This document shows positions 1 through 50,483 of a stretch of 50,483 nt of DNA, in pieces (within the stretch, counting starts at the first letter, position 1; every line of letters starts with the position of its first letter). Both the position numbers and the translations under genes were made by a program. The notes under the pieces are model-generated. The model had not been told where the DNA came from and did not search any database. It worked only from the letters and a program-made list of their open reading frames with translations. This DNA comes from Candidatus Roseilinea sp. (lineage in GTDB: Bacteria; Chloroflexota; Anaerolineae; J036; Brachytrichaceae): contig JANWYN010000075.1 in NCBI GenBank assembly GCA_025055235.1, forward strand, positions 1-50,483, written 5' to 3'.

Positions 1-264
1 GAGCGCCTTCCGTTCGGCCGAGCCGGCCAGATAGCGATTGAGATAAGCGCGCAGCGCACCGGCCAGCGACGCGCCGGTGAGCACCGGCCGCTTGGGGTCA
101 TAGTTGTCGGTCAACAGCGGTAGGTCGGTCTCGTCACTGCCGTCGCCGTTGCCGAAGTGAGCCGGGGCAAGCAGCACCAAATCGCCCTCAATCACAATGC
201 GCTCCAGGATGCGCCGGGCGCGCGCGTTGTGCCAGAATGAATTACCGAATCGTGCGTCGCTCAT
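1..264 (-). CDS. RAMP-superfamily CRISPR type III protein, 3' part cut by window edge
   Basis: The N-terminal 88 residues of a Cas7-group RAMP protein are visible, starting MSDARFGNSFW at the ATG at 264; the rest lies beyond position 1. The segment ILERIVIEGDLVLLAPAHFG followed by a glycine-rich loop and LTGASLAGALRAYL is the usual RAMP start: a first ferredoxin-like strand, then the conserved GxSLxGALR helix. In type III effectors such subunits line the crRNA and the target RNA. It begins three bases after the csx10 stop, so it belongs to the same operon. Whether it is a single Cas7 or a fusion cannot be seen here. Confidence 0.8.
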   Translation of the reverse strand, partial: MSDARFGNSFWHNARARRILERIVIEGDLVLLAPAHFGNGDGSDETDLPLLTDNYDPKRPVLTGASLAGALRAYLNRYLAGSAERKAL

Positions 265-267
265 GGA

Positions 268-1920
268 TTACTCTCCTCCGCGCTGCTTACTCTGCTTGGC
301 CGCCAGCCGCAGCACCTCCGCCAACAGGCGCAGGGTGAATTCACGCTGCCGCTCAACGCCAAATTCCACGCTCACATCGCCGATCTGAGCCCGGGGCAGA
401 TCGCTCTGCTTGAGGCCAACAGCCTTACACCACTCAGATGTCTGTTTGTTCATCGCATCAGTCAGCCCACGGATCCAGTCCAGCAACGGTCTCTTGACGT
501 TCGGCTCAATTTCGATCCTGGCGCGCTCCCAGCGCTCGTGCGTGGTTTGGCGCTTGGATACGCTCTCGATAAAGCTCTGCAGTCGCTGCGTCCCGTCTTT
601 GCCCTCGCGCGCGGCGTTCAGGGCGATGCTGCGCAGCCGGTAGAGCTGGGCGCGGCTGAGCGAGGAGTCCACCTGCAGCTTGGCGGCATGGCTGAGCAGG
701 ATGGACTCGAGCTGCCGCTCGAAGCTGCGTTGAGCCATGCGCTGGGCGATCTTCTTGCCGGCATCGCTGGTGATCGTCTGCGTGGGCTTACCGTCATCTT
801 CTTTCGGCGGCATCTCGACCCGGAGCATCTCGTCCTTCTGCCAGTTGAACACCAGCCGGCCGAAGCCGTCTATGCGCCGTTCGCCCATGCCCTCGTCTTC
901 CAGCCTACGCATCTGCTCAGTGCTCACCCCCCCACGCAGCTTCAGCACGAGCGTGCTGCCGGGGCTGAAGGCCGGCGCTTGTGGCAGCGGCAAGCCCCAC
1001 TTGCGGTTGAACGCGCCGACCACCTCTTGGCCGACAAACGCCCCTTCCAACGCAGCCTCAACGCCGAGCGCCCGGGCGATCCGCTCCGCCAGCGTGCGCG
1101 GGCTGACGACGAACTGGCCGCGCTCATCACATAAGAGCAACGGACTGGTCAGCGTCACCAGCAGCCGTCCATCTGATGCGGTCGGCGAGCCGGGCGCATC
1201 GCGCCAGTGATCATCAACGCGTTTGACGGCGAAGCAAGCACGGCCGTAGCCCGATGTGTGTGCCTTGCCGATCCAGTGCTCACCGGTCAGTAGCGCTTTG
1301 AAAGTTTCGGCGTCCGCGTCGTCGCATAGGACGACGCCGATGAAGGTTTGGCCGGCATCCAGCGACTCGTAGCGATACACGGCGCCATCGTCGTCGCGCG
1401 GGCGGCCAAAGTTGCGATTCTTAGCAGCGCGCTGGGTGTGCACCATCACCCGGCGGCGAGGGGAAACCAAACGCGCCGTGCTTCCTTGGCCATCTTCACT
1501 GACCCAGCAAAAGGGCGCGCCGACGCGCACATACTGGGCGTCGTCTCTCGCCTCAAGGGCGAAGTCGTAGATCGGGACGGCGTGCTCTTCGCGCTCATCC
1601 ATCGCCTGCCGCAGCTTAGACTTGTCGCGCTGCCAGGAGCGCGGGGTAGGCAACGCGCGGTTGTTCAGGCGGTCGGCAGGATAAGCGTTGAGGAAGCGCG
1701 CTGCGCCGAAGAACAGCCGTCGAGCGTCCGAACCAACCTTGGCGTCATCGAGTATGTCGGCTTGGGGCACGCGGTGCTCGCGGGCAAAGCGGCCGACGAG
1801 TGCGCCACGCACTACGCCTCCGGGGATGTAGTCGTACGACACGCTGCTGTTCGGGTCGCCTTCCACGCGCCCCAACAAGGCCGGCGTCAGCAGTTCGACG
1901 GTGTAGATCACGGCTTTCAT
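268..1920 (-). CDS. csx10: Csx10-like RAMP protein of a type III-D CRISPR effector
   Basis: A 550-residue RAMP protein that probably binds the 5' handle end of the crRNA, the Cas5-like position, in a type III-D effector complex. It starts MKAVIYTVELLTPALLGR, then DYIPGGVVRGALVGRF around residues 30-45, the RAMP motif of an ordered strand and a GALxGRF helix. Near residue 340 it has EDEGMGERRIDGFGRLVFNW, the glycine-rich GERRxxGFGR loop typical of Csx10. Length fits the larger members of the family. Its start overlaps the preceding RAMP gene by four bases (ATGA), showing translational coupling. The assignment to Csx10 rather than another Cas5-like RAMP is by motif resemblance only. Confidence 0.78.
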   Translation of the reverse strand: MKAVIYTVELLTPALLGRVEGDPNSSVSYDYIPGGVVRGALVGRFAREHRVPQADILDDAKVGSDARRLFFGAARFLNAYPADRLNNRALPTPRSWQRDKSKLRQAMDEREEHAVPIYDFALEARDDAQYVRVGAPFCWVSEDGQGSTARLVSPRRRVMVHTQRAAKNRNFGRPRDDDGAVYRYESLDAGQTFIGVVLCDDADAETFKALLTGEHWIGKAHTSGYGRACFAVKRVDDHWRDAPGSPTASDGRLLVTLTSPLLLCDERGQFVVSPRTLAERIARALGVEAALEGAFVGQEVVGAFNRKWGLPLPQAPAFSPGSTLVLKLRGGVSTEQMRRLEDEGMGERRIDGFGRLVFNWQKDEMLRVEMPPKEDDGKPTQTITSDAGKKIAQRMAQRSFERQLESILLSHAAKLQVDSSLSRAQLYRLRSIALNAAREGKDGTQRLQSFIESVSKRQTTHERWERARIEIEPNVKRPLLDWIRGLTDAMNKQTSEWCKAVGLKQSDLPRAQIGDVSVEFGVERQREFTLRLLAEVLRLAAKQSKQRGGE

Positions 1921-2603
1921 CGCTTTGCCTCCTGTTCGATTAGCTGTTTAAAGCCCTCGAACTCTGTGCCGGTGATGTCATGTTCACCCTCGAATAGCCG
2001 GACGTTCTTCAGGCGCCCGCGCCCGCGATTGCGGCCGGTTCCGGCGCGCCGCAAGGCCAAGCTGCAAGCGGCCAGCAAGGCGCGTTCGGTCGGGCCCATT
2101 TCACTGTCAAACCGCAGGTCGGCCGTCAGGGTTAGTTCGCGCACCAACACGCGCATTGAGCGCAGGCTGCCGCGAGCCGGTGCGCCGGCTTCGTTGATCG
2201 AGGTTTGCCGGCGGATGGCGGTCAACGACTCCAACACGTCGGCCGGGCTGAGCTTCTTTGCCTCGACGTCGGCTGCCACGGCGCGGCGCAGGTCTTCCGG
2301 CAGTTGCGCGTGGCCGACGTGCAACAAGCCGTCGTCCTCCAGCGTGCTGCCGGGGTTGCCGAAGAGTTGACGGGCTGCACCTTGCAGTTCGGTGAGCTTC
2401 GGGTGGTTCTGGCGCTCCAGGGCGAATAGCAAAGCGGCGCACTCTTCGACCAGCAACCCCTTCAAGGTGCGTCCGCGCAGGAAAGGCAGGCCGGTCGCCT
2501 CGTCGTACTCGATCTCTTCGTCGAGCAGGCCGGCCACGCCATCGCCGCGCCCAAACGTGGCGTCGCTGGCCAGCGTGAACTCCAAACGCAAATCGGTTGT
2601 CAT
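1917..2603 (-). CDS. Cas7/Csm3-like RAMP subunit of a type III CRISPR effector
   Basis: A 228-residue RAMP protein that should form part of the crRNA-binding backbone of the effector. Visible features are LRLEFTLASDATFGRGDG at the N-terminus, FLRGRTLKGLLVEECAAL near residue 40, matching the RAMP helix motif, and GTGRNRGRGRL near residue 195, the C-terminal glycine-rich loop. A conserved acid that would cut target RNA, as in Csm3, cannot be assigned with certainty. It overlaps cas10 upstream and csx10 downstream by four bases each, so the three are coupled in translation. It may be one of several Cas7-like subunits, since another RAMP follows at the window edge. Confidence 0.78.
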   Translation of the reverse strand: MTTDLRLEFTLASDATFGRGDGVAGLLDEEIEYDEATGLPFLRGRTLKGLLVEECAALLFALERQNHPKLTELQGAARQLFGNPGSTLEDDGLLHVGHAQLPEDLRRAVAADVEAKKLSPADVLESLTAIRRQTSINEAGAPARGSLRSMRVLVRELTLTADLRFDSEMGPTERALLAACSLALRRAGTGRNRGRGRLKNVRLFEGEHDITGTEFEGFKQLIEQEAKR

Positions 2604-4333
2604 GCCATCTCCTTAAGTTGCAGCGGCACATATAGATCGGCTAGCTCAATCGCATCGAAGTACGCGCAGCGCTTGTCCTTGACATCTGCGCCGTCGAGCC
2701 AGCCGGTATTGCGGTGTTCCCCTTTATCGCCCTCGGTCAACTCTGGCAAGGCGGGCTTGCCTAGGCGATAGATCAAGGCAAAGCGTTCCACCGCCTGTGG
2801 GCCTTCGCGCAGCGCCTCGCGCAGGGCTTTGACCTTGTTGCGGCGTTCGGCCCAGGCTTCGCCCTGGAACGACTGCACCAAGCGTTCGACCACCGTCCAA
2901 CTGCGCGCCGTGCGCGCATCCAGCGATGCATTTCGCGTCAACGGTTCTAGGCTGACCGGTCGCAGGGTCAGTGAGCCGTGCTGCGTCGTGTATTCACGCC
3001 GTCGCACGTCTTCGATGTTGCCGATCAGGCCGCTTAGCGCGAAGTGCCAATCCAGGAAGCAGCCCGGCTCTTGGTTCGCGCGCGACTTCTCCTGGGCGCG
3101 GAAGCGCTTGGCACTGCTGCAGAGCTCATCGGCCAAGTGATAGGCGCGCGAGAAGGGATAGCGTGACTTGACGATGGCCACGCCGGCGCAAGCGCTGGGG
3201 GTTTCGCCGTTGAGCAACACCCCTGCTTGTTTGAGCTTCTGCTCGGCGCGGTCGGCGAACAAGGCGAGATAGTCGGTCGCCAACGACAAGCCCAGGCGGC
3301 CGTCGCACACAAACGTGGTGTCATCGCCGCCGAAGACCAATGGGCGAAAGGGCAAGAACCCCTCGTTTTTGGCCTTATTCTTCAGTTTGAGCGTGTCTTC
3401 GCGTTCGGCATCTTTGCCGATCAAGCGGGTCGGGGCGCCATTTTTGTCTTGGCCGCGCTGGATCGCATAGATCAATGCCTGGACCGTGTCATGCAAAGCT
3501 TCGCGCGCCGCCTCGTCCAAGGCATCTGATCGCTTGCGCATAGCAGTGATATAGGCGCGATGGTCGCGCTGGTGTTGTTTGCCCAGTTCGACCATGGCCT
3601 GGCCGAAGCCGTTGCCGTCCACGTGCGCGACGGCGATGAAGCTCTGCTCGCCTTTGCTGCGGCCCAGATCATCGAAGTCGCGTGGGAAGTCGTACTCATC
3701 GCCCAAGAGGCCTTGGAACAGGGCGCGCAACTCGTCGTGAGAGTGATCCGCAGCGCGCAGTTTGGCCACGATGCCCGAGGCCAGGGGGTGATGTTTGTCA
3801 CTGCCATACGAGTAGAGCGCGTTCGCCGGCAAGCCGGTGGAACGGCAGGCCGCCGTGACGCCTAGCCCGAGCAAGGGCGCATCGAAGGCGCGCTCGGCCT
3901 TTTGCCGCTCCACGTCTTTGAAAGCGTCTTGTACGGCGCGGAACAAGTCGCCCGACGAAGACCAGTCAAACGACTGCCGGGCGAAGAGCAACGTCAACCC
4001 CGGGGCAGCGCACAACACGCGCCGCGAGAGTTGCCTGATGAACTCGCCGGCGCTCTTATCGTTGGTGAAGATGACCAGGACGTTCGCGCCGGCGGCGTAG
4101 ATCACCTCAGCGTCTAGGGCGCCGCTCTCGATGCGGCTGCTTTGAGTCAACGCTCCCTTCGTCGCGTCGCTGATGTTGTTGCGCGGCGCAACCCGGCGCA
4201 CCGTCTCCAGCGCCCAAGAGCCGGTGGCCTGCTTGACCAACCACGAGGCGCCGATGTTCTCGGCCAGGCGGTTGCTGGCGAAGATGTAGGACTGTATCTG
4301 TGTAGTGTCTACCACCACGAGCGAATAGGACAT
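2600..4333 (-). CDS. cas10: Cas10/Cmr2-like large subunit lacking an HD domain
   Basis: The 577-residue large subunit of the type III effector. The N-terminal segment with VVVDTTQIQSYIFASNRLAE resembles the first palm domain of Cmr2/Cas10. The second palm holds HVDGNGFG near residue 238 and FGGDDTTFV around 334-342; GGDD is the cyclase motif that makes cyclic oligoadenylate from ATP. No N-terminal HD nuclease domain is present, and the protein is shorter than usual Cas10. The ATG at 4333 is preferred over an in-frame ATG 15 bases upstream, because AGGAGG sits four bases before it, inside the longer version. The four-base overlap with the following RAMP indicates one operon. Intact GGDD suggests active signalling to the CARF proteins next door. 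Confidence 0.85.
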   Translation of the reverse strand: MSYSLVVVDTTQIQSYIFASNRLAENIGASWLVKQATGSWALETVRRVAPRNNISDATKGALTQSSRIESGALDAEVIYAAGANVLVIFTNDKSAGEFIRQLSRRVLCAAPGLTLLFARQSFDWSSSGDLFRAVQDAFKDVERQKAERAFDAPLLGLGVTAACRSTGLPANALYSYGSDKHHPLASGIVAKLRAADHSHDELRALFQGLLGDEYDFPRDFDDLGRSKGEQSFIAVAHVDGNGFGQAMVELGKQHQRDHRAYITAMRKRSDALDEAAREALHDTVQALIYAIQRGQDKNGAPTRLIGKDAEREDTLKLKNKAKNEGFLPFRPLVFGGDDTTFVCDGRLGLSLATDYLALFADRAEQKLKQAGVLLNGETPSACAGVAIVKSRYPFSRAYHLADELCSSAKRFRAQEKSRANQEPGCFLDWHFALSGLIGNIEDVRRREYTTQHGSLTLRPVSLEPLTRNASLDARTARSWTVVERLVQSFQGEAWAERRNKVKALREALREGPQAVERFALIYRLGKPALPELTEGDKGEHRNTGWLDGADVKDKRCAYFDAIELADLYVPLQLKEMA

Positions 4334-4351
4334 GCGACCTCCTCGCAAATG

Positions 4352-5620
4352 CTATGTTGACGGGCGCTGGTCAGCGATCCACTGTTCGATATGCGCAGCC
4401 AGATCGGCTAGGTGCGCGCACCCGAACACGCGGATCTGCGCCTGGTTATCGGGGTCAATCTGCTGACGGGCTTCGGCTTGTAAGCCAGCCGGGTCTGTGT
4501 AAACGCTGACCAGAGCGACGCGGGCCTGATCCCCGCCAAGCTGCCGGGCGCGCAGCACAACCTCAAACAGCTTGTGCTTGAGCTGTGCTTTGGCCCCTTT
4601 GCCGTCCGCGGTGCCACAGCTAAAGGCAAAAAGCTGATAACCCAGCAAGGCCGCCACGTCCAGATCGAGCTCGACGCCGGCCGTTGTGACGTTGACGCCC
4701 TGAAAGACTTGGCTGGGATTCGGCGTTGTGCCCGGCTGCGATAGGTTGTTCAACACGTCCAGCACATAGTGCTCCAGCCATAGCCCATCCAGCCACTTGC
4801 AAAAGTCTTCCGGTTCAGAGAGACCGAGATGCCGGTAAGCGGCGCCGATATCCAGCTGCTCACCGGTCTGATTCAGCTCTACCTTGAGCGCCTCGGCCAC
4901 GGCGTCGAGCGACCCACCGGCCGGCCAGTTCAGCCGCGCTTGTTTGAGCTGACCTGCGCTCAACCATCGTTCGGAACCATTCTTTCGGCAGGTGCAATAC
5001 AGAACCGTTTGCTTCCATTGTTCTTGGTAAGTGCTCTTAACACCCTGCTTGCAATCCGCCGCATACGAGCAGGCGATGGCACGTGCAGCCTTGGGCAGGA
5101 TCGGTTGTTGGCGTGGCTGCTGCTTGAGCTTCCAGCCATGCAGATTCAGCATCTCCTGCAGGGTCAGATTGAGTGCATCGCCAACGGGCAGCCTCACCGG
5201 GCTGCGCTCGTCATCAATCACCAGTTCCTGGTTGCGGGCATCGAGGTAAGAGGCGGTGAAACGCTCTTTGTTCTTTTGCGCCCAATCGGCAACGGCGCGG
5301 TAAGCGTGCACGGCCATCGCCTTCGTGCCGCCCGTGTAGTGCAGGCCGACGCTTTTGTATTCATCGTTAAGGAGTTTGTGCACACCATTGTATATTGAGG
5401 GCGCGCTGGCTTCATCCACAACGCACAGATCAACGCCGCAGCCGGGAAGAACGGCCTCGATCTGTTGCTTGAGGCGGTTCGCGACCGCCTGCGTGCCGTT
5501 TGAGTGCAGCAGCGTGATCCGCTGCTTCCCCAACAGCCGCGCTGCCACGTAGTTCGGCAGCGGATTGCCCCCGACGAGGAGGATCAGGCGGTCGGTTCGA
5601 TATCGCTCCAGGTCATTCAT
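4352..5620 (-). CDS. Card1/Can2-like CARF nuclease, CRISPR ancillary effector
   Basis: A 422-residue protein with an N-terminal CARF domain and a C-terminal restriction-endonuclease-like fold. CARF signs are LILLVGGNPLPNYVAARLL at 12-30, LLHSNGTQ at 37-44 and LHYTGGTKAMAVHAY at 93-107, where cyclic oligoadenylate would bind. The C-terminal part has GLWLEHYVLD at 279-288, GVELDLDVAALLGYQL at 315-330 and FAFSCGTADG at 331-340. Active relatives (Card1/Can2, DUF1887) carry ECKT at the last motif; here it reads SCGT, so the usual E-x-K pair is missing. AAGGAG lies ten bases before the ATG. It sits directly upstream of cas10, so the Cas10 messenger is probably its activator. Whether it still cuts nucleic acid is uncertain. 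Confidence 0.75.
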   Translation of the reverse strand: MNDLERYRTDRLILLVGGNPLPNYVAARLLGKQRITLLHSNGTQAVANRLKQQIEAVLPGCGVDLCVVDEASAPSIYNGVHKLLNDEYKSVGLHYTGGTKAMAVHAYRAVADWAQKNKERFTASYLDARNQELVIDDERSPVRLPVGDALNLTLQEMLNLHGWKLKQQPRQQPILPKAARAIACSYAADCKQGVKSTYQEQWKQTVLYCTCRKNGSERWLSAGQLKQARLNWPAGGSLDAVAEALKVELNQTGEQLDIGAAYRHLGLSEPEDFCKWLDGLWLEHYVLDVLNNLSQPGTTPNPSQVFQGVNVTTAGVELDLDVAALLGYQLFAFSCGTADGKGAKAQLKHKLFEVVLRARQLGGDQARVALVSVYTDPAGLQAEARQQIDPDNQAQIRVFGCAHLADLAAHIEQWIADQRPST

Positions 5621-5635
5621 CGGCGCTTCGCTCCT

Positions 5636-5764
5636 TCAACGTTGACGTTCCCGTGCGAAGGCGCGCAGCCGGCATCGCAGCAGGTCGGCCATCCTGTGAC
5701 GCTCCCCCTCAACCACGCGCCTTCCGCCGTTCAGCCTATCCCCGCTCTTCGCAGGTGGCATCAT
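5636..5764 (-). CDS. possible 42-residue small ORF between two CARF genes
   Basis: A short ORF starting ATGATGCCACCTGCG (MMPPAKSGDRLNGG) and ending with a basic segment, RLRAFARERQR. It ends 15 bases before the Card1-like start, with that gene's ribosome site in the gap. Its first codon overlaps the stop of another small ORF at 5761-5850. I do not recognise it. It could be a small CRISPR-associated protein, the second half of one frameshifted gene, or chance coding in a 219-bp spacer. Tight spacing favours translation; length argues for caution. Confidence 0.25.
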   Translation of the reverse strand: MMPPAKSGDRLNGGRRVVEGERHRMADLLRCRLRAFARERQR

Positions 5765-5850
5765 GGCCGCCCGCGAAAAACATCATAGAAATCCTCGATG
5801 CGAACCCGGCCGGCCCGCGCGACAGTTTCTCCAGACGTGTCAGATCGCAT
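5761..5850 (-). CDS. possible 29-residue small ORF overlapping the CARF-LuxR gene end
   Basis: This ORF begins at an ATG inside the last codons of the CARF-LuxR gene and ends in an ATGA overlap with the next small ORF. Its C-terminal part reads GRVRIEDFYDVFRGRP. Read together with the next ORF in another frame it would give a basic protein of about 70 residues, so a single frameshifted gene is an alternative. No known family is recognised and the call is weak. Confidence 0.2.
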   Translation of the reverse strand: MRSDTSGETVARAGRVRIEDFYDVFRGRP

Positions 5851-6814
5851 CCAGCATCCCGCCGAACTTCTCGTACAGAAACCGGTGAGACAAACGCTTC
5901 TTCTCCGGCAGCTCCCACGCGATCCGGCACTCCTCGAAAATGCGCGCCTTGTGCGAATCCAGCGTCGCCTGCGTAATGCTCAAGCGCCGCGCCACGGTCG
6001 CCGAATCGGCGCCGTCGCGGGCGAACTCGCGCAACACCTCGCGCTGGCGCGGCGTCAGCCGCCCCACGACCTGTCGCACACGCTGTCTATCTTGTCGGCT
6101 GAGGCGGCTCTTTCCGCTTTCCAGCACGTCCTGCGGCGACGCCAGCGCTGCTTCCTGAAGGTTCGGTGCAATCATGTTAATTGGCAGCAGCGGCACATGC
6201 ACCAGCCGAATGGCCGGGTCGTCCTCCGACCGGTGGAGGATTTCCCCTCGCCCGGCGCGCTCGCGCAGCGCCGGCGGCGTATACAAGTGCAGGCACTGGT
6301 CGTGCATGTCGAACAGCAGCGACGCCGCCGAAAGCGCCTGCAAGCCGAGCAGCCGCGGCCCGCCGGTCACCAGCAAGATAATTGCATAGCCCTCACGCTT
6401 CAGTGCCGTGATCAGGCGATGCACGGTCAGCCAGATGGCGCTGGGCGCAGCAAAGTCGTCTATCCGCTCGATGGCGCGGCCGCCGGCCGAGCTATGCAAC
6501 GTGGCCAGCGCCTCGCCGGGGCGCTCGCGGACGGTGAACGAATCGAAGCGCAGGTGCACTCCCAGCCGTTCGGCATAGCGCCGGTAAGACGGATAGTTGT
6601 CGAACTCATGCCGCAGCGAGCTCAGGCTGCGCTGGATGGCCGGATCGGTAGGCGAAAGATGGAGAGCACATACTCGATGCAAGGTGACGCGTTGACGCAG
6701 CAACTCGTCCACCGCGAAGGTCACGATCTGCGGCTTGCCGCCCAGCGTGGCGATCAGCGCGGTCGGGATGTCGTCCACAAGCAGCGCGGCTTGGGATCCC
6801 CCTCGCCTACTCAC
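5840..6814 (-). CDS. CARF (NE0113-like) protein fused to a LuxR-type helix-turn-helix
   Basis: A probable transcription regulator that senses cyclic oligoadenylate. The N-terminal part holds IPTALIATLGGKPQIVTFAV at about 16-35 and VCALHLSPTDP, like the CARF domains of the NE0113/Csx family, and AIILLVTGGPRLLGLQAL at about 144-161, matching the second CARF ligand loop. The C-terminal part, about 252-300, has LTPRQREVLREFARDGAD and QATLDSHKARIF, a LuxR-family DNA-binding domain. No good in-frame ATG lies near the domain start; GTG at 6814 is chosen, but GTG at 6778 or 6841 is possible. It is the first gene of the leftward CRISPR operon and divergent from the Csx3-like gene, so it may control both. 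Start position is the weakest part of the call. Confidence 0.7.
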   Translation of the reverse strand: MSRRGGSQAALLVDDIPTALIATLGGKPQIVTFAVDELLRQRVTLHRVCALHLSPTDPAIQRSLSSLRHEFDNYPSYRRYAERLGVHLRFDSFTVRERPGEALATLHSSAGGRAIERIDDFAAPSAIWLTVHRLITALKREGYAIILLVTGGPRLLGLQALSAASLLFDMHDQCLHLYTPPALRERAGRGEILHRSEDDPAIRLVHVPLLPINMIAPNLQEAALASPQDVLESGKSRLSRQDRQRVRQVVGRLTPRQREVLREFARDGADSATVARRLSITQATLDSHKARIFEECRIAWELPEKKRLSHRFLYEKFGGMLDAI

Positions 6815-6849
6815 ATCTCGACGATTGTCTACTTCACTCACTGATTCAA

Positions 6850-7977
6850 ATGGATGCAATAAACCTTCTGCCCGCAATTCTGATCGGCGGCCCACCACAC
6901 TCCGGTAAGTCCGTATTGGCTTACAGTTTGTCACAGGCGCTGCGCGCACGCAAGGTCGCCCACTACCTGTTGCGCGCTGCACCGGATGGCGAAGGCGACT
7001 GGTCACAAGAGATGGACCCACACCTGGTGCACGCCATCCGCTTCAAAGGCGAGTGGAGCACGCAGTGGGTGAACATCGTTTGTCGTGACTTGGCCGCGCG
7101 CGTCATGCCGCTGCTGGTGGACATCGGCGGCAGACCGACGGCAGACCAGATGACGATCTTCGACCAATGCACCGGCGCGATCTTGCTCACCCCCAACGAT
7201 GAGGTGGCGGCGCGCTGGCGCGAGCGGGTCGCCTCGCACGGCCTGCCGATCATCGCCGATCTGCGCTCCGTGCTGGAAGGCGAGAGCGCGCTGCAAATGA
7301 CCGAGGGCGGCGAGCTGCGCGGGACGCTGAGCGGGCTGCAGCGCGGCCAAGGGACTATCCGCAGCTCCGCCCTCGACGCTCTGGTGGAACGCCTGGCTTC
7401 CATCTTCGCATTCTCCGAGGCCGAGCTCGCCCGGATACACACGGCTGCTGCACCGGCGGATGCGCGTGTCGTCCGATTCGACGATATGTTGCGACGCATG
7501 TACCCCAACGATGGGCTGCCCCGCTTCCGGCCCGAAGACCTCGATGCCATCCTCGCCGACGTGCCGGCGCATGAACCGATCGCTGCCTACGGTCGCATGC
7601 CGGTTTGGCTGGCGACGGTGCTCGGCGCGCGGCGCAACCTGCGCTGGCAATTCGACGCCCGGCTGGGTTGGGTGCGCACGCCGCGTTTCACCATGTGCCC
7701 TCCGGGCACGAAGCCGGCCGCAAATGCCGGATTGTCGTTCCGCCTCACTCGGACCGGCCACAACCAGGTGCACCTGGACGTCGCGAAGACCGAGTATTAC
7801 CTTGACTACAGCGCAATAGACGGCCTGCGCGTGCCGCACATTTCAGCGGAGATGCAGGTGACGGTGAACGGGCCGGAGACCCCCGGTGGCGGACTGCCGT
7901 TGTGGGTGTTCGCTGCGTTGGGCCATGCCTATCGCGGCTGCGCCGGCGTACAGGCACGGCAGGCCAAGGTTGGCTAA
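6850..7977 (+). CDS. P-loop NTPase with two Csx3-like domains
   Basis: A 375-residue protein divergent from the CRISPR operon. Residues 8-145 form a P-loop domain with GGPPHSGKS at 13-21 and a Walker B-like MPLLVDIGG at 86-94. Two segments then resemble Csx3 (Crn3), a ring nuclease that degrades cyclic tetra-adenylate. The first, about 205-280, has GRMPVWLATVL and FDARLGWVRTP; the second, about 295-375, has LPLWVFAALGHAY. Csx3-AAA fusions are known in type III loci. The first copy keeps the Asp of the FDxRLG turn but lacks the nearby His residues; the second keeps a His near the HxY turn but lacks that Asp. No ribosome site is seen before the ATG. A role in switching off or tuning the cyclic-nucleotide signal is likely but inferred. 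Confidence 0.72.
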   Translation: MDAINLLPAILIGGPPHSGKSVLAYSLSQALRARKVAHYLLRAAPDGEGDWSQEMDPHLVHAIRFKGEWSTQWVNIVCRDLAARVMPLLVDIGGRPTADQMTIFDQCTGAILLTPNDEVAARWRERVASHGLPIIADLRSVLEGESALQMTEGGELRGTLSGLQRGQGTIRSSALDALVERLASIFAFSEAELARIHTAAAPADARVVRFDDMLRRMYPNDGLPRFRPEDLDAILADVPAHEPIAAYGRMPVWLATVLGARRNLRWQFDARLGWVRTPRFTMCPPGTKPAANAGLSFRLTRTGHNQVHLDVAKTEYYLDYSAIDGLRVPHISAEMQVTVNGPETPGGGLPLWVFAALGHAYRGCAGVQARQAKVG

Positions 7978-8115
7978 AACAGGACGCGACACATAGGGTC
8001 TTAGCGCAGCACAATTGAGCAGCGGCCTAGCCTGTGAAACCCGCGGAGCAGTTCGAGATTTACAACAGCTAAGGTGCTAGACGCGACGGGTTGCCGCCAC
8101 GCGTAACCTGGCTCA

Positions 8116-8323
8116 CGTGCTGAGCAGCCCATCCGCTACGCTACGAAGCGAGCACGCCATCGCCGACTTCTCCTGCTGATACAGCCGAAAGTAGCGTAGC
8201 GTCATGTCCACGCTCGCGTGGCGCAGCGCCGTTTGCACGTGCTCGGTCGTCATCTCGCAGGGCACACAGTTCCGCGGCGCGAATGCCTGTGCCCAAAAGC
8301 AGGCCCATAACCGCTTGGCACAG
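8116..8323 (-). pseudogene. tyrosine recombinase (integrase) relic, frameshifted and internally deleted
   Basis: Two pieces of a phage-type integrase are readable in different frames. The first, 8246-8323, gives GLLLGTGIRAAELCALRDDD, the box I region with its catalytic Arg. The second, about 8116-8244, gives EHVQTALRHASVDMTLRYFR, the C-terminal LGHxSxxxTxxY region. The roughly 100 residues that normally separate them, including the HxxR box, are missing, and the frame changes at the junction. The protein cannot be active. Its position about 500 bp from tRNA-Lys fits an old integration event at that tRNA. Confidence 0.6.
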
Positions 8324-8514
8324 CACTGAGCCATAGTCGTCACCTTGCGCGGCCTGCTGAAGCCGCCTCCTTGATACCACACGGCTGTGTAACTGGTGAC
8401 CCGAACCGAGCGCCTCAGCTCACTATATCGGTAACGCGCCACATTTGACATCCGCAAATTTGCGGGATCTACAGGCTCCCTTCTAATCTGACCGTCAGCC
8501 ACTTTTCTGCGCTA

Positions 8515-8639
8515 CACCCAGCGTGAAAGGGTGCATTTCTATTTTTTGGCCGGGCCGCACCCTGAGCGGAGGCCCGCTGCTTTTGCGGGCCGTAGTCGAA
8601 GAGGCGGCCAATAATCTGAAATGCACCCAGCGTGAAAGG
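8515..8639. repeat. structured repeat element with direct and inverted ends
   Basis: The 16-bp word CACCCAGCGTGAAAGG occurs at 8515-8530 and again at 8624-8639. Between the copies lie inverted arms beginning GGTGCATTTC and ending GAAATGCACC, and an inner perfect stem GGCCCGC/GCGGGCC around a TGCTTTT loop. The outline is that of a small non-autonomous element or a long RNA hairpin. No coding content is seen. Confidence 0.55.
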
Positions 8640-8720
8640 CGGTCTTGAATTCTGGCAACGCGTATGCTATATTTCTGCTGCCAGTGTGCTCAAGAGAGCA
8701 GATGACTCGCCGCGCACGGG

Positions 8721-8735
8721 GAGCAGTTGACTCTT
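8721..8735 (+). repeat. 15-bp copy of tRNA-Lys internal sequence
   Basis: GAGCAGTTGACTCTT is identical to bases 8817-8831 inside tRNA-Lys (D-stem end through anticodon). A looser related copy, GAGCAGATGACTCGC, lies just upstream near 8697. These may be remnants of an earlier tRNA copy or of attachment-site rearrangement. Confidence 0.4.
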
Positions 8736-8795
8736 GCGGGGCGGGGTGAGAGGGCTGTTGACACGCCGAAAAGAGGCATCAACTGCCCGGGGCAT

Positions 8796-8868
8796 GGGCC
8801 GCTAGCTCAATTGGCAGAGCAGTTGACTCTTAATCAATTGGTTGGGGGTTCGAGTCCCTCGCGGCTCA
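8796..8868 (+). tRNA. tRNA-Lys (anticodon CTT)
   Basis: A full cloverleaf can be drawn. The acceptor stem GGGCCGC pairs with GCGGCTC, the D stem GCTC with GAGC, the anticodon stem GTTGA with TCAAT around loop CTCTTAA, and the T stem GGGGG with CCCTC around TTCGAGT; the discriminator base is A. Anticodon CTT reads the lysine codon AAG. CCA is not encoded. A strong hairpin follows four bases downstream. Confidence 0.93.
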
Positions 8869-8871
8869 CTT

Positions 8872-8908
8872 AGCGGACGAATGTGAACGGTTCGTCCGCT
8901 CCGCTTTT
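8872..8908 (+). terminator. rho-independent terminator after tRNA-Lys
   Basis: Arms AGCGGACGAA and TTCGTCCGCT form a perfect 10-bp stem with a 9-nt loop, followed by CCGCTTTT. It lies directly after the tRNA and fits its terminator. Confidence 0.75.
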
Positions 8909-9163
8909 CCGCTAGGTTTCATCCTGCTCTCAGCTTGCCTTCCTATAGTCGCGGCAACAATTGGAACGTGCGCTGTTAACTCATGCCGCGTAGAAACCCG
9001 GTCTCCAGCCTTCGCATCTTTGCAGCATCCACCAGCACGTTGGCTGTCGCCAGGTGGGAAGCCGGGTTTGCTCGGACATTGGGAGAAACACCTATTGTGT
9101 GCATCTGATAGCAACGGTCGAGCAAAACGACCGGGGTGTGCAAGGTGGAGAGGAGGAAGGGCA

Positions 9164-10735
9164 ATGCACAAAACAATACGTTTGCCGAACCGGCTGGCGA
9201 GCCTGGCCCTCTGCGCATGCGCAGCGCTCGTGCTTAGCGCATGTAGCAACCCGCTTAGGCAAGAGTCCACGCCCGAGCCCGCGCTCTCCCCGACGCGCAC
9301 GCCCGTCTCGCAACAGGAACAAATCGCGCGCGCCCAGGCCACGCCAACGACAGCACCTCGTCCCACCGCCGAGGCAAGCACGACCTCTGAAGCCGAGCCA
9401 ATGAAGCCCGCCCCCAGCGCTGCGGCGGCTACGCGCTATGCCGCCTGCAGTCAGGCCAAGCCGACCGTCGGCCAGATCACGCCGGATCTCACGAGCAACG
9501 AAGGGCAGATCGTCTACGTGACTACCGACAACAACATCGTGTTGACCGACCCGACCGGCCGCAAGATCACCCCGATCACGTCAGACGCATTCGTCTCGGA
9601 AAACCGGCAGGCCGGGCGCGTGTATCAATTCCCGACTTTCTCGAACGATGGCCGCTTCATCGCCTTCGTCAGCCTGAGCGCCTCGGAAGGCTTCGACGGC
9701 ATTACGAACACCGTCCACGTCGCGCCGGTCTCCGGCGGCGCAATCACCGATCTATACAGCACGGCGGAGTGGAACATCCCCTATGTGGACTGGTCGCCGG
9801 ATAGTAACCAGGTCGCCTTCCTAACCATCAGCCCGCGCAGCGGGGCCATCCGCGTAGTCGGGCGCAGCGGCGGCGACATCTCGATCTTCGACACCGGCTC
9901 GCCGACCTACTGGCACTGGCGCGCCGACTCCGCTGCGATGGTCACCCACCTGGGTGGTCGAGCGACGACGAAAGGCCTGGCCAACGTCTCGGTCATCGAG
10001 GCAAAAGGTTCGGTCAAGGGCGCGCAGACCATCATCGAGGAGCTGCCCGGGGCTTTTCAATCGCCGCACTGGTCGCCGGATGGCCGGCATGTGCTGTTTG
10101 CCGCTTATACGGATGGCCAAGACGAGCTGGTGCTGGCCGATGTAAGCGGCAAACCCATATGCACGCTCGAATCCGTCGAAGCCAGCGCCTACTTCGCCTG
10201 GTCGCCCAACGGCAGGTACGTCGCCGTCCTGGATACTTCGCCGTCGCCACAGGGCATCCTGGTGCCGGCGGCGTTGACGATCCATGACCTCGTCGCCGGG
10301 ACGAGCACGGTCGTCCACGACGAAGCCTCGATGTTCTTCTGGTCACCGGACGGCGAGAAGCTGGCCGTCTACTCGATCGTGTTCGATGTGACCCTCACGC
10401 CGCTGGGCAACGGCGGGGGAAAGCTCGGCGCGCCGCTCGCACAAACGCGCTCGCCGGCCTTGCGCATCGAGATCGTCAACGTCGCGACCGGCGCCAAGAT
10501 CAAGGTGGCCGATACCTACCCTTCGCGCCAGTTCATCCGGTACTTCCCTTACTTCGACCAGTACTCGCGCGCCATTACACCCTGGTCGCCCGATGGACGC
10601 CGGCTCGTCCTGGCCAGCATCTCACCGGCGCGCGAGACGGCGGACATCGCCGTCGCCACCCTGAACACTGCCGGCACCGGCGTAGACCTGAACCGCATCG
10701 CCGCCGGCACGATCGCATTCTGGTCGCCCAGATGA
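9164..10735 (+). CDS. lipoprotein with TolB/PD40-type beta-propeller
   Basis: A 523-residue exported lipoprotein. The start at 9164 has AGGAGGAAGG just upstream. Residues 1-25 form a signal peptide ending LVLSAC, a lipobox with Cys as the lipid anchor, followed by a Pro/Thr/Ala-rich linker to about residue 85. The rest carries repeated WSPD-type blades, such as YVDWSPDSNQVAFL, HWSPDGRHVLFAAY, FAWSPNGRYVAVL and FFWSPDGEKLAVYS, ending IAFWSPR. These PD40/WD40-like repeats build a beta-propeller. It is followed after 14 bases by a related gene and both end in the same AFWSP motif, so they are tandem paralogues. No catalytic site is seen; a binding or scaffold role at the cell surface is likely, with unknown ligand. 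Confidence 0.85.
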   Translation: MHKTIRLPNRLASLALCACAALVLSACSNPLRQESTPEPALSPTRTPVSQQEQIARAQATPTTAPRPTAEASTTSEAEPMKPAPSAAAATRYAACSQAKPTVGQITPDLTSNEGQIVYVTTDNNIVLTDPTGRKITPITSDAFVSENRQAGRVYQFPTFSNDGRFIAFVSLSASEGFDGITNTVHVAPVSGGAITDLYSTAEWNIPYVDWSPDSNQVAFLTISPRSGAIRVVGRSGGDISIFDTGSPTYWHWRADSAAMVTHLGGRATTKGLANVSVIEAKGSVKGAQTIIEELPGAFQSPHWSPDGRHVLFAAYTDGQDELVLADVSGKPICTLESVEASAYFAWSPNGRYVAVLDTSPSPQGILVPAALTIHDLVAGTSTVVHDEASMFFWSPDGEKLAVYSIVFDVTLTPLGNGGGKLGAPLAQTRSPALRIEIVNVATGAKIKVADTYPSRQFIRYFPYFDQYSRAITPWSPDGRRLVLASISPARETADIAVATLNTAGTGVDLNRIAAGTIAFWSPR

Positions 10736-10749
10736 GGCAACGATAAGAC

Positions 10750-12309
10750 ATGAAGAGAGCGAGCAACCACTTCCTCCTTGTGACAACGGCCATACTTGCG
10801 GCTGTTGGGCTGAGCGCATGCAGCCTCAGCATACCCGCCCAACAAAAACCGCGCGTGGAACTGCCCCAGGAATTCCGCCTGCCGCAGAACGATTTGGTCA
10901 AGACGTTCGAGCGCCGCGTGGGGCGGATCGCCGTCGTCGCCGAGGATGGCAACATCCTGGTCATGGATCAAACCGGTGGTGACGTGGTGCGCATCACCCG
11001 CGACGGCAACCGGCTGACGCCTGGGAGAAACGAAGCGCTGTTCTACAGCCTGCCGGTCTGGTCGCCCGACGCCAAGCAGATCGCGCTGGTGGAGTTGACC
11101 GCCCGGCGCACCCCCGCCAACGCCTTGATTGAACTCAACCCGGAGGCGGTGGTGATCCAACGCGGGCCGAACAGCGTCGTGATCGAGCAAACGGAGGAGG
11201 GGCAAACGATGCAGCCTGTTGAGCCGGGCATGCACATCGAGCGCCGGCCACAGCGCGTCATCATCCAGCGCAGCGCGGAGGGCGGCGAACTCGTCTCCAG
11301 CGCCGTATACCTCGCTTCGGCAGACGGCAAACGCCCGCTGCGCGAAGTCTTCCTCTCCAAAACGCACGACATCCCCTACCTCGACTGGTCGCCGGATAGC
11401 TCACACATTGCCTTCCTCGCCCAGAGCATCGAGGATCAGACCTACGAGGTGAACGTGATCGCCACGCAAGATGGCGCTCGCCCGCGCAAGCTGTTTGAAG
11501 GGGAATCCGTCTTCTGGAACTGGAACCCTGACGGCAAAACGCTGGTGGCCAAGGTCAGCGCATCGAACGGTGCGCCGGACCGGTTGACCTTGGTGGACGT
11601 CGTCAACGACCAGACGACGCGCATCTCAAACAAAGAGCGGCTGGCGTTCCAGTCGCCCCACTTCTCACCGGACGGCGGATACATGCTCATCACCGAGTCC
11701 GCCGGCTCGGGCCGGCACAAGTTGGTCCTGGCCGACCGAATGGGCAAGCCGGTGCGAACGCTCACCGAGTTCGAGGGGCGCATCAGCTTCGCGTGGTCGC
11801 CGGCCGGCGCGAAAGTCGCCTACGTCGTGCATGCCGACGAGCGCGAGCCCGGCGGCCCGCTCACTGTGCTCGACGTGAACACCGGCATCAAGAAGGTGAT
11901 CAGCAACAAGCCGGTCGTGGCGTTCTTCTGGTCGCCCGACGGCCAGCGCATCGCCAGCTTCAGCAGCGCCAGCGCCACCGACATCCCGCCGGACTTCAAG
12001 GGCTTCGACTTCACGCCGCCGCTGGATGTGCCATACATGCTGCTGGAGACGATCAACCCGGAGGACGGCAGCGCGCGCGGCTTGTTCTACTTCGCACCGA
12101 CGACGGCCTTCCAACGGCTCGCCGCCGAATTCGACCGCTACAGCCGGTCGGTCACGATCTGGTCGCCGGACAGCCGCAAGCTCGTGTTTACGCTCACCTA
12201 CGGCAACGCCAACGGCACGCGCGACTACATACTGGAGACGGAGGCATCGGGCAGCATCAACCCGCGCGTGATCGGCAACGGGTCGCTGGCCTTCTGGTCG
12301 CCGAAGTGA
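10750..12309 (+). CDS. second lipoprotein with PD40-type beta-propeller, paralogue of its neighbour
   Basis: A 519-residue lipoprotein with signal peptide and lipobox GLSAC at residues 20-24. It shares the layout of the gene before it: YLDWSPDSSHIAFL, FSPDGGYMLITES, FAWSPAGAKVAYV, FFWSPDGQRIASF and a final LAFWSPK. Around residues 115-175 it has an insertion rich in Glu, Gln and Arg (with EQTEEGQTMQPVEPG) that the neighbour lacks. GAGG lies 13 bases before the ATG, so translation may depend on the upstream gene. It ends four bases before the convergent barstar gene. Function is unknown beyond a propeller fold held at the membrane. Confidence 0.83.
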   Translation: MKRASNHFLLVTTAILAAVGLSACSLSIPAQQKPRVELPQEFRLPQNDLVKTFERRVGRIAVVAEDGNILVMDQTGGDVVRITRDGNRLTPGRNEALFYSLPVWSPDAKQIALVELTARRTPANALIELNPEAVVIQRGPNSVVIEQTEEGQTMQPVEPGMHIERRPQRVIIQRSAEGGELVSSAVYLASADGKRPLREVFLSKTHDIPYLDWSPDSSHIAFLAQSIEDQTYEVNVIATQDGARPRKLFEGESVFWNWNPDGKTLVAKVSASNGAPDRLTLVDVVNDQTTRISNKERLAFQSPHFSPDGGYMLITESAGSGRHKLVLADRMGKPVRTLTEFEGRISFAWSPAGAKVAYVVHADEREPGGPLTVLDVNTGIKKVISNKPVVAFFWSPDGQRIASFSSASATDIPPDFKGFDFTPPLDVPYMLLETINPEDGSARGLFYFAPTTAFQRLAAEFDRYSRSVTIWSPDSRKLVFTLTYGNANGTRDYILETEASGSINPRVIGNGSLAFWSPK

Positions 12310-12313
12310 AGGC

Positions 12314-12742
12314 TCACAGATCGGGATAGATTGCTTCGGCCCCGCGCACGAGCACATACATCGGCGTTCCGGCGTCGCGCCAGGATTTGACGGCGCCTTC
12401 GAAGATGTCCATCGCCGTTGCCCAATCGCGTGGCGTGCTCAGTTCGAACTGGCCGGCGCGGTCGAAGAGCACGACGTAGCCCTGCGCCGGCGCCCACGAG
12501 AGATCGTTCACGCACTCCTCGAAGGCGTCCCAATTCGGACGGAAGTAGGCCGGGAACTCCATCGCTGCGGCACAGGCCTGCAGGAAGGAGGCCTTGTCAC
12601 GAATCTCGCGCCCGTCCAGATAGAACAAACGCCACCCCGCCTTCTCCAGCACGCGCCTGAGCGTCGCCTCTGACGTGCGCGACCGGAAGCGATACACCCC
12701 CGGCGGGTGTGCCTGCGAGAGGACGGCCTGTATCTTGCTCAT
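12314..12742 (-). CDS. barstar-family ribonuclease inhibitor
   Basis: A 142-residue protein of the barstar fold, an intracellular inhibitor that plugs the active site of barnase/RNase Sa-type enzymes. Typical parts are LFYLDGREIRDKASFLQACA near 39-58 and FPAYFRPNWDAFEECVNDLS near 63-82, the helix that contacts the ribonuclease, then YVVLFDRAGQF. Its start overlaps the stop of the ribonuclease gene by four bases, so toxin and inhibitor are made together. The pairing gives strong support for function. Confidence 0.88.
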   Translation of the reverse strand: MSKIQAVLSQAHPPGVYRFRSRTSEATLRRVLEKAGWRLFYLDGREIRDKASFLQACAAAMEFPAYFRPNWDAFEECVNDLSWAPAQGYVVLFDRAGQFELSTPRDWATAMDIFEGAVKSWRDAGTPMYVLVRGAEAIYPDL

Positions 12743-13245
12743 CGTTCGATCACCCGCACGAAGCTTTCATAATGATCCGCGGTGTAGTAGATCTCACCCC
12801 CTGCGCCCATCACGATGCGCCGCGCGCCGCGGTCGCGTTCGCCCGGCGTCCGCACGGTGTACTCGCGATAGTAGCCCCGCGGCTTGATGGGCAGCCGGCG
12901 CTCGCGGTTCTGGAAGATCGTCCCGTCCTGGCGATACGGGAAGGGGCCGCCGTGCCGGATGAGCGCGAGCGTTTGCTGCGCCTCGCGCGGCAGCTCGTCC
13001 ACGAACACCACCGGCAGACCGTCTATGCGCGCCGGCCGCGTTCGGGACGCGACGGTGGGCTGGACGGTCGCAGCCGGCGTCGCCGCGACAGTTTGATTCG
13101 GTGGCGCAGTCGGCGTGGCCGCTACGGTCGGCGCCTGCGAGGCAGCCGGCGCCGCGCTGCACGACGCGATCAGGCCGGTGACGACCAGGCACCATAGCGC
13201 CAGCACGACGACAAGCTGATGCAGGCGCGATCCGGCGTCATTCAT
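12739..13245 (-). CDS. exported RNase Sa/barnase-family ribonuclease (lipoprotein-like)
   Basis: A 168-residue guanyl-type ribonuclease. ATG at 13245 is chosen because AAGGAG lies nine bases upstream. Residues 10-29 form a signal segment ending LIASC, a possible lipobox, followed by an Ala/Thr/Pro-rich linker (30-70). The catalytic domain has FVDELPREAQQTLALI, GYYREYTVRTPGERDRG and YYTADHYESF. By family knowledge the Glu of YREYTV (E128), an Arg of RGARRIV and the His of DHY (H158) form the active site; all are present. Export together with the cytoplasmic barstar suggests protection against its own enzyme before secretion. It could serve in competition or nutrient recovery. Confidence 0.88.
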   Translation of the reverse strand: MNDAGSRLHQLVVVLALWCLVVTGLIASCSAAPAASQAPTVAATPTAPPNQTVAATPAATVQPTVASRTRPARIDGLPVVFVDELPREAQQTLALIRHGGPFPYRQDGTIFQNRERRLPIKPRGYYREYTVRTPGERDRGARRIVMGAGGEIYYTADHYESFVRVIER

Positions 13246-13365
13246 CACGGCTGCTCCTTCCTTCCGACGCGCGCTCTCTCCGGCGCGTCTGCATGGATCG
13301 CCAGTATATACATGCGCCGACAGAGAATCGTCAAATGTCACCGGCGCGCTCTACAATTCGGCAAC

Positions 13366-13959
<594 letters not shown>

Positions 13960-14198
13960 TGGGGCACCTGAAGCAGATTCTCGATTGATGGATTGCGCAG
14001 AAGTTGTTCTTTGAACTCCGGGGATCACTGTGGCCGCGTGCCCCGCACCATGCCCGCGCAAGCGGGGAGTGCGTGGGCATGACGATGTGGCAGGTGCGCA
14101 ACCTTCAGGCAATCAGCGAAGCCTTGCTGATACTGAATCGGCACCGATGGCGGATAATCCGAGTGCATCGCTCCTGAGAACCGAACGAAGGACGAATC
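13960..14198. other. intergenic stretch with a dispersed GGGCATGACGAT-type repeat
   Basis: This 239-bp gap has no gene. Around 14046-14094 it holds a GC-rich palindrome-like repeat with CCCGCGCAAGCGGGG followed by GGGCATGACGATG. The same tail occurs near 16704, 16965 and 17114, so it belongs to a dispersed extragenic family. Confidence 0.5.
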
Positions 14199-15248
14199 AT
14201 GAGAATCGAAGATCTCGATACCCCCGCGCTCGTGGTAGACCTCGACAAGCTCGAGGCGAACATCGCCAAATTGCAGTCCTATCTTTCGTCGCACGGCATC
14301 GCCAACCGCCCCCATATCAAGACGCACAAGATCCCCGAGATCGCGCACATGCAAATCCGCGCCGGCGCCGTTGGCATCACCTGCCAGAAGCTCGGCGAGG
14401 CGGAAGTGATGGCCGACGCCGGCATCCGCGACATCTTCATCCCCTACAACCTGCTGGGCGAGCACAAGCTGGCGCGGCTGGCCAAGCTGATGCAACGCGC
14501 CACGGTCAGCGTCACGGCCGACTCCGAAGTGACCGCGCGTGGCCTGTCCGAGGCTGCACAAATGGCCAACCGGCCGTTGACCGTGCTGGTCGAGTTCGAC
14601 GCCGGCGCGCACCGCTGCGGCGTGCAATCGCCGCAAGAGGCGGCTGCGTTGGCGAAGTGCATCGCCGGCCTGCCCGGGCTGACCTTCGGCGGGCTGATGT
14701 GCTATCCGAACACGCCGCAGCTCGACCCGTTCGTGCGCGAGACGCGCGCGCTGCTCGAAGCCGAAGGGCTGGGCATCGCCCGCGTGAGTGGCGGCGGCAC
14801 GGCCTGCATGTGGCAAGCACATACCCATCGCGAGCTGACCGAGCACCGCGCCGGCATGTATATCTACGGCGACCGAGCCACGGTGCAGGCCGGCGCGATG
14901 CGCCTGGAGGAATGCTCGTTCACGGTGATCGCCACCGTAGTCAGCCGGCCCACCGCCGACCGCGGCATCCTGGACTGCGGCAGCAAGACGCTCTCGTCCG
15001 ACCTGCTCGGTCTGCAAGGTCACGGCCTGATCCTGGAGTATCCCGAAGCGGTCATCTATGGCTTGTCGGAGGAGCACGGCCACGTGGACTTCTCGGCCTG
15101 CCCGAAGAAGCCGGCCATCGGCGAGCGGGTGACCGTGCTGCCCAACCACTGCTGCCCGGTCAGCAACCTGTTCGATCGCGTCGTCGGCGTGCGCAACGGC
15201 AACGTCGAGCTGACCTGGCGCGTGGCGGCCCGGGGCGCGGTGCAGTGA
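14199..15248 (+). CDS. D-threonine aldolase / D-serine dehydratase-like PLP enzyme
   Basis: A 349-residue fold-type III PLP enzyme. The N-terminal alanine-racemase-like barrel starts with DLDTPALVVDLDKLEANI and has RPHIKTHK at 37-44, where the first Lys binds PLP. SGGGTACMW around 200 is the phosphate loop. The C-terminal beta domain ends with PNHCCPVSNLFD, whose His and Cys bind the metal in D-threonine aldolase and D-serine dehydratase relatives. Such enzymes split D-3-hydroxy amino acids or deaminate D-serine. Which one applies cannot be told from sequence alone. It converges on a class V aminotransferase, with a shared terminator between. Confidence 0.85.
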   Translation: MRIEDLDTPALVVDLDKLEANIAKLQSYLSSHGIANRPHIKTHKIPEIAHMQIRAGAVGITCQKLGEAEVMADAGIRDIFIPYNLLGEHKLARLAKLMQRATVSVTADSEVTARGLSEAAQMANRPLTVLVEFDAGAHRCGVQSPQEAAALAKCIAGLPGLTFGGLMCYPNTPQLDPFVRETRALLEAEGLGIARVSGGGTACMWQAHTHRELTEHRAGMYIYGDRATVQAGAMRLEECSFTVIATVVSRPTADRGILDCGSKTLSSDLLGLQGHGLILEYPEAVIYGLSEEHGHVDFSACPKKPAIGERVTVLPNHCCPVSNLFDRVVGVRNGNVELTWRVAARGAVQ

Positions 15249-15260
15249 AACGCGGCGCGT

Positions 15261-15289
15261 CGCCTAACGCGCTCAGAGCGCGTTAGGCG
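15261..15289. terminator. bidirectional hairpin between convergent genes
   Basis: Arms CGCCTAACGCGCTC and GAGCGCGTTAGGCG are perfect 14-base complements with one base between them, so about 13 pairs and a 3-base loop. It lies between two convergent stops and probably ends transcripts from both sides, although no long T run follows. Confidence 0.65.
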
Positions 15290-15291
15290 GT

Positions 15292-16506
15292 TTAGCTGCA
15301 TTCCGGCACGTGCGCGAACAGCGCCTGCGCCAGCGTCTCCAGTTCGTCCTCGGTGGTATAAGCCTGCACCGACAGCCGGGCCAGCTTGAGGTGATGCCAC
15401 TGAATCAGCGGCATCTCGATGCGGTAGCGCTCGTGCAGGGTCTCCCGCAGCGCGTCGAGGTTCACCCGGTCGGGCAGCCGGATCGCGGCCATCTGGCTGA
15501 ACCAGTCGAACGACTCCGGGCAGATCGGCTCGACGTCGAAGTGCGCCTCGATGCGCCGGCGTGTCTGGCAGACCATCTCGTGGCAGCGCATGCGCACGGC
15601 GTCCCAGTCGTGCCGGCGCATGAAGTCAATCGCCGCCGGCACGGCCAGGAAGGCCGCTAGGTCGCGCGTGCCGAATTGTTCCACGTAGTCCTGCATCGGC
15701 TTGTCGGAGACGGCGTCCGGCCGCCAGCCGTGGCCGACGATGAGCGGCTCGATCAGGTGCTGGACCTCGCGCCGGGCGTAGAGGAACGCGCTGCCCTTCG
15801 GCCCCATCATCCACTTGTGGCAGTTGCCGGTGTAGAAGTCGGCGCCGATCGCGTCGAGGTCGAGCGCGCGCTGGCCGGGCACGTGCGCGCCATCCACGAC
15901 GGAGAGGATGCCGGCCTCGCGCGCGCGGCGGCAGATCTCCTGCACCGGGAAGGTGAGCGCCGTGGGCGAGGTGATGTGGCTGAGATACACCACGCGGGTG
16001 CGCGGTGTGACGCCCTGCCAGAATTCCTCAACCCACGCTTCGGGCGTGCTCACCGGCAGCGGCATGTGCCGGCGGATGTAGCGCGCGCCGGTCTTGCTGC
16101 AGGCGTAGGCCCAGGCGTTGTTGCACGCGCCGTATTCGTGGTCGGTGGTGAGGATCTGGTCGCCCTCACGCAGCCACGATCGCAGGGAATGGGCGACGAC
16201 GTTGACGCCCATGGTGGCATTAGTGACGAAGGCGAGCTGGTCGGGCGCGGTGCCCAGGTAGTCGGCCAGCGCGGCGCGGGCGGCGTCCATGTTCTCCAGC
16301 CAGCGATGCACGTAGCCGCCGGGGTGGCGTTCGAACTCGCGCTGCCAGCGCTGGTATTCCTCGAAGACCGGGCGTGGGCATGCGCCGAACGAGCCGTGGT
16401 TGAGCAGCACGATGTCGCGGCGGAGCAGGAAGAGGGGGGAGAGGTCGGTTGGGTCGGGCAGGTCATTCAAGTCGGTCAGGTCGGGCGGGTTGGTTGAGGT
16501 GGTCAT
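15292..16506 (-). CDS. class V aminotransferase, isopenicillin-N-epimerase-like
   Basis: A 404-residue fold-type I PLP enzyme. It has LNHGSFGACPRPVFE at 35-49, VTNATMGVNVV at 94-104, VVDGAHVPGQ at 203-212 with the Asp that contacts the pyridine nitrogen, and FYTGNCHKWMMGPKG at 224-238 with Lys231 as the likely PLP lysine. This set matches the isopenicillin N epimerase-like group, many of which act as cysteine desulfurase-like or epimerase enzymes of unknown substrate. The first 20 residues are repeats of Asp, Leu, Pro and Thr, from a repetitive DNA tract, so the true start may be further in, near LSPLFLLRRDIV. Confidence 0.83.
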   Translation of the reverse strand: MTTSTNPPDLTDLNDLPDPTDLSPLFLLRRDIVLLNHGSFGACPRPVFEEYQRWQREFERHPGGYVHRWLENMDAARAALADYLGTAPDQLAFVTNATMGVNVVAHSLRSWLREGDQILTTDHEYGACNNAWAYACSKTGARYIRRHMPLPVSTPEAWVEEFWQGVTPRTRVVYLSHITSPTALTFPVQEICRRAREAGILSVVDGAHVPGQRALDLDAIGADFYTGNCHKWMMGPKGSAFLYARREVQHLIEPLIVGHGWRPDAVSDKPMQDYVEQFGTRDLAAFLAVPAAIDFMRRHDWDAVRMRCHEMVCQTRRRIEAHFDVEPICPESFDWFSQMAAIRLPDRVNLDALRETLHERYRIEMPLIQWHHLKLARLSVQAYTTEDELETLAQALFAHVPECS

Positions 16507-16636
16507 GGTGTGTGAATGGTCGGACAGGTGGCGATGGTGTTGCGTTTGGTGGGGTGAGTGTAGCGCGTTGGCCGCCTGCGCCTACCATGCGATTGGCGAT
16601 CGCCCACCCTGTCAACGCGGCTCATTCATGACCACT

Positions 16637-16844
16637 GGATGCCCGTCCTTTGATCCCGTGGCTTTTGGCTCGGCCACGAGCCAAAGGATCATGGGACCTC
16701 CGCGGGCATGACGATCCCAGCGCCCGGCGCTGAACCGCCGGGCTGAGAGGGCCGGGCGGGACATCTTCGCCAAGCTCAGCCCACGACGACCGCACGAACC
16801 GCACATCGCCCGCTGCTTTCAGCGCGGCTCATTCATGGCCGCGC
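16637..16844. repeat. ~200-bp duplicated block, copy A
   Basis: The block runs from GGATGCCCGTCCTTTGATCC to TCATTCATGGCCGCGC. It repeats at 16904-17104 with few changes: a short insertion (GATCAT) near 16687 and scattered substitutions. It holds internal palindromic parts such as CTTTTGGCTCGG/CCACGAGCCAAAGG. It has no coding sense. Confidence 0.8.
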
Positions 16845-16852
16845 CTCCCTAT

Positions 16853-16880
16853 CGTCATTCCCGCGTAAGCGGGAATCCAG
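16853..16880. repeat. TCATTCCCGCG..GGGAATCC dispersed palindromic repeat
   Basis: CATTCCCGCGTAAGCGGGAATCC is a widespread type of bacterial extragenic palindrome. A broken copy with an inserted GC-rich hairpin lies at 23503-23551. It sits between the two duplicated blocks. Confidence 0.65.
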
Positions 16881-16903
16881 AGTCCAGGTTCGCACTGAAT
16901 GCT

Positions 16904-17104
16904 GGATGCCCGTCCTTTGATCCCGTGGCCTTTGGCTCGGCCACGAGCCAAAGGGACCTCCGCGGGCATGACGATCGAAGCGCCCGGCGCTGAACCGCCG
17001 GGCTGAGAGGGCCGGGCGGGACATCTTCGCCAAGCTCAGCCCACGACGACCGCACGAACCGCGCATCGCCCGCTGCTTTCGGCGCGGCTCATTCATGGCC
17101 GCGC
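16904..17104. repeat. ~200-bp duplicated block, copy B
   Basis: This is the second copy of the block seen at 16637-16844, in the same direction. The high identity points to a recent duplication or to a dispersed element family. Confidence 0.8.
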
Positions 17105-17188
17105 ACCCGTCGCCGGCATGACGATCCTGCACGTTGGGTGTCCCGCCTCGGGGCTTGCGCCCAGGAGGCGGGACGGTTTGATATTCGC

Positions 17189-17239
17189 CACCCCTCCCCT
17201 TCACCCCTCCCATCAAGGGGAGGGGTTGGGAGTGGGGTG
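17189..17239. repeat. CACCCCTCCC inverted repeat
   Basis: A C-rich arm starting CACCCCTCCC faces a G-rich arm ending GGGAGTGGGGTG, across ATCAAG. This forms a long imperfect hairpin upstream of the DGR end. It is probably another extragenic repeat. Confidence 0.5.
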
Positions 17240-17316
17240 CCAGGACGCCGGCCGCGCCATCTCTCAATCCTCGGCGGCGCAGCCGTAGCCGCGCCGCATT
17301 TCCGGTATCGCTGTCA

Positions 17317-17347
17317 GATGTCGGACTTCTTGAAGAAGTCCGACATC
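17317..17347. repeat. perfect palindrome next to the DGR template repeat
   Basis: Arms GATGTCGGACTTCTT and AAGAAGTCCGACATC are exact complements with one base between them. It lies 11 bases beyond the 3' end of the template repeat as transcribed. It may end the DGR RNA or give the template RNA a structured 3' end used for cDNA priming. Known DGRs have hairpins near the variable repeat, so its place here is notable. Confidence 0.7.
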
Positions 17348-17358
17348 TCGCGCGGAAA

Positions 17359-17481
17359 GATGTGGAGCGCACACACTCGAAAACCGTTGTTGTCGTTTCG
17401 GTTGTTCGGGTTGTTCCTGTCGCGGTTGGCGCAACGCACGTTGTCGGTGTTGTTGTTGAACGCGCCGCCGCGCAGCACGCG
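17359..17481 (-). other. DGR template repeat (TR)
   Basis: This 123-bp non-coding template matches the 3' end of the target gene at 19072-19200. On the minus strand it is rich in AAC: its conceptual translation reads GGAFNNNTDNVRC and RNNPNNRNDNNGF. Reading the two repeats base by base, 17 substitutions occur before a 6-nt length difference and every one falls at an adenine of the template strand. Both ends are identical (GCGTGCTGCGCGGCGGCGCG at one end, GGTTTTCGAGTGTGTGCGC at the other). That pattern is the mark of adenine-specific mutagenic retrohoming. It follows the Avd gene by 20 bases. Confidence 0.93.
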
Positions 17482-17501
17482 CGCTTCATCGGCCGGGCCC
17501 T

Positions 17502-17861
17502 TCATGACGAGCCTTGCGGCTCGGGCATGACGTTCAGCGAGGTCTTGAGCCACCCGCCCAGCAAGCGGCCGATCTCCGCCACCATGCTGGACGCGTGGCG
17601 ATATTGTGCAGGTGTGATCCACTGCCAGCGTTGGCACAAACGCAGATACAGCCGCACTTTGAGCAACTCGGCGTCGGCGGCGCGCAGCTTCGTCGCGCGT
17701 GGACCGCCGCGCTGGTTGTTCGCCTCGATGAGCAGTTCCTGGAACGCGAGCGCAGCACCCTGCAAGCGTTGCGTCACCACGAACCGCTGGCTGCGTGGGA
17801 AGTTGAGCGTGAGCGGCACCAGCCAAGACACGAAGTCGTAGGTGCGCGTGAAGATGGTCAT
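17502..17861 (-). CDS. avd: DGR accessory variability determinant (Avd)
   Basis: A 119-residue four-helix-bundle protein of the Avd/23S-rRNA-intervening-sequence family. It starts MTIFTRTYDFVSWLVPLTLN, then FPRSQRFVVTQRLQGAALAF and RLYLRLCQRWQWITPAQYRH, in line with known Avd, which is about 125 residues. The ATG at 17861 overlaps the reverse transcriptase stop in ATGA, and homologues begin here; a start at 17927 would add a low-complexity lead. Avd forms a positively charged pentamer that binds the reverse transcriptase and the template RNA. It lies between the reverse transcriptase and the template, a standard DGR order. Confidence 0.88.
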   Translation of the reverse strand: MTIFTRTYDFVSWLVPLTLNFPRSQRFVVTQRLQGAALAFQELLIEANNQRGGPRATKLRAADAELLKVRLYLRLCQRWQWITPAQYRHASSMVAEIGRLLGGWLKTSLNVMPEPQGSS

Positions 17862-18994
17862 CTCTGCGCCAGCGTTTTTCGCGGTCGTCCCTGTCTTGGC
17901 TTTCGCTTTCGTATCCTTCGTATCCATAGACCTTGCACCTCCAGGCCCAGCAGGCCACACTCAGCCAGCACCGCACGGCGCAAGCCGTAGGTGTCGCCAT
18001 AGCGGGCATGATTGATCCAGCCTCTGACCGAGGCATCTATCAGCGCCTGCGGCGCCGACTGCGCCAGCCGCCGTAACCTGCGGCGATACACCAGGCCCCT
18101 GCGGCGCTTCAAACGCCGGTGATCGGGGAAGACGATGAAACCGAGAAATGGGATGCCCTCGGCGACGGGGCGAGGATAGGCAGCGCCTGCGTGAATCGTC
18201 AGCCTGTAATGCGCGAGCCGCTCGATGATCGCGTCGCGCCAAGTCCAGAGCATTGCCTTGTCATCACTGAACAGCAGGAAGTCGTCCACGTAGCGCACAT
18301 AGCCGCGACATCCCAGCTCACGCTTGACGAATTGATCGAACGGATTCAAGTAGCAATTGCCCCACCACTGCGACGTCAGGTTGCCGATGGGCAATCCGCG
18401 TGGGCGGTTGATCGCGAATAAATCGTCGCCGGGGAAGTAAACCATCTCGTATTCCTCGGACAGTACGCCGCGCCCGCTCTCGAGGATGCGGTCAATCAGC
18501 CAGAGCACGTCGGTCGAGTGCAGCGTGGCCCGGAGCGTCTCGCGCAGGATGGCGTGGTCAATCGAGGGGAAGAACTGTTTCACGTCGCATTGCAACACAT
18601 ACGGATAGCGGCGCGCGAATTGCTGGCAGCGATCCAGCGCGCGATGCGTGCCCTTGCCGACTCGGTTGGCATAGCTATCGGGGATGAACTGCGCCTCCAT
18701 CAGCGGCGCGGTCACGTTGCAGAGGGCGTGATGCACGACCCGATCGCGAAACGGCGCTGCCGAGATCAGGCGACGCTTCGGCTCGTGGATGTAGAAGCTG
18801 TGATAGCGACCGGGTTGATAGGTCTTCTCGCGCAGCTCTTCCTGCAATTGCAACAGGTTATCCGCGAGCATGTATTCGAACGTTGCGGCGGGCGCACCCC
18901 CGCGTTTGCCGCGCGAGGCGCGCTCATAGGCCAGCCACAGGTTGTCCCAATCGCAGACCCGCGGAAACAGTTCGCGCTCAGGTTGGACGCTCAT
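17858..18994 (-). CDS. DGR reverse transcriptase
   Basis: A 378-residue reverse transcriptase that copies the template RNA while misincorporating at adenines. Motifs in order are RRLISAAPFRDRVVHHAL at 74-91, CDVKQFFPSID at 136-146, RPRGLPIGNLTSQ at 197-209, YVRYVDDFLLF at 232-242 and FLGFIVFP at 283-290. The SQ after GLPIGNLT is the DGR signature; retron and group II intron enzymes have QG there. There is no maturase or endonuclease domain. AGAGGG precedes the ATG by five bases. The gene follows the target gene by 68 bases and overlaps avd. The C-terminus is very basic, probably binding RNA. Confidence 0.94.
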   Translation of the reverse strand: MSVQPERELFPRVCDWDNLWLAYERASRGKRGGAPAATFEYMLADNLLQLQEELREKTYQPGRYHSFYIHEPKRRLISAAPFRDRVVHHALCNVTAPLMEAQFIPDSYANRVGKGTHRALDRCQQFARRYPYVLQCDVKQFFPSIDHAILRETLRATLHSTDVLWLIDRILESGRGVLSEEYEMVYFPGDDLFAINRPRGLPIGNLTSQWWGNCYLNPFDQFVKRELGCRGYVRYVDDFLLFSDDKAMLWTWRDAIIERLAHYRLTIHAGAAYPRPVAEGIPFLGFIVFPDHRRLKRRRGLVYRRRLRRLAQSAPQALIDASVRGWINHARYGDTYGLRRAVLAECGLLGLEVQGLWIRRIRKRKPRQGRPRKTLAQR

Positions 18995-19062
18995 TTACCC
19001 TCTGGAATTTCAAAAAATCGCTTTTCCCATGGCCAAAGTTACAGAGCACAGAGGAACAGAGG

Positions 19063-20766
19063 TCAGAGGCGGATGGGGAGCGCACACACTCGAAAACCGA
19101 AGTTGACGATCCGGCTGTTCGGGACGACCCTGCCGCGGAGGGCGCAACGCACGCCGTCGGAGCTGATGAGGTTGAGGAACGCGCCGCCGCGCAGCACGCG
19201 ATACGTGCCTTGCGAAGGGCCGGTCGGATTCCTGACCTCTTTCCCAGCTCGCCGCTCATATTCCTTCTCGTCATACCAATCCGCGCACCACTCCCACACG
19301 TTGCCCGCCATGTCGGCGCAGCCATAGGGGCTGTCGCCCAGCGGGCTGTAATCGCCGACCGGCGTCGTGTCCTTGACGTTCATGGCGAAGTTGCAATGGC
19401 GTGCCATGGGCGGATCGTCGCTCCACGGCCAGAGGCGGGCATGACGGCGGTGCTCGTCCCAGCGCGCAGCTTTCTCCCATTGCGCCTCGCTCGGCAGCCG
19501 GACGTCGCGCCCGCTCGCTTCGCTCAGCCACTTGCAGAACGCTGCCGCGTCATCCCAGCTCACGCACGTCACAGGATGATTCTGCTTCTGTGTCACGTCG
19601 CTCTTCGGCCCACGCGGGCGGTACCAGTTCGCGCCTTTCACATAGTCCCATGTGCTGCCCGTGTAGACGAATGCACTGCCCTCGCGCTCGGCCGTGGTCT
19701 CGTAGCCCGTGGCCTTCACGAAGGCGGCGAACTGGGCGACGGTGACCGGATACTTGCCGATGAGATACTCGTCCAGGTAAACCCAGTGCTGCGGGATCTC
19801 ATCGACCTGGGCAGCCTTGTCCTTGGCCTTGTCGCTGCCCATGAGGAACTCACCCGCCGGCACGCGCACCAGCTCCAGGCGGAAGCCCAGCTTCGGCAAC
19901 TCGATCAGCAACGCGTCAGCGGACGCCGTGGAACCCTCACGGGGCGTTCGCTCCGCTCCGGAGCCCTGTGAGGGCTCGACGATGACCTGTTCAATCTGAG
20001 CGTTCAGCTCTGCCCCTACCGCGCTCGCGCGCACCTGTAGCGCGCGCAGCAGCCGCTCGTAGCCGCCCGGCGCATACAAGTTCACCCCGTGCCAGTCGCC
20101 CACGCGGTCGGGGAAGTCGCACTCTTCCAACCGCAGGGGGATGATGAAGATGGCATCCTCCGCCAGCTTGTCGGCGATGTCCAGCGCGAACTCGATCTCG
20201 CGCTTCACGTAGCCGTCTTTCTTGACCGAGCGCTGCGACAGGCACACCAGGATCACATCGCTGGCGCGGATGGCTTTGGGGATCTCGACCTTCCACTTCT
20301 GGCCGGGCAGCAAATCCTCTTCGTCCAGCCAGGGCTGAACGCCCGAGGCCCGCAGCTTGGCGTATAGCTCGCGCACAGCAGGCTTGTCGTCGGAGGCGTG
20401 GCATAGAAAGACGCGCAGCGGTCCGGGCCGGCGGGCAGCGATCGATTCGTCGGCGCGCAGAGCCTCTGCTTTGGCCGAGGCGGTCTCGGCTGCAGGGGGC
20501 ACGGCCGGAGACGACGCATAGATCTCCGCCCAGGGCGCATTCGGGAACTCCTTCTTCGCCCGCGCGATCAATTCATCCAACCGGTCGCGGTTACCCAGAT
20601 ACGTGATTAGGTTGATGATCGCGATCGGGAGCTTGTCATTGGGGCCAACGACCGATTCGTAGTTCACGTTCAGGTCGGCGCAGAAGATGCGCAAGTCGTC
20701 CGACACCGCGCGTTCGAGCAGAATTTCGCGCAGCCGAACGAGGTTGACCCGCGGTTTGTCCCCCAT
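19063..20766 (-). CDS. DGR target: effector-associated domain-TIR-FGE (C-type lectin fold) protein
   Basis: A 567-residue three-part protein. Residues 1-85 form a small helical domain (LREILLERAVSDDLRIFCAD, then LITYLGNRDRLDELI) like the effector-associated domains of bacterial conflict proteins. Residues 116-245 form a TIR domain with RVFLCHASDDKPAVRELYAK, GVQPWLDEEDLLPGQKW and GYVKREIEFALDIA. Residues 290-567 form a formylglycine-generating-enzyme/sulfatase-modifying-factor fold with FRLELVRVPAGEFLMGSD, HPVTCVSWDDAAAFCKWL and NVWEWCADWYDE. The last 45 residues are the variable repeat (RVLRGGAF ... NFGFRVCALP). TIR domains often cleave NAD+; the variable fold would choose the ligand. ATG at 20766 is used because a promoter box ends just upstream. 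An immune sensor role is inferred. Confidence 0.92.
   Translation of the reverse strand: MGDKPRVNLVRLREILLERAVSDDLRIFCADLNVNYESVVGPNDKLPIAIINLITYLGNRDRLDELIARAKKEFPNAPWAEIYASSPAVPPAAETASAKAEALRADESIAARRPGPLRVFLCHASDDKPAVRELYAKLRASGVQPWLDEEDLLPGQKWKVEIPKAIRASDVILVCLSQRSVKKDGYVKREIEFALDIADKLAEDAIFIIPLRLEECDFPDRVGDWHGVNLYAPGGYERLLRALQVRASAVGAELNAQIEQVIVEPSQGSGAERTPREGSTASADALLIELPKLGFRLELVRVPAGEFLMGSDKAKDKAAQVDEIPQHWVYLDEYLIGKYPVTVAQFAAFVKATGYETTAEREGSAFVYTGSTWDYVKGANWYRPRGPKSDVTQKQNHPVTCVSWDDAAAFCKWLSEASGRDVRLPSEAQWEKAARWDEHRRHARLWPWSDDPPMARHCNFAMNVKDTTPVGDYSPLGDSPYGCADMAGNVWEWCADWYDEKEYERRAGKEVRNPTGPSQGTYRVLRGGAFLNLISSDGVRCALRGRVVPNSRIVNFGFRVCALPIRL
19072..19200 (-). other. DGR variable repeat (VR)
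   Basis: This is the 129-bp 3' end of the target gene, which differs from the template at adenine positions only over the part that can be aligned without gaps. It encodes FLNLISSDGVRCALRGRVVP and the residues up to FGFRVC, the ligand-facing loops of the C-type lectin fold. It is two codons longer than the template, where the template has an AAC repeat. The segment GGTTTTCGAGTGTGTGCGC at the 3' end is unchanged and probably marks where mutagenesis starts. Confidence 0.92.
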
Positions 20767-20774
20767 GGCGCTAT

Positions 20775-20802
20775 ATTTTGCCCAGTGGCGAATGGGTGTC
20801 AA
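20775..20802 (-). promoter_or_regulatory. predicted promoter of the DGR operon
   Basis: TTGACA at 20797-20802 and CAAAAT at 20775-20780, spaced by 16 bases, read toward the target gene. The start codon begins eight bases after the second box, so the mRNA would be almost leaderless; no ribosome site is seen. Confidence 0.45.
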
Positions 20803-20810
20803 ATGTGTAG

Positions 20811-20932
20811 TGTCGGGTGTCGGTGGTGTTGTTTTGGTGTCAATGGTGTCGTTAGTGTCAGTGGTGTCGCGGCACTGACGACACCTCTGACACTAACCGA
20901 CACCAACAACACTCCCAACACCCCCAACACCA
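20811..20932. repeat. GTGTC/GTTAG low-complexity inverted array
   Basis: The first half is built of words such as GGTGTC, GTGTTG and GTGTCAG; the second half, after GCGGCACTGACG, holds their complements such as GACACC, AACACT and CCAACACC. It can fold into a long imperfect hairpin. It lies between the divergent DGR and modA starts. Confidence 0.6.
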
Positions 20933-20982
20933 TCCTCCCTGAGGTATAGTCCGAACACTCACCGCCGTTTACGCTTCGACCC

Positions 20983-21774
20983 ATGCTTGACCGACTCTCT
21001 TCCCTCGCCGCCATGCTGCTGCTTGCGACTGCGCTCTCCGGCTGCGCGCTGCCGGCGCGCGCGTCGTCGCCCGCGCCGCGGGCCGCCCTCACCGTCGCCG
21101 CAGCCGCCGACCTGCAGTTCGCCTTCACCGAGATCGCCGAGCTGTTCGAGGCGCAGACCGGCCACAAGGTGACGCTGGTCTTCGGCTCCACCGGCCAACT
21201 GGCACAGCAGATCGAAAACGGCGCGCCTTACGACCTGTTCGCCGCCGCCAACATCCAATTCGTGGACGACCTGGCGCGAAAGGGGTTGATCGTGCCGGAG
21301 TCGGTCGCGCTCTACGCGCGCGGGCGCATCGTGCTGGCCGTCAACACACAGTCCGGCGTCCGGGCGACGAAGCTGGAGGACTTGACCTCGGACGCGATCG
21401 CGCGCATCGCCATCGCCAACCCCGACCATGCGCCGTACGGCCTGGCCGCTAAGCAGGCGTTGGAGAGTGTGGGCGTGTGGGACGCCGTCCGGCCCAAGCT
21501 GGTGCTGGGCGAGAACGTGCGCCAGACGCTGCAGTTCGTGCAGACCGGCGACGTGCCGGTGGGCATCGTCGCGCTCTCGGTGGCCGACGTGCCGGAAGTC
21601 ACCTACACGCTGATTGACGACGAATTGCACAAGCCGCTCGATCAGGCGCTCGGCGTGGTCAGCGCGTCCAAGCATCCGGCCAGCGCGCTCGACTTCGCCA
21701 GGTTCATCAACGGCGAACTGGGCCGGCCGATCATGCGCAAGTATGGCTTCGTGCTGCCCGGCGAGATCGAGTGA
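20983..21774 (+). CDS. modA: molybdate ABC transporter substrate-binding lipoprotein
   Basis: A 263-residue binding protein for molybdate or tungstate. The signal peptide ends ALSGC with Cys21 as lipid anchor. The mature part begins LTVAAAADLQFAFTEIAELF and has VTLVFGSTGQLAQQIENGAP, the Ser/Thr-containing oxyanion loop typical of ModA, then DLFAAANIQFVDDLARKG and YGLAAKQALESVGVW. Length and order match the family. modB follows after 18 bases. The absence of a modC ATPase in the cluster means an unlinked ATPase must serve. Confidence 0.9.
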   Translation: MLDRLSSLAAMLLLATALSGCALPARASSPAPRAALTVAAAADLQFAFTEIAELFEAQTGHKVTLVFGSTGQLAQQIENGAPYDLFAAANIQFVDDLARKGLIVPESVALYARGRIVLAVNTQSGVRATKLEDLTSDAIARIAIANPDHAPYGLAAKQALESVGVWDAVRPKLVLGENVRQTLQFVQTGDVPVGIVALSVADVPEVTYTLIDDELHKPLDQALGVVSASKHPASALDFARFINGELGRPIMRKYGFVLPGEIE

Positions 21775-21792
21775 CCGGCGGGCGCGCCTGCA

Positions 21793-22473
21793 ATGCTGCT
21801 CGATCGAGACTGGACGCCGCTCGAACTCTCGCTGTGGATTTCGACCTGGGCCGGCGTGATTGCGCTCGTCCTGGGCACGGCGTTGGCGTGGATCTTCGCG
21901 CGCTTCGCCTTCCGCGGCAAATGGCTGGTCGAAGGCATGACCATGCTGCCGCTGGTGCTGCCGCCCACGGTGCTGGGCTACTACCTGCTCGTCGCGCTCG
22001 GGCGGCGCGGCATCGGCCCGGCCTTCGAGCAGGTCTTCGGCTTCTCGCTGGTGTTCTCGTGGCAGGGCGCGGTGGTCGCCGCCGTCATCGCGGCCTTGCC
22101 GCTGGTCGTCCAGGCCGTCAAGCCCAGCATCCTCGACCTGAGCCGGGAGATGGAAGACGCCGCGCGGGTGGACGGCTGCGGCGAGTTGCAGGTGCTGCGC
22201 TACATCACCCTGCCGCTCATTCGCGCCAGCCTGGTCGGCGGCGGCATCCTCGCCTTCCTGCGCGCTCTGGGCGAGTTCGGCGCGACGCTGATGGTGGCCG
22301 GCAACATCCCCGGCCGCACTCAGACGCTTTCGATGGCCGTGTATGACGCGGTCCAGGCCAACAACCTCGACCTGGCGAACCAACTGGTGCTGCTGCTCTC
22401 GGCCATCACCTTCGCCCTGCTGTTCGTCGCGCTGCGCCTCGGCGACCGGACGCGCCACGGAGACCTTCGATGA
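21793..22473 (+). CDS. modB: molybdate ABC transporter permease
   Basis: A 226-residue permease with about five to six membrane segments (for example WAGVIALVLGTALAWIFARF near 19-38). It shows MLPLVLPPTVLGYYLLVALG and the EAA-loop DLSREMEDAARVDGCGELQV, where the ATPase docks. RALGEFGATLMVAGNIPGRT is characteristic of ModB. Its stop overlaps the next gene start by four bases. The DGCG in the EAA loop is more usually DGAS/DGAG, a mild change. Confidence 0.9.
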   Translation: MLLDRDWTPLELSLWISTWAGVIALVLGTALAWIFARFAFRGKWLVEGMTMLPLVLPPTVLGYYLLVALGRRGIGPAFEQVFGFSLVFSWQGAVVAAVIAALPLVVQAVKPSILDLSREMEDAARVDGCGELQVLRYITLPLIRASLVGGGILAFLRALGEFGATLMVAGNIPGRTQTLSMAVYDAVQANNLDLANQLVLLLSAITFALLFVALRLGDRTRHGDLR

Positions 22474-23306
22474 CATCCTCCCCAATCGCAACGGCGCACG
22501 CGCGCCACTCCCGCCTCGCCTTTTTGACTGCCATCCCGATCGCCGCGCTGGGCGGGCTGCTCGGGCTGGGCGGCGCGGAGTTCCGCCTGCCCGTGCTGGC
22601 CGGCCCGCTCAGATACGCCGCAAAACAAGCCGTGCCGCTCAACCTGGCCATCAGCCTGATCACGCTGCTCACCGCGCTCGCGATCCGCAGCCGGACGCTG
22701 TCGCTGCAGGCGGTGACGCCGTATTCGGGACCGATCGCCGCCATGATCGGCGGCGCGATGGTCGCCGCCTTCGTCGGCGCGACGCTGGCCGGCCGGCTTT
22801 CCAAGCGACAGTTCGAGCGCGTGATCCTGGTGCTGCTGGTCGCCATCGGGTCGGCACTCATCGTGGAAGGGTTTCTATCCGAGGGGATTCCCATGCTCAT
22901 CCCCGATGTCACCCTCGCGCGCAGCATCGCGGGCCTGCTGTTCGGCCTGGGCATCGGCCTGGTCAGCAGCCTGCTGGGCGTGGCCGGCGGCGAGTTGATC
23001 ATCCCGACGTTCATGTTCGCCTTCGGGGCGGACATCAAGACCGCGGGCACGTGCAGCCTGCTCATCGGCATTCCCACCGTCATCGTCGGGTTGGTGCGCT
23101 ACGCCCACTGCGGCGCTTTCGCCGACCGCACGCCGCTGGCGCGCACGGTCGCGCCGATGGGAATCGGCTCGGTCATCGGTGCGTTGATCGGCGGCGCGCT
23201 TGCGGGCATTGCACCGGCTGCCGCGCTCAAGATCGGGCTGGGCGTCATTCTGATCGTTTCAGCAGTGCGCGTCTTCAACCACGGCGCCCAAGCCGAGCGC
23301 GACTAA
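22470..23306 (+). CDS. TauE/SafE-family sulfite/anion exporter
   Basis: A 278-residue membrane protein with seven or eight hydrophobic segments. It has GGLLGLGGAEFRLPVL near 28-43 and GLVSSLLGVAGGELIIP near 170-186, the paired glycine-rich motifs of the TauE/SafE family. These transporters move sulfite, sulfonate or related anions. The four-base overlap with modB suggests co-expression with molybdate uptake. It occupies the place where modC would stand, and it cannot replace an ATPase. Confidence 0.85.
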   Translation: MTSSPIATAHARHSRLAFLTAIPIAALGGLLGLGGAEFRLPVLAGPLRYAAKQAVPLNLAISLITLLTALAIRSRTLSLQAVTPYSGPIAAMIGGAMVAAFVGATLAGRLSKRQFERVILVLLVAIGSALIVEGFLSEGIPMLIPDVTLARSIAGLLFGLGIGLVSSLLGVAGGELIIPTFMFAFGADIKTAGTCSLLIGIPTVIVGLVRYAHCGAFADRTPLARTVAPMGIGSVIGALIGGALAGIAPAAALKIGLGVILIVSAVRVFNHGAQAERD

Positions 23307-23696
23307 GGGGTGTATTGCCGGCTGAGGGCAAAATGCCCGGCGACTGAAGTCGCGGGCAATTTGCAGCCAAGCCGGCCGTGCGCCGGTTTGGCCGTGCGTT
23401 GGGCACGGATTCATCCGCCGCGCAAATCCGCGCGCTGCCCCTGTTTAGAGCAGATTCCTAGTTGGTGTAGGGCGCGGGCGCGCTACTACTCGGGCGTTTG
23501 ACCGTCATTCCCGCGAAATCCCCGCCTCCGCGGGGATGACAGGGAATCCAGCCATGTGCAGTCTCTAGATGCCTGCGCAAGCGAGCATGACGGTACAGCG
23601 GATTCGAAGCCCTGAGGCAATTTGCGCAACCGCACTTGAATTCGGAATCCGCTCTAGAAGATGCCGCTTATCGAAATCCTGCCTTAGAATCGAGCC
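23307..23696. other. intergenic stretch with dispersed palindromes
   Basis: This 390-bp gap has no supported gene. It holds GCCCGGCGACTGAAGTCGCG at 23335-23354 (an inverted repeat built on GCGACTGAAGTCGC) and a TCATTCCCGCG...GGGAATCCAG element at 23503-23551 interrupted by a GC-rich hairpin. A tail with GCATGACGGTAC lies near 23585, similar to repeats near 14080 and 16704. Confidence 0.5.
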
Positions 23697-25363
23697 ATGC
23701 CTGCATCTCGGCAAGTGACATCCAAGACCGCGGCCAACGGCGTCGCCGTCGTGCGCGCCGAACTGCAGCGCAAAAAGAAAGAGCTGGCTGCCATCCGCGA
23801 GATATTGCTCTCGATCAACGCCTCGTCCGACCTGCGCTCCATCTTGAACGGCATCACGCGGACGACGACGCGGGTGATGCGCGTGGATTCGACCTCGATC
23901 TACCTGCTGGATCAGTCGTCGCAGCGCTTGATCCTGAAGGCGACGACCGGCCTGTTCCCTCAAGCCGTGGATCGCGGCTATCTGCACATGGGTGAGGGGC
24001 TGACCGGCTGGGCTGCCCAGCACCGGCAGGTAGTCGCCGTGCGCGACGCGCAGCGCGACCCGCGCTTTCATGAAATACCCAACACGCGCGAGCGTTCGTT
24101 CAAATCGTTGATGGCCGTGCCGCTGATCAGCCAGGACCGCGTAGTGGGCGCAATGAACGTGCAAACACACCGGCGGCACACCTGGACGGCCGGCGAGATC
24201 GAATTCGTCTCGCTCATCGGCGAGGTCGTCGCCGGCATCCTCGAGCGCGCCATCCTGCAGGAGGAGAGCGAGCGCAAAGTGCGCGAGATGCAAGCCGTCG
24301 CCGAAGTGAGCCGCGCCGCCATCTCGCCGCTGTATCTGGACGAGACGTTGCGCGTGGTCGCCGAGATGGGCGCACGCGCAGTGAACGCCCGGCACTGCTC
24401 GGTCTTGCTGCTGGACGAGACGGTCAACGCCTTCATGCCGCGCGCCATCTACGACCGCAAGCCGAACGTCCCGCCGGAGCCACCTTGGCGACTCGACGAC
24501 CTACCGCTGCTGAACATCGAACGGCTGAGCGAACCGGTGTTGGTGAACGAGACGTGCTGCGAGCTGCAGCCGGCGCACGCCAACTGGGCGGCCCAGGCGC
24601 AACTCGGCGGCCTGATGTGCGTGCCGATGCAGGTGCGCGACCGCACCATCGGCCTGCTCAACATGTGGACCGAGGGCGCCGGCGAGTTCACCGAGGCGCA
24701 GGTCGAGCTATGCACCACGCTGGCCAACCAGATCGCGCTGGCCATCGAGAATGCTCACCTGATCGGCAACGCGGCCATCGTCAAGGAGATGAACCACCGC
24801 GTGAAGAACAACTTGCAGAACGTGGTGATGCTGCTGCAGATGCAACTGCACGACGCCAGCGATAAGCTCACGGCCAAGGAAGTGCTGCACGAGAGCATCA
24901 ACCGCATCATGAGCATCGCTGCAGTGCACGACGCGCTGGCGCAGGAGGGCTTCCGGCTGGTGGATGTGAAAGATGTGATCACGCGCGTGGTCGGCCTGAC
25001 GCAGGCGAACATGGCCCGCCCCGACCTCCAGCTCGCCATTCACGTGATGGGCGACTCGCTGCGGATGAGTTCGCGCGCCGCTACAGCGTTGGCCTTGTGT
25101 GTGAACGAGTTGGTGCAGAACGCCATGGAGCACGCCTTCGTCGGCCGGGATAAGGGCGAGATCACCATCCGCCTGATTGATTGCGGCGGCACGCTCGAGG
25201 TGGAGGTACGCGACAACGGCCTGGGCAAGGCCGCCGGCGGCATGGACGCCCCCAGCCTGGGATTGAACATCGTCAACATGCTGGTGCACGAAGACCTGCG
25301 CGGCACGTTCACCTTGAAGCGCACGATGGGCGGCACGACGGCCGTCATCAAAGCGCCGTTCAG

Positions 25364-25385
<22 letters not shown>
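23697..25385 (+). CDS. GAF-GAF sensor histidine kinase, HisKA_2 type
   Basis: A 562-residue cytoplasmic sensor kinase. Residues 30-185 form a first GAF domain (MRVDSTSIYLLDQSSQRLIL, then GLTGWAAQHRQVVAV and LMAVPLISQDRVVGAMNV). Residues 195-360 form a second GAF domain with MCVPMQVRDRTIGLLNMWTE. The H-box KEMNHRVKNNLQNVVMLLQM is of the HisKA_2 class, followed by the N box ALALCVNELVQNAMEHAF and the G box VRDNGLG. No membrane segments and no linked response regulator are seen. Its end overlaps the convergent ABC gene by 22 bases. The ligand of the GAF domains is unknown. Confidence 0.9.
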
Positions 25386-26098
<713 letters not shown>

Positions 26099-26388
26099 CG
26101 GGTGGATGATAGTGGATGAATTTGAGCGTTGGATGAATGCGCAGGGCATCGTAGGGCGCGGCCTCCACACCCGCGCGACAAGAGAAGCGCACGTCGCCGC
26201 GAGTGCACTTTTCGGTGGATGGCAAGGCATTGCGCAGGCCGGCGCGCCCAGCTCTGGCCGAAGCGTGCCCTAACCGACTGACTCAGAATCTCAGGGTGGG
26301 CGAAGGCAATGCCTTCGCCCACCCTTTGTTTTACCCCCGCAGAGCAATGCACCTCCTCGGCTACGGAGTGATACAATTTCACTGTATC
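26099..26388. other. intergenic stretch with one strong hairpin
   Basis: This 290-bp gap holds no gene. The clear feature is the terminator-like hairpin at 26294-26332. A TACAAT box at 26372-26377 sits 11 bases before tRNA-Val and could be its -10 element; no good -35 is seen. Confidence 0.4.
26294..26332 (+). terminator. orphan terminator-like hairpin
   Basis: GGGTGGGCGAAGGC and GCCTTCGCCCACCC form a perfect 14-bp stem with loop AAT, followed by TTTGTTTT. No gene on the plus strand lies nearby upstream. It may shield tRNA-Val from read-through or be an extragenic palindrome. Confidence 0.5.
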
Positions 26389-26462
26389 GGGCGGTTAGCT
26401 CAGCTGGTTAGAGCGTCTGTCTTACACACAGAAGGTCGGGGGTTCGAGTCTCTCACCGCCCA
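26389..26462 (+). tRNA. tRNA-Val (anticodon TAC)
   Basis: The cloverleaf is complete. The acceptor GGGCGGT pairs with ACCGCCC, the D stem GCTC with GAGC, the anticodon stem TCTGT with ACAGA around CTTACAC, and the T stem GGGGG with CTCTC around TTCGAGT; the discriminator is A. Anticodon TAC reads GTA/GTG valine codons. Its last base touches the stop codon of the convergent rimM gene. Confidence 0.95.
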
Positions 26463-26972
26463 TCACTCCAATCCTACCGGCACGACCACCGTCATCGTCC
26501 CGGCGTCGAGGTCTATCGCGCGGATCACGCTTTCGATGGCCGGCAGCAGCAGCTCACCGTTAGCCGTCTTTACCACGTAGACGTCGTTGCTACCCGTGCG
26601 CAGGACTTCGCTCAATTCGCCCAGCGCCTCGCCCGATTCGCGCACTACGCGCAGGCCGACCAGTTGGTAGGCGTAGTATTCGCCGGGCGGCAACGCCGGC
26701 AAGTCGCCCGTGCAGATGAGCACACGCGCGCCACGCAGCGCTTCGGCAGCGTTCCGCGTGGCGACGCGCTCCAGCCTGAGCAACACGCCGCCCTGGTGCG
26801 CACGATGCGACAGCACGCGGTAGGGGTGCGCGGCATCGTTGAGGTAAACGCGACCGACACTGCCGAAGACGCCTGCATACTCCGGCGCCAGTTGCACCTT
26901 GACCTCGCCCGCGATGCCGTGCGGGCGAGATACTTTGCCAACGACGAGAAACTTACGCGGCGACTTGGCCAC
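26463..26972 (-). CDS. rimM: ribosome maturation factor RimM
   Basis: A 169-residue protein that helps mature the 30S head around S19. It has FLVVGKVSRPHGIAGEVKVQ at residues 8-27, the GxxHGIxGEVKV motif, and the PRC-barrel part YYAYQLVGLRVV and LPAIESVIRAIDLDAGTMTV at the C-terminus. It is the last gene of ffh-rpsP-khpA-rimM. It follows khpA by 33 bases and ends directly against tRNA-Val. Confidence 0.93.
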   Translation of the reverse strand: MAKSPRKFLVVGKVSRPHGIAGEVKVQLAPEYAGVFGSVGRVYLNDAAHPYRVLSHRAHQGGVLLRLERVATRNAAEALRGARVLICTGDLPALPPGEYYAYQLVGLRVVRESGEALGELSEVLRTGSNDVYVVKTANGELLLPAIESVIRAIDLDAGTMTVVVPVGLE

Positions 26973-27005
26973 AGGAGCAGGCGCACACCTCGACGTGCCC
27001 GCGAT

Positions 27006-27236
27006 TCAGTCCCGAATATCCAGCACGACGCGCTTGCGCGACCGGGCGGCAGAGATGCGCAGCAGCGTGCGCACGGCATTGGCCAACTTGCCTTCGCGCC
27101 CGATCACGCGCCCTACTTCCCCGGGCGCCACATGCAACTCCAGAAAGACCGTATCGCGGTCAACGATCTCGGTCACCTTCACCTGGTCGGGATGATCCAC
27201 CAGGCCCTTGGCGACGTACTCGACCAGCTCTTTCAT
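27006..27236 (-). CDS. khpA: KH-domain RNA-binding protein KhpA
   Basis: A 76-residue single-KH protein with ELHVAPGEVGRVIGREGKLA, whose GRVIGREG is the RNA-binding GxxG loop, and AVRTLLRISAARSRKRVVLD. Length and place between rpsP and rimM match khpA in many bacteria. It binds RNA, often with KhpB, and affects cell envelope or ribosome functions. Confidence 0.92.
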   Translation of the reverse strand: MKELVEYVAKGLVDHPDQVKVTEIVDRDTVFLELHVAPGEVGRVIGREGKLANAVRTLLRISAARSRKRVVLDIRD

Positions 27237-27254
27237 CGCTCATCGAACGCCGGC

Positions 27255-27659
27255 TCATTCGGCAGCAGCTTCGGGCGCCGGCTCGGCCTTCTTCGGCTTG
27301 GGGACGGGCTTGCGGCCGATGCGCGTCTTGGGGATGATCGCCGGCGCAGCCGCAGCTTGTGCTGCTGCCTCGGCCAGCAACGCCTCGGGGGATTCGCCCT
27401 GCTTCAGTCGCTCGAAGCGCGCGGTGGTGCCCGTCTTTCGGAATAACTGCTGAACCGCCTCGCTGGGCTGCGCGCCCACCTTCATCCAATACAGGGCGCG
27501 ATCCTCCTGCACTCGCACCGTCTCCGGCTCGGTGCGCGGATTGTAGATGCCGATGACCTCGATGAACGCGCCATCGCGCGGCGCTTCCTTATCGCACACC
27601 ACGATGCGATAGGTCGGTTGCTTCTTTGAACCCATGCGGCGTAGTCGAATTCGAACCAT
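27255..27659 (-). CDS. rpsP: 30S ribosomal protein S16
   Basis: A 134-residue protein starting MVRIRLRRMGSKKQPTYRIV, the S16 N-terminus, with DGAFIEVIGIYNPRTEP next. The core ends near residue 85; the rest is an Ala/Glu/Lys/Pro-rich tail. S16 binds 16S rRNA early in 30S assembly. GGAG lies just before the ATG. It follows ffh by 13 bases. Confidence 0.95.
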   Translation of the reverse strand: MVRIRLRRMGSKKQPTYRIVVCDKEAPRDGAFIEVIGIYNPRTEPETVRVQEDRALYWMKVGAQPSEAVQQLFRKTGTTARFERLKQGESPEALLAEAAAQAAAAPAIIPKTRIGRKPVPKPKKAEPAPEAAAE

Positions 27660-27672
27660 CGTGTCTCCTTGG

Positions 27673-29010
27673 TTATCTCCTTCTGGCGCCCATCAACCCG
27701 CTCATCATGCGCAGGCGCGGGTTGTTCGCCAATTGCTTCATCATGCGTTGCGCTTCACGGAATTGTGCGAGTAGTTGATTCAGCTCCTGCACGCTGGTGC
27801 CACTGCCTTTGGCGATGCGGCGCTTGCGCGAGGCGTTCAGGATGTTCGGATTGCGGCGTTCCTCCGGCGTCATCGAGCTGATCATCGCCTCCACGCGCTT
27901 GAATTGCCGCTCGGTCATCTCGGGCGAGATCTGCTTGGTCAGCTCCTTCATCCCCGGGATCAGCGCCAAGAGTTCGCTCAGCGGCCCCATCTTCTTGATC
28001 TGTCGCATCTGCGCGAGGAAGTCCTCCAGGTCGAAGCTGGCCGAGAGCATCTTCTCGGCGGCCTTCGCCGCTTCCTGCTCGTCGAACTGTTGCTGCGCCT
28101 TCTCGATCAGGGTGAGCACATCGCCCATGCCCAGGATGCGCGAAGCCAGCCGGTCGGGATGGAAGACCTCGAACGCGTCGGGCTTTTCGCCGGTGCTGAG
28201 GAACTTGATCGGCACACCGGTGACCGCGCGCATGGAGATGGCCGCGCCGCCGCGCGCATCGCCGTCTATCTTGGTCAGGATCAGGCCGGTGAGGCCAACG
28301 CGCTTGTTGAACGTGTCGGCGATGTTGACGGCCTCCTGGCCGGTCATGGCATCGGCGACGAGCAGCACCTCGGCCGGCTTGACGCGCGCCTTGATCTCCT
28401 CCACCTCACGCATCATCGCCTCGTCAATCTGCAGGCGGCCGGCCGTATCTATGATGACGACGTCGAGCGCGCTCTGGATCGCCTTCTGGATGGCGTGTTG
28501 CGCAATCTGCGGCGGGGGCGTTTTGTCGCCCTCCGAGAAGACGGGGATGTTGATCTGCTTGCCCAGCGTCTCGAGTTGCGTGATCGCCGCCGGCCGGTAG
28601 GTATCGGCGGCGACCAGCAGCGGCTTGCGGCCATCGCTGCGCAGACGCAGCGCCAGCTTGGCCGCCGTCGTCGTCTTGCCGGAGCCTTGCAGGCCGACCA
28701 GCATGATCACGCGCGGCGGCGGGCCGCCCAGGGCGAGCTTGCCACCCTCACCGAGCGTCTTCAGCAGCTCCTCATGCACAATCTTCACCACGGCTTGGCC
28801 GGGGGTCAGGCTCTTGTGCACCTCCGCACCGATCGCGCGCTCGCGCACGCGCGCCAGGAACTCCTTGGCCACTTTGAAGTTCACGTCGGCTTCAAGCAGG
28901 GCGACGCGCACCTCGCGCAGCGCCGCGTCCACATCCTGTTCGGTCAGGATGCCGCGCTTGCCGAGGCGGTCGAAGATAGCTTGCAGCTTATCGCTCAGCG
29001 ATTCGAACAT
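27673..29010 (-). CDS. ffh: signal recognition particle protein Ffh
   Basis: A 445-residue GTPase that binds 4.5S RNA and delivers membrane-protein ribosomes to FtsY. The N domain is 1-85. The G domain has VGLQGSGKTTTAAKLALRLR, DTAGRLQIDEAMM and LTKIDGDARGGAAISM. The methionine-rich M domain ends MRQIKKMGPLSELLALIPGM and RKRRIAKGSGTSVQELNQLL, with MSGLM near the C-terminus. ATG at 29010 is used, with GGGG upstream; a TTG nine bases earlier is less likely. It heads the ffh-rpsP-khpA-rimM operon. Confidence 0.96.
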   Translation of the reverse strand: MFESLSDKLQAIFDRLGKRGILTEQDVDAALREVRVALLEADVNFKVAKEFLARVRERAIGAEVHKSLTPGQAVVKIVHEELLKTLGEGGKLALGGPPPRVIMLVGLQGSGKTTTAAKLALRLRSDGRKPLLVAADTYRPAAITQLETLGKQINIPVFSEGDKTPPPQIAQHAIQKAIQSALDVVIIDTAGRLQIDEAMMREVEEIKARVKPAEVLLVADAMTGQEAVNIADTFNKRVGLTGLILTKIDGDARGGAAISMRAVTGVPIKFLSTGEKPDAFEVFHPDRLASRILGMGDVLTLIEKAQQQFDEQEAAKAAEKMLSASFDLEDFLAQMRQIKKMGPLSELLALIPGMKELTKQISPEMTERQFKRVEAMISSMTPEERRNPNILNASRKRRIAKGSGTSVQELNQLLAQFREAQRMMKQLANNPRLRMMSGLMGARRR

Positions 29011-29070
29011 GATCCCCAAAATGAACCCAGAAGGCGCGCCGGCCTTCCGATGAAAGCGCAGTATTCTACC

Positions 29071-29979
29071 TTAAATCCGCACGATTCTGGCAATGTGGAC
29101 GATCGCACCCTGCCGCGATTGGAGCCGGAGGTTCTCCTGGGCGAATGTGCTACGGACGTAGGCGAGTGCCGCGCCATGCGTGGCGCTGGTGACCTTCCCG
29201 ACGACTTCGCCGCCCTCGGCGAGGAGCTCTTCGCCCGGCGAGAGTGTTTCGGCGCTGCCGGTCAGCCAGACCAGCTTCTTGGCGATCTGCCCGCGGCTCT
29301 CCATGCGCGCGATGATCTCCTGGCCGGTGTAACACCCTTTGTTGAAGCTCACCGCGCCCCACAAGCCGGCTTCGAGCAGGATGTAGTCCTCGTTGATCTC
29401 GTTGGGGAAGCGCGGGTAGCCCTGTAGGATGCGCCAAGCGTCGAAGTCAGGGCTGATCGGCGGCTGATCTATGAGCGACGCAGGGTCGAGCCCGGTGCCG
29501 ATCAGGAAGAAGCTCAAGCCGAGGGCCTGCGGCGCGCGCACGACGGTAACGCGTCCATCGCTGCTCAGCGGCGATTCGACCGTGCGATGCGCATACTCCG
29601 GCAACGCGAGCGGGCTGGTGTCGGGGCTGATCTTCTCGATGAGGCGCCGGTCATCTCCCGCGCCGATGCCGAACATGCGCGTCGCGCCGGTTTCGTCGCT
29701 CACCTGCACGTCGTCGTTGAAGAAGATGTATTTACGCAGCCAGCGCACCACTTTGTCCTGGTTGCCCCCGCCGCCGATGAGCAACACGGAATCTTCGCAA
29801 GCCAGCGCCATCAGATAGTCCACCATGCGGCCGATCGGCGTGGTGAGCACGGTGGGTTTGCCCTCGCCCGGCTTCAGGCCACGCATATCGCCGGTGGACA
29901 TGCGGTGTAGAAAGTCCAGCCGCGTGCTGCCGCGCAGCCGGATGCGGCTGAAGATGTCGGACAGGTCGAAGAGCAACAT
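29071..29979 (-). CDS. ygfZ: YgfZ/GcvT-family folate-binding protein
   Basis: A 302-residue protein related to the T-protein of glycine cleavage. RGSTRLDFLHRMSTGDMRGL near the start and the signature SFNKGCYTGQEIIARMESRG near residue 215 (KGCYTGQE) define the YgfZ group. YgfZ assists assembly or repair of iron-sulfur enzymes with tetrahydrofolate; the Cys of the motif is needed. It is upstream of ffh by 60 bases on the same strand and follows a short GTGAGCT tandem tract. Confidence 0.88.
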   Translation of the reverse strand: MLLFDLSDIFSRIRLRGSTRLDFLHRMSTGDMRGLKPGEGKPTVLTTPIGRMVDYLMALACEDSVLLIGGGGNQDKVVRWLRKYIFFNDDVQVSDETGATRMFGIGAGDDRRLIEKISPDTSPLALPEYAHRTVESPLSSDGRVTVVRAPQALGLSFFLIGTGLDPASLIDQPPISPDFDAWRILQGYPRFPNEINEDYILLEAGLWGAVSFNKGCYTGQEIIARMESRGQIAKKLVWLTGSAETLSPGEELLAEGGEVVGKVTSATHGAALAYVRSTFAQENLRLQSRQGAIVHIARIVRI

Positions 29980-29981
29980 GG

Positions 29982-30055
29982 AGCCGTGAGCTATGGGCTG
30001 TGAGCTGCGAGCGGTGAGCTATGAGCTGTGAGCTTATGAGCCGTGAGCGGTGCGA
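29982..30055. repeat. tandem GTGAGCT-like tract
   Basis: Units close to GTGAGCTATGAGCT and its variants (GTGAGCTGCGAGCG, GTGAGCTTATGAGCC) repeat for about 70 bases between ygfZ and the DinB-like gene. Its last part overlaps the DinB-like C-terminus. It may be slippage-prone. Confidence 0.6.
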
Positions 30056-30540
30056 GCGCGGCGCGCGAGCCATGCTTCGATCTGGGCGCGATGCTCGGCG
30101 GAGTGGCCGCCGGTGTAGTCCCAAATGTAATCTGCCAGTGCGTGCCCTTCCAGCGCCGGGTAGCGCCGCGGGTCGAACAACGCCGCTTCATCCGCCCACG
30201 CGCTCAGCCGCTTGACCAACTGCTGGTGCGCACCGTAGAAGTCGGCCTGGATGCGATCCAGCGGGCGATCTTTCTGCGACGCATAATCGCGCGCGTTGAC
30301 GTCCGACCAATCCGGCGCGTTCGACTGAGGCAACTGCAGCGCTTTACCGCGCTCGGCCTGAAAGAGCATCGTCACGGCGCGCGAGTACCACATCGCGATG
30401 TGCGCCAGCGTGTCCTTGATGGACCACACGCCGACGACGCCCTCGACCAGCATATCTTCCGCCGGAATGCGCGCCAGCGTCGCCTCCAGCGCGCGGCGCT
30501 CCGCCTCGATGCGCGAGATCAGCTCAGCTTTGCTCATCAC
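30034..30540 (-). CDS. DinB-superfamily (ClbS/DfsB-like) protein
   Basis: A 168-residue four-helix protein. It has GVVGVWSIKDTLAHIAMWYS near 35-54, RPLDRIQADFYGAHQQLVKR, RYPALEGHALADYIWDYTGG and HSAEHRAQIEAWL. These match the ClbS/DfsB branch of the DinB superfamily, whose known members protect DNA from colibactin-type toxins or act as small-molecule hydrolases. The His residues near 48 and 147-151 could bind a metal. The substrate is unknown. The C-terminus is in the repeat tract, so its last residues may vary. Confidence 0.78.
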   Translation of the reverse strand: MMSKAELISRIEAERRALEATLARIPAEDMLVEGVVGVWSIKDTLAHIAMWYSRAVTMLFQAERGKALQLPQSNAPDWSDVNARDYASQKDRPLDRIQADFYGAHQQLVKRLSAWADEAALFDPRRYPALEGHALADYIWDYTGGHSAEHRAQIEAWLARRARTAHGS

Positions 30541-30545
30541 GACGC

Positions 30546-30572
30546 AAAAGAGCGTCCAAGCAGGACGCCCTC
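30546..30572 (-). terminator. terminator after the cytochrome c gene
   Basis: On the minus strand GAGGGCGTCC and GGACGCTC form a stem around TGCTT, followed by TTTT. It is 32 bases beyond the cytochrome stop and just before the DinB-like start. Confidence 0.65.
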
Positions 30573-30603
30573 TTCATCTTCGGCGAATGATGGATGCCGC
30601 GCA

Positions 30604-31425
30604 TCACGGCTCATCCTTGTGCCGTGCCTCGATCCAGGCCAGGATGTCGGCCATCTGCTGTGGGCTGAGGATTGCTGCGTAGTTCTGCTGCATCAAGCCG
30701 GCCTGGTAACCCTCTACGATGTAGGCGTTCGGGTCAACGATGCTCTGATAGAGATACTCGCGCGCGCTCATGCCCGGGACACGCGTCTCGGCGATGTTCC
30801 ACAGGTTGTAGAAGGAAGGCCCGACCAAGCGCTCGCCCTTCTTCTGGCTGTGGCAGCCGACGCAGCCGGCCGTGTTGAACAGCTTCGCACCGTTCTCCGG
30901 ATCGCCCTTGGGCAAGCCATCGGTGATCTTGCCGAAGTCACCTTCCTTGGGGAGCGCGGCGGACTCCGCCGGCTTGGCTTCTTCGCCGTGGGGCATGGCT
31001 TCGCCGCGCACCGGCTGCGGCACCGCGCTCAGCGCTAGGCTGAAGATGATGAAGCACGCCACGAAGCCGATGGCCGAGAACACGAATGGCTCGGCGCTCG
31101 GAGTGATCTCGATGCGTATTTGGCGCGGCCGGCGCTGATCCACCTCGCGCAGCTCTGCGCGCAGCTCGGCCATCTCCTCGTCGGTCGGCAAGTTGCGGCG
31201 GAAGAAACGGCTGACGCTGTTGGCCAGCACGGCAATCACCACGCCGCCGGCCACGCTGGCCAGCAACGCCATCAGCACGCCGCCGATCACGACGAAGATC
31301 AGGTTGTCGAATACGGCGCTGCCACCCTGAGCCGGCGACGCCGCCCAGGCTGCATTTGCGGCGACGAGCGTCGCGGCGATCGCAGCCGTGAACGCGCGCA
31401 ACTTTGAACCAGTCGAACCCATCAT
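30604..31425 (-). CDS. membrane-anchored cytochrome c
   Basis: A 273-residue protein with an N-terminal signal or membrane segment (about 9-29), two further membrane segments (about 41-70 and 112-134) and a periplasmic class I cytochrome c domain from about 168. The haem motif is GCVGCHSQKKG near 188-198, and Met in YQAGLMQQNY is the likely sixth ligand. It resembles small c-type subunits of respiratory chains, such as alternative complex III or oxidase-linked cytochromes, but no partner genes are close. ATG at 31425 or 31422 is possible; neither has a clear ribosome site. Confidence 0.82.
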   Translation of the reverse strand: MMGSTGSKLRAFTAAIAATLVAANAAWAASPAQGGSAVFDNLIFVVIGGVLMALLASVAGGVVIAVLANSVSRFFRRNLPTDEEMAELRAELREVDQRRPRQIRIEITPSAEPFVFSAIGFVACFIIFSLALSAVPQPVRGEAMPHGEEAKPAESAALPKEGDFGKITDGLPKGDPENGAKLFNTAGCVGCHSQKKGERLVGPSFYNLWNIAETRVPGMSAREYLYQSIVDPNAYIVEGYQAGLMQQNYAAILSPQQMADILAWIEARHKDEP

Positions 31426-31464
31426 TTTCAAATCTCGAACTTCCGAATGATCTGCGCGCATATT

Positions 31465-32193
31465 CTAATCGCGCTGATCTGTGCAAGCTTCGACGAACGT
31501 GCGGAACAGGCGCATCATGTCTTCGCGTCCGGCAGCCATCTCTTCGGGATGCCACTGCACGCCGATGTAGTGGCGCTTGCCGGGAAACTCGACCGACTCG
31601 ACGATGCCATCCGGCGCACGTGATGTGATGATCAGTCCATCGGCGACGTCCTTGAGGGCTTGATGGTGAAAGCTGTTGACGCCTACCTCGCCCGGCCCCA
31701 TGATCTGCGCGATGTGCGTCCCCGGCTCGATGCACACCGGGTGCGCCACCGCATGCCGCTCGAAGCCGTTGTAGTTGCCGTCGTGCGGGACGGCGCTGCC
31801 CCACTGCGATGGCAGGTCTTGGATGAGTGAGCCGCCCAACGCGACGTTCATCACCTGAATGCCGCGACAGATGGCGAACAGCGGCTTGTCGTCCTGCAAC
31901 GCCCAGCGCGCCAGCGCCATCTCCACCTCGTCGCGCTCGCGATCCACGCCGTAGGTTTTCTCGTGTGCGGGCTCACCGAACAACGCCGGGTCTACGTCGC
32001 CGCCTCCGGAGAGCAACACCCCGTCTGCGGATTCGTAGATCGTCCGCCAGTCCTCGGGCGCAACGACCGTCGGGAGCAAAATCGGGATTGCGCCACATGC
32101 GACCAGGCTATTCACGTAGTTCTTGCCCAACGTGAAGCGCCGCTTCTCGGGGTCTTGGATCGGAATCGGAATGAGGATGCGTGGGCTGTTCAT
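31465..32193 (-). CDS. class I glutamine amidotransferase-like (peptidase C26) gamma-glutamyl hydrolase
   Basis: A 242-residue hydrolase of the PuuD/gamma-glutamyl-GABA hydrolase group. It has DGVLLSGGGDVDPALFGEPA, the nucleophile elbow FAICRGIQVMNVALGG with Cys, and YIGVQWHPEEM with the catalytic His and Glu. Members cleave gamma-glutamyl bonds, for example in putrescine breakdown. No puu genes are nearby, so the substrate is uncertain. ATG at 32193 is chosen at the domain start; no strong ribosome site is seen. The rplS terminator lies just upstream. Confidence 0.87.
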   Translation of the reverse strand: MNSPRILIPIPIQDPEKRRFTLGKNYVNSLVACGAIPILLPTVVAPEDWRTIYESADGVLLSGGGDVDPALFGEPAHEKTYGVDRERDEVEMALARWALQDDKPLFAICRGIQVMNVALGGSLIQDLPSQWGSAVPHDGNYNGFERHAVAHPVCIEPGTHIAQIMGPGEVGVNSFHHQALKDVADGLIITSRAPDGIVESVEFPGKRHYIGVQWHPEEMAAGREDMMRLFRTFVEACTDQRD

Positions 32194-32220
32194 CGCAATG
32201 CTTGCGCCTGTGTCGAAACA

Positions 32221-32248
32221 AACTCCCGAAGCGTTCACTTCGGGAGTT
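32221..32248 (-). terminator. terminator hairpin after rplS
   Basis: AACTCCCGAAG and CTTCGGGAGTT form a perfect 11-bp stem with a 6-base loop, followed on the minus strand by TGTTT. It is eight bases beyond the rplS stop and closes the ribosomal supercluster. Confidence 0.7.
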
Positions 32249-32255
32249 CGAGATC

Positions 32256-32669
32256 TCACGTTTGGTTCGCCTCATCGGGCTCGGCCAACGCGGCGGACTT
32301 CGACTTGCCGCCGCCCGAAGCCGGCAAGCGCTCTTTCAGGCGAGCCGACTTGCCGCGCAAGTTGCGGAAGTAATAGAGTTGCGCACGGCGCACTTTAGCG
32401 TGACGCAGCACCTCAACTTTGTCTATGCGCGGCGAGTTGAGCAGATACGTGCGCTCGACGCCGATGTTGTTGCTGGCGATCCGGCGCACGGTGAAGCTGG
32501 CATTCGCGCCACCCTTGCGCAGGCGAATGACCGTGCCCTGGAAGACCTGAATGCGCTCTCGGTCCCCCTCGATGATCTTCTGGTGGACGCGCACTTGGTC
32601 GCCGGGCTGAAGCGGCGGAATCTTCGGATTCGGTTGCAAGCTTCTTTCGAGCGATTCGACGAGATTCAT
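32256..32669 (-). CDS. rplS: 50S ribosomal protein L19
   Basis: A 137-residue protein with [38 protein letters not shown] and [20 protein letters not shown] then [15 protein letters not shown], the full L19 pattern. It sits at the 30S-50S interface. AGGAGG lies seven bases before the ATG, the strongest ribosome site in this part. It is the last gene of the ribosomal cluster, not beside trmD as in many bacteria. The tail rich in Ser, Gly and Ala is lineage-specific. Confidence 0.95.
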
Positions 32670-32701
32670 CGCTGTCCTCCTGCTGAGTAGCCGTCGGGCG
32701 G

Positions 32702-33109
32702 CTAGCGCTTGGTGTAGGTCGGCCCCTTGCGGGCGCGCTTGAGGCCGGGCTTCTTGCGCTCCTTCTCACGCGCGTCGCGCGAGAGGTAGCCGGCCGTCTT
32801 CAACATCAGGCGGTATTCCGGATCCACCTCCAACAGGGCGCGCGCGATCGCCATGCGCGTTGCTTCGGCCTGGCCGGTGACGCCGCCGCCGTTCACCTTG
32901 ACGCTCACGTTGAAGCGCGAGTCGGCGCCCGTCAGCTTGAGCGGCGCATACACGGCGAGCAAGTCAATCTCGCGCCCGAAGTATTCATTCACGGGCTTGT
33001 CGTTGATCAGCACGCGGCCGCTACCTTGCGGGTACAACCGGGCGCGGGCGGTGGCCTCTTTGCGACGGCCTACTCCTTCGTAGTATTGCTGCTGTTGAGT
33101 CTCTGTCAT
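32702..33109 (-). CDS. rpsI: 30S ribosomal protein S9
   Basis: A 135-residue protein with [20 protein letters not shown] at the start, [20 protein letters not shown] in the middle and the RNA-reaching tail [17 protein letters not shown]. The end residues reach the P-site tRNA. ATG at 33109 is chosen; an upstream TTG would add eight unusual residues. It follows rplM by 57 bases, the usual pair. Confidence 0.96.
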
Positions 33110-33166
33110 AGCTGGTGTTTCAGGCGGCGGCAAAGGTTCACATCTTCACCGGGCACGGATCATCGC

Positions 33167-33616
33167 TCAATCCCGAATCTTCAGCGGCTGCGGCTTTTGC
33201 GCGCTGTGCTCGTGCTCCGGGCCGCCATATACCTTCAGCTTCTTGATCATCTTGCGACCCAGCCGGCCATGCGGGATCATGCCCCAAACGGCCTCGCGAA
33301 TGACGCGCTCCGGGTTGCGGGCCAGGAGGTCGCGCAGATTCTCCTCCTTGAAGCCGCCGGGATAGAGCGAGTGCCGCTGATATTTCTTCTCGGTCATCTT
33401 ATCGCCGGTGACGCGGATTTTCTGGGCGTTCACCACGATGACGTAGTCGCCGCAGTCCACGTGCGGCGAATAGATCGGCTTGTGCTTGCCTTCAATGAGT
33501 TTAGCGACCTGGCTGGCAAGCCGGCCCAACGTGACGCCCGCGGCATCCACGACATACCAGCGTTGGCTGGCACGGGCCTCTTCCGGCTTCGCCATGTAAG
33601 TCTTGATCGTCCTCAT
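33167..33616 (-). CDS. rplM: 50S ribosomal protein L13
   Basis: A 149-residue protein with RWYVVDAAGVTLGRLASQVA, KPIYSPHVDCGDYVIVVNAQ and AVWGMIPHGRLGRKMIKKLK, typical of L13. ATG at 33616 matches the family start (MRTIKTYMAKPEEA) and lies six bases after AGGGTG. Its start lies inside the last bases of truA, so the two are coupled. Confidence 0.95.
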   Translation of the reverse strand: MRTIKTYMAKPEEARASQRWYVVDAAGVTLGRLASQVAKLIEGKHKPIYSPHVDCGDYVIVVNAQKIRVTGDKMTEKKYQRHSLYPGGFKEENLRDLLARNPERVIREAVWGMIPHGRLGRKMIKKLKVYGGPEHEHSAQKPQPLKIRD

Positions 33617-33624
33617 CTTGCACC

Positions 33625-34374
33625 CTAGTATTTCACATCCACGAGGCACAGCCCACACGCAGGCGCCAGGCCTTTGATCCGCTGTGCATCTCTGCTCTCC
33701 AGCATGTCTTCGATCTCATCCGGGCCGTATTCACCCCGGCCCACGCGCACCAGCGCCATCACGATCCGGCGCACCATGCGAAATAGGAAGGCGTTCGCCT
33801 CGATCGTAAACCACAACCGGTCGTCTGCCGTTTGCCAGTCCGCGCGCAACACCTCGCGCACCGTTGTTTCTTCGGCCCGTCCCGATGGCGCGCTGCCGAA
33901 CGCGGCGAAGTCATGCGATCCGATCAGTCGCCTAGCTGCTTCGTTCATCGCGGCCACGTCCGGCCGTTGTTCGAGCTGCCAGGCGAAGCGCCGCAGCAGC
34001 GGCTGCCGCACTGCGCTGACGTAGGCCGTGTAAACGTACGTCCTGCTCTTCGCGCTGAAGCGCGGGTGGAAGTCCGCGTCGCACGGCTCCAGGTCACGGA
34101 CGGCCACATCCTCCGGCAGGGTCGCGTTCAGCGCCCGGCCAAGGGCTTCGAGCGAGTGCCTCCAATCCGCCTCGAAGGCGATGACCTGGCCGGTGGCATG
34201 CACGCCTGCGTCGGTGCGGCCCGCGCCCACGACGGCGACGCGCGACTGACAAACTCTCTCTAGCGCTGCCTCCAGTTCCGCTTGCACCGTTCGCCCACGC
34301 TGCGCGGCTTGTCGTTGAAACCCGACGAAGTCCGTGCCGTCGTAGGCGACCTTCGCGCGAATCTTCAAACCCAC
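33625..34374 (-). CDS. truA: tRNA pseudouridine synthase A
   Basis: A 249-residue enzyme that makes pseudouridine at positions 38-40 of the tRNA anticodon arm. It has [15 protein letters not shown] at the start and [20 protein letters not shown], where the Asp of GRTDAGVHA is the catalytic residue. The C-terminal half has [20 protein letters not shown]. It probably starts with GTG at 34374, overlapping rplQ by ten bases. Confidence 0.94.
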
Positions 34375-34739
34375 TCGATAATCGCCATTGGCGCGTTATC
34401 ACCCTTGCGCGGGCCGAGTTTGCTGATGCGGGTGTAGCCGCCGTTGCGATTCACGTAGCGCGGCGCGATCTCTTCGAACAGCTTGCGCACCGTCGCCCGC
34501 CCGCCGTTCACCCGGGCAGCCACCAGTCGCCGCGCGTGCACCTGCTTGGCCTTGTCGTCCACCAGACCGGACTTCGCGATCGTCACCAGCTTCTCAGCCT
34601 GATCGCGGATCGCCTTGCATTTCGCCTCGGTCGTCTGGATGCGACCGTGATCTATCAACTCGGTCACCAAGCTGCGGCGTAGCGCGGTGCGCTGCGCCGT
34701 CGAACGACCGAGCTTGTAACCCGCCACTCTATGTCTCAT
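34365..34739 (-). CDS. rplQ: 50S ribosomal protein L17
   Basis: A 124-residue protein starting [20 protein letters not shown], with [20 protein letters not shown] and [19 protein letters not shown], the L17 pattern. It lies directly after rpoA, one base from its stop, as in most bacteria. Confidence 0.96.
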
Positions 34740-34740
34740 G

Positions 34741-35703
34741 TCACACCTCGTCCTCTTCCGCCTTCTCTTCCTGCGGGAGCAAGCCGCGGGCGCGCAGCTT
34801 CTCCCTCAACTCCGCCATGGACTTCTCGCCGAAGTTACGCAGGTTCGTCAAGTTGCCACCACTCTTCTCCATCATCTCGAGGAGTTCTCCGATGGTGCTG
34901 ATGCCGGTGCGCTTGAGCGAGTTGTACACGCGGACGCTGAGTTCGAGCTCCTCGATCGGCTTGTCGCTCCATTCGCTCGGGATGCCCTTACTGTCGCTCT
35001 CGCCCTCAAGCATCACCTCTTCTAGGCTGACGCCGGCGATCAGGCGCAGATGTTGCACCAGAATCGCAGCCGCTTGCGACAGCGCATCTTGCGGTCGGAT
35101 CGTGCCGTCGGTCCAGATCTCCATAATCAGCCGATCGTAGTTGGTCGTCTGGCCGATGCGCGCCGGTTCGACCCGAAAGTTCACACGCCGCACCGGGCTG
35201 TAGATGGCATCTACCGGCAGCTCGCCGATCGGCAATCGGCCGCGCTGCTCGGCCGGAGAATAACCGCGCCCCATCTCGACCTGAAATTCGATGTCCAGGC
35301 GCGCTTTGTTCGAATCGGTCGTCAGCAGATACAGATCCGGGTTGACGATTTCGATCTCCGGCGGCGTTTGGATGTCGCCGGCGGTGACCACGCCTTCGCC
35401 GCGCACTTCCAGGCGCATGCGCAACGGCCCCTCGCTGTGCATCCGCATGCGAATCTGCTTCACGTTGAGCATCAACTGAGTGACATCCTCCTTGACGTCG
35501 GGGATGTCGGAGAACTCGTGATGCACGTCGGTGATGCGCATCGAGGTCACGGCTGCGCCGGGCAACGAGCTGAGCAACACACGACGGAGCGCGTTCCCCA
35601 GCGTGATGCCGAAACCGGGTTCCATGGCGCCGATGATGAAGCGGCCGTAGTCGCGCGTGAGGGCGTCGCTCTCAACTTTGGGAAGGACAGGTGCAGATAG
35701 CAT
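34741..35703 (-). CDS. rpoA: RNA polymerase alpha subunit
   Basis: A 320-residue subunit. The N-terminal dimer domain (to about 230) has [39 protein letters not shown] and [18 protein letters not shown]-like wording. The C-terminal domain (from about 250) has [20 protein letters not shown] and [19 protein letters not shown], the DNA- and activator-binding helix-hairpin parts. ATG at 35703 follows GAGGAAG, so the longer form starting at 35754 is rejected. Confidence 0.96.
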
Positions 35704-35757
35704 AGCTTCTTCCTCGTCCGGCACTCGCGCAACGTGCACGAGCGCCGACCTCATGTG

Positions 35758-36396
35758 CTACCGCGAGTAATACTCCACAACGAGCTGTTCCTTCAACTGC
35801 ACGTCAATATCTTCGCGCTTCGGCAGCGCGTGAACGATGCCGGTCAGCGTGCTGCGATCGGCCGACAGCCAGGCCGGGGTCGGCGGGGCGTCCTTGTCAG
35901 CCGCCAGCTCCTTGAAGTAGGTCAGCTTGCGGCTGGCCTCGCGCACCGAGATCTTGTCACCCGGCTTGACCAGATACGACGGCACGTCAATCGGATGATC
36001 GTTCACGTTCAGATGCGCGTGGGTGATCAACTGGCGCGCCGCAGCACGCGAGGGCGCGAAGCCCATGCGATAGACGACGTTATCGAGCCGGCGCTCCAAC
36101 AAAATGAGCAACTCGGAGCCGGTCACGCCACGGCGCTTGAGCGCCTCGCGGAAGTAGCGGCGGAACTGCGCCTCGAGCACGCCGTACATGCGGCGCATCT
36201 TCTGCTTTTCGCGCAACTGCAGCGAGTAATCGCTCGCCTTGCTGCGGCGAGCGCGCATGTTCGGGCCGTGTTGGCCCGGGATGATCCCGCGCCTCTCCAA
36301 AGCGCACTTTGGCGTGAGGCAACGAGCGCCCTTCAGATAGAGCTTTTCGCCTTCGCGGCGACACAATCTGCAAACAGGTTCAATGTGTCGAGCCAT
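35758..36396 (-). CDS. rpsD: 30S ribosomal protein S4
   Basis: A 212-residue primary 16S rRNA binder. The N-terminus has [18 protein letters not shown] and PKCALERR, four Cys that can bind zinc, so this is the Cys-plus form. [20 protein letters not shown] and [20 protein letters not shown] form the S4 RNA-binding domain. ATG at 36396 matches homologues; a longer form from 36456 has no support. The window also holds a zinc-free S14, so zinc use is mixed. Confidence 0.96.
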
Positions 36397-36486
36397 TTTC
36401 TCTACAACTTGAGACTGCGATTTGTTTACAACGGGCCGTCTTCCTCCAAATCGCACGCCTCTCGAACGAGCAATCGCCGGACGCGC

Positions 36487-36897
36487 TCACACGCGGCGGC
36501 GCTTCTTGGGCCGGCATCCGTTGTGCGGCACGGGCGTGATGTCGGTGATGGACTTGACGCGCAGGCCGGTGCCCTGCAGCGCGCGCACGGCTGCTTCTCG
36601 GCCGGGCCCAGGCCCTTTCACATACACATCCACTTCCTGCATGCCGTTCTCCACCGCGGCGCGATATGCGTTTTGCGCAGCGATGCGGGCGGCGAAGGGC
36701 GTGCTCTTGCGGTTGCCCTTGAAGCCGGCCGAGCCGGCGCTGCCCCAGCAGATCGTGTTACCGGCCTTATCGGTGATCGTCACGATCGTGTTGTTGAACA
36801 TCGCGTGGATGTGCACCACACCTTGCGCGACGTTCTTGCGCGCACGCCGCGGATTGGTCTGGCGGCGCGTGCTACGCGTGCTTGCTGCTTTACCCAT
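36487..36897 (-). CDS. rpsK: 30S ribosomal protein S11
   Basis: A 136-residue protein with [40 protein letters not shown] and the tail [19 protein letters not shown]11 binds the platform of the 30S near the E site. It lies 64 bases after rpsM and 90 before rpsD. Confidence 0.97.
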
Positions 36898-36961
36898 GTG
36901 TTGTGCCTTTCTTCAGCCAAGCGCGAGAAGCGAGGGCGAACCCCACGTCCTCGCCACCGAT

Positions 36962-37351
36962 TTACTTCTTCTTTGCGCCACGCCGGCGACCGCGTCCGGC
37001 TACCGTCTTCCTCACACCCTTGCGCGTGCGCGCGTTCGTGCGCGTGCGCTGGCCGCGCACCGGCAAATTGCGCTTGTGGCGCAACCCGCGATACGAACCG
37101 ATTTCGATCAAGCGCTTGATATTGAGCTGCACTTCGCGGCGCAGATCGCCCTCCACCTTGTATTCCTTCTCCACGATCTCGCGCAGGATCGCGGCTTCCG
37201 CCTCGGTGAGATCCTTGACGCGAGTCGCAGGGTTGATGTTGGTGCGGGCGAGGATTTGCTTCGCCAGCGGCCGGCCAATGCCGTAGATATACGTCAACCC
37301 GATATCAATGCGCTTGTTGCGCGGCAAGTCCACTCCAGCGATTCTGGTCAT
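36962..37351 (-). CDS. rpsM: 30S ribosomal protein S13
   Basis: A 129-residue head protein that contacts the P-site tRNA and L5. It starts [20 protein letters not shown] and has [14 protein letters not shown] and [20 protein letters not shown] before a basic tail. It lies nine bases after the rpmJ stop. Confidence 0.97.
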
Positions 37352-37360
37352 GCTTGACTC

Positions 37361-37474
37361 CTAACCCTGCCTCTGCTTGTGCTTCGGGTTCTCGCATATG
37401 ACATAAACGCGCCCGTGACGCCTAACGATCTTGCACTTCGGGCAGCGTCGCTTCACGGATGCTGCTACTTTCAC
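37361..37474 (-). CDS. rpmJ: 50S ribosomal protein L36
   Basis: A 37-residue protein starting at GTG 37474, reading [20 protein letters not shown] then [17 protein letters not shown]. Cys11, Cys14, Cys27 and His32 form the zinc ribbon of L36, so this is the zinc form. GAGGTGA lies a few bases before the GTG. The order map-(infA)-rpmJ-rpsM is usual, but infA is missing here. Confidence 0.95.
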
Positions 37475-37538
37475 TGCTCACCTCTCCCCGAGCTTGCAGC
37501 GCTTCACCGAACAGAGCGCCTTAAACTCGCATACATGC

Positions 37539-37575
37539 GACGTCCGACTCGCACACTTCGCGCGAGCCGGACGTC
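37539..37575 (-). promoter_or_regulatory. hairpin between map and rpmJ, in the place of infA
   Basis: Arms GACGTCCGACTCGC and GCGAGCCGGACGTC pair at 13 of 14 positions around a nine-base loop. It lies 20 bases after map and 64 before rpmJ. It could be a leader structure, an attenuator or a processing site; no T run follows, so a simple terminator is less likely. Confidence 0.5.
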
Positions 37576-37594
37576 AGCCAATCTCCCTGAGTTT

Positions 37595-38362
37595 CTAGTC
37601 GAGTCTCGTCAGTATTTCAGCTTCACCATCGGTGATGGCTACGGTATGCTCAAATTGGGCGGAGAGTTTACCATCAATCGTGACAACTGTCCAGCCGTCC
37701 TTTTTGACTTTCGTCTCGGCGCGTCCCTCGTTGATCATCGGTTCGAGCGCGATGGTGAGGCCGGGGCGAAGCAGCATGCCGTGCTCGGCCTGGCCGGCGT
37801 TCGGCAAGCCGAACCCCTCGTGCAGCTCACGGCCGACGCCATGGCTGGTGTATTCGCGCACGACAGAGTAGCCGCGCGGCTCGGCCACGCTCTGAATGGC
37901 CGCGCCGATGTCGCCGAAGCGGTTGCCCTTGCGCGCAGCGGCGATCGCGGCCGCCAGGCACTCCTGCGTCACCTGCATCAGCCGTTGTGCGCGCGCAGGG
38001 ATGCGCCCCACGCCGACCGTGATCGCCGAATCGGCGTGATACCCCTTGTACATCGCGCCCACATCGAGCTTGACGATCTCCCCCTCTTTGAGGCGCCGCT
38101 GGCTGGGAATGCCGTGCACCACCTCATCATTGACCGACGCGCAGATCGAGGCCGGGAAGGGATAGGGCGCGCCATTCGGCATGTAGTTCTTGAACGACGG
38201 CGTGGCGCCGCATTGCGTGATGATCTTCTCGGCCAGCCGATCCAGCTCGATCAAGCTCACGCCCGGTGCGACGCGCTCCTTCAACTCCGCAAGCACGATC
38301 GCCACGATCCGCCCTGCTTGGCGCATCAGGGCGATCTCCTGCGCCGTCTTCAACACAATCAT
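37595..38362 (-). CDS. map: type I methionine aminopeptidase
   Basis: A 255-residue enzyme that removes the first Met from new proteins. It has GVSLIELDRLAEKIITQCGA, FPASICASVNDEVVHGIPSQ, KLDVGAMYKGYHADSAITVG with the first two metal Asp residues, SHGVGRELHEGFGLPN with the His ligand, and ALEPMINEGRAET with the Glu ligand. The cut-off and order match the type I family. It lies between adk and the ribosomal alpha genes. Confidence 0.96.
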   Translation of the reverse strand: MIVLKTAQEIALMRQAGRIVAIVLAELKERVAPGVSLIELDRLAEKIITQCGATPSFKNYMPNGAPYPFPASICASVNDEVVHGIPSQRRLKEGEIVKLDVGAMYKGYHADSAITVGVGRIPARAQRLMQVTQECLAAAIAAARKGNRFGDIGAAIQSVAEPRGYSVVREYTSHGVGRELHEGFGLPNAGQAEHGMLLRPGLTIALEPMINEGRAETKVKKDGWTVVTIDGKLSAQFEHTVAITDGEAEILTRLD

Positions 38363-38400
38363 CGCTGCTACTCACCACGCGATCCAACGCCGGACGTCGC

Positions 38401-39063
38401 TCAATCGCACTCATGGCTGGTCATGATCAACTGACGCAGCAAGTGATGGACGTAGGGAATCGTGTGCTCGCCGTTCACCTCGCGCAACAAGCCCAGGTTG
38501 CGATAGTAGTCAATCAGCGGCGCGGTTTGCTCCTGATAGATGCGGATGCGGCGCGCTTGCGTCTCGGGGTTGTCATCCGAGCGCTGATACAGCTCGCCGG
38601 TGCACACGTCTTTTTTGCACCCCTCGCGCGGCGGCACAGACTCGTAGCTGAACACGGCGCCGCACTCGCGGCAGGTCCACCGATGCGACAAGCGCTCCAT
38701 CAACATGCGCTCGCGCACGCGGATATACGGCACGATGGTGATGCACTTGCCCAGTTCCTGAAGCAACTGCGCCAGCGCATCGGCCTGCGCGATCGTGCGC
38801 GGGAATCCATCCAGAATGAAACCCCGCGCCGTATCGGGACGGCTCAAACGTTCACGCACCATGCCGATGGTGATCTCATCCGGCACGAGATCGCCGCGAT
38901 CGAGATATTGCTGCGCCAACCTGCCGAGCTCGGTCTGGTTCTTGATGTTCTCGCGGAAGAGGTCGCCGCTCGAGATGTGTGGTATGCCCAGATCTTTCGA
39001 TAGCAGAACCGCCTGCGTCCCCTTGCCTGCGCCCGGCGCGCCAAGCAATACGATGCCGTACAT
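38401..39063 (-). CDS. adk: adenylate kinase with zinc-type lid
   Basis: A 220-residue kinase that interconverts ATP, ADP and AMP. The P-loop is GAPGAGKGTQ near 8-17, the AMP site has ISSGDLFREN and GFILDGFPRTIAQADAL, and the lid has CRECGAVFSYESVPP then CKKDVCTGELYQRSDD, four Cys that can hold zinc. ATG at 39063 matches homologues. It follows secY by 84 bases. Confidence 0.96.
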   Translation of the reverse strand: MYGIVLLGAPGAGKGTQAVLLSKDLGIPHISSGDLFRENIKNQTELGRLAQQYLDRGDLVPDEITIGMVRERLSRPDTARGFILDGFPRTIAQADALAQLLQELGKCITIVPYIRVRERMLMERLSHRWTCRECGAVFSYESVPPREGCKKDVCTGELYQRSDDNPETQARRIRIYQEQTAPLIDYYRNLGLLREVNGEHTIPYVHHLLRQLIMTSHECD

Positions 39064-39147
39064 CGTCGTCAACTCAGCTTCTCGTGCGACGGGCCATTGC
39101 TTGCGCATGCACTCGACCGGCCATGACGGCGCAGGAAGGCGAGCTTG

Positions 39148-40551
39148 TCATTTGATGAAACCCTCGTAGTTGCGCATCATGAGCTGCGCCTCGAGCTGGC
39201 GCATCGTATCCAGCACCACACCGACGACGATCAACAGGCCCGCGCCGGACAGCAACAAGTTGTTGTTACCCACCGGCCGCAAGAAGAGGAAACCCGGCAC
39301 ATGAGACAGGAAGTTCAGCAGATACGGCAAGATCGCCAGCAACCCCAAGAACAGCGCCCCGACGAGCGTGAGCCGGCGCATCACGCGCGTGATGAACACT
39401 TCCGTCGTCTTGCCCGGCCGGATACCTGGGATGAAGCCGCCCTGCTTCTGCAGGTTCTCGGCCAGGTTCTGCTGCTGCATCATCACGTCGGTGTAGAAAT
39501 AGGTGAAGCCGATGACGAGCAGGAAGTACATGATGGTGTAGAGCACCAAGCTCCACGACAGAGCGTCGGAGCTGGCTTGGCCGGCGCTGAACAGGCTGAC
39601 CACGTCTTGCGCGAAGCGCTGCACGCCCGCGTCGCTGCTGTTGACGAAGAAGCCGGCGATGATGGCCGGGAAGACCAGCATCGCCTGCGCGAAGATCAGC
39701 GGGATCATCCCGGCGGTGTTCACTTTGAGCGGGATGTGCGTGCCCGCGCCACCCAGCATGCGCCGCCCACGCACCCGCTTGCCGTATTGCACGGGGATGC
39801 GCCGCTCGCCTTCTTGAATGTAAACGATTCCGACCACGGTGATTACCGTGATCGCCAAGAACGCCAGCAAGGTCGCGAAGGCCGTACTGGTCGCCGCAAT
39901 CTGGGCGATGTTGCTGGGAATGCGGGCGACGATGCCGCCGAAGATGATGATGGACAGCCCTTGACCGATGCCTTGCTCGGTGATCAGCTCGCCCAGCCAG
40001 ACGGCGAACATCGTGCCGGCGGTCATGGTCACGATGGTGACGATGGTTGGCAGGATGAACTCCGGCCGGTCCAAGCCCCACTGCGGCAGCACGCGCTGGC
40101 CGCCGGTGACCTGGGCGCCGATGCTCTCGAAGATGTTGACCTGGCCGATCGCGTTTAGCGCCGCCATCGGCACTGTTAGGAAGTAGGTCAAGCGGTTGAT
40201 TTTGCGGCGTCCTTGGTCGCCTTCCTTGGCCAACTCTTCCAGGCGTGGAATGACCGGGATGAGCAATTGCAGGATGAGCGAGGCCGTGACGTACGGATAC
40301 ACGCCCATCGCCAGCACGGAGAAATTGAACACTGCGCCGCCCGACAGCAAGCTCAGCAAGCCGACGATGCTCCCCAGCCCGCCGGCCTGGCCTTGCTCAA
40401 CGGCGGTGCGGATTTGTTGCAGCACCTCCGGGTTCACCCCCGGCACCGGCACATGAGCGATCAGCCGGTAGATGACCAGGATGAACAAGGTAAAAATGAT
40501 CTTGTCCCTGATCTCCGGCAGCGCGATGGCGTTGCGTAGTGCCTGTAACAT
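39148..40551 (-). CDS. secY: protein translocase subunit SecY
   Basis: A 467-residue channel protein with about ten membrane segments. It has LFILVIYRLIAHVPVPGVNP near 20-39, VGLLSLLSGGAVFNFSVLAM, FGGIVARIPSNIAQIAAT and EGERRIPVQYGKRVRGRRML, the cytoplasmic loop that contacts the ribosome and SecA. NTAGMIPLIFAQAMLVFPAI is the lateral gate region. It lies between rplO and adk, the usual spc order. Confidence 0.97.
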   Translation of the reverse strand: MLQALRNAIALPEIRDKIIFTLFILVIYRLIAHVPVPGVNPEVLQQIRTAVEQGQAGGLGSIVGLLSLLSGGAVFNFSVLAMGVYPYVTASLILQLLIPVIPRLEELAKEGDQGRRKINRLTYFLTVPMAALNAIGQVNIFESIGAQVTGGQRVLPQWGLDRPEFILPTIVTIVTMTAGTMFAVWLGELITEQGIGQGLSIIIFGGIVARIPSNIAQIAATSTAFATLLAFLAITVITVVGIVYIQEGERRIPVQYGKRVRGRRMLGGAGTHIPLKVNTAGMIPLIFAQAMLVFPAIIAGFFVNSSDAGVQRFAQDVVSLFSAGQASSDALSWSLVLYTIMYFLLVIGFTYFYTDVMMQQQNLAENLQKQGGFIPGIRPGKTTEVFITRVMRRLTLVGALFLGLLAILPYLLNFLSHVPGFLFLRPVGNNNLLLSGAGLLIVVGVVLDTMRQLEAQLMMRNYEGFIK

Positions 40552-40625
40552 GTGTTCAGCGTTTCGCTTCGGGTTCAGATCCGCTCAAGGAGCGTCGCTT
40601 TTATCCGCAAACGGAAGCTTGGCGT

Positions 40626-41108
40626 TTACCGCGTGCGATAGCCGCCGCGCTTCACCTCAAGTTTCGTCACCGTGCCGCCGGCCTGCTCGATCTTCTGCTT
40701 GGCTGTTTCGGAGAACTTGTGCGCCGTCACCTTTAGCGGGATGTTCAGCTCGCCCGCGCCAAGGATGGCGATGTGCTTGTCGCTCTTGCGCGCGATGCCC
40801 GCCGCTACCAATGCTTCCGGCGTAACCTCGCTGCCGGCCTCGAATTTCTTAGCCAGCAACCCGACGTTGACCGGCCGATAGACGATGCGATAAGGGTTGT
40901 TGAAGCCGACGCCGCGCATGAACGGCAACTTGCGCACCATCGGGAACTGGCCGCCTTCGAAGTACGGGCCTTTCACACCACCGGTGCGCGCCGCCTGACC
41001 TTTTTGGCCGCGACCGGCCGTCTTGCCTTGTCCGGCAGCGATGCCGATGCCCTTGCGCTTCTTGCGCTTGCGTGAACCCTCTGCGGGTTTGATCTCATGT
41101 AGCTTCAT
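40626..41108 (-). CDS. rplO: 50S ribosomal protein L15
   Basis: A 160-residue protein with a long basic N-terminus ([40 protein letters not shown], then [20 protein letters not shown]) and a folded C-terminus ending [10 protein letters not shown]-like wording ([20 protein letters not shown]). Its start overlaps rpmD by four bases. L15 joins late in 50S assembly. Confidence 0.96.
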
Positions 41109-41305
41109 TTGACTTCCACCAGGTGCTTCACTGCGTTCAACATGCCGCGGATCTGCGGCGTGTCATCATGCTGCACTTCCTGGCCAAGCTTGCGCAGGCC
41201 GAGCGCCTTAAGTGTGCGCTTTTGGCGCGCGTCGTAGCCGATCGCGCTCTTGACCCACTTCACCGTGATTCGCTTGACTCCGGCATCAGTTGTCGTTGCT
41301 GACAT
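41105..41305 (-). CDS. rpmD: 50S ribosomal protein L30
   Basis: A 66-residue protein with [20 protein letters not shown] and [20 protein letters not shown] then [14 protein letters not shown], the L30 pattern. ATG at 41305 has GGAGG seven bases before it; a GTG two codons earlier is weaker. It overlaps rpsE by 20 bases and rplO by four. Confidence 0.94.
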
Positions 41306-41873
41306 TGCCACGCCTCCAGAACGGCTGGATCTCGGCGACGCTCTTGCCGCGTCGCTTCGCTTCTTCGTTGATGTTCTTCAACGAGCACAGCCCCTCGAAC
41401 GTCGCGAAAGTGGTGTTGAGTTTGCTGGGCGAACCGAGCGACTTGGTCAGCACGTCTTTCACGCCTGCGGCCTCCAGCACGGCGCGGACGCCGCCACCGG
41501 CGATGACGCCGGTGCCGGGCGAGGCCGGCTTCAGCATCACCCTGGCGCTGCCATACTTCTGGATGACTTCGTGTGGGATGGTCGTGCCGATGATCTCCAC
41601 CCGTTGCATGCTCGCGCGCGCGCGCTCGGTCGCCTTGCGAATGGCGTCCTGCACGGCCCGCGCTTTACCCAGGCCGACGCCGACGCGCCCGTTGTTATCG
41701 CCCACGACGATGAGCGCGCGGAAGGCGAAACGGCGACCGCCTTGAATCACCTTCGCCACGCGCGTGACGTCCACGATTCGAATATCAAGCTCAGGGGTTT
41801 CGCCCTCGGGACGCGACGAGCTGCTGCGCCGCGCTTCGCGTTCTCGGCTCTTTTGTGGATTCTTGCTCACCAT
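41286..41873 (-). CDS. rpsE: 30S ribosomal protein S5
   Basis: A 195-residue protein with [40 protein letters not shown] and [20 protein letters not shown], then [20 protein letters not shown], the S5 double-stranded RNA-binding and C-terminal parts. The first 25 residues are Ser/Arg-rich. GGAG lies nine bases before the ATG, within the end of rplR. S5 is important for decoding accuracy. Confidence 0.96.
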
Positions 41874-41876
41874 GTA

Positions 41877-42236
41877 TCAAAACTCCAAGCCGCCTTCACG
41901 TGCGCCCTCGGCGACCGCCTTGACGCGACCATGATAGCGATAGCCGGCGCGGTCGAACACCACGCGCTTGATCTGCTTCTCCAGTGCCCGCTGCGCGACG
42001 AGCTTGCCCACCAGCATCGCTTCTTCAACCTTCTTTAACCCTGGCTGAGTCCTCACCGCTTTCTCCAGGCTGGACGCGGCTGCCAGCGTGTGGCCGGCTT
42101 CGTCGTCAATCACCTGTGCGTAGATGTGCTTCAGGCTGCGAAAGACGTTCAAACGCGGGCGGCTGGGTGTGCCGGCCACTTTGGCACGCACGCGCCGGCG
42201 CCGCCGCTCCCTCGACTCTTCTCGTTGCTTCGTCAT
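41877..42236 (-). CDS. rplR: 50S ribosomal protein L18
   Basis: A 119-residue 5S rRNA-binding protein with [40 protein letters not shown] and [20 protein letters not shown]. It lies between rplF and rpsE, three bases before rpsE starts. Confidence 0.96.
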
Positions 42237-42311
42237 GTCAGATTCCTCATCGCCGGCAACTCATCACCTGGGTCAGGCCCACGGACGCTCGCCGGCGACA
42301 TCGCATCAGGA

Positions 42312-42872
42312 TCACTTGCCTTTGCCGGTCTTGCCCGCCTTGCCGGCCTTGCGGCGAATCACCTCGCCTTGATACCGGATGCCCTTGCCCTTATATGGCT
42401 CCGGCGGGCGCAGCTTGCGCACCTGCGCGGCAACTTCGCCGACCAGCTCTTTGTCAATGCCGCTCACGGTGATCGTGCGGGTCTTGGCGTCGGTGGCGAA
42501 TGTGATGCCGGGCGGCGGCGGGAACTCGATCGGATGCGAGTAGCCGAGATACAACATTAGCTTGTTGCCGCTCATCTCGGCGCGGTATCCGACGCTCTCG
42601 GCGCCGATCTCCAGCACTTTCTGATAGCCCTCCGAAACGCCTTTCACCATGTTCGCCAGCAAGGCACGCGTCAGGCCGTGTAGGGCACGGGCCTCGTCCT
42701 CGTCGCCCTCGCGTTGGACCCGCACGATGTTCCCTTCTTTCACGACGTGGATGTGCTCCGAAACCGTGCGCTTCAGCTCGCCCTTCGGGCCCTTGACCGT
42801 GACCAGCTTGCCGTTGATCACGACGTCCACGCCCTTGGGCAACTCGATGGGCTTCTTTCCTATTCGCGACAT
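42312..42872 (-). CDS. rplF: 50S ribosomal protein L6
   Basis: A 186-residue protein starting MSRIGKKPIELPKGVDVVIN with VKGPKGELKRTVSEH, and the second domain SHPIEFPPPPGITF and GIDKELVGEVAAQVRKLRPP then EPYKGKGIRYQGEVIRRKAG. It sits near the GTPase centre. ATG at 42872 has GGAG eight bases before it, so the form starting at 42902 is not used. Confidence 0.96.
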   Translation of the reverse strand: MSRIGKKPIELPKGVDVVINGKLVTVKGPKGELKRTVSEHIHVVKEGNIVRVQREGDEDEARALHGLTRALLANMVKGVSEGYQKVLEIGAESVGYRAEMSGNKLMLYLGYSHPIEFPPPPGITFATDAKTRTITVSGIDKELVGEVAAQVRKLRPPEPYKGKGIRYQGEVIRRKAGKAGKTGKGK

Positions 42873-42886
42873 GATTCGCTCCTCGA

Positions 42887-43291
42887 TCAGTAGACGTAGC
42901 ACAGCACTTCGCCGCCCACGCCCAGCCGGCGCGCCTGGGTATCGGTGATCACGCCTTTGGGCGTCGAAAGGATGGCCACGCCGATGCCGCTCAACACGCG
43001 CGGGATCTCCGTCTTCGGCACGTAGATGCGTTTGCCCGGCCGGCTGACCCGCTGCAGGCCGGTGATCGCCGGCTTGCGCGAGCGGCGTTCACCGCTGTAG
43101 CGCAAGGTCAGGTTCAGCATCCGCTTGCCGTTCACCTCGACGACCTGATAGGCATCCAGATAGCCTTCTTCCTTCAAAATCTGCGCCACGCGCTCGTTGA
43201 GCTTGGATGCTTGCACTGCCACCGCAGGGTGGCCGACGGCCACCGCGTTGCGGATGCGCGTGAGCATGTCACCCAGTGAATCGTTTGCCAT
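42887..43291 (-). CDS. rpsH: 30S ribosomal protein S8
   Basis: A 134-residue 16S rRNA-binding protein with MANDSLGDMLTRIRNAVAVG, VNGKRMLNLTLRYSGERRS and RVLSGIGVAILSTPKGVITD then EVLCYVY at the end. ATG at 43291 has GGAG eight bases before it. It follows rpsN by 11 bases. Confidence 0.96.
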   Translation of the reverse strand: MANDSLGDMLTRIRNAVAVGHPAVAVQASKLNERVAQILKEEGYLDAYQVVEVNGKRMLNLTLRYSGERRSRKPAITGLQRVSRPGKRIYVPKTEIPRVLSGIGVAILSTPKGVITDTQARRLGVGGEVLCYVY

Positions 43292-43302
43292 GTCTGCTCC
43301 AA

Positions 43303-43494
43303 TTACCACGATGCCTTGCGGACGCCCGGGATCTCGCCGCGCAGCGCCATCTCGCGGAAGACGATGCGCGACACGCCGAACTTGCGCATGTAGCCCCGTG
43401 CGCGGCCGCTGACGGCGCAGCGGTTGCGCACGCGCACCTTGTACTTGCGGCGTTTCTCCCGATACATCATTGCTGTTCTCGGCGTCTTTGCCAT
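43303..43494 (-). CDS. rpsN: 30S ribosomal protein S14, short form without zinc cysteines
   Basis: A 63-residue S14. It has [20 protein letters not shown] and [20 protein letters not shown] then IPGVRKASW, the pattern of the short zinc-ribbon form. However, only the first of the four zinc Cys remains: CxxC has become CAVS and the second pair, normally CRIC, reads SRIV. The fold is then probably held without metal. It lies in the usual place between rplE and rpsH. Confidence 0.94.
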
Positions 43495-43544
43495 ATATCT
43501 CACCCCTCAGCTAACGGCGATCCACTGCAGGATCGCCGGCTCAC

Positions 43545-44102
43545 TCACTTGCTATCTCCTGGTTTGCTGAACGGCATGCCGAACGCGCGCAGCATGGCCC
43601 GTCCCTCGTCATCGGTCTTGGCCGTGGTGACGATGGTCACCTCCAGGCCGCGCACCTTGTCAATCTTGTCGTAATCAATCTCCGGGAAGATGATTTGTTC
43701 CCGAATACCGAGGGTGTAATTACCACGGCCGTCGAAGGCATCGGGCGACACACCGCGAAAGTCGCGCACGCGCGGCAGGGCGAAATGGATCAGCCGATAC
43801 AGGAAGTCGTACATGCGCTTGCCGCGCAGCGTCACCTTCACGCCGATCGGCCGGCCTTCGCGCAGCTTGAAGCCGGCGATGGACTTGCGCGCCTTGGTCA
43901 CGATGGGCCGCTGTCCGGTGATCGCGGCCAGGTCGTTGACGGCAAAGTCCACCGCTTTGGGATTGTCGGCCGATTCGCGCCCTACGCCGATGTTGACGAC
44001 GATCTTTTCGATCTTCGGCACCTGCATGATGTTCTTGTAGCCGAACTCCTTCATGAGGGCCGGTCGAATCTCTTCGAGATACTGCTTTCTGAAATCGGCC
44101 AT
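43545..44102 (-). CDS. rplE: 50S ribosomal protein L5
   Basis: A 185-residue 5S rRNA-binding protein with [40 protein letters not shown] and [20 protein letters not shown] then [20 protein letters not shown] and GMDV-like [17 protein letters not shown]. It contacts P-site tRNA and S13. It follows rplX by two bases. Confidence 0.97.
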
Positions 44103-44104
44103 GG

Positions 44105-44419
44105 CTAATCCAGCACCTCGTCCAACTTGTTCGAGTAGCGCTTCTTCACGCCGTCCACGATGCGATAGTTCACACGCGTCGGATTGCCGCTAGGCGCAAT
44201 GAGCTTGACGTTGGAGACGTGAATCGGCATCTCCACGTCAATGATGCCGGTCTGAACGACTCGGCGGCCGGCGCGGCGCGGCTTGGCATGCTTCTTGGCG
44301 ATGTTCACACCCTTCACCACGATCTTGTTCTCCTTGGGAATGGCGCGCACCACCTCGCCGCGCTTGCCCTTATATTCGCCGGTGATCACCAACACGGTGT
44401 CGCCTTTCTTAATCTTCAT
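44105..44419 (-). CDS. rplX: 50S ribosomal protein L24
   Basis: A 104-residue protein starting [20 protein letters not shown], the KOW motif, then [20 protein letters not shown] and [20 protein letters not shown]24 starts 50S assembly at the 23S rRNA 5' end. It follows rplN by 58 bases. Confidence 0.96.
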
Positions 44420-44477
44420 AAGCTGCTTCCTCCAGCGGGCTGCTGGCCAGTCCAGACAGCCTCTTCTCGTGCGTTCC

Positions 44478-44849
44478 TCACAACACCTCGGGCGCGAGCG
44501 AAATGATCTTCGTGAAGCCCTTGTCGCGCAGCTCGCGCGCCACCGGCCCGAAGATGCGCGTGCCGCGCGGATTGACCTCGTCGTCGCTCAGGATCACGGC
44601 GGCGTTGTCGTCGAAGCGAATGTATGAACCGTCAGGGCGGCGATACTCCTTCGCCACGCGGACGATGACCGCTTTGACGACCGAACTCTTCTTCACATCG
44701 GCAGTCGGGCTGGCCGACTTAACCGTCGCCGTGATCACATCGCCGACGCGCCCGTAGCGCCGCCGATGGCCGCCGTGAATGTGTATGCACAACAGCTCCT
44801 TGGCGCCGGTGTTATCTGCCACCTGCAATCGCGTCTCTTGCTGAATCAT
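44478..44849 (-). CDS. rplN: 50S ribosomal protein L14
   Basis: A 123-residue protein with [60 protein letters not shown] and [21 protein letters not shown]14 lies at the subunit interface and binds RsfS. It follows rpsQ by three bases. Confidence 0.97.
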
Positions 44850-44852
44850 GGC

Positions 44853-45110
44853 TCACCCTTCCTTCTTGCGGATGATCTCTTCCAACATCCAGCGCTTGGT
44901 CTTGCTGATCGGCCGGTGCTCGACGATCCGCACCAGGTCGCCCTCATGCGCCTGCTCGTGCTCGTCGTGGGCCTTATATTTCTTGCTGCGCGTCAACACC
45001 TTCTTGTAAAGCGGGTGACGCACGGTTCGCTCCACGCGAACCACGATGGTCTTTTGCATCTTGTCGCTGACGACCACACCGGTCAGACGACGTCGCCGCT
45101 CTTCTGCCAT
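44853..45110 (-). CDS. rpsQ: 30S ribosomal protein S17
   Basis: An 85-residue protein with [40 protein letters not shown] and [20 protein letters not shown], matching S17 in order and length. It follows rpmC by 16 bases. Confidence 0.96.
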
Positions 45111-45126
45111 GGCTTCACCCCACCCT

Positions 45127-45360
45127 TCACGCTTTCTCGCCGCGCTGCGCCGATTGCGCAGTGAGCTGCGCCGCCAGCTCGCGCTGGCGCAGGATCGTCT
45201 TGATGCGCGCGATGTCGTGACGCACGCGCTTGATGCTGTTCGTATCGGTCAACTGCCCTTGCGCACGCTGGAAGCGCAGGTTGAACAGCTCACGATAGGC
45301 ATCGTCCAGCTTGGCCTGCAGCTCCGGCGTCGGCAGCTTGCTCAATTCACGTGCCTGCAT
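45127..45360 (-). CDS. rpmC: 50S ribosomal protein L29
   Basis: A 77-residue helical protein with [40 protein letters not shown] and [15 protein letters not shown], the L29 pattern. It lies next to the tunnel exit and helps dock SRP and trigger factor. It follows rplP by three bases. Confidence 0.96.
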
Positions 45361-45363
45361 AGC

Positions 45364-45783
45364 TCATCCTTCCATCTGCGACTCGGCCACCACTTGCGTC
45401 TTCATCGGCAGCTTATAGGCAGCCTGAGTCAACGCAGTCCGGGCCACGCTCTCGGGCACGCCCGAAACCTCGAACAAGATGCGGCCGGGCTTGACCACGG
45501 CGACCCAGTGATCTACCGAGCCCTTGCCCTTGCCCATGCGGGTCTCGGCCGGCTTCGCCGTCACCGGCTTATCCGGGAAGATGCGAATCCACATCTTACC
45601 GCGACGCTTCATCTCGCGCACGATCACGCGGCGCACGGCTTCGATCTGCCGGGCCGTCACCCACGCCGGCTCTAACGCCTGCAGGCCAAACTCGCCCGCC
45701 TCGATCGTGTTGCCTCGGCTGGCAACGCCCTTCATGCGACCGCGCATTTGCTTGCGGTATTTCACCCTCTTTGGCATCAACAT
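45364..45783 (-). CDS. rplP: 50S ribosomal protein L16
   Basis: A 139-residue protein with [60 protein letters not shown] and [20 protein letters not shown]. It lines the A-site tRNA path. ATG at 45783 (or the ATG two codons later) fits homologues; GAGGT lies nearby upstream. Confidence 0.96.
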
Positions 45784-45868
45784 GATGTCTACCTCGCTCG
45801 CGATCCGATCGAACCTCAGCCCCACCGCCGGGCGCGCTTGCCCAGGTTAGGCTGCAGCGATCGGAGGA

Positions 45869-46678
45869 TCATTCGCTCGCCGGTGCAGCGCCGTTGCTCG
45901 CCCCGCCGGATGACCGGGAGGCCGAGGCCTGGCGTTCGCTGCTCTCGCGGCGCGACCCGCGGCCACCGCGTCGCTCGCGGCGATCGCGCGGCGCTTGCTG
46001 CTGTGTGCGAGACGGCCGCGTGAGTTCCTCCTGCGGCATATCGGGCAACACGTCGCCCTTGTAAATCCACACTTTCACGCCGATCTTGCCGTAGGTGGTG
46101 TCGGCTTCGGCCTTGGCAAAGTCAATGTCGGCGCGCAGCGTATTGCGCGGAATGCGGCCCTCCATCAGCTTGTCGGTGCGCTTCATTTCGCTGCCGTTCA
46201 AGCGCCCGGCGCACTCGATCTTGATGCCCAACGCACCGCGCTGCATCGCGGTCTGAATGGCCTTCTTCATCGCCCGGTTGTGCGGGATGCGCCGCTCGAT
46301 CTGCTGCGCGATGTTGTCCGCCACCAATTGGGCTACCAGATCCGGCTTGACGATCTCCTCAATGTCGAGCTTGACCCGCTTGCCGGTCATCTTCTCGATG
46401 CCCTCGCGGATTTCCTTCACCGCAGCCCCTTTGCGGCCGATCACCACGCCGGGCCTGGCCGTATGCACGACCACGTGCAGTTGGTTTGGCGGGAAGCGCT
46501 CGATGGTGATATCGGACACGCCGGCGTTCTCGGCATCCATCTTGCTGCGCAGATACTCGCGCAGTTGCATATCTTCCAGGAGCAGCTTGGTGTATTCGCG
46601 CTTGGGCGCGTACCAGCGGCTCTTCCAGTCTCGAATGATGCCGAGCCTAAATCCGTATGGATGAACTTTTCGTCCCAT
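45869..46678 (-). CDS. rpsC: 30S ribosomal protein S3 with long basic tail
   Basis: A 269-residue protein with MGRKVHPYGFRLGIIRDWKS, the KH part ARPGVVIGRKGAAVKEIREG and the C-terminal domain GALGIKIECAGRLNGSEMKR, TLRADIDFAKAEADTTYGKI and GVKVWIYKGDVLP. After about residue 218 there is an added tail rich in Arg, Gln and Ser, longer than usual. S3 forms the mRNA entry. It follows rplV by 70 bases with a hairpin between. Confidence 0.96.
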   Translation of the reverse strand: MGRKVHPYGFRLGIIRDWKSRWYAPKREYTKLLLEDMQLREYLRSKMDAENAGVSDITIERFPPNQLHVVVHTARPGVVIGRKGAAVKEIREGIEKMTGKRVKLDIEEIVKPDLVAQLVADNIAQQIERRIPHNRAMKKAIQTAMQRGALGIKIECAGRLNGSEMKRTDKLMEGRIPRNTLRADIDFAKAEADTTYGKIGVKVWIYKGDVLPDMPQEELTRPSRTQQQAPRDRRERRGGRGSRRESSERQASASRSSGGASNGAAPASE

Positions 46679-46701
46679 GTCGTTCGGTTCTCTGCTTCGA
46701 A

Positions 46702-46744
46702 TTTCGAGTTCTGCGCCGTCGGTTTAGCCGTTCAAAACTCGAAA
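46702..46744 (-). promoter_or_regulatory. stem-loop in rplV-rpsC spacer
   Basis: TTTCGAGTT and AACTCGAAA form a perfect 9-bp stem around 25 bases. It lies in a 70-bp gap of an otherwise tight operon; a similar word (ATTTCGAGT) occurs in the rplB-rpsS gap. It has no gene function that I can see. Confidence 0.45.
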
Positions 46745-46748
46745 CTGC

Positions 46749-47111
46749 CTAGCCCTCATCTGCTGCTTCCCGCAAGACCACCGTGATGTGGGCGCTCTTG
46801 CGCTCGATCGGCCGGAAGCGACCGCGTGCGGCGAAGCGCCGCCAGCGCCGCGTCGGCCCGCCATCCACATAGATCTGGCTGATGACCAGATCGGCCTCGG
46901 TGAACTGTTTGTTTTCGACCGCGTTGGCCACTGCCGAAGCGATCACCTTGCTGACCGGCTCGGCAGCCGCTTTCGGAGTGAAGCGCAGGATGTCGAGCGC
47001 TTCCCTAGCCTTCTTGCCACGCACCAGGTCGGCCACCAGGCGCACTTTCTGTGGCGACATGCCGATGTAGCGCGCCACGGCGCGCACCTCATTGTCAGCC
47101 AGCTTAGCCAT
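46749..47111 (-). CDS. rplV: 50S ribosomal protein L22
   Basis: A 120-residue protein with EVRAVARYIGMSPQKVRLVA, DLVRGKKAREALDILRFTPK, NAVENKQFTEADLVISQIYV and RRFAARGRFRPIERKSAHIT, the L22 pattern. Its beta-hairpin reaches into the exit tunnel and is a macrolide-linked site. It follows rpsS by nine bases. Confidence 0.96.
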   Translation of the reverse strand: MAKLADNEVRAVARYIGMSPQKVRLVADLVRGKKAREALDILRFTPKAAAEPVSKVIASAVANAVENKQFTEADLVISQIYVDGGPTRRWRRFAARGRFRPIERKSAHITVVLREAADEG

Positions 47112-47120
47112 GACTCACGC

Positions 47121-47405
47121 CTACTCCTTGCCGCCGGCCTTCTCTTCCTTGGTGATATGACCGCGGAAGGTGCGGGTCGGCGCGAACTCACCCAGCTTGT
47201 GCCCCACCATGTTCTCGGTGATGTAGATGGGAACATGCCGCCGGCCATCGTGCACCGCGATGGTATGACCGACCATCTGCGGGAAGATGGTTGAGGCGCG
47301 CGACCAGGTCTTGATGACCTTCTTTTCACCGCGCGTGTTCATCGCCTCGATCCGCTTCAGCAGCTTGGCCTGCACGTATGGACCTTTCTTGAGTGATCTA
47401 GACAT
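47121..47405 (-). CDS. rpsS: 30S ribosomal protein S19
   Basis: A 94-residue protein with [40 protein letters not shown] and [20 protein letters not shown] then RTFRGH, the S19 pattern. ATG at 47405 matches homologues. It follows rplB with a 60-bp gap that holds a hairpin. Confidence 0.97.
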
Positions 47406-47423
47406 ACACGTTCTCAATTTCGA

Positions 47424-47450
47424 GTCTTGAGTTAACTGAGAACTCAAAAC
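47424..47450 (-). promoter_or_regulatory. stem-loop in rplB-rpsS spacer
   Basis: GTCTTGAGTT and AACTCAAAAC pair at nine of ten positions around AACTGAG. It shares an ATTTCGAGT word with the hairpin at 46702-46744. It may act on RNA stability or just be a spacer repeat. Confidence 0.4.
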
Positions 47451-47465
47451 TTAAAACTCTAAGCT

Positions 47466-48305
47466 CTACTTTTTGCGCTTCTTCTCCCGCCGGCGCACGA
47501 TCAGGTGATTGGTGCGCTTGTTGCGGCGGGTCTTCACGCCCAACGCCTTCTTGCCCCACGGCGTGCGCGGCGCGTCTTTGCCGATCGGCGAACGACCTTC
47601 GCCACCACCGTGTGGATGGTCGCGCGGAGACATGGCCGAGCCGCGCACCGTTGGCCGGATGCCCAGCCAGCGCTTGCGCCCGGCCTTGCCCAGCTTGACG
47701 TTGCTGTGATCCAAATTGCCCACCTGGCCGATCGTGGCCATGCAGGTCTGCAACACCATGCGCACCTCGCCGCTGGGCATACGTAGGGTGACGTAGTCGC
47801 CCTCTTTGGCCAGCACCTGCGCACCGGCGCCGGCCGAGCGGACGAGCTGGCCCCCCTTGCCCGGCCGCAGCTCGACGTTGTGCACCGTCGCGCCGAGCGG
47901 GATATTCGCCAGCGGCAGCGCATTGCCGGGGCGAATCTCGGCGTTAGGGCCGCTCATCACTTCGTCGCCCACCTGCAAGCCGACCGGCGCAAGGATGTAA
48001 CGCTTCTCGCCGTCGGCGTAATGCAGCAGCGCGATGCGCGCCGAGCGGTTGGGATCGTACTCGATGGTCGCGACGCGCGCCGGAATGCCGATCTTATTTC
48101 GCTTGAAATCAATGATGCGATAGGCGCGCTTGGCCCCGCCACCCCGATGGCGCGTCGTCACCTTGCCGCGCACGTTGCGCCCGCCGGTCTTGCGCAGATC
48201 GGTCAGCAACGACTTCTCCGGCTGGTCGGTGGTGATCTCCGCGAAGTCGCTCACGGTCATGCCGCGGCGGCTCGGCGTCGTCGGTTCGTAAGTCTTGACT
48301 GGCAT
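47466..48305 (-). CDS. rplB: 50S ribosomal protein L2
   Basis: A 279-residue protein of the peptidyl-transferase surroundings. It has [60 protein letters not shown] and the C-terminal signature [18 protein letters not shown]. The His in HPHGGGEG is close to the active centre. ATG at 48305 is used; the TTG at 48317 is less likely. Confidence 0.97.
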
Positions 48306-48309
48306 GGTC

Positions 48310-48630
48310 TTAGGCAACTCCTTCGAAGAGCGGGATGCGATCCTTCTCGCTCACCTGCACAATCGCTTTCTTCCACTGCGGCGAGCGCTGGATGTGCTTC
48401 GCCTTGCGACCGGTGATGCGGCTGCGTGGGCTGCGGCGGCGCTTCTCCGGCATCACGATGACGTTGACGCGCGTCACCGTCACGTTGAACGCCAGCTCGA
48501 CCGCCTCCTTGATTTGCTGCTTGTTCGCGCGCGGATCTACCTCGAAGACGTACTGCGGCTTCTCGTAGCCAACCTGCCACTGCGTCTTCTCCGTGATGAT
48601 CGGGCGCTTTAAAACTTCGTACGGATGCAT
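48310..48630 (-). CDS. rplW: 50S ribosomal protein L23
   Basis: A 106-residue protein with [38 protein letters not shown] and [20 protein letters not shown]. It is the docking point for trigger factor and SRP at the tunnel exit. It follows rplD by ten bases. Confidence 0.96.
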
Positions 48631-48640
48631 CTCTCCCTCC

Positions 48641-49258
48641 CTACCCCAGCCAGGCTTTGATCACCTCGAGGGCGTCCAGCGGCATCACCAACTGGTCATA
48701 CTTGAAGATGTCGCGAATGTTGAGATAGCCGGCGTGCAGCGTCTTCACGTTGGGCAGATTGCGCGCCGACTTTTCGACCGCTTCCATGCGACCCGGCAAG
48801 ACGACCAGCCCCTTGGTCACGCCAAGCGCTTGCATCGCCGCGGCAAACTCTTTCGTCTTGGGCGCGCTCATCTCCAGCTTGTCCACGATCACGATCTGCT
48901 GGTCGGCGGCCTTCTGCGACAGCGCGCTGCGGATGGCCGCGCGGCGCATTTTCTTCGGCATGTCCTGCTCGTAGCTGCGCACAACCGGGCCGAACGCCAC
49001 GCCGCCGCCCACCCAGTGCGGCGCCTTGCGGCTGCCCTGGCGGGCGTTGCCGGTGCCTTTCTGGCGATACACCTTCTTGGTGGTGCGGTTGACCTCGCCG
49101 CGCGTCTTCACCTTGTGCGTGCCCAGGTGAGCGTTGGCGTTCTGGCGCAACAACGCCTGGTGCATCAGCGGCTGGCTGATCCGGGCTGCAAAGATGCTAT
49201 CCGGCAGCTCGACCTCGCTGACCAGTTCGCCCTTGATATTCTTGACTGGAACTTTCAT
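48641..49258 (-). CDS. rplD: 50S ribosomal protein L4
   Basis: A 205-residue protein with [60 protein letters not shown] and [12 protein letters not shown] at the end. The loop with [15 protein letters not shown] reaches the tunnel. In some bacteria L4 represses its own operon; no leader is visible here because the operon start is outside. Confidence 0.96.
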
Positions 49259-49260
49259 GG

Positions 49261-49935
49261 CTACTTCTTCCCACCTTTGCGCGCTTCCTTGATCACGACG
49301 ATGCCGCCTTTTGCGCCGGGCACCGACCCAGACACGGCGATCAGATTGCGCTCCGGATCTACGAGCATCACCCGAGCGTTCATCACCGTGACCCGCGTAT
49401 TGCCGTAGTGACCGGCCATGCGGCGCCCCTTGGGCACACGCCCCGGCGTCGTGCCGGCGCCGATCGAGCCCGGCGCGCGCTCGCGGTCGGACGCGCCATG
49501 CGTCTTCTTCTGGCGATGGAAGCCGTGGCGCTTGATGCCGCCGCTGAATCCGCGGCCTTTCATCGTGCCGGTGACATCCACATATTCGCCTACGGCGAAG
49601 ATGTCGGCCCTGATGACGTCGCCTTCCTTGTAGGTGATCTCTTTCACGCGCGCCTCTTCGAGATACTTAAGCGGCGGAACGCCCTCCAGCTTGCGCCGGT
49701 TGGGGTGTTTGTCGTTCGGCCTGAGCAAGCCGAGATGGCCCAGCTCGCCGCGCGTGAGCTTCTTCGCCTTCACCTCGCCGAAGCCGAGCTGAATGGCGTT
49801 ATAGCCGTCCTTCTCGACGGTCTTCACTTGCGTCACGTAATTGGGGCCGGCTTCGATCACCGTCACGCCGGTGACGTTGCCCTTCTCATCGAAGAGCTGC
49901 GTCATTCCCACTTTGCGTCCGATCAGTTTCCTCAT
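49261..49935 (-). CDS. rplC: 50S ribosomal protein L3
   Basis: A 224-residue protein with MRKLIGRKVGMTQLFDEKGN, VTVIEAGPNYVTQVKTVEKD and KGRGFSGGIKRHGFHRQKKT, then HGASDRERAPGSIGAGTTPG and RMAGHYGNTRVTVMNARVML, the L3 pattern. ATG at 49935 is used, since the longer form has an atypical lead. It follows rpsJ by 86 bases. Confidence 0.97.
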   Translation of the reverse strand: MRKLIGRKVGMTQLFDEKGNVTGVTVIEAGPNYVTQVKTVEKDGYNAIQLGFGEVKAKKLTRGELGHLGLLRPNDKHPNRRKLEGVPPLKYLEEARVKEITYKEGDVIRADIFAVGEYVDVTGTMKGRGFSGGIKRHGFHRQKKTHGASDRERAPGSIGAGTTPGRVPKGRRMAGHYGNTRVTVMNARVMLVDPERNLIAVSGSVPGAKGGIVVIKEARKGGKK

Positions 49936-50021
49936 GTCCTCATCATTGGCTCTCCGGCCGCGCGGGCCGCCGGGGCGCACATGCGCGAGAGCATGATCGC
50001 CGCCAGCACAACGCCGGCGCG

Positions 50022-50330
50022 CTATAGCTTGATCTCAATGTCCACGCCCGCGGGCAAGTTCAACCGCATCAGCGTGTCAATCGTCTTCGAGTCCGGGTCG
50101 AGCACGTCAATCAGGCGCTTATGCGTCCGGATCTCGAAGTGCTCGTGCGAATCCTTATCAATGAAGGGCGAACGCCGCACTGTGTAGCGCTCGATCTTCA
50201 CTGGCAGCGGCACCGGGCCGACTACCGTCGCGCCCGTGCGCTCGGCTGTCTCCACGATCTGCCGCGCCGAACGATCGAGCACGCGATGGTCATATGCCTT
50301 CAGGCGAATGCGAAGTCGTTGCTTGGCCAT
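50022..50330 (-). CDS. rpsJ: 30S ribosomal protein S10
   Basis: A 102-residue protein with [40 protein letters not shown] and [20 protein letters not shown] then [18 protein letters not shown]. It also binds NusB in antitermination. It follows the tuf stop by about 100 bases with an inverted repeat between, so it may have its own promoter there. Confidence 0.97.
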
Positions 50331-50346
50331 TTCACTCTGCTTCCCA

Positions 50347-50424
50347 CGCCCGACTCCCTACTTCCGACTCTCCCTCTGGCATCATCGAATCGCCACTCAG
50401 GAGTCAGGAGTGAGCAGTCGGGCG
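50347..50424. repeat. inverted repeat between tuf and rpsJ
   Basis: CGCCCGACTCCCTACTTCCG followed by ACTC faces a second arm GAGTCAGGAGTGAGCAGTCG followed by GGCG, pairing at 19 of 24 positions. It may end the tuf transcript or be a spacer repeat built of GAGTC words. Confidence 0.5.
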
Positions 50425-50432
50425 TCGGCTGC

Positions 50433-50483
50433 CTACTCGAACACCTTGGTGATCGTGCCGGCACCTACCGTCAGCCCCCCTTC
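50433..50483 (-). CDS. tuf: elongation factor Tu, last 16 residues (cut by window edge)
   Basis: The visible end reads EGGLTVGAGTITKVFE then TAG, matching the EF-Tu C-terminus (EGGRTVGAGVVTKILE). The order tuf-rpsJ is usual in the str-S10 junction. The rest of the gene lies outside. Confidence 0.9.
   Translation of the reverse strand, partial: EGGLTVGAGTITKVFE

Follow-up and report, generated by a model that had tools for sequence, protein, structure and literature searches.

A diversity-generating retroelement that probably diversifies the FGE domain of an EAD7-TIR protein, with a phased repeat directly after its variable repeat

In the window (the whole 50,483-nt stretch of contig JANWYN010000075.1 that was analyzed), from a bacterium that appears to belong to the Chloroflexota, the minus strand between positions 17317 and 20802 carries a complete diversity-generating retroelement (DGR). 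Our main reading, to which we assign a probability of about 0.8, is that this element is chromosomal and diversifies the FGE domain of a sensor-like protein with EAD7 and TIR domains. By analogy with the DGR family, the reverse transcriptase (RT) together with Avd would copy the template repeat (TR) RNA into cDNA with random bases opposite the template adenines, and this cDNA would replace the variable repeat (VR) at the 3' end of the target gene. The target site would probably be chosen via an array of YTG words that recur in phase immediately 3' of the VR. The variable FGE domain most likely detects a ligand that changes and probably stems from an invader, and ligand binding would then switch on the TIR domain and/or recruit EAD7 partners, with dormancy or death of the cell as the presumed outcome. 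The cassette is a known kind of element, while the array is possibly a new cis element. The features are as follows:

19063..20766, minus strand, DGR target gene, EAD7-TIR-FGE protein of 567 aa from the ATG at 20766
20542..20733, minus strand, EAD7 (effector-associated domain 7) of the target, Pfam PF19960
20074..20412, minus strand, TIR domain of the target, TIR_2 E 4.1e-25
19087..19875, minus strand, FGE-sulfatase/C-type-lectin-fold domain of the target, E 5e-65
19072..19200, minus strand, VR, 129 nt, C-terminal end of the target
19166..19171, minus strand, VR-only 6 nt (2 codons) absent from the TR, placement ambiguous within an AAC-derived tract
19034..19067, minus strand, five phased units (TCTG TCTG TCTG TCTG TTTG) that form an array immediately 3' of the VR
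17858..18994, minus strand, DGR reverse transcriptase, 378 aa
17502..17861, minus strand, Avd accessory protein, 119 aa, its ATG overlapping the RT stop as ATGA
17359..17481, minus strand, TR, 123 nt, 33 adenines
17317..17347, strand not assigned, perfect 15-bp palindrome, 11 nt after the TR
16635..17104, plus strand, block of duplicated repeats next to the cassette (152 nt at 97% and 53 nt at 98%)

All parts lie on the minus strand in the order target, RT, Avd and TR, with uninterrupted reading frames for RT, Avd and target, in agreement with the first-pass annotation, which had described a complete DGR with intact parts in a single orientation. The defining sequence features (an RT, an Avd, a TR/VR pair differing at adenines only, and a target with a C-terminal VR) were all found. 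The RT matches RVT_1 (E 1e-14), and the SQ and YVDD motifs already reported for it are present and conserved in the RT alignment. Its best solved relative is 8ub7_A, named 'Reverse transcriptase' (E 1.5e-49). The Avd, correctly said to overlap the RT in ATGA, matches NCBIfam NF033474 with 100 bits (cut-off 80), and both proteins have solved counterparts among Bordetella phage DGR proteins. A non-DGR identity of the RT was rejected; it also scored against models of group II introns, retrons and DRTs, but always below their NCBIfam cut-offs. Among 20 loci around related RTs (L044-L063), 18 contained an A-biased TR/VR pair, 13 of them without any non-A mismatch and five with 1 to 8 (L045, L046, L047, L050, and L053); no such pair was found in L058 and L063.

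The surroundings fit the repeat-rich accessory region that had been proposed, given the duplicated repeats at 16635-17104 and the flanking genes of two genomes of the same genus (G002 and G004), which are present with no cassette between them. The palindrome arm has no second match in its own genome at up to one mismatch, and no such palindrome was seen after the TR of a third, related genome, G006. The claim of one predicted promoter is not supported, with a single consensus match compared with a mean of 0.6 in shuffled sequences. The EAD7 and TIR domains, the 6-nt VR excess, the loss of the RT core in G006, and the phased array all go beyond the first-pass annotation.

The TR/VR alignment comprises 123 columns with 33 template adenines. 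All 20 mismatches fall on template adenines (20/33 adenines and 0/90 other positions; hypergeometric P 1.1e-14), and besides these the VR differs by a single 6-nt insertion. Of the 33 template adenines, 31 sit at codon positions 1-2, and the 33 are spread across 21 codons, none of which can turn into a stop. The VR (19200..19072) ends 6 nt ahead of the target stop codon, which agrees with the matching repeat noted earlier at the 3' end of a gene of FGE/C-type lectin fold (FGE E 5e-65). Variation at template adenines had been put forward as a check, and across two species of one genus it was indeed seen: the VR of the G006 ortholog differs from that of the window at 19 of 32 template-A sites versus 3 of 91 other sites, and each of the three non-A differences is mirrored in the TR of G006. 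In the rest of the target, 247 of 1563 nt differ. Because the A sites have diverged and the non-A changes are mirrored in the TR, the concerted change of TR and VR between the two species probably reflects retrohoming since the species split.

When the own genome was searched with the TR at E <1e-9, the TR itself, the VR and C54:21168-21272 (72%) were retrieved. The gene at the last site is an EAD7-TIR-FGE paralog, and it was rejected as a remote DGR target since its differences from the TR are not confined to adenines and its C-terminus is invariant in 4/4 genomes. The genus thus offers two natural experiments, an orthologous cassette with a VR that went on changing once the species had separated, and a paralog that has the same architecture but is frozen.

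The 6-nt excess of the VR is common to the window and G006. Our first idea, the loss of two AAC units from the TR, was abandoned since 10 of 12 other aligned proteins lack both extra codons; by parsimony, an insertion in the VR is therefore the simpler, if not proven, explanation. The Leu-Ile-Ser codons next to this island are identical in both species, which suggests that no overwriting has reached this stretch after the split, and full-length homing may be rare or past. These observations bear on whether the DGR worked after the species split but is now silent, leaving the target as a fixed sensor. Such decay would account for the retained island and shared codons, for a window VR without a hairpin, and for the state of G006, where the RT core is lost while target, Avd, and TR are retained, so that the DGR is dispensable there. 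The open RT, Avd and target frames of the window and the conserved RT motifs argue against it, as do the non-A VR sites, which follow the TR and have diverged less than the remainder of the target gene. We therefore regard decay as somewhat unlikely, although it is the strongest competitor of a DGR still diversifying its target.

Directly 3' of the VR, and not of the TR, lies an array of YTG words (mostly TCTG) in steps of 7-8 nt. In the window its five units start 7, 8, 7, and 8 nt apart, and the first overlaps the target stop codon. We consider the chances about even that this run is a conserved and possibly undescribed second cis element which marks the recipient and is readable by an Avd pentamer, the window being a natural case without a hairpin. 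In solved DGR particles the ratio of Avd to RT is five to one (45 Avd and 9 RT chains across nine entries), and the pentamer may thus read the YTG units singly. The discrimination of VR from TR has so far been explained by the IMH site and the hairpin; if our proposal is true, a repeat register found only at the recipient would be an added target-recognition element, would offer a way to find remote VRs, and would hint at what a target site needs.

The closest characterized system is the DGR of Bordetella phage BPP-1 (brt, Avd/Bbp7, mtd; L150; 8ub7, 4dwl), which has a homologous RT and Avd and the same A-only TR/VR pattern (17/17 mismatches at A), but a phage tail target and the order target-Avd-TR-RT. 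In BPP-1, a GC hairpin with a GAAA loop is located 19 nt past the VR, and TCTG does not occur within the 75 nt downstream of the VR, whereas the window has the array and no GC hairpin within 110 nt after the VR. Excerpts of PMC3240598 state that BPP-1 requires this hairpin/cruciform, a cis element which, like the array, lies immediately 3' of the VR. The string 'TCTG' does not occur in the main text of PMC3240598, and the parts of the DGR literature that were searched contain no mention of a phased array.

Hairpins and arrays were compared in four sets of loci (A-D), which share descent and are not independent, set A including the window and G006. No TR/VR pair was obtained at 5/40 and 18/40 RT loci, nor at 9/80 in set D (the best 80 of 594 relatives). 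Only pairs with a G[FAHS][RH] motif close to the end of the VR were retained, which removed 2/33 in A, 3/23 in B, and 4/25 in C; this filter and removal of duplicates left 59 of 72 pairs in set D. By the measure used for the window, a GC hairpin follows 20/31, 2/20, and 6/21 VRs of sets A, B, and C, and is thus not universal. By a measure chosen only after all four sets had been viewed, chains of at least four YTG units follow 13/31 (A), 1/20 (B), and 6/21 (C) VRs, compared with 0/130 TRs (four sets) and 8/788 ordinary ORF ends. Chains of two and of five were equally frequent in set A (11 each). A threshold of three TCTG in 75 nt, set on A and then applied to new sets, gave 24/33 VRs and 0/33 TRs in A (four loci duplicating others and one tandem repeat of L046 excluded), only 2/20 VRs in B, and 6/21 VRs, 0/21 TRs, and 2/177 controls in C. 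A unit-agnostic chain test (p<0.05) detected 41/72 VRs, 1/72 TRs, and 46/500 control ORF ends in sets A, B, and C, and is less specific than the TCTG and YTG measures. For set D (again the best 80 of 594 relatives), the corresponding values were 40/59 VRs for YTG chains of at least four, 38/59 VRs and 0/58 TRs for three TCTG, 21/59 VRs and 1/58 TRs for the unit-agnostic test, and, by a laxer measure, hairpins at 35/59 VRs and 15/59 TRs. Where both elements occur, the array lies between VR and hairpin; in viral contigs it usually has 4-5 YTG units and in many cases terminates at a hairpin with a GRNA loop, an element already known.

The array could also be a generic heptameric repeat of these genomes that follows the VR by chance. 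The pattern TCTGN{3,4}TCTGN{3,4}TCTG has 222 matches in the own genome versus 69 for a reversed control, and it is also frequent in G001 (107 versus 5) and G008 (136 versus 6), where an RT search found nothing. A small lag-7 signal (match 0.286, z 6.2, n 271) is present at ordinary ORF ends of the class loci too, and set B yields its single chain of four among 20 VRs. Against this, the lag-7 match after set A VRs is 0.370, the chains of at least four counted above for A, C, and D (D being the best 80 of 594 relatives) occur at 0/110 TRs of these sets and at few ordinary ORF ends, and the frozen FGE paralogs have no TCTG at the corresponding site (4/4). G004 is nearly free of generic TCTG arrays and still has five TCTG words after its VR (L049), although unevenly spaced (7, 9, 15, and 14 nt). 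A chance origin is consequently unlikely in our view.

The target protein is read from the ATG at 20766; an alternative start at a TTG (20802) would extend it to 579 aa. Judged by its family, the TIR domain of the target would be an NADase; it has solved relatives in 8qlo and 3h16 (E about 5e-5). For EAD7, hmmscan stayed under the Pfam cut-off of 32 bits (28.2 bits), which a genome search exceeded (32.8 bits). A structure model (mean pLDDT 60.6, pTM 0.50), which served fold naming only, gave human FGE as the best Foldseek match of the FGE domain (E 2.5e-22), and the DGR protein TvpA (2y3c) was also matched (E 3.2e-13). Models of EgtB, SenA, PvdO, OvoA, and GldK all scored below their cut-offs, and no NTPase domain (STAND, MoxR) was detected at E 0.1. 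No EAD7 partner gene was seen within the cassette. Elsewhere in the genome there are further EAD7 proteins, one being an nSTAND1-WD40 protein, and a caspase-like C14 peptidase with a partial EAD7 match below cut-off.

Conflict-system DGR targets have already been described (excerpts of PMC10907252 and PMC8195603), and the window adds a compact case with EAD7, TIR and a diversified FGE domain in one chain. In the sections of PMC10907252 used here, Thiohalocapsa and related multicellular bacteria, with filamentous Chloroflexota named among the hosts, have VR-bearing CLec/FGE sensors like that of the window, with TIR, NTPase, kinase, peptidase or EAD parts in the same protein or next to it; the target of DGR 2 is CHAT + TIR + CLec, while the EAD-bearing targets (DGR 6, EAD8) carry a STAND NTPase. 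Similarly, the STAND-FGS systems with EAD1/2/7/8 in the available part of PMC8195603 have EAD7 or TIR at the N-terminus of FGS proteins, often with DGR parts, but on an NTPase-FGS protein, in contrast to the window target.

All ten other DGR targets that we scanned contain FGE, three with NACHT, two with TIR, and one with a protein kinase domain. Diversification might instead serve attachment or cell-cell recognition, since DGR targets exist outside conflict systems and one of the ten (L056) has a Mtd-like (phage receptor-binding) domain. However, inspection of the target sequence by eye revealed neither a signal peptide nor a transmembrane segment, and the fusion of the target to TIR and EAD7, like that to NACHT or TIR in its relatives, speaks for a sensor that works inside the cell; a role in attachment is thus quite improbable. 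That the TR is a pseudogene fragment of the target, suggested by its location in an open reading frame (17314-18036) resembling the target C-terminus, can be dismissed, since decay would alter all bases, whereas no non-A position differs and the three species-specific changes are common to TR and VR.

The first-pass annotation had described 17317-20802 as a complete diversity-generating retroelement (DGR), and the cassette proved to be real and complete, with target, reverse transcriptase (RT), accessory protein (Avd), template repeat (TR) and variable repeat (VR), and with mismatches between the repeats only at template adenines. The RT-Avd overlap was also found as claimed. The elements of the locus are:

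First in the cassette, minus strand: target gene, 567 aa, carrying the VR (19200..19072)
Second, after the target, minus strand: RT, 378 aa
Third, minus strand: Avd, 119 aa, overlapping the RT stop as ATGA
20 nt after Avd, minus strand: TR (17481..17359)
17317-17347, shortly past the TR: a perfect 15-bp palindrome
20805-20940, upstream of the target: an inverted repeat, long and imperfect, built of TGTCGGTGT-like words

The source genome comprises 3.99 Mb in 151 contigs, and 14 of the 19 named RT relatives belong to the Chloroflexota. The best solved matches of both RT and Avd are Bordetella phage proteins (8ub7 and 4dwl, respectively). The present DGR belongs to an established kind, and its type of target has likewise been described before. 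Among the relatives, TR and target VR lie on opposite strands in four loci (L049, L051, L061, and L062), and in L053 and L102 a single TR is accompanied by targets on both strands. The palindrome, whose arm had no other match in the source genome at up to one mismatch and which was not seen after the TR of the related species G006, possibly marks the end of the TR RNA. The inverted repeat with its flanks folds at about -104 kcal/mol; in G006, a gene judged by eye to be PadR-like occupies this side of the target.

The 123-nt TR and the 129-nt VR align with 20 mismatches, which fall on 20 of the 33 template adenines and none of the 90 other bases (chance probability 1.1e-14), and the VR carries a 6-nt insertion. 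Codon positions 1-2 hold 31 of the 33 adenines, spread over 21 codons, none of which can mutate to a stop codon at its adenines.

Among the nine genomes of the genus searched, a full-length target ortholog was found in the source genome and in G006 (83% identity), where the cassette is flanked by the same genes. Variation limited to template adenines had been proposed as a sign of activity, and between the two species variation is concentrated at these positions: the VRs differ at 19 of the 32 sites where both TRs have adenine, compared with 3 of the 91 remaining sites, and at all three the TRs differ identically. Elsewhere in the target gene, 247 of 1563 nt (16%) differ. As the non-adenine sites of each VR are tied to the TR of the same species while the adenine sites are free, these alignments suggest retrohoming in one or both lineages since the two species diverged. 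Two observations count against full activity. The 6-nt island and adjoining codons are common to both VRs and missing from both TRs, and the RT of G006 has lost its catalytic core to an internal deletion (L055 8256-8700), which spans roughly residues 45 to 312 in the protein match and 41 to 319 in the DNA match. Target, Avd, and TR are still present despite this loss, and the G006 cassette thus appears, from its sequence, to be a DGR losing its engine with the sensor kept. In G002 and G004, the flanking genes were found with no cassette between them, the gene at the site in G002 being, by eye, presumably PadR-like. The stretches fetched from G001, G003, G005, G007, and G008 matched only the aminotransferase side of the site.

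Folding of the VR flanks revealed TCTG words at 7-8 nt spacing directly after the VR (in the window five units, four TCTG and one TTTG, at 19034..19067). Four sets were compared: 33 VRs from 31 loci, including the window and G006 (A), plasmid and phage records, most of them from cyanobacterial plasmids (B), other Chloroflexota (C), and viral contigs from the best 80 of 594 RT relatives (D). The first measure, at least three TCTG in the 75 nt after the VR, was fixed on set A and applied at the same threshold to the newly fetched B, C, and D; the second, which counts [CT]TG units chained at intervals of 7-8 nt, was chosen only once all sets had been seen.

Phased words after VR and TR, by set
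Set	≥3 TCTG, VR	≥3 TCTG, TR	Chains ≥4 units, VR	Chains ≥4 units, TR	Lag-7 z, VR	Lag-7 z, TR
A	24/33	0/33	13/31	0/31	10.1	-2.9
B	2/20	0/20	1/20	0/20	4.7	0.1
C	6/21	0/21	6/21	0/21	6.4	-1.3
D	38/59	0/58	40/59	0/58	12.9	2.1

Ordinary ORF ends in the set A control reached three TCTG in 3 of 333 cases, two being actual DGR targets (L046 and L050), and chains of at least four units in 6/500 and 2/288. Autocorrelation after the VR peaks at lags 7-8 in all four sets, with no such peak after the TR. Ordinary ORF ends of class loci are also lag-7 positive (z 6.2), with a small effect (match 0.286 vs 0.370 after the VR), and those of phylum loci give z -0.8. The commonest chain lengths are 2 and 5 in set A (11 each) and 4 and 5 in set D (22 and 15). 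The array is strand-specific (3.9 TCTG vs 0.15 CAGA per VR in set A), and between the window and G006 none of 20 core nucleotides differ, against 4 of 18 in the spacers. In four cyanobacterial plasmids (L151-L153 and L155), what comes after the VRs is a pyrimidine array of CTTT or CCCT type, with a similar 7-8 nt period and a unit other than TCTG.

GRNA-loop hairpins downstream of the VR have been described and are required in BPP-1 (PMC3240598). In set D, a GC hairpin follows the VR in 35/59 (loop GATA in 25) and, by the same lax measure, the TR in 15/59; in 20 of the 28 cases in which it comes behind a chain of at least three units, it starts 1-3 nt past the final one. Unlike BPP-1, the window and G006 show the array without any GC hairpin in the 110 nt that follow the VR, yet their TRs and VRs have changed in concert.

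The comparison set suggests that the array is possibly an undescribed DGR cis element; it was not mentioned in the accessible parts of PMC3240598, PMC10907252, PMC8144416, PMC7517822, and PMC4891356, nor in titles or abstract openings among the matches listed in literature searches. Since it is confined to the recipient side, strand-specific, and in register, it is likely to be a site that a repeated surface recognises. Structures of DGR particles in the PDB contain five Avd chains per RT (45 Avd and 9 RT chains in 9 entries), and arrays often have 4-5 units; recognition of these units by Avd is a guess. Alternatively, the DGR may have co-opted a local repeat, as some members of the genus carry generic TCTG heptads: 222 matches in the source genome vs 69 in the control, and also in G001 and G008, in which an RT search found nothing. 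Such heptad arrays are many in the source genome, G001, G006, and G008, and almost absent from G003, G004, G005, and G007.

The target has the domain order EAD7-TIR-FGE, EAD7 scoring 28.2 bits in the domain scan (cut-off 32) and 32.8 bits in the genome search; no NTPase domain was found by the domain scan. A structure model of modest quality suggests a formylglycine-generating enzyme fold for the FGE part, with the DGR protein TvpA matching lower. We take the two copper-binding cysteines of FGE to fall within the VR stretch, where the VRs of the window and G006 have no cysteine ahead of the VRC motif. All ten other DGR targets scanned, taken from RT relatives, contain FGE, with NACHT (three), TIR (two), protein kinase (one), and Mtd (one) as partner domains. 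The DGR target with Mtd as second domain at L056 5881-7410, from a genome of the same family (G023), probably belongs to a prophage.

EAD7 occurs at eight places in the source genome, seven above the cut-off, including the target and an nSTAND1-WD40 protein; the eighth, below it, sits on a caspase-like protein. The source genome also carries a second EAD7-TIR-FGE gene (C54):

L037 7153-8709, minus strand: frozen EAD7-TIR-FGE paralog, with orthologs in three more genus genomes (L114, L115, and L116)

All four genomes encode the same last 41 residues, the VR equivalent among them, although the DNA differs, and none of the four has a TCTG word within 75 nt downstream of the stop codon. One genome thus holds fixed and diversified versions of one design. 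A 326-aa EAD7 protein is encoded a few kb from the frozen paralog in three of the four genomes.
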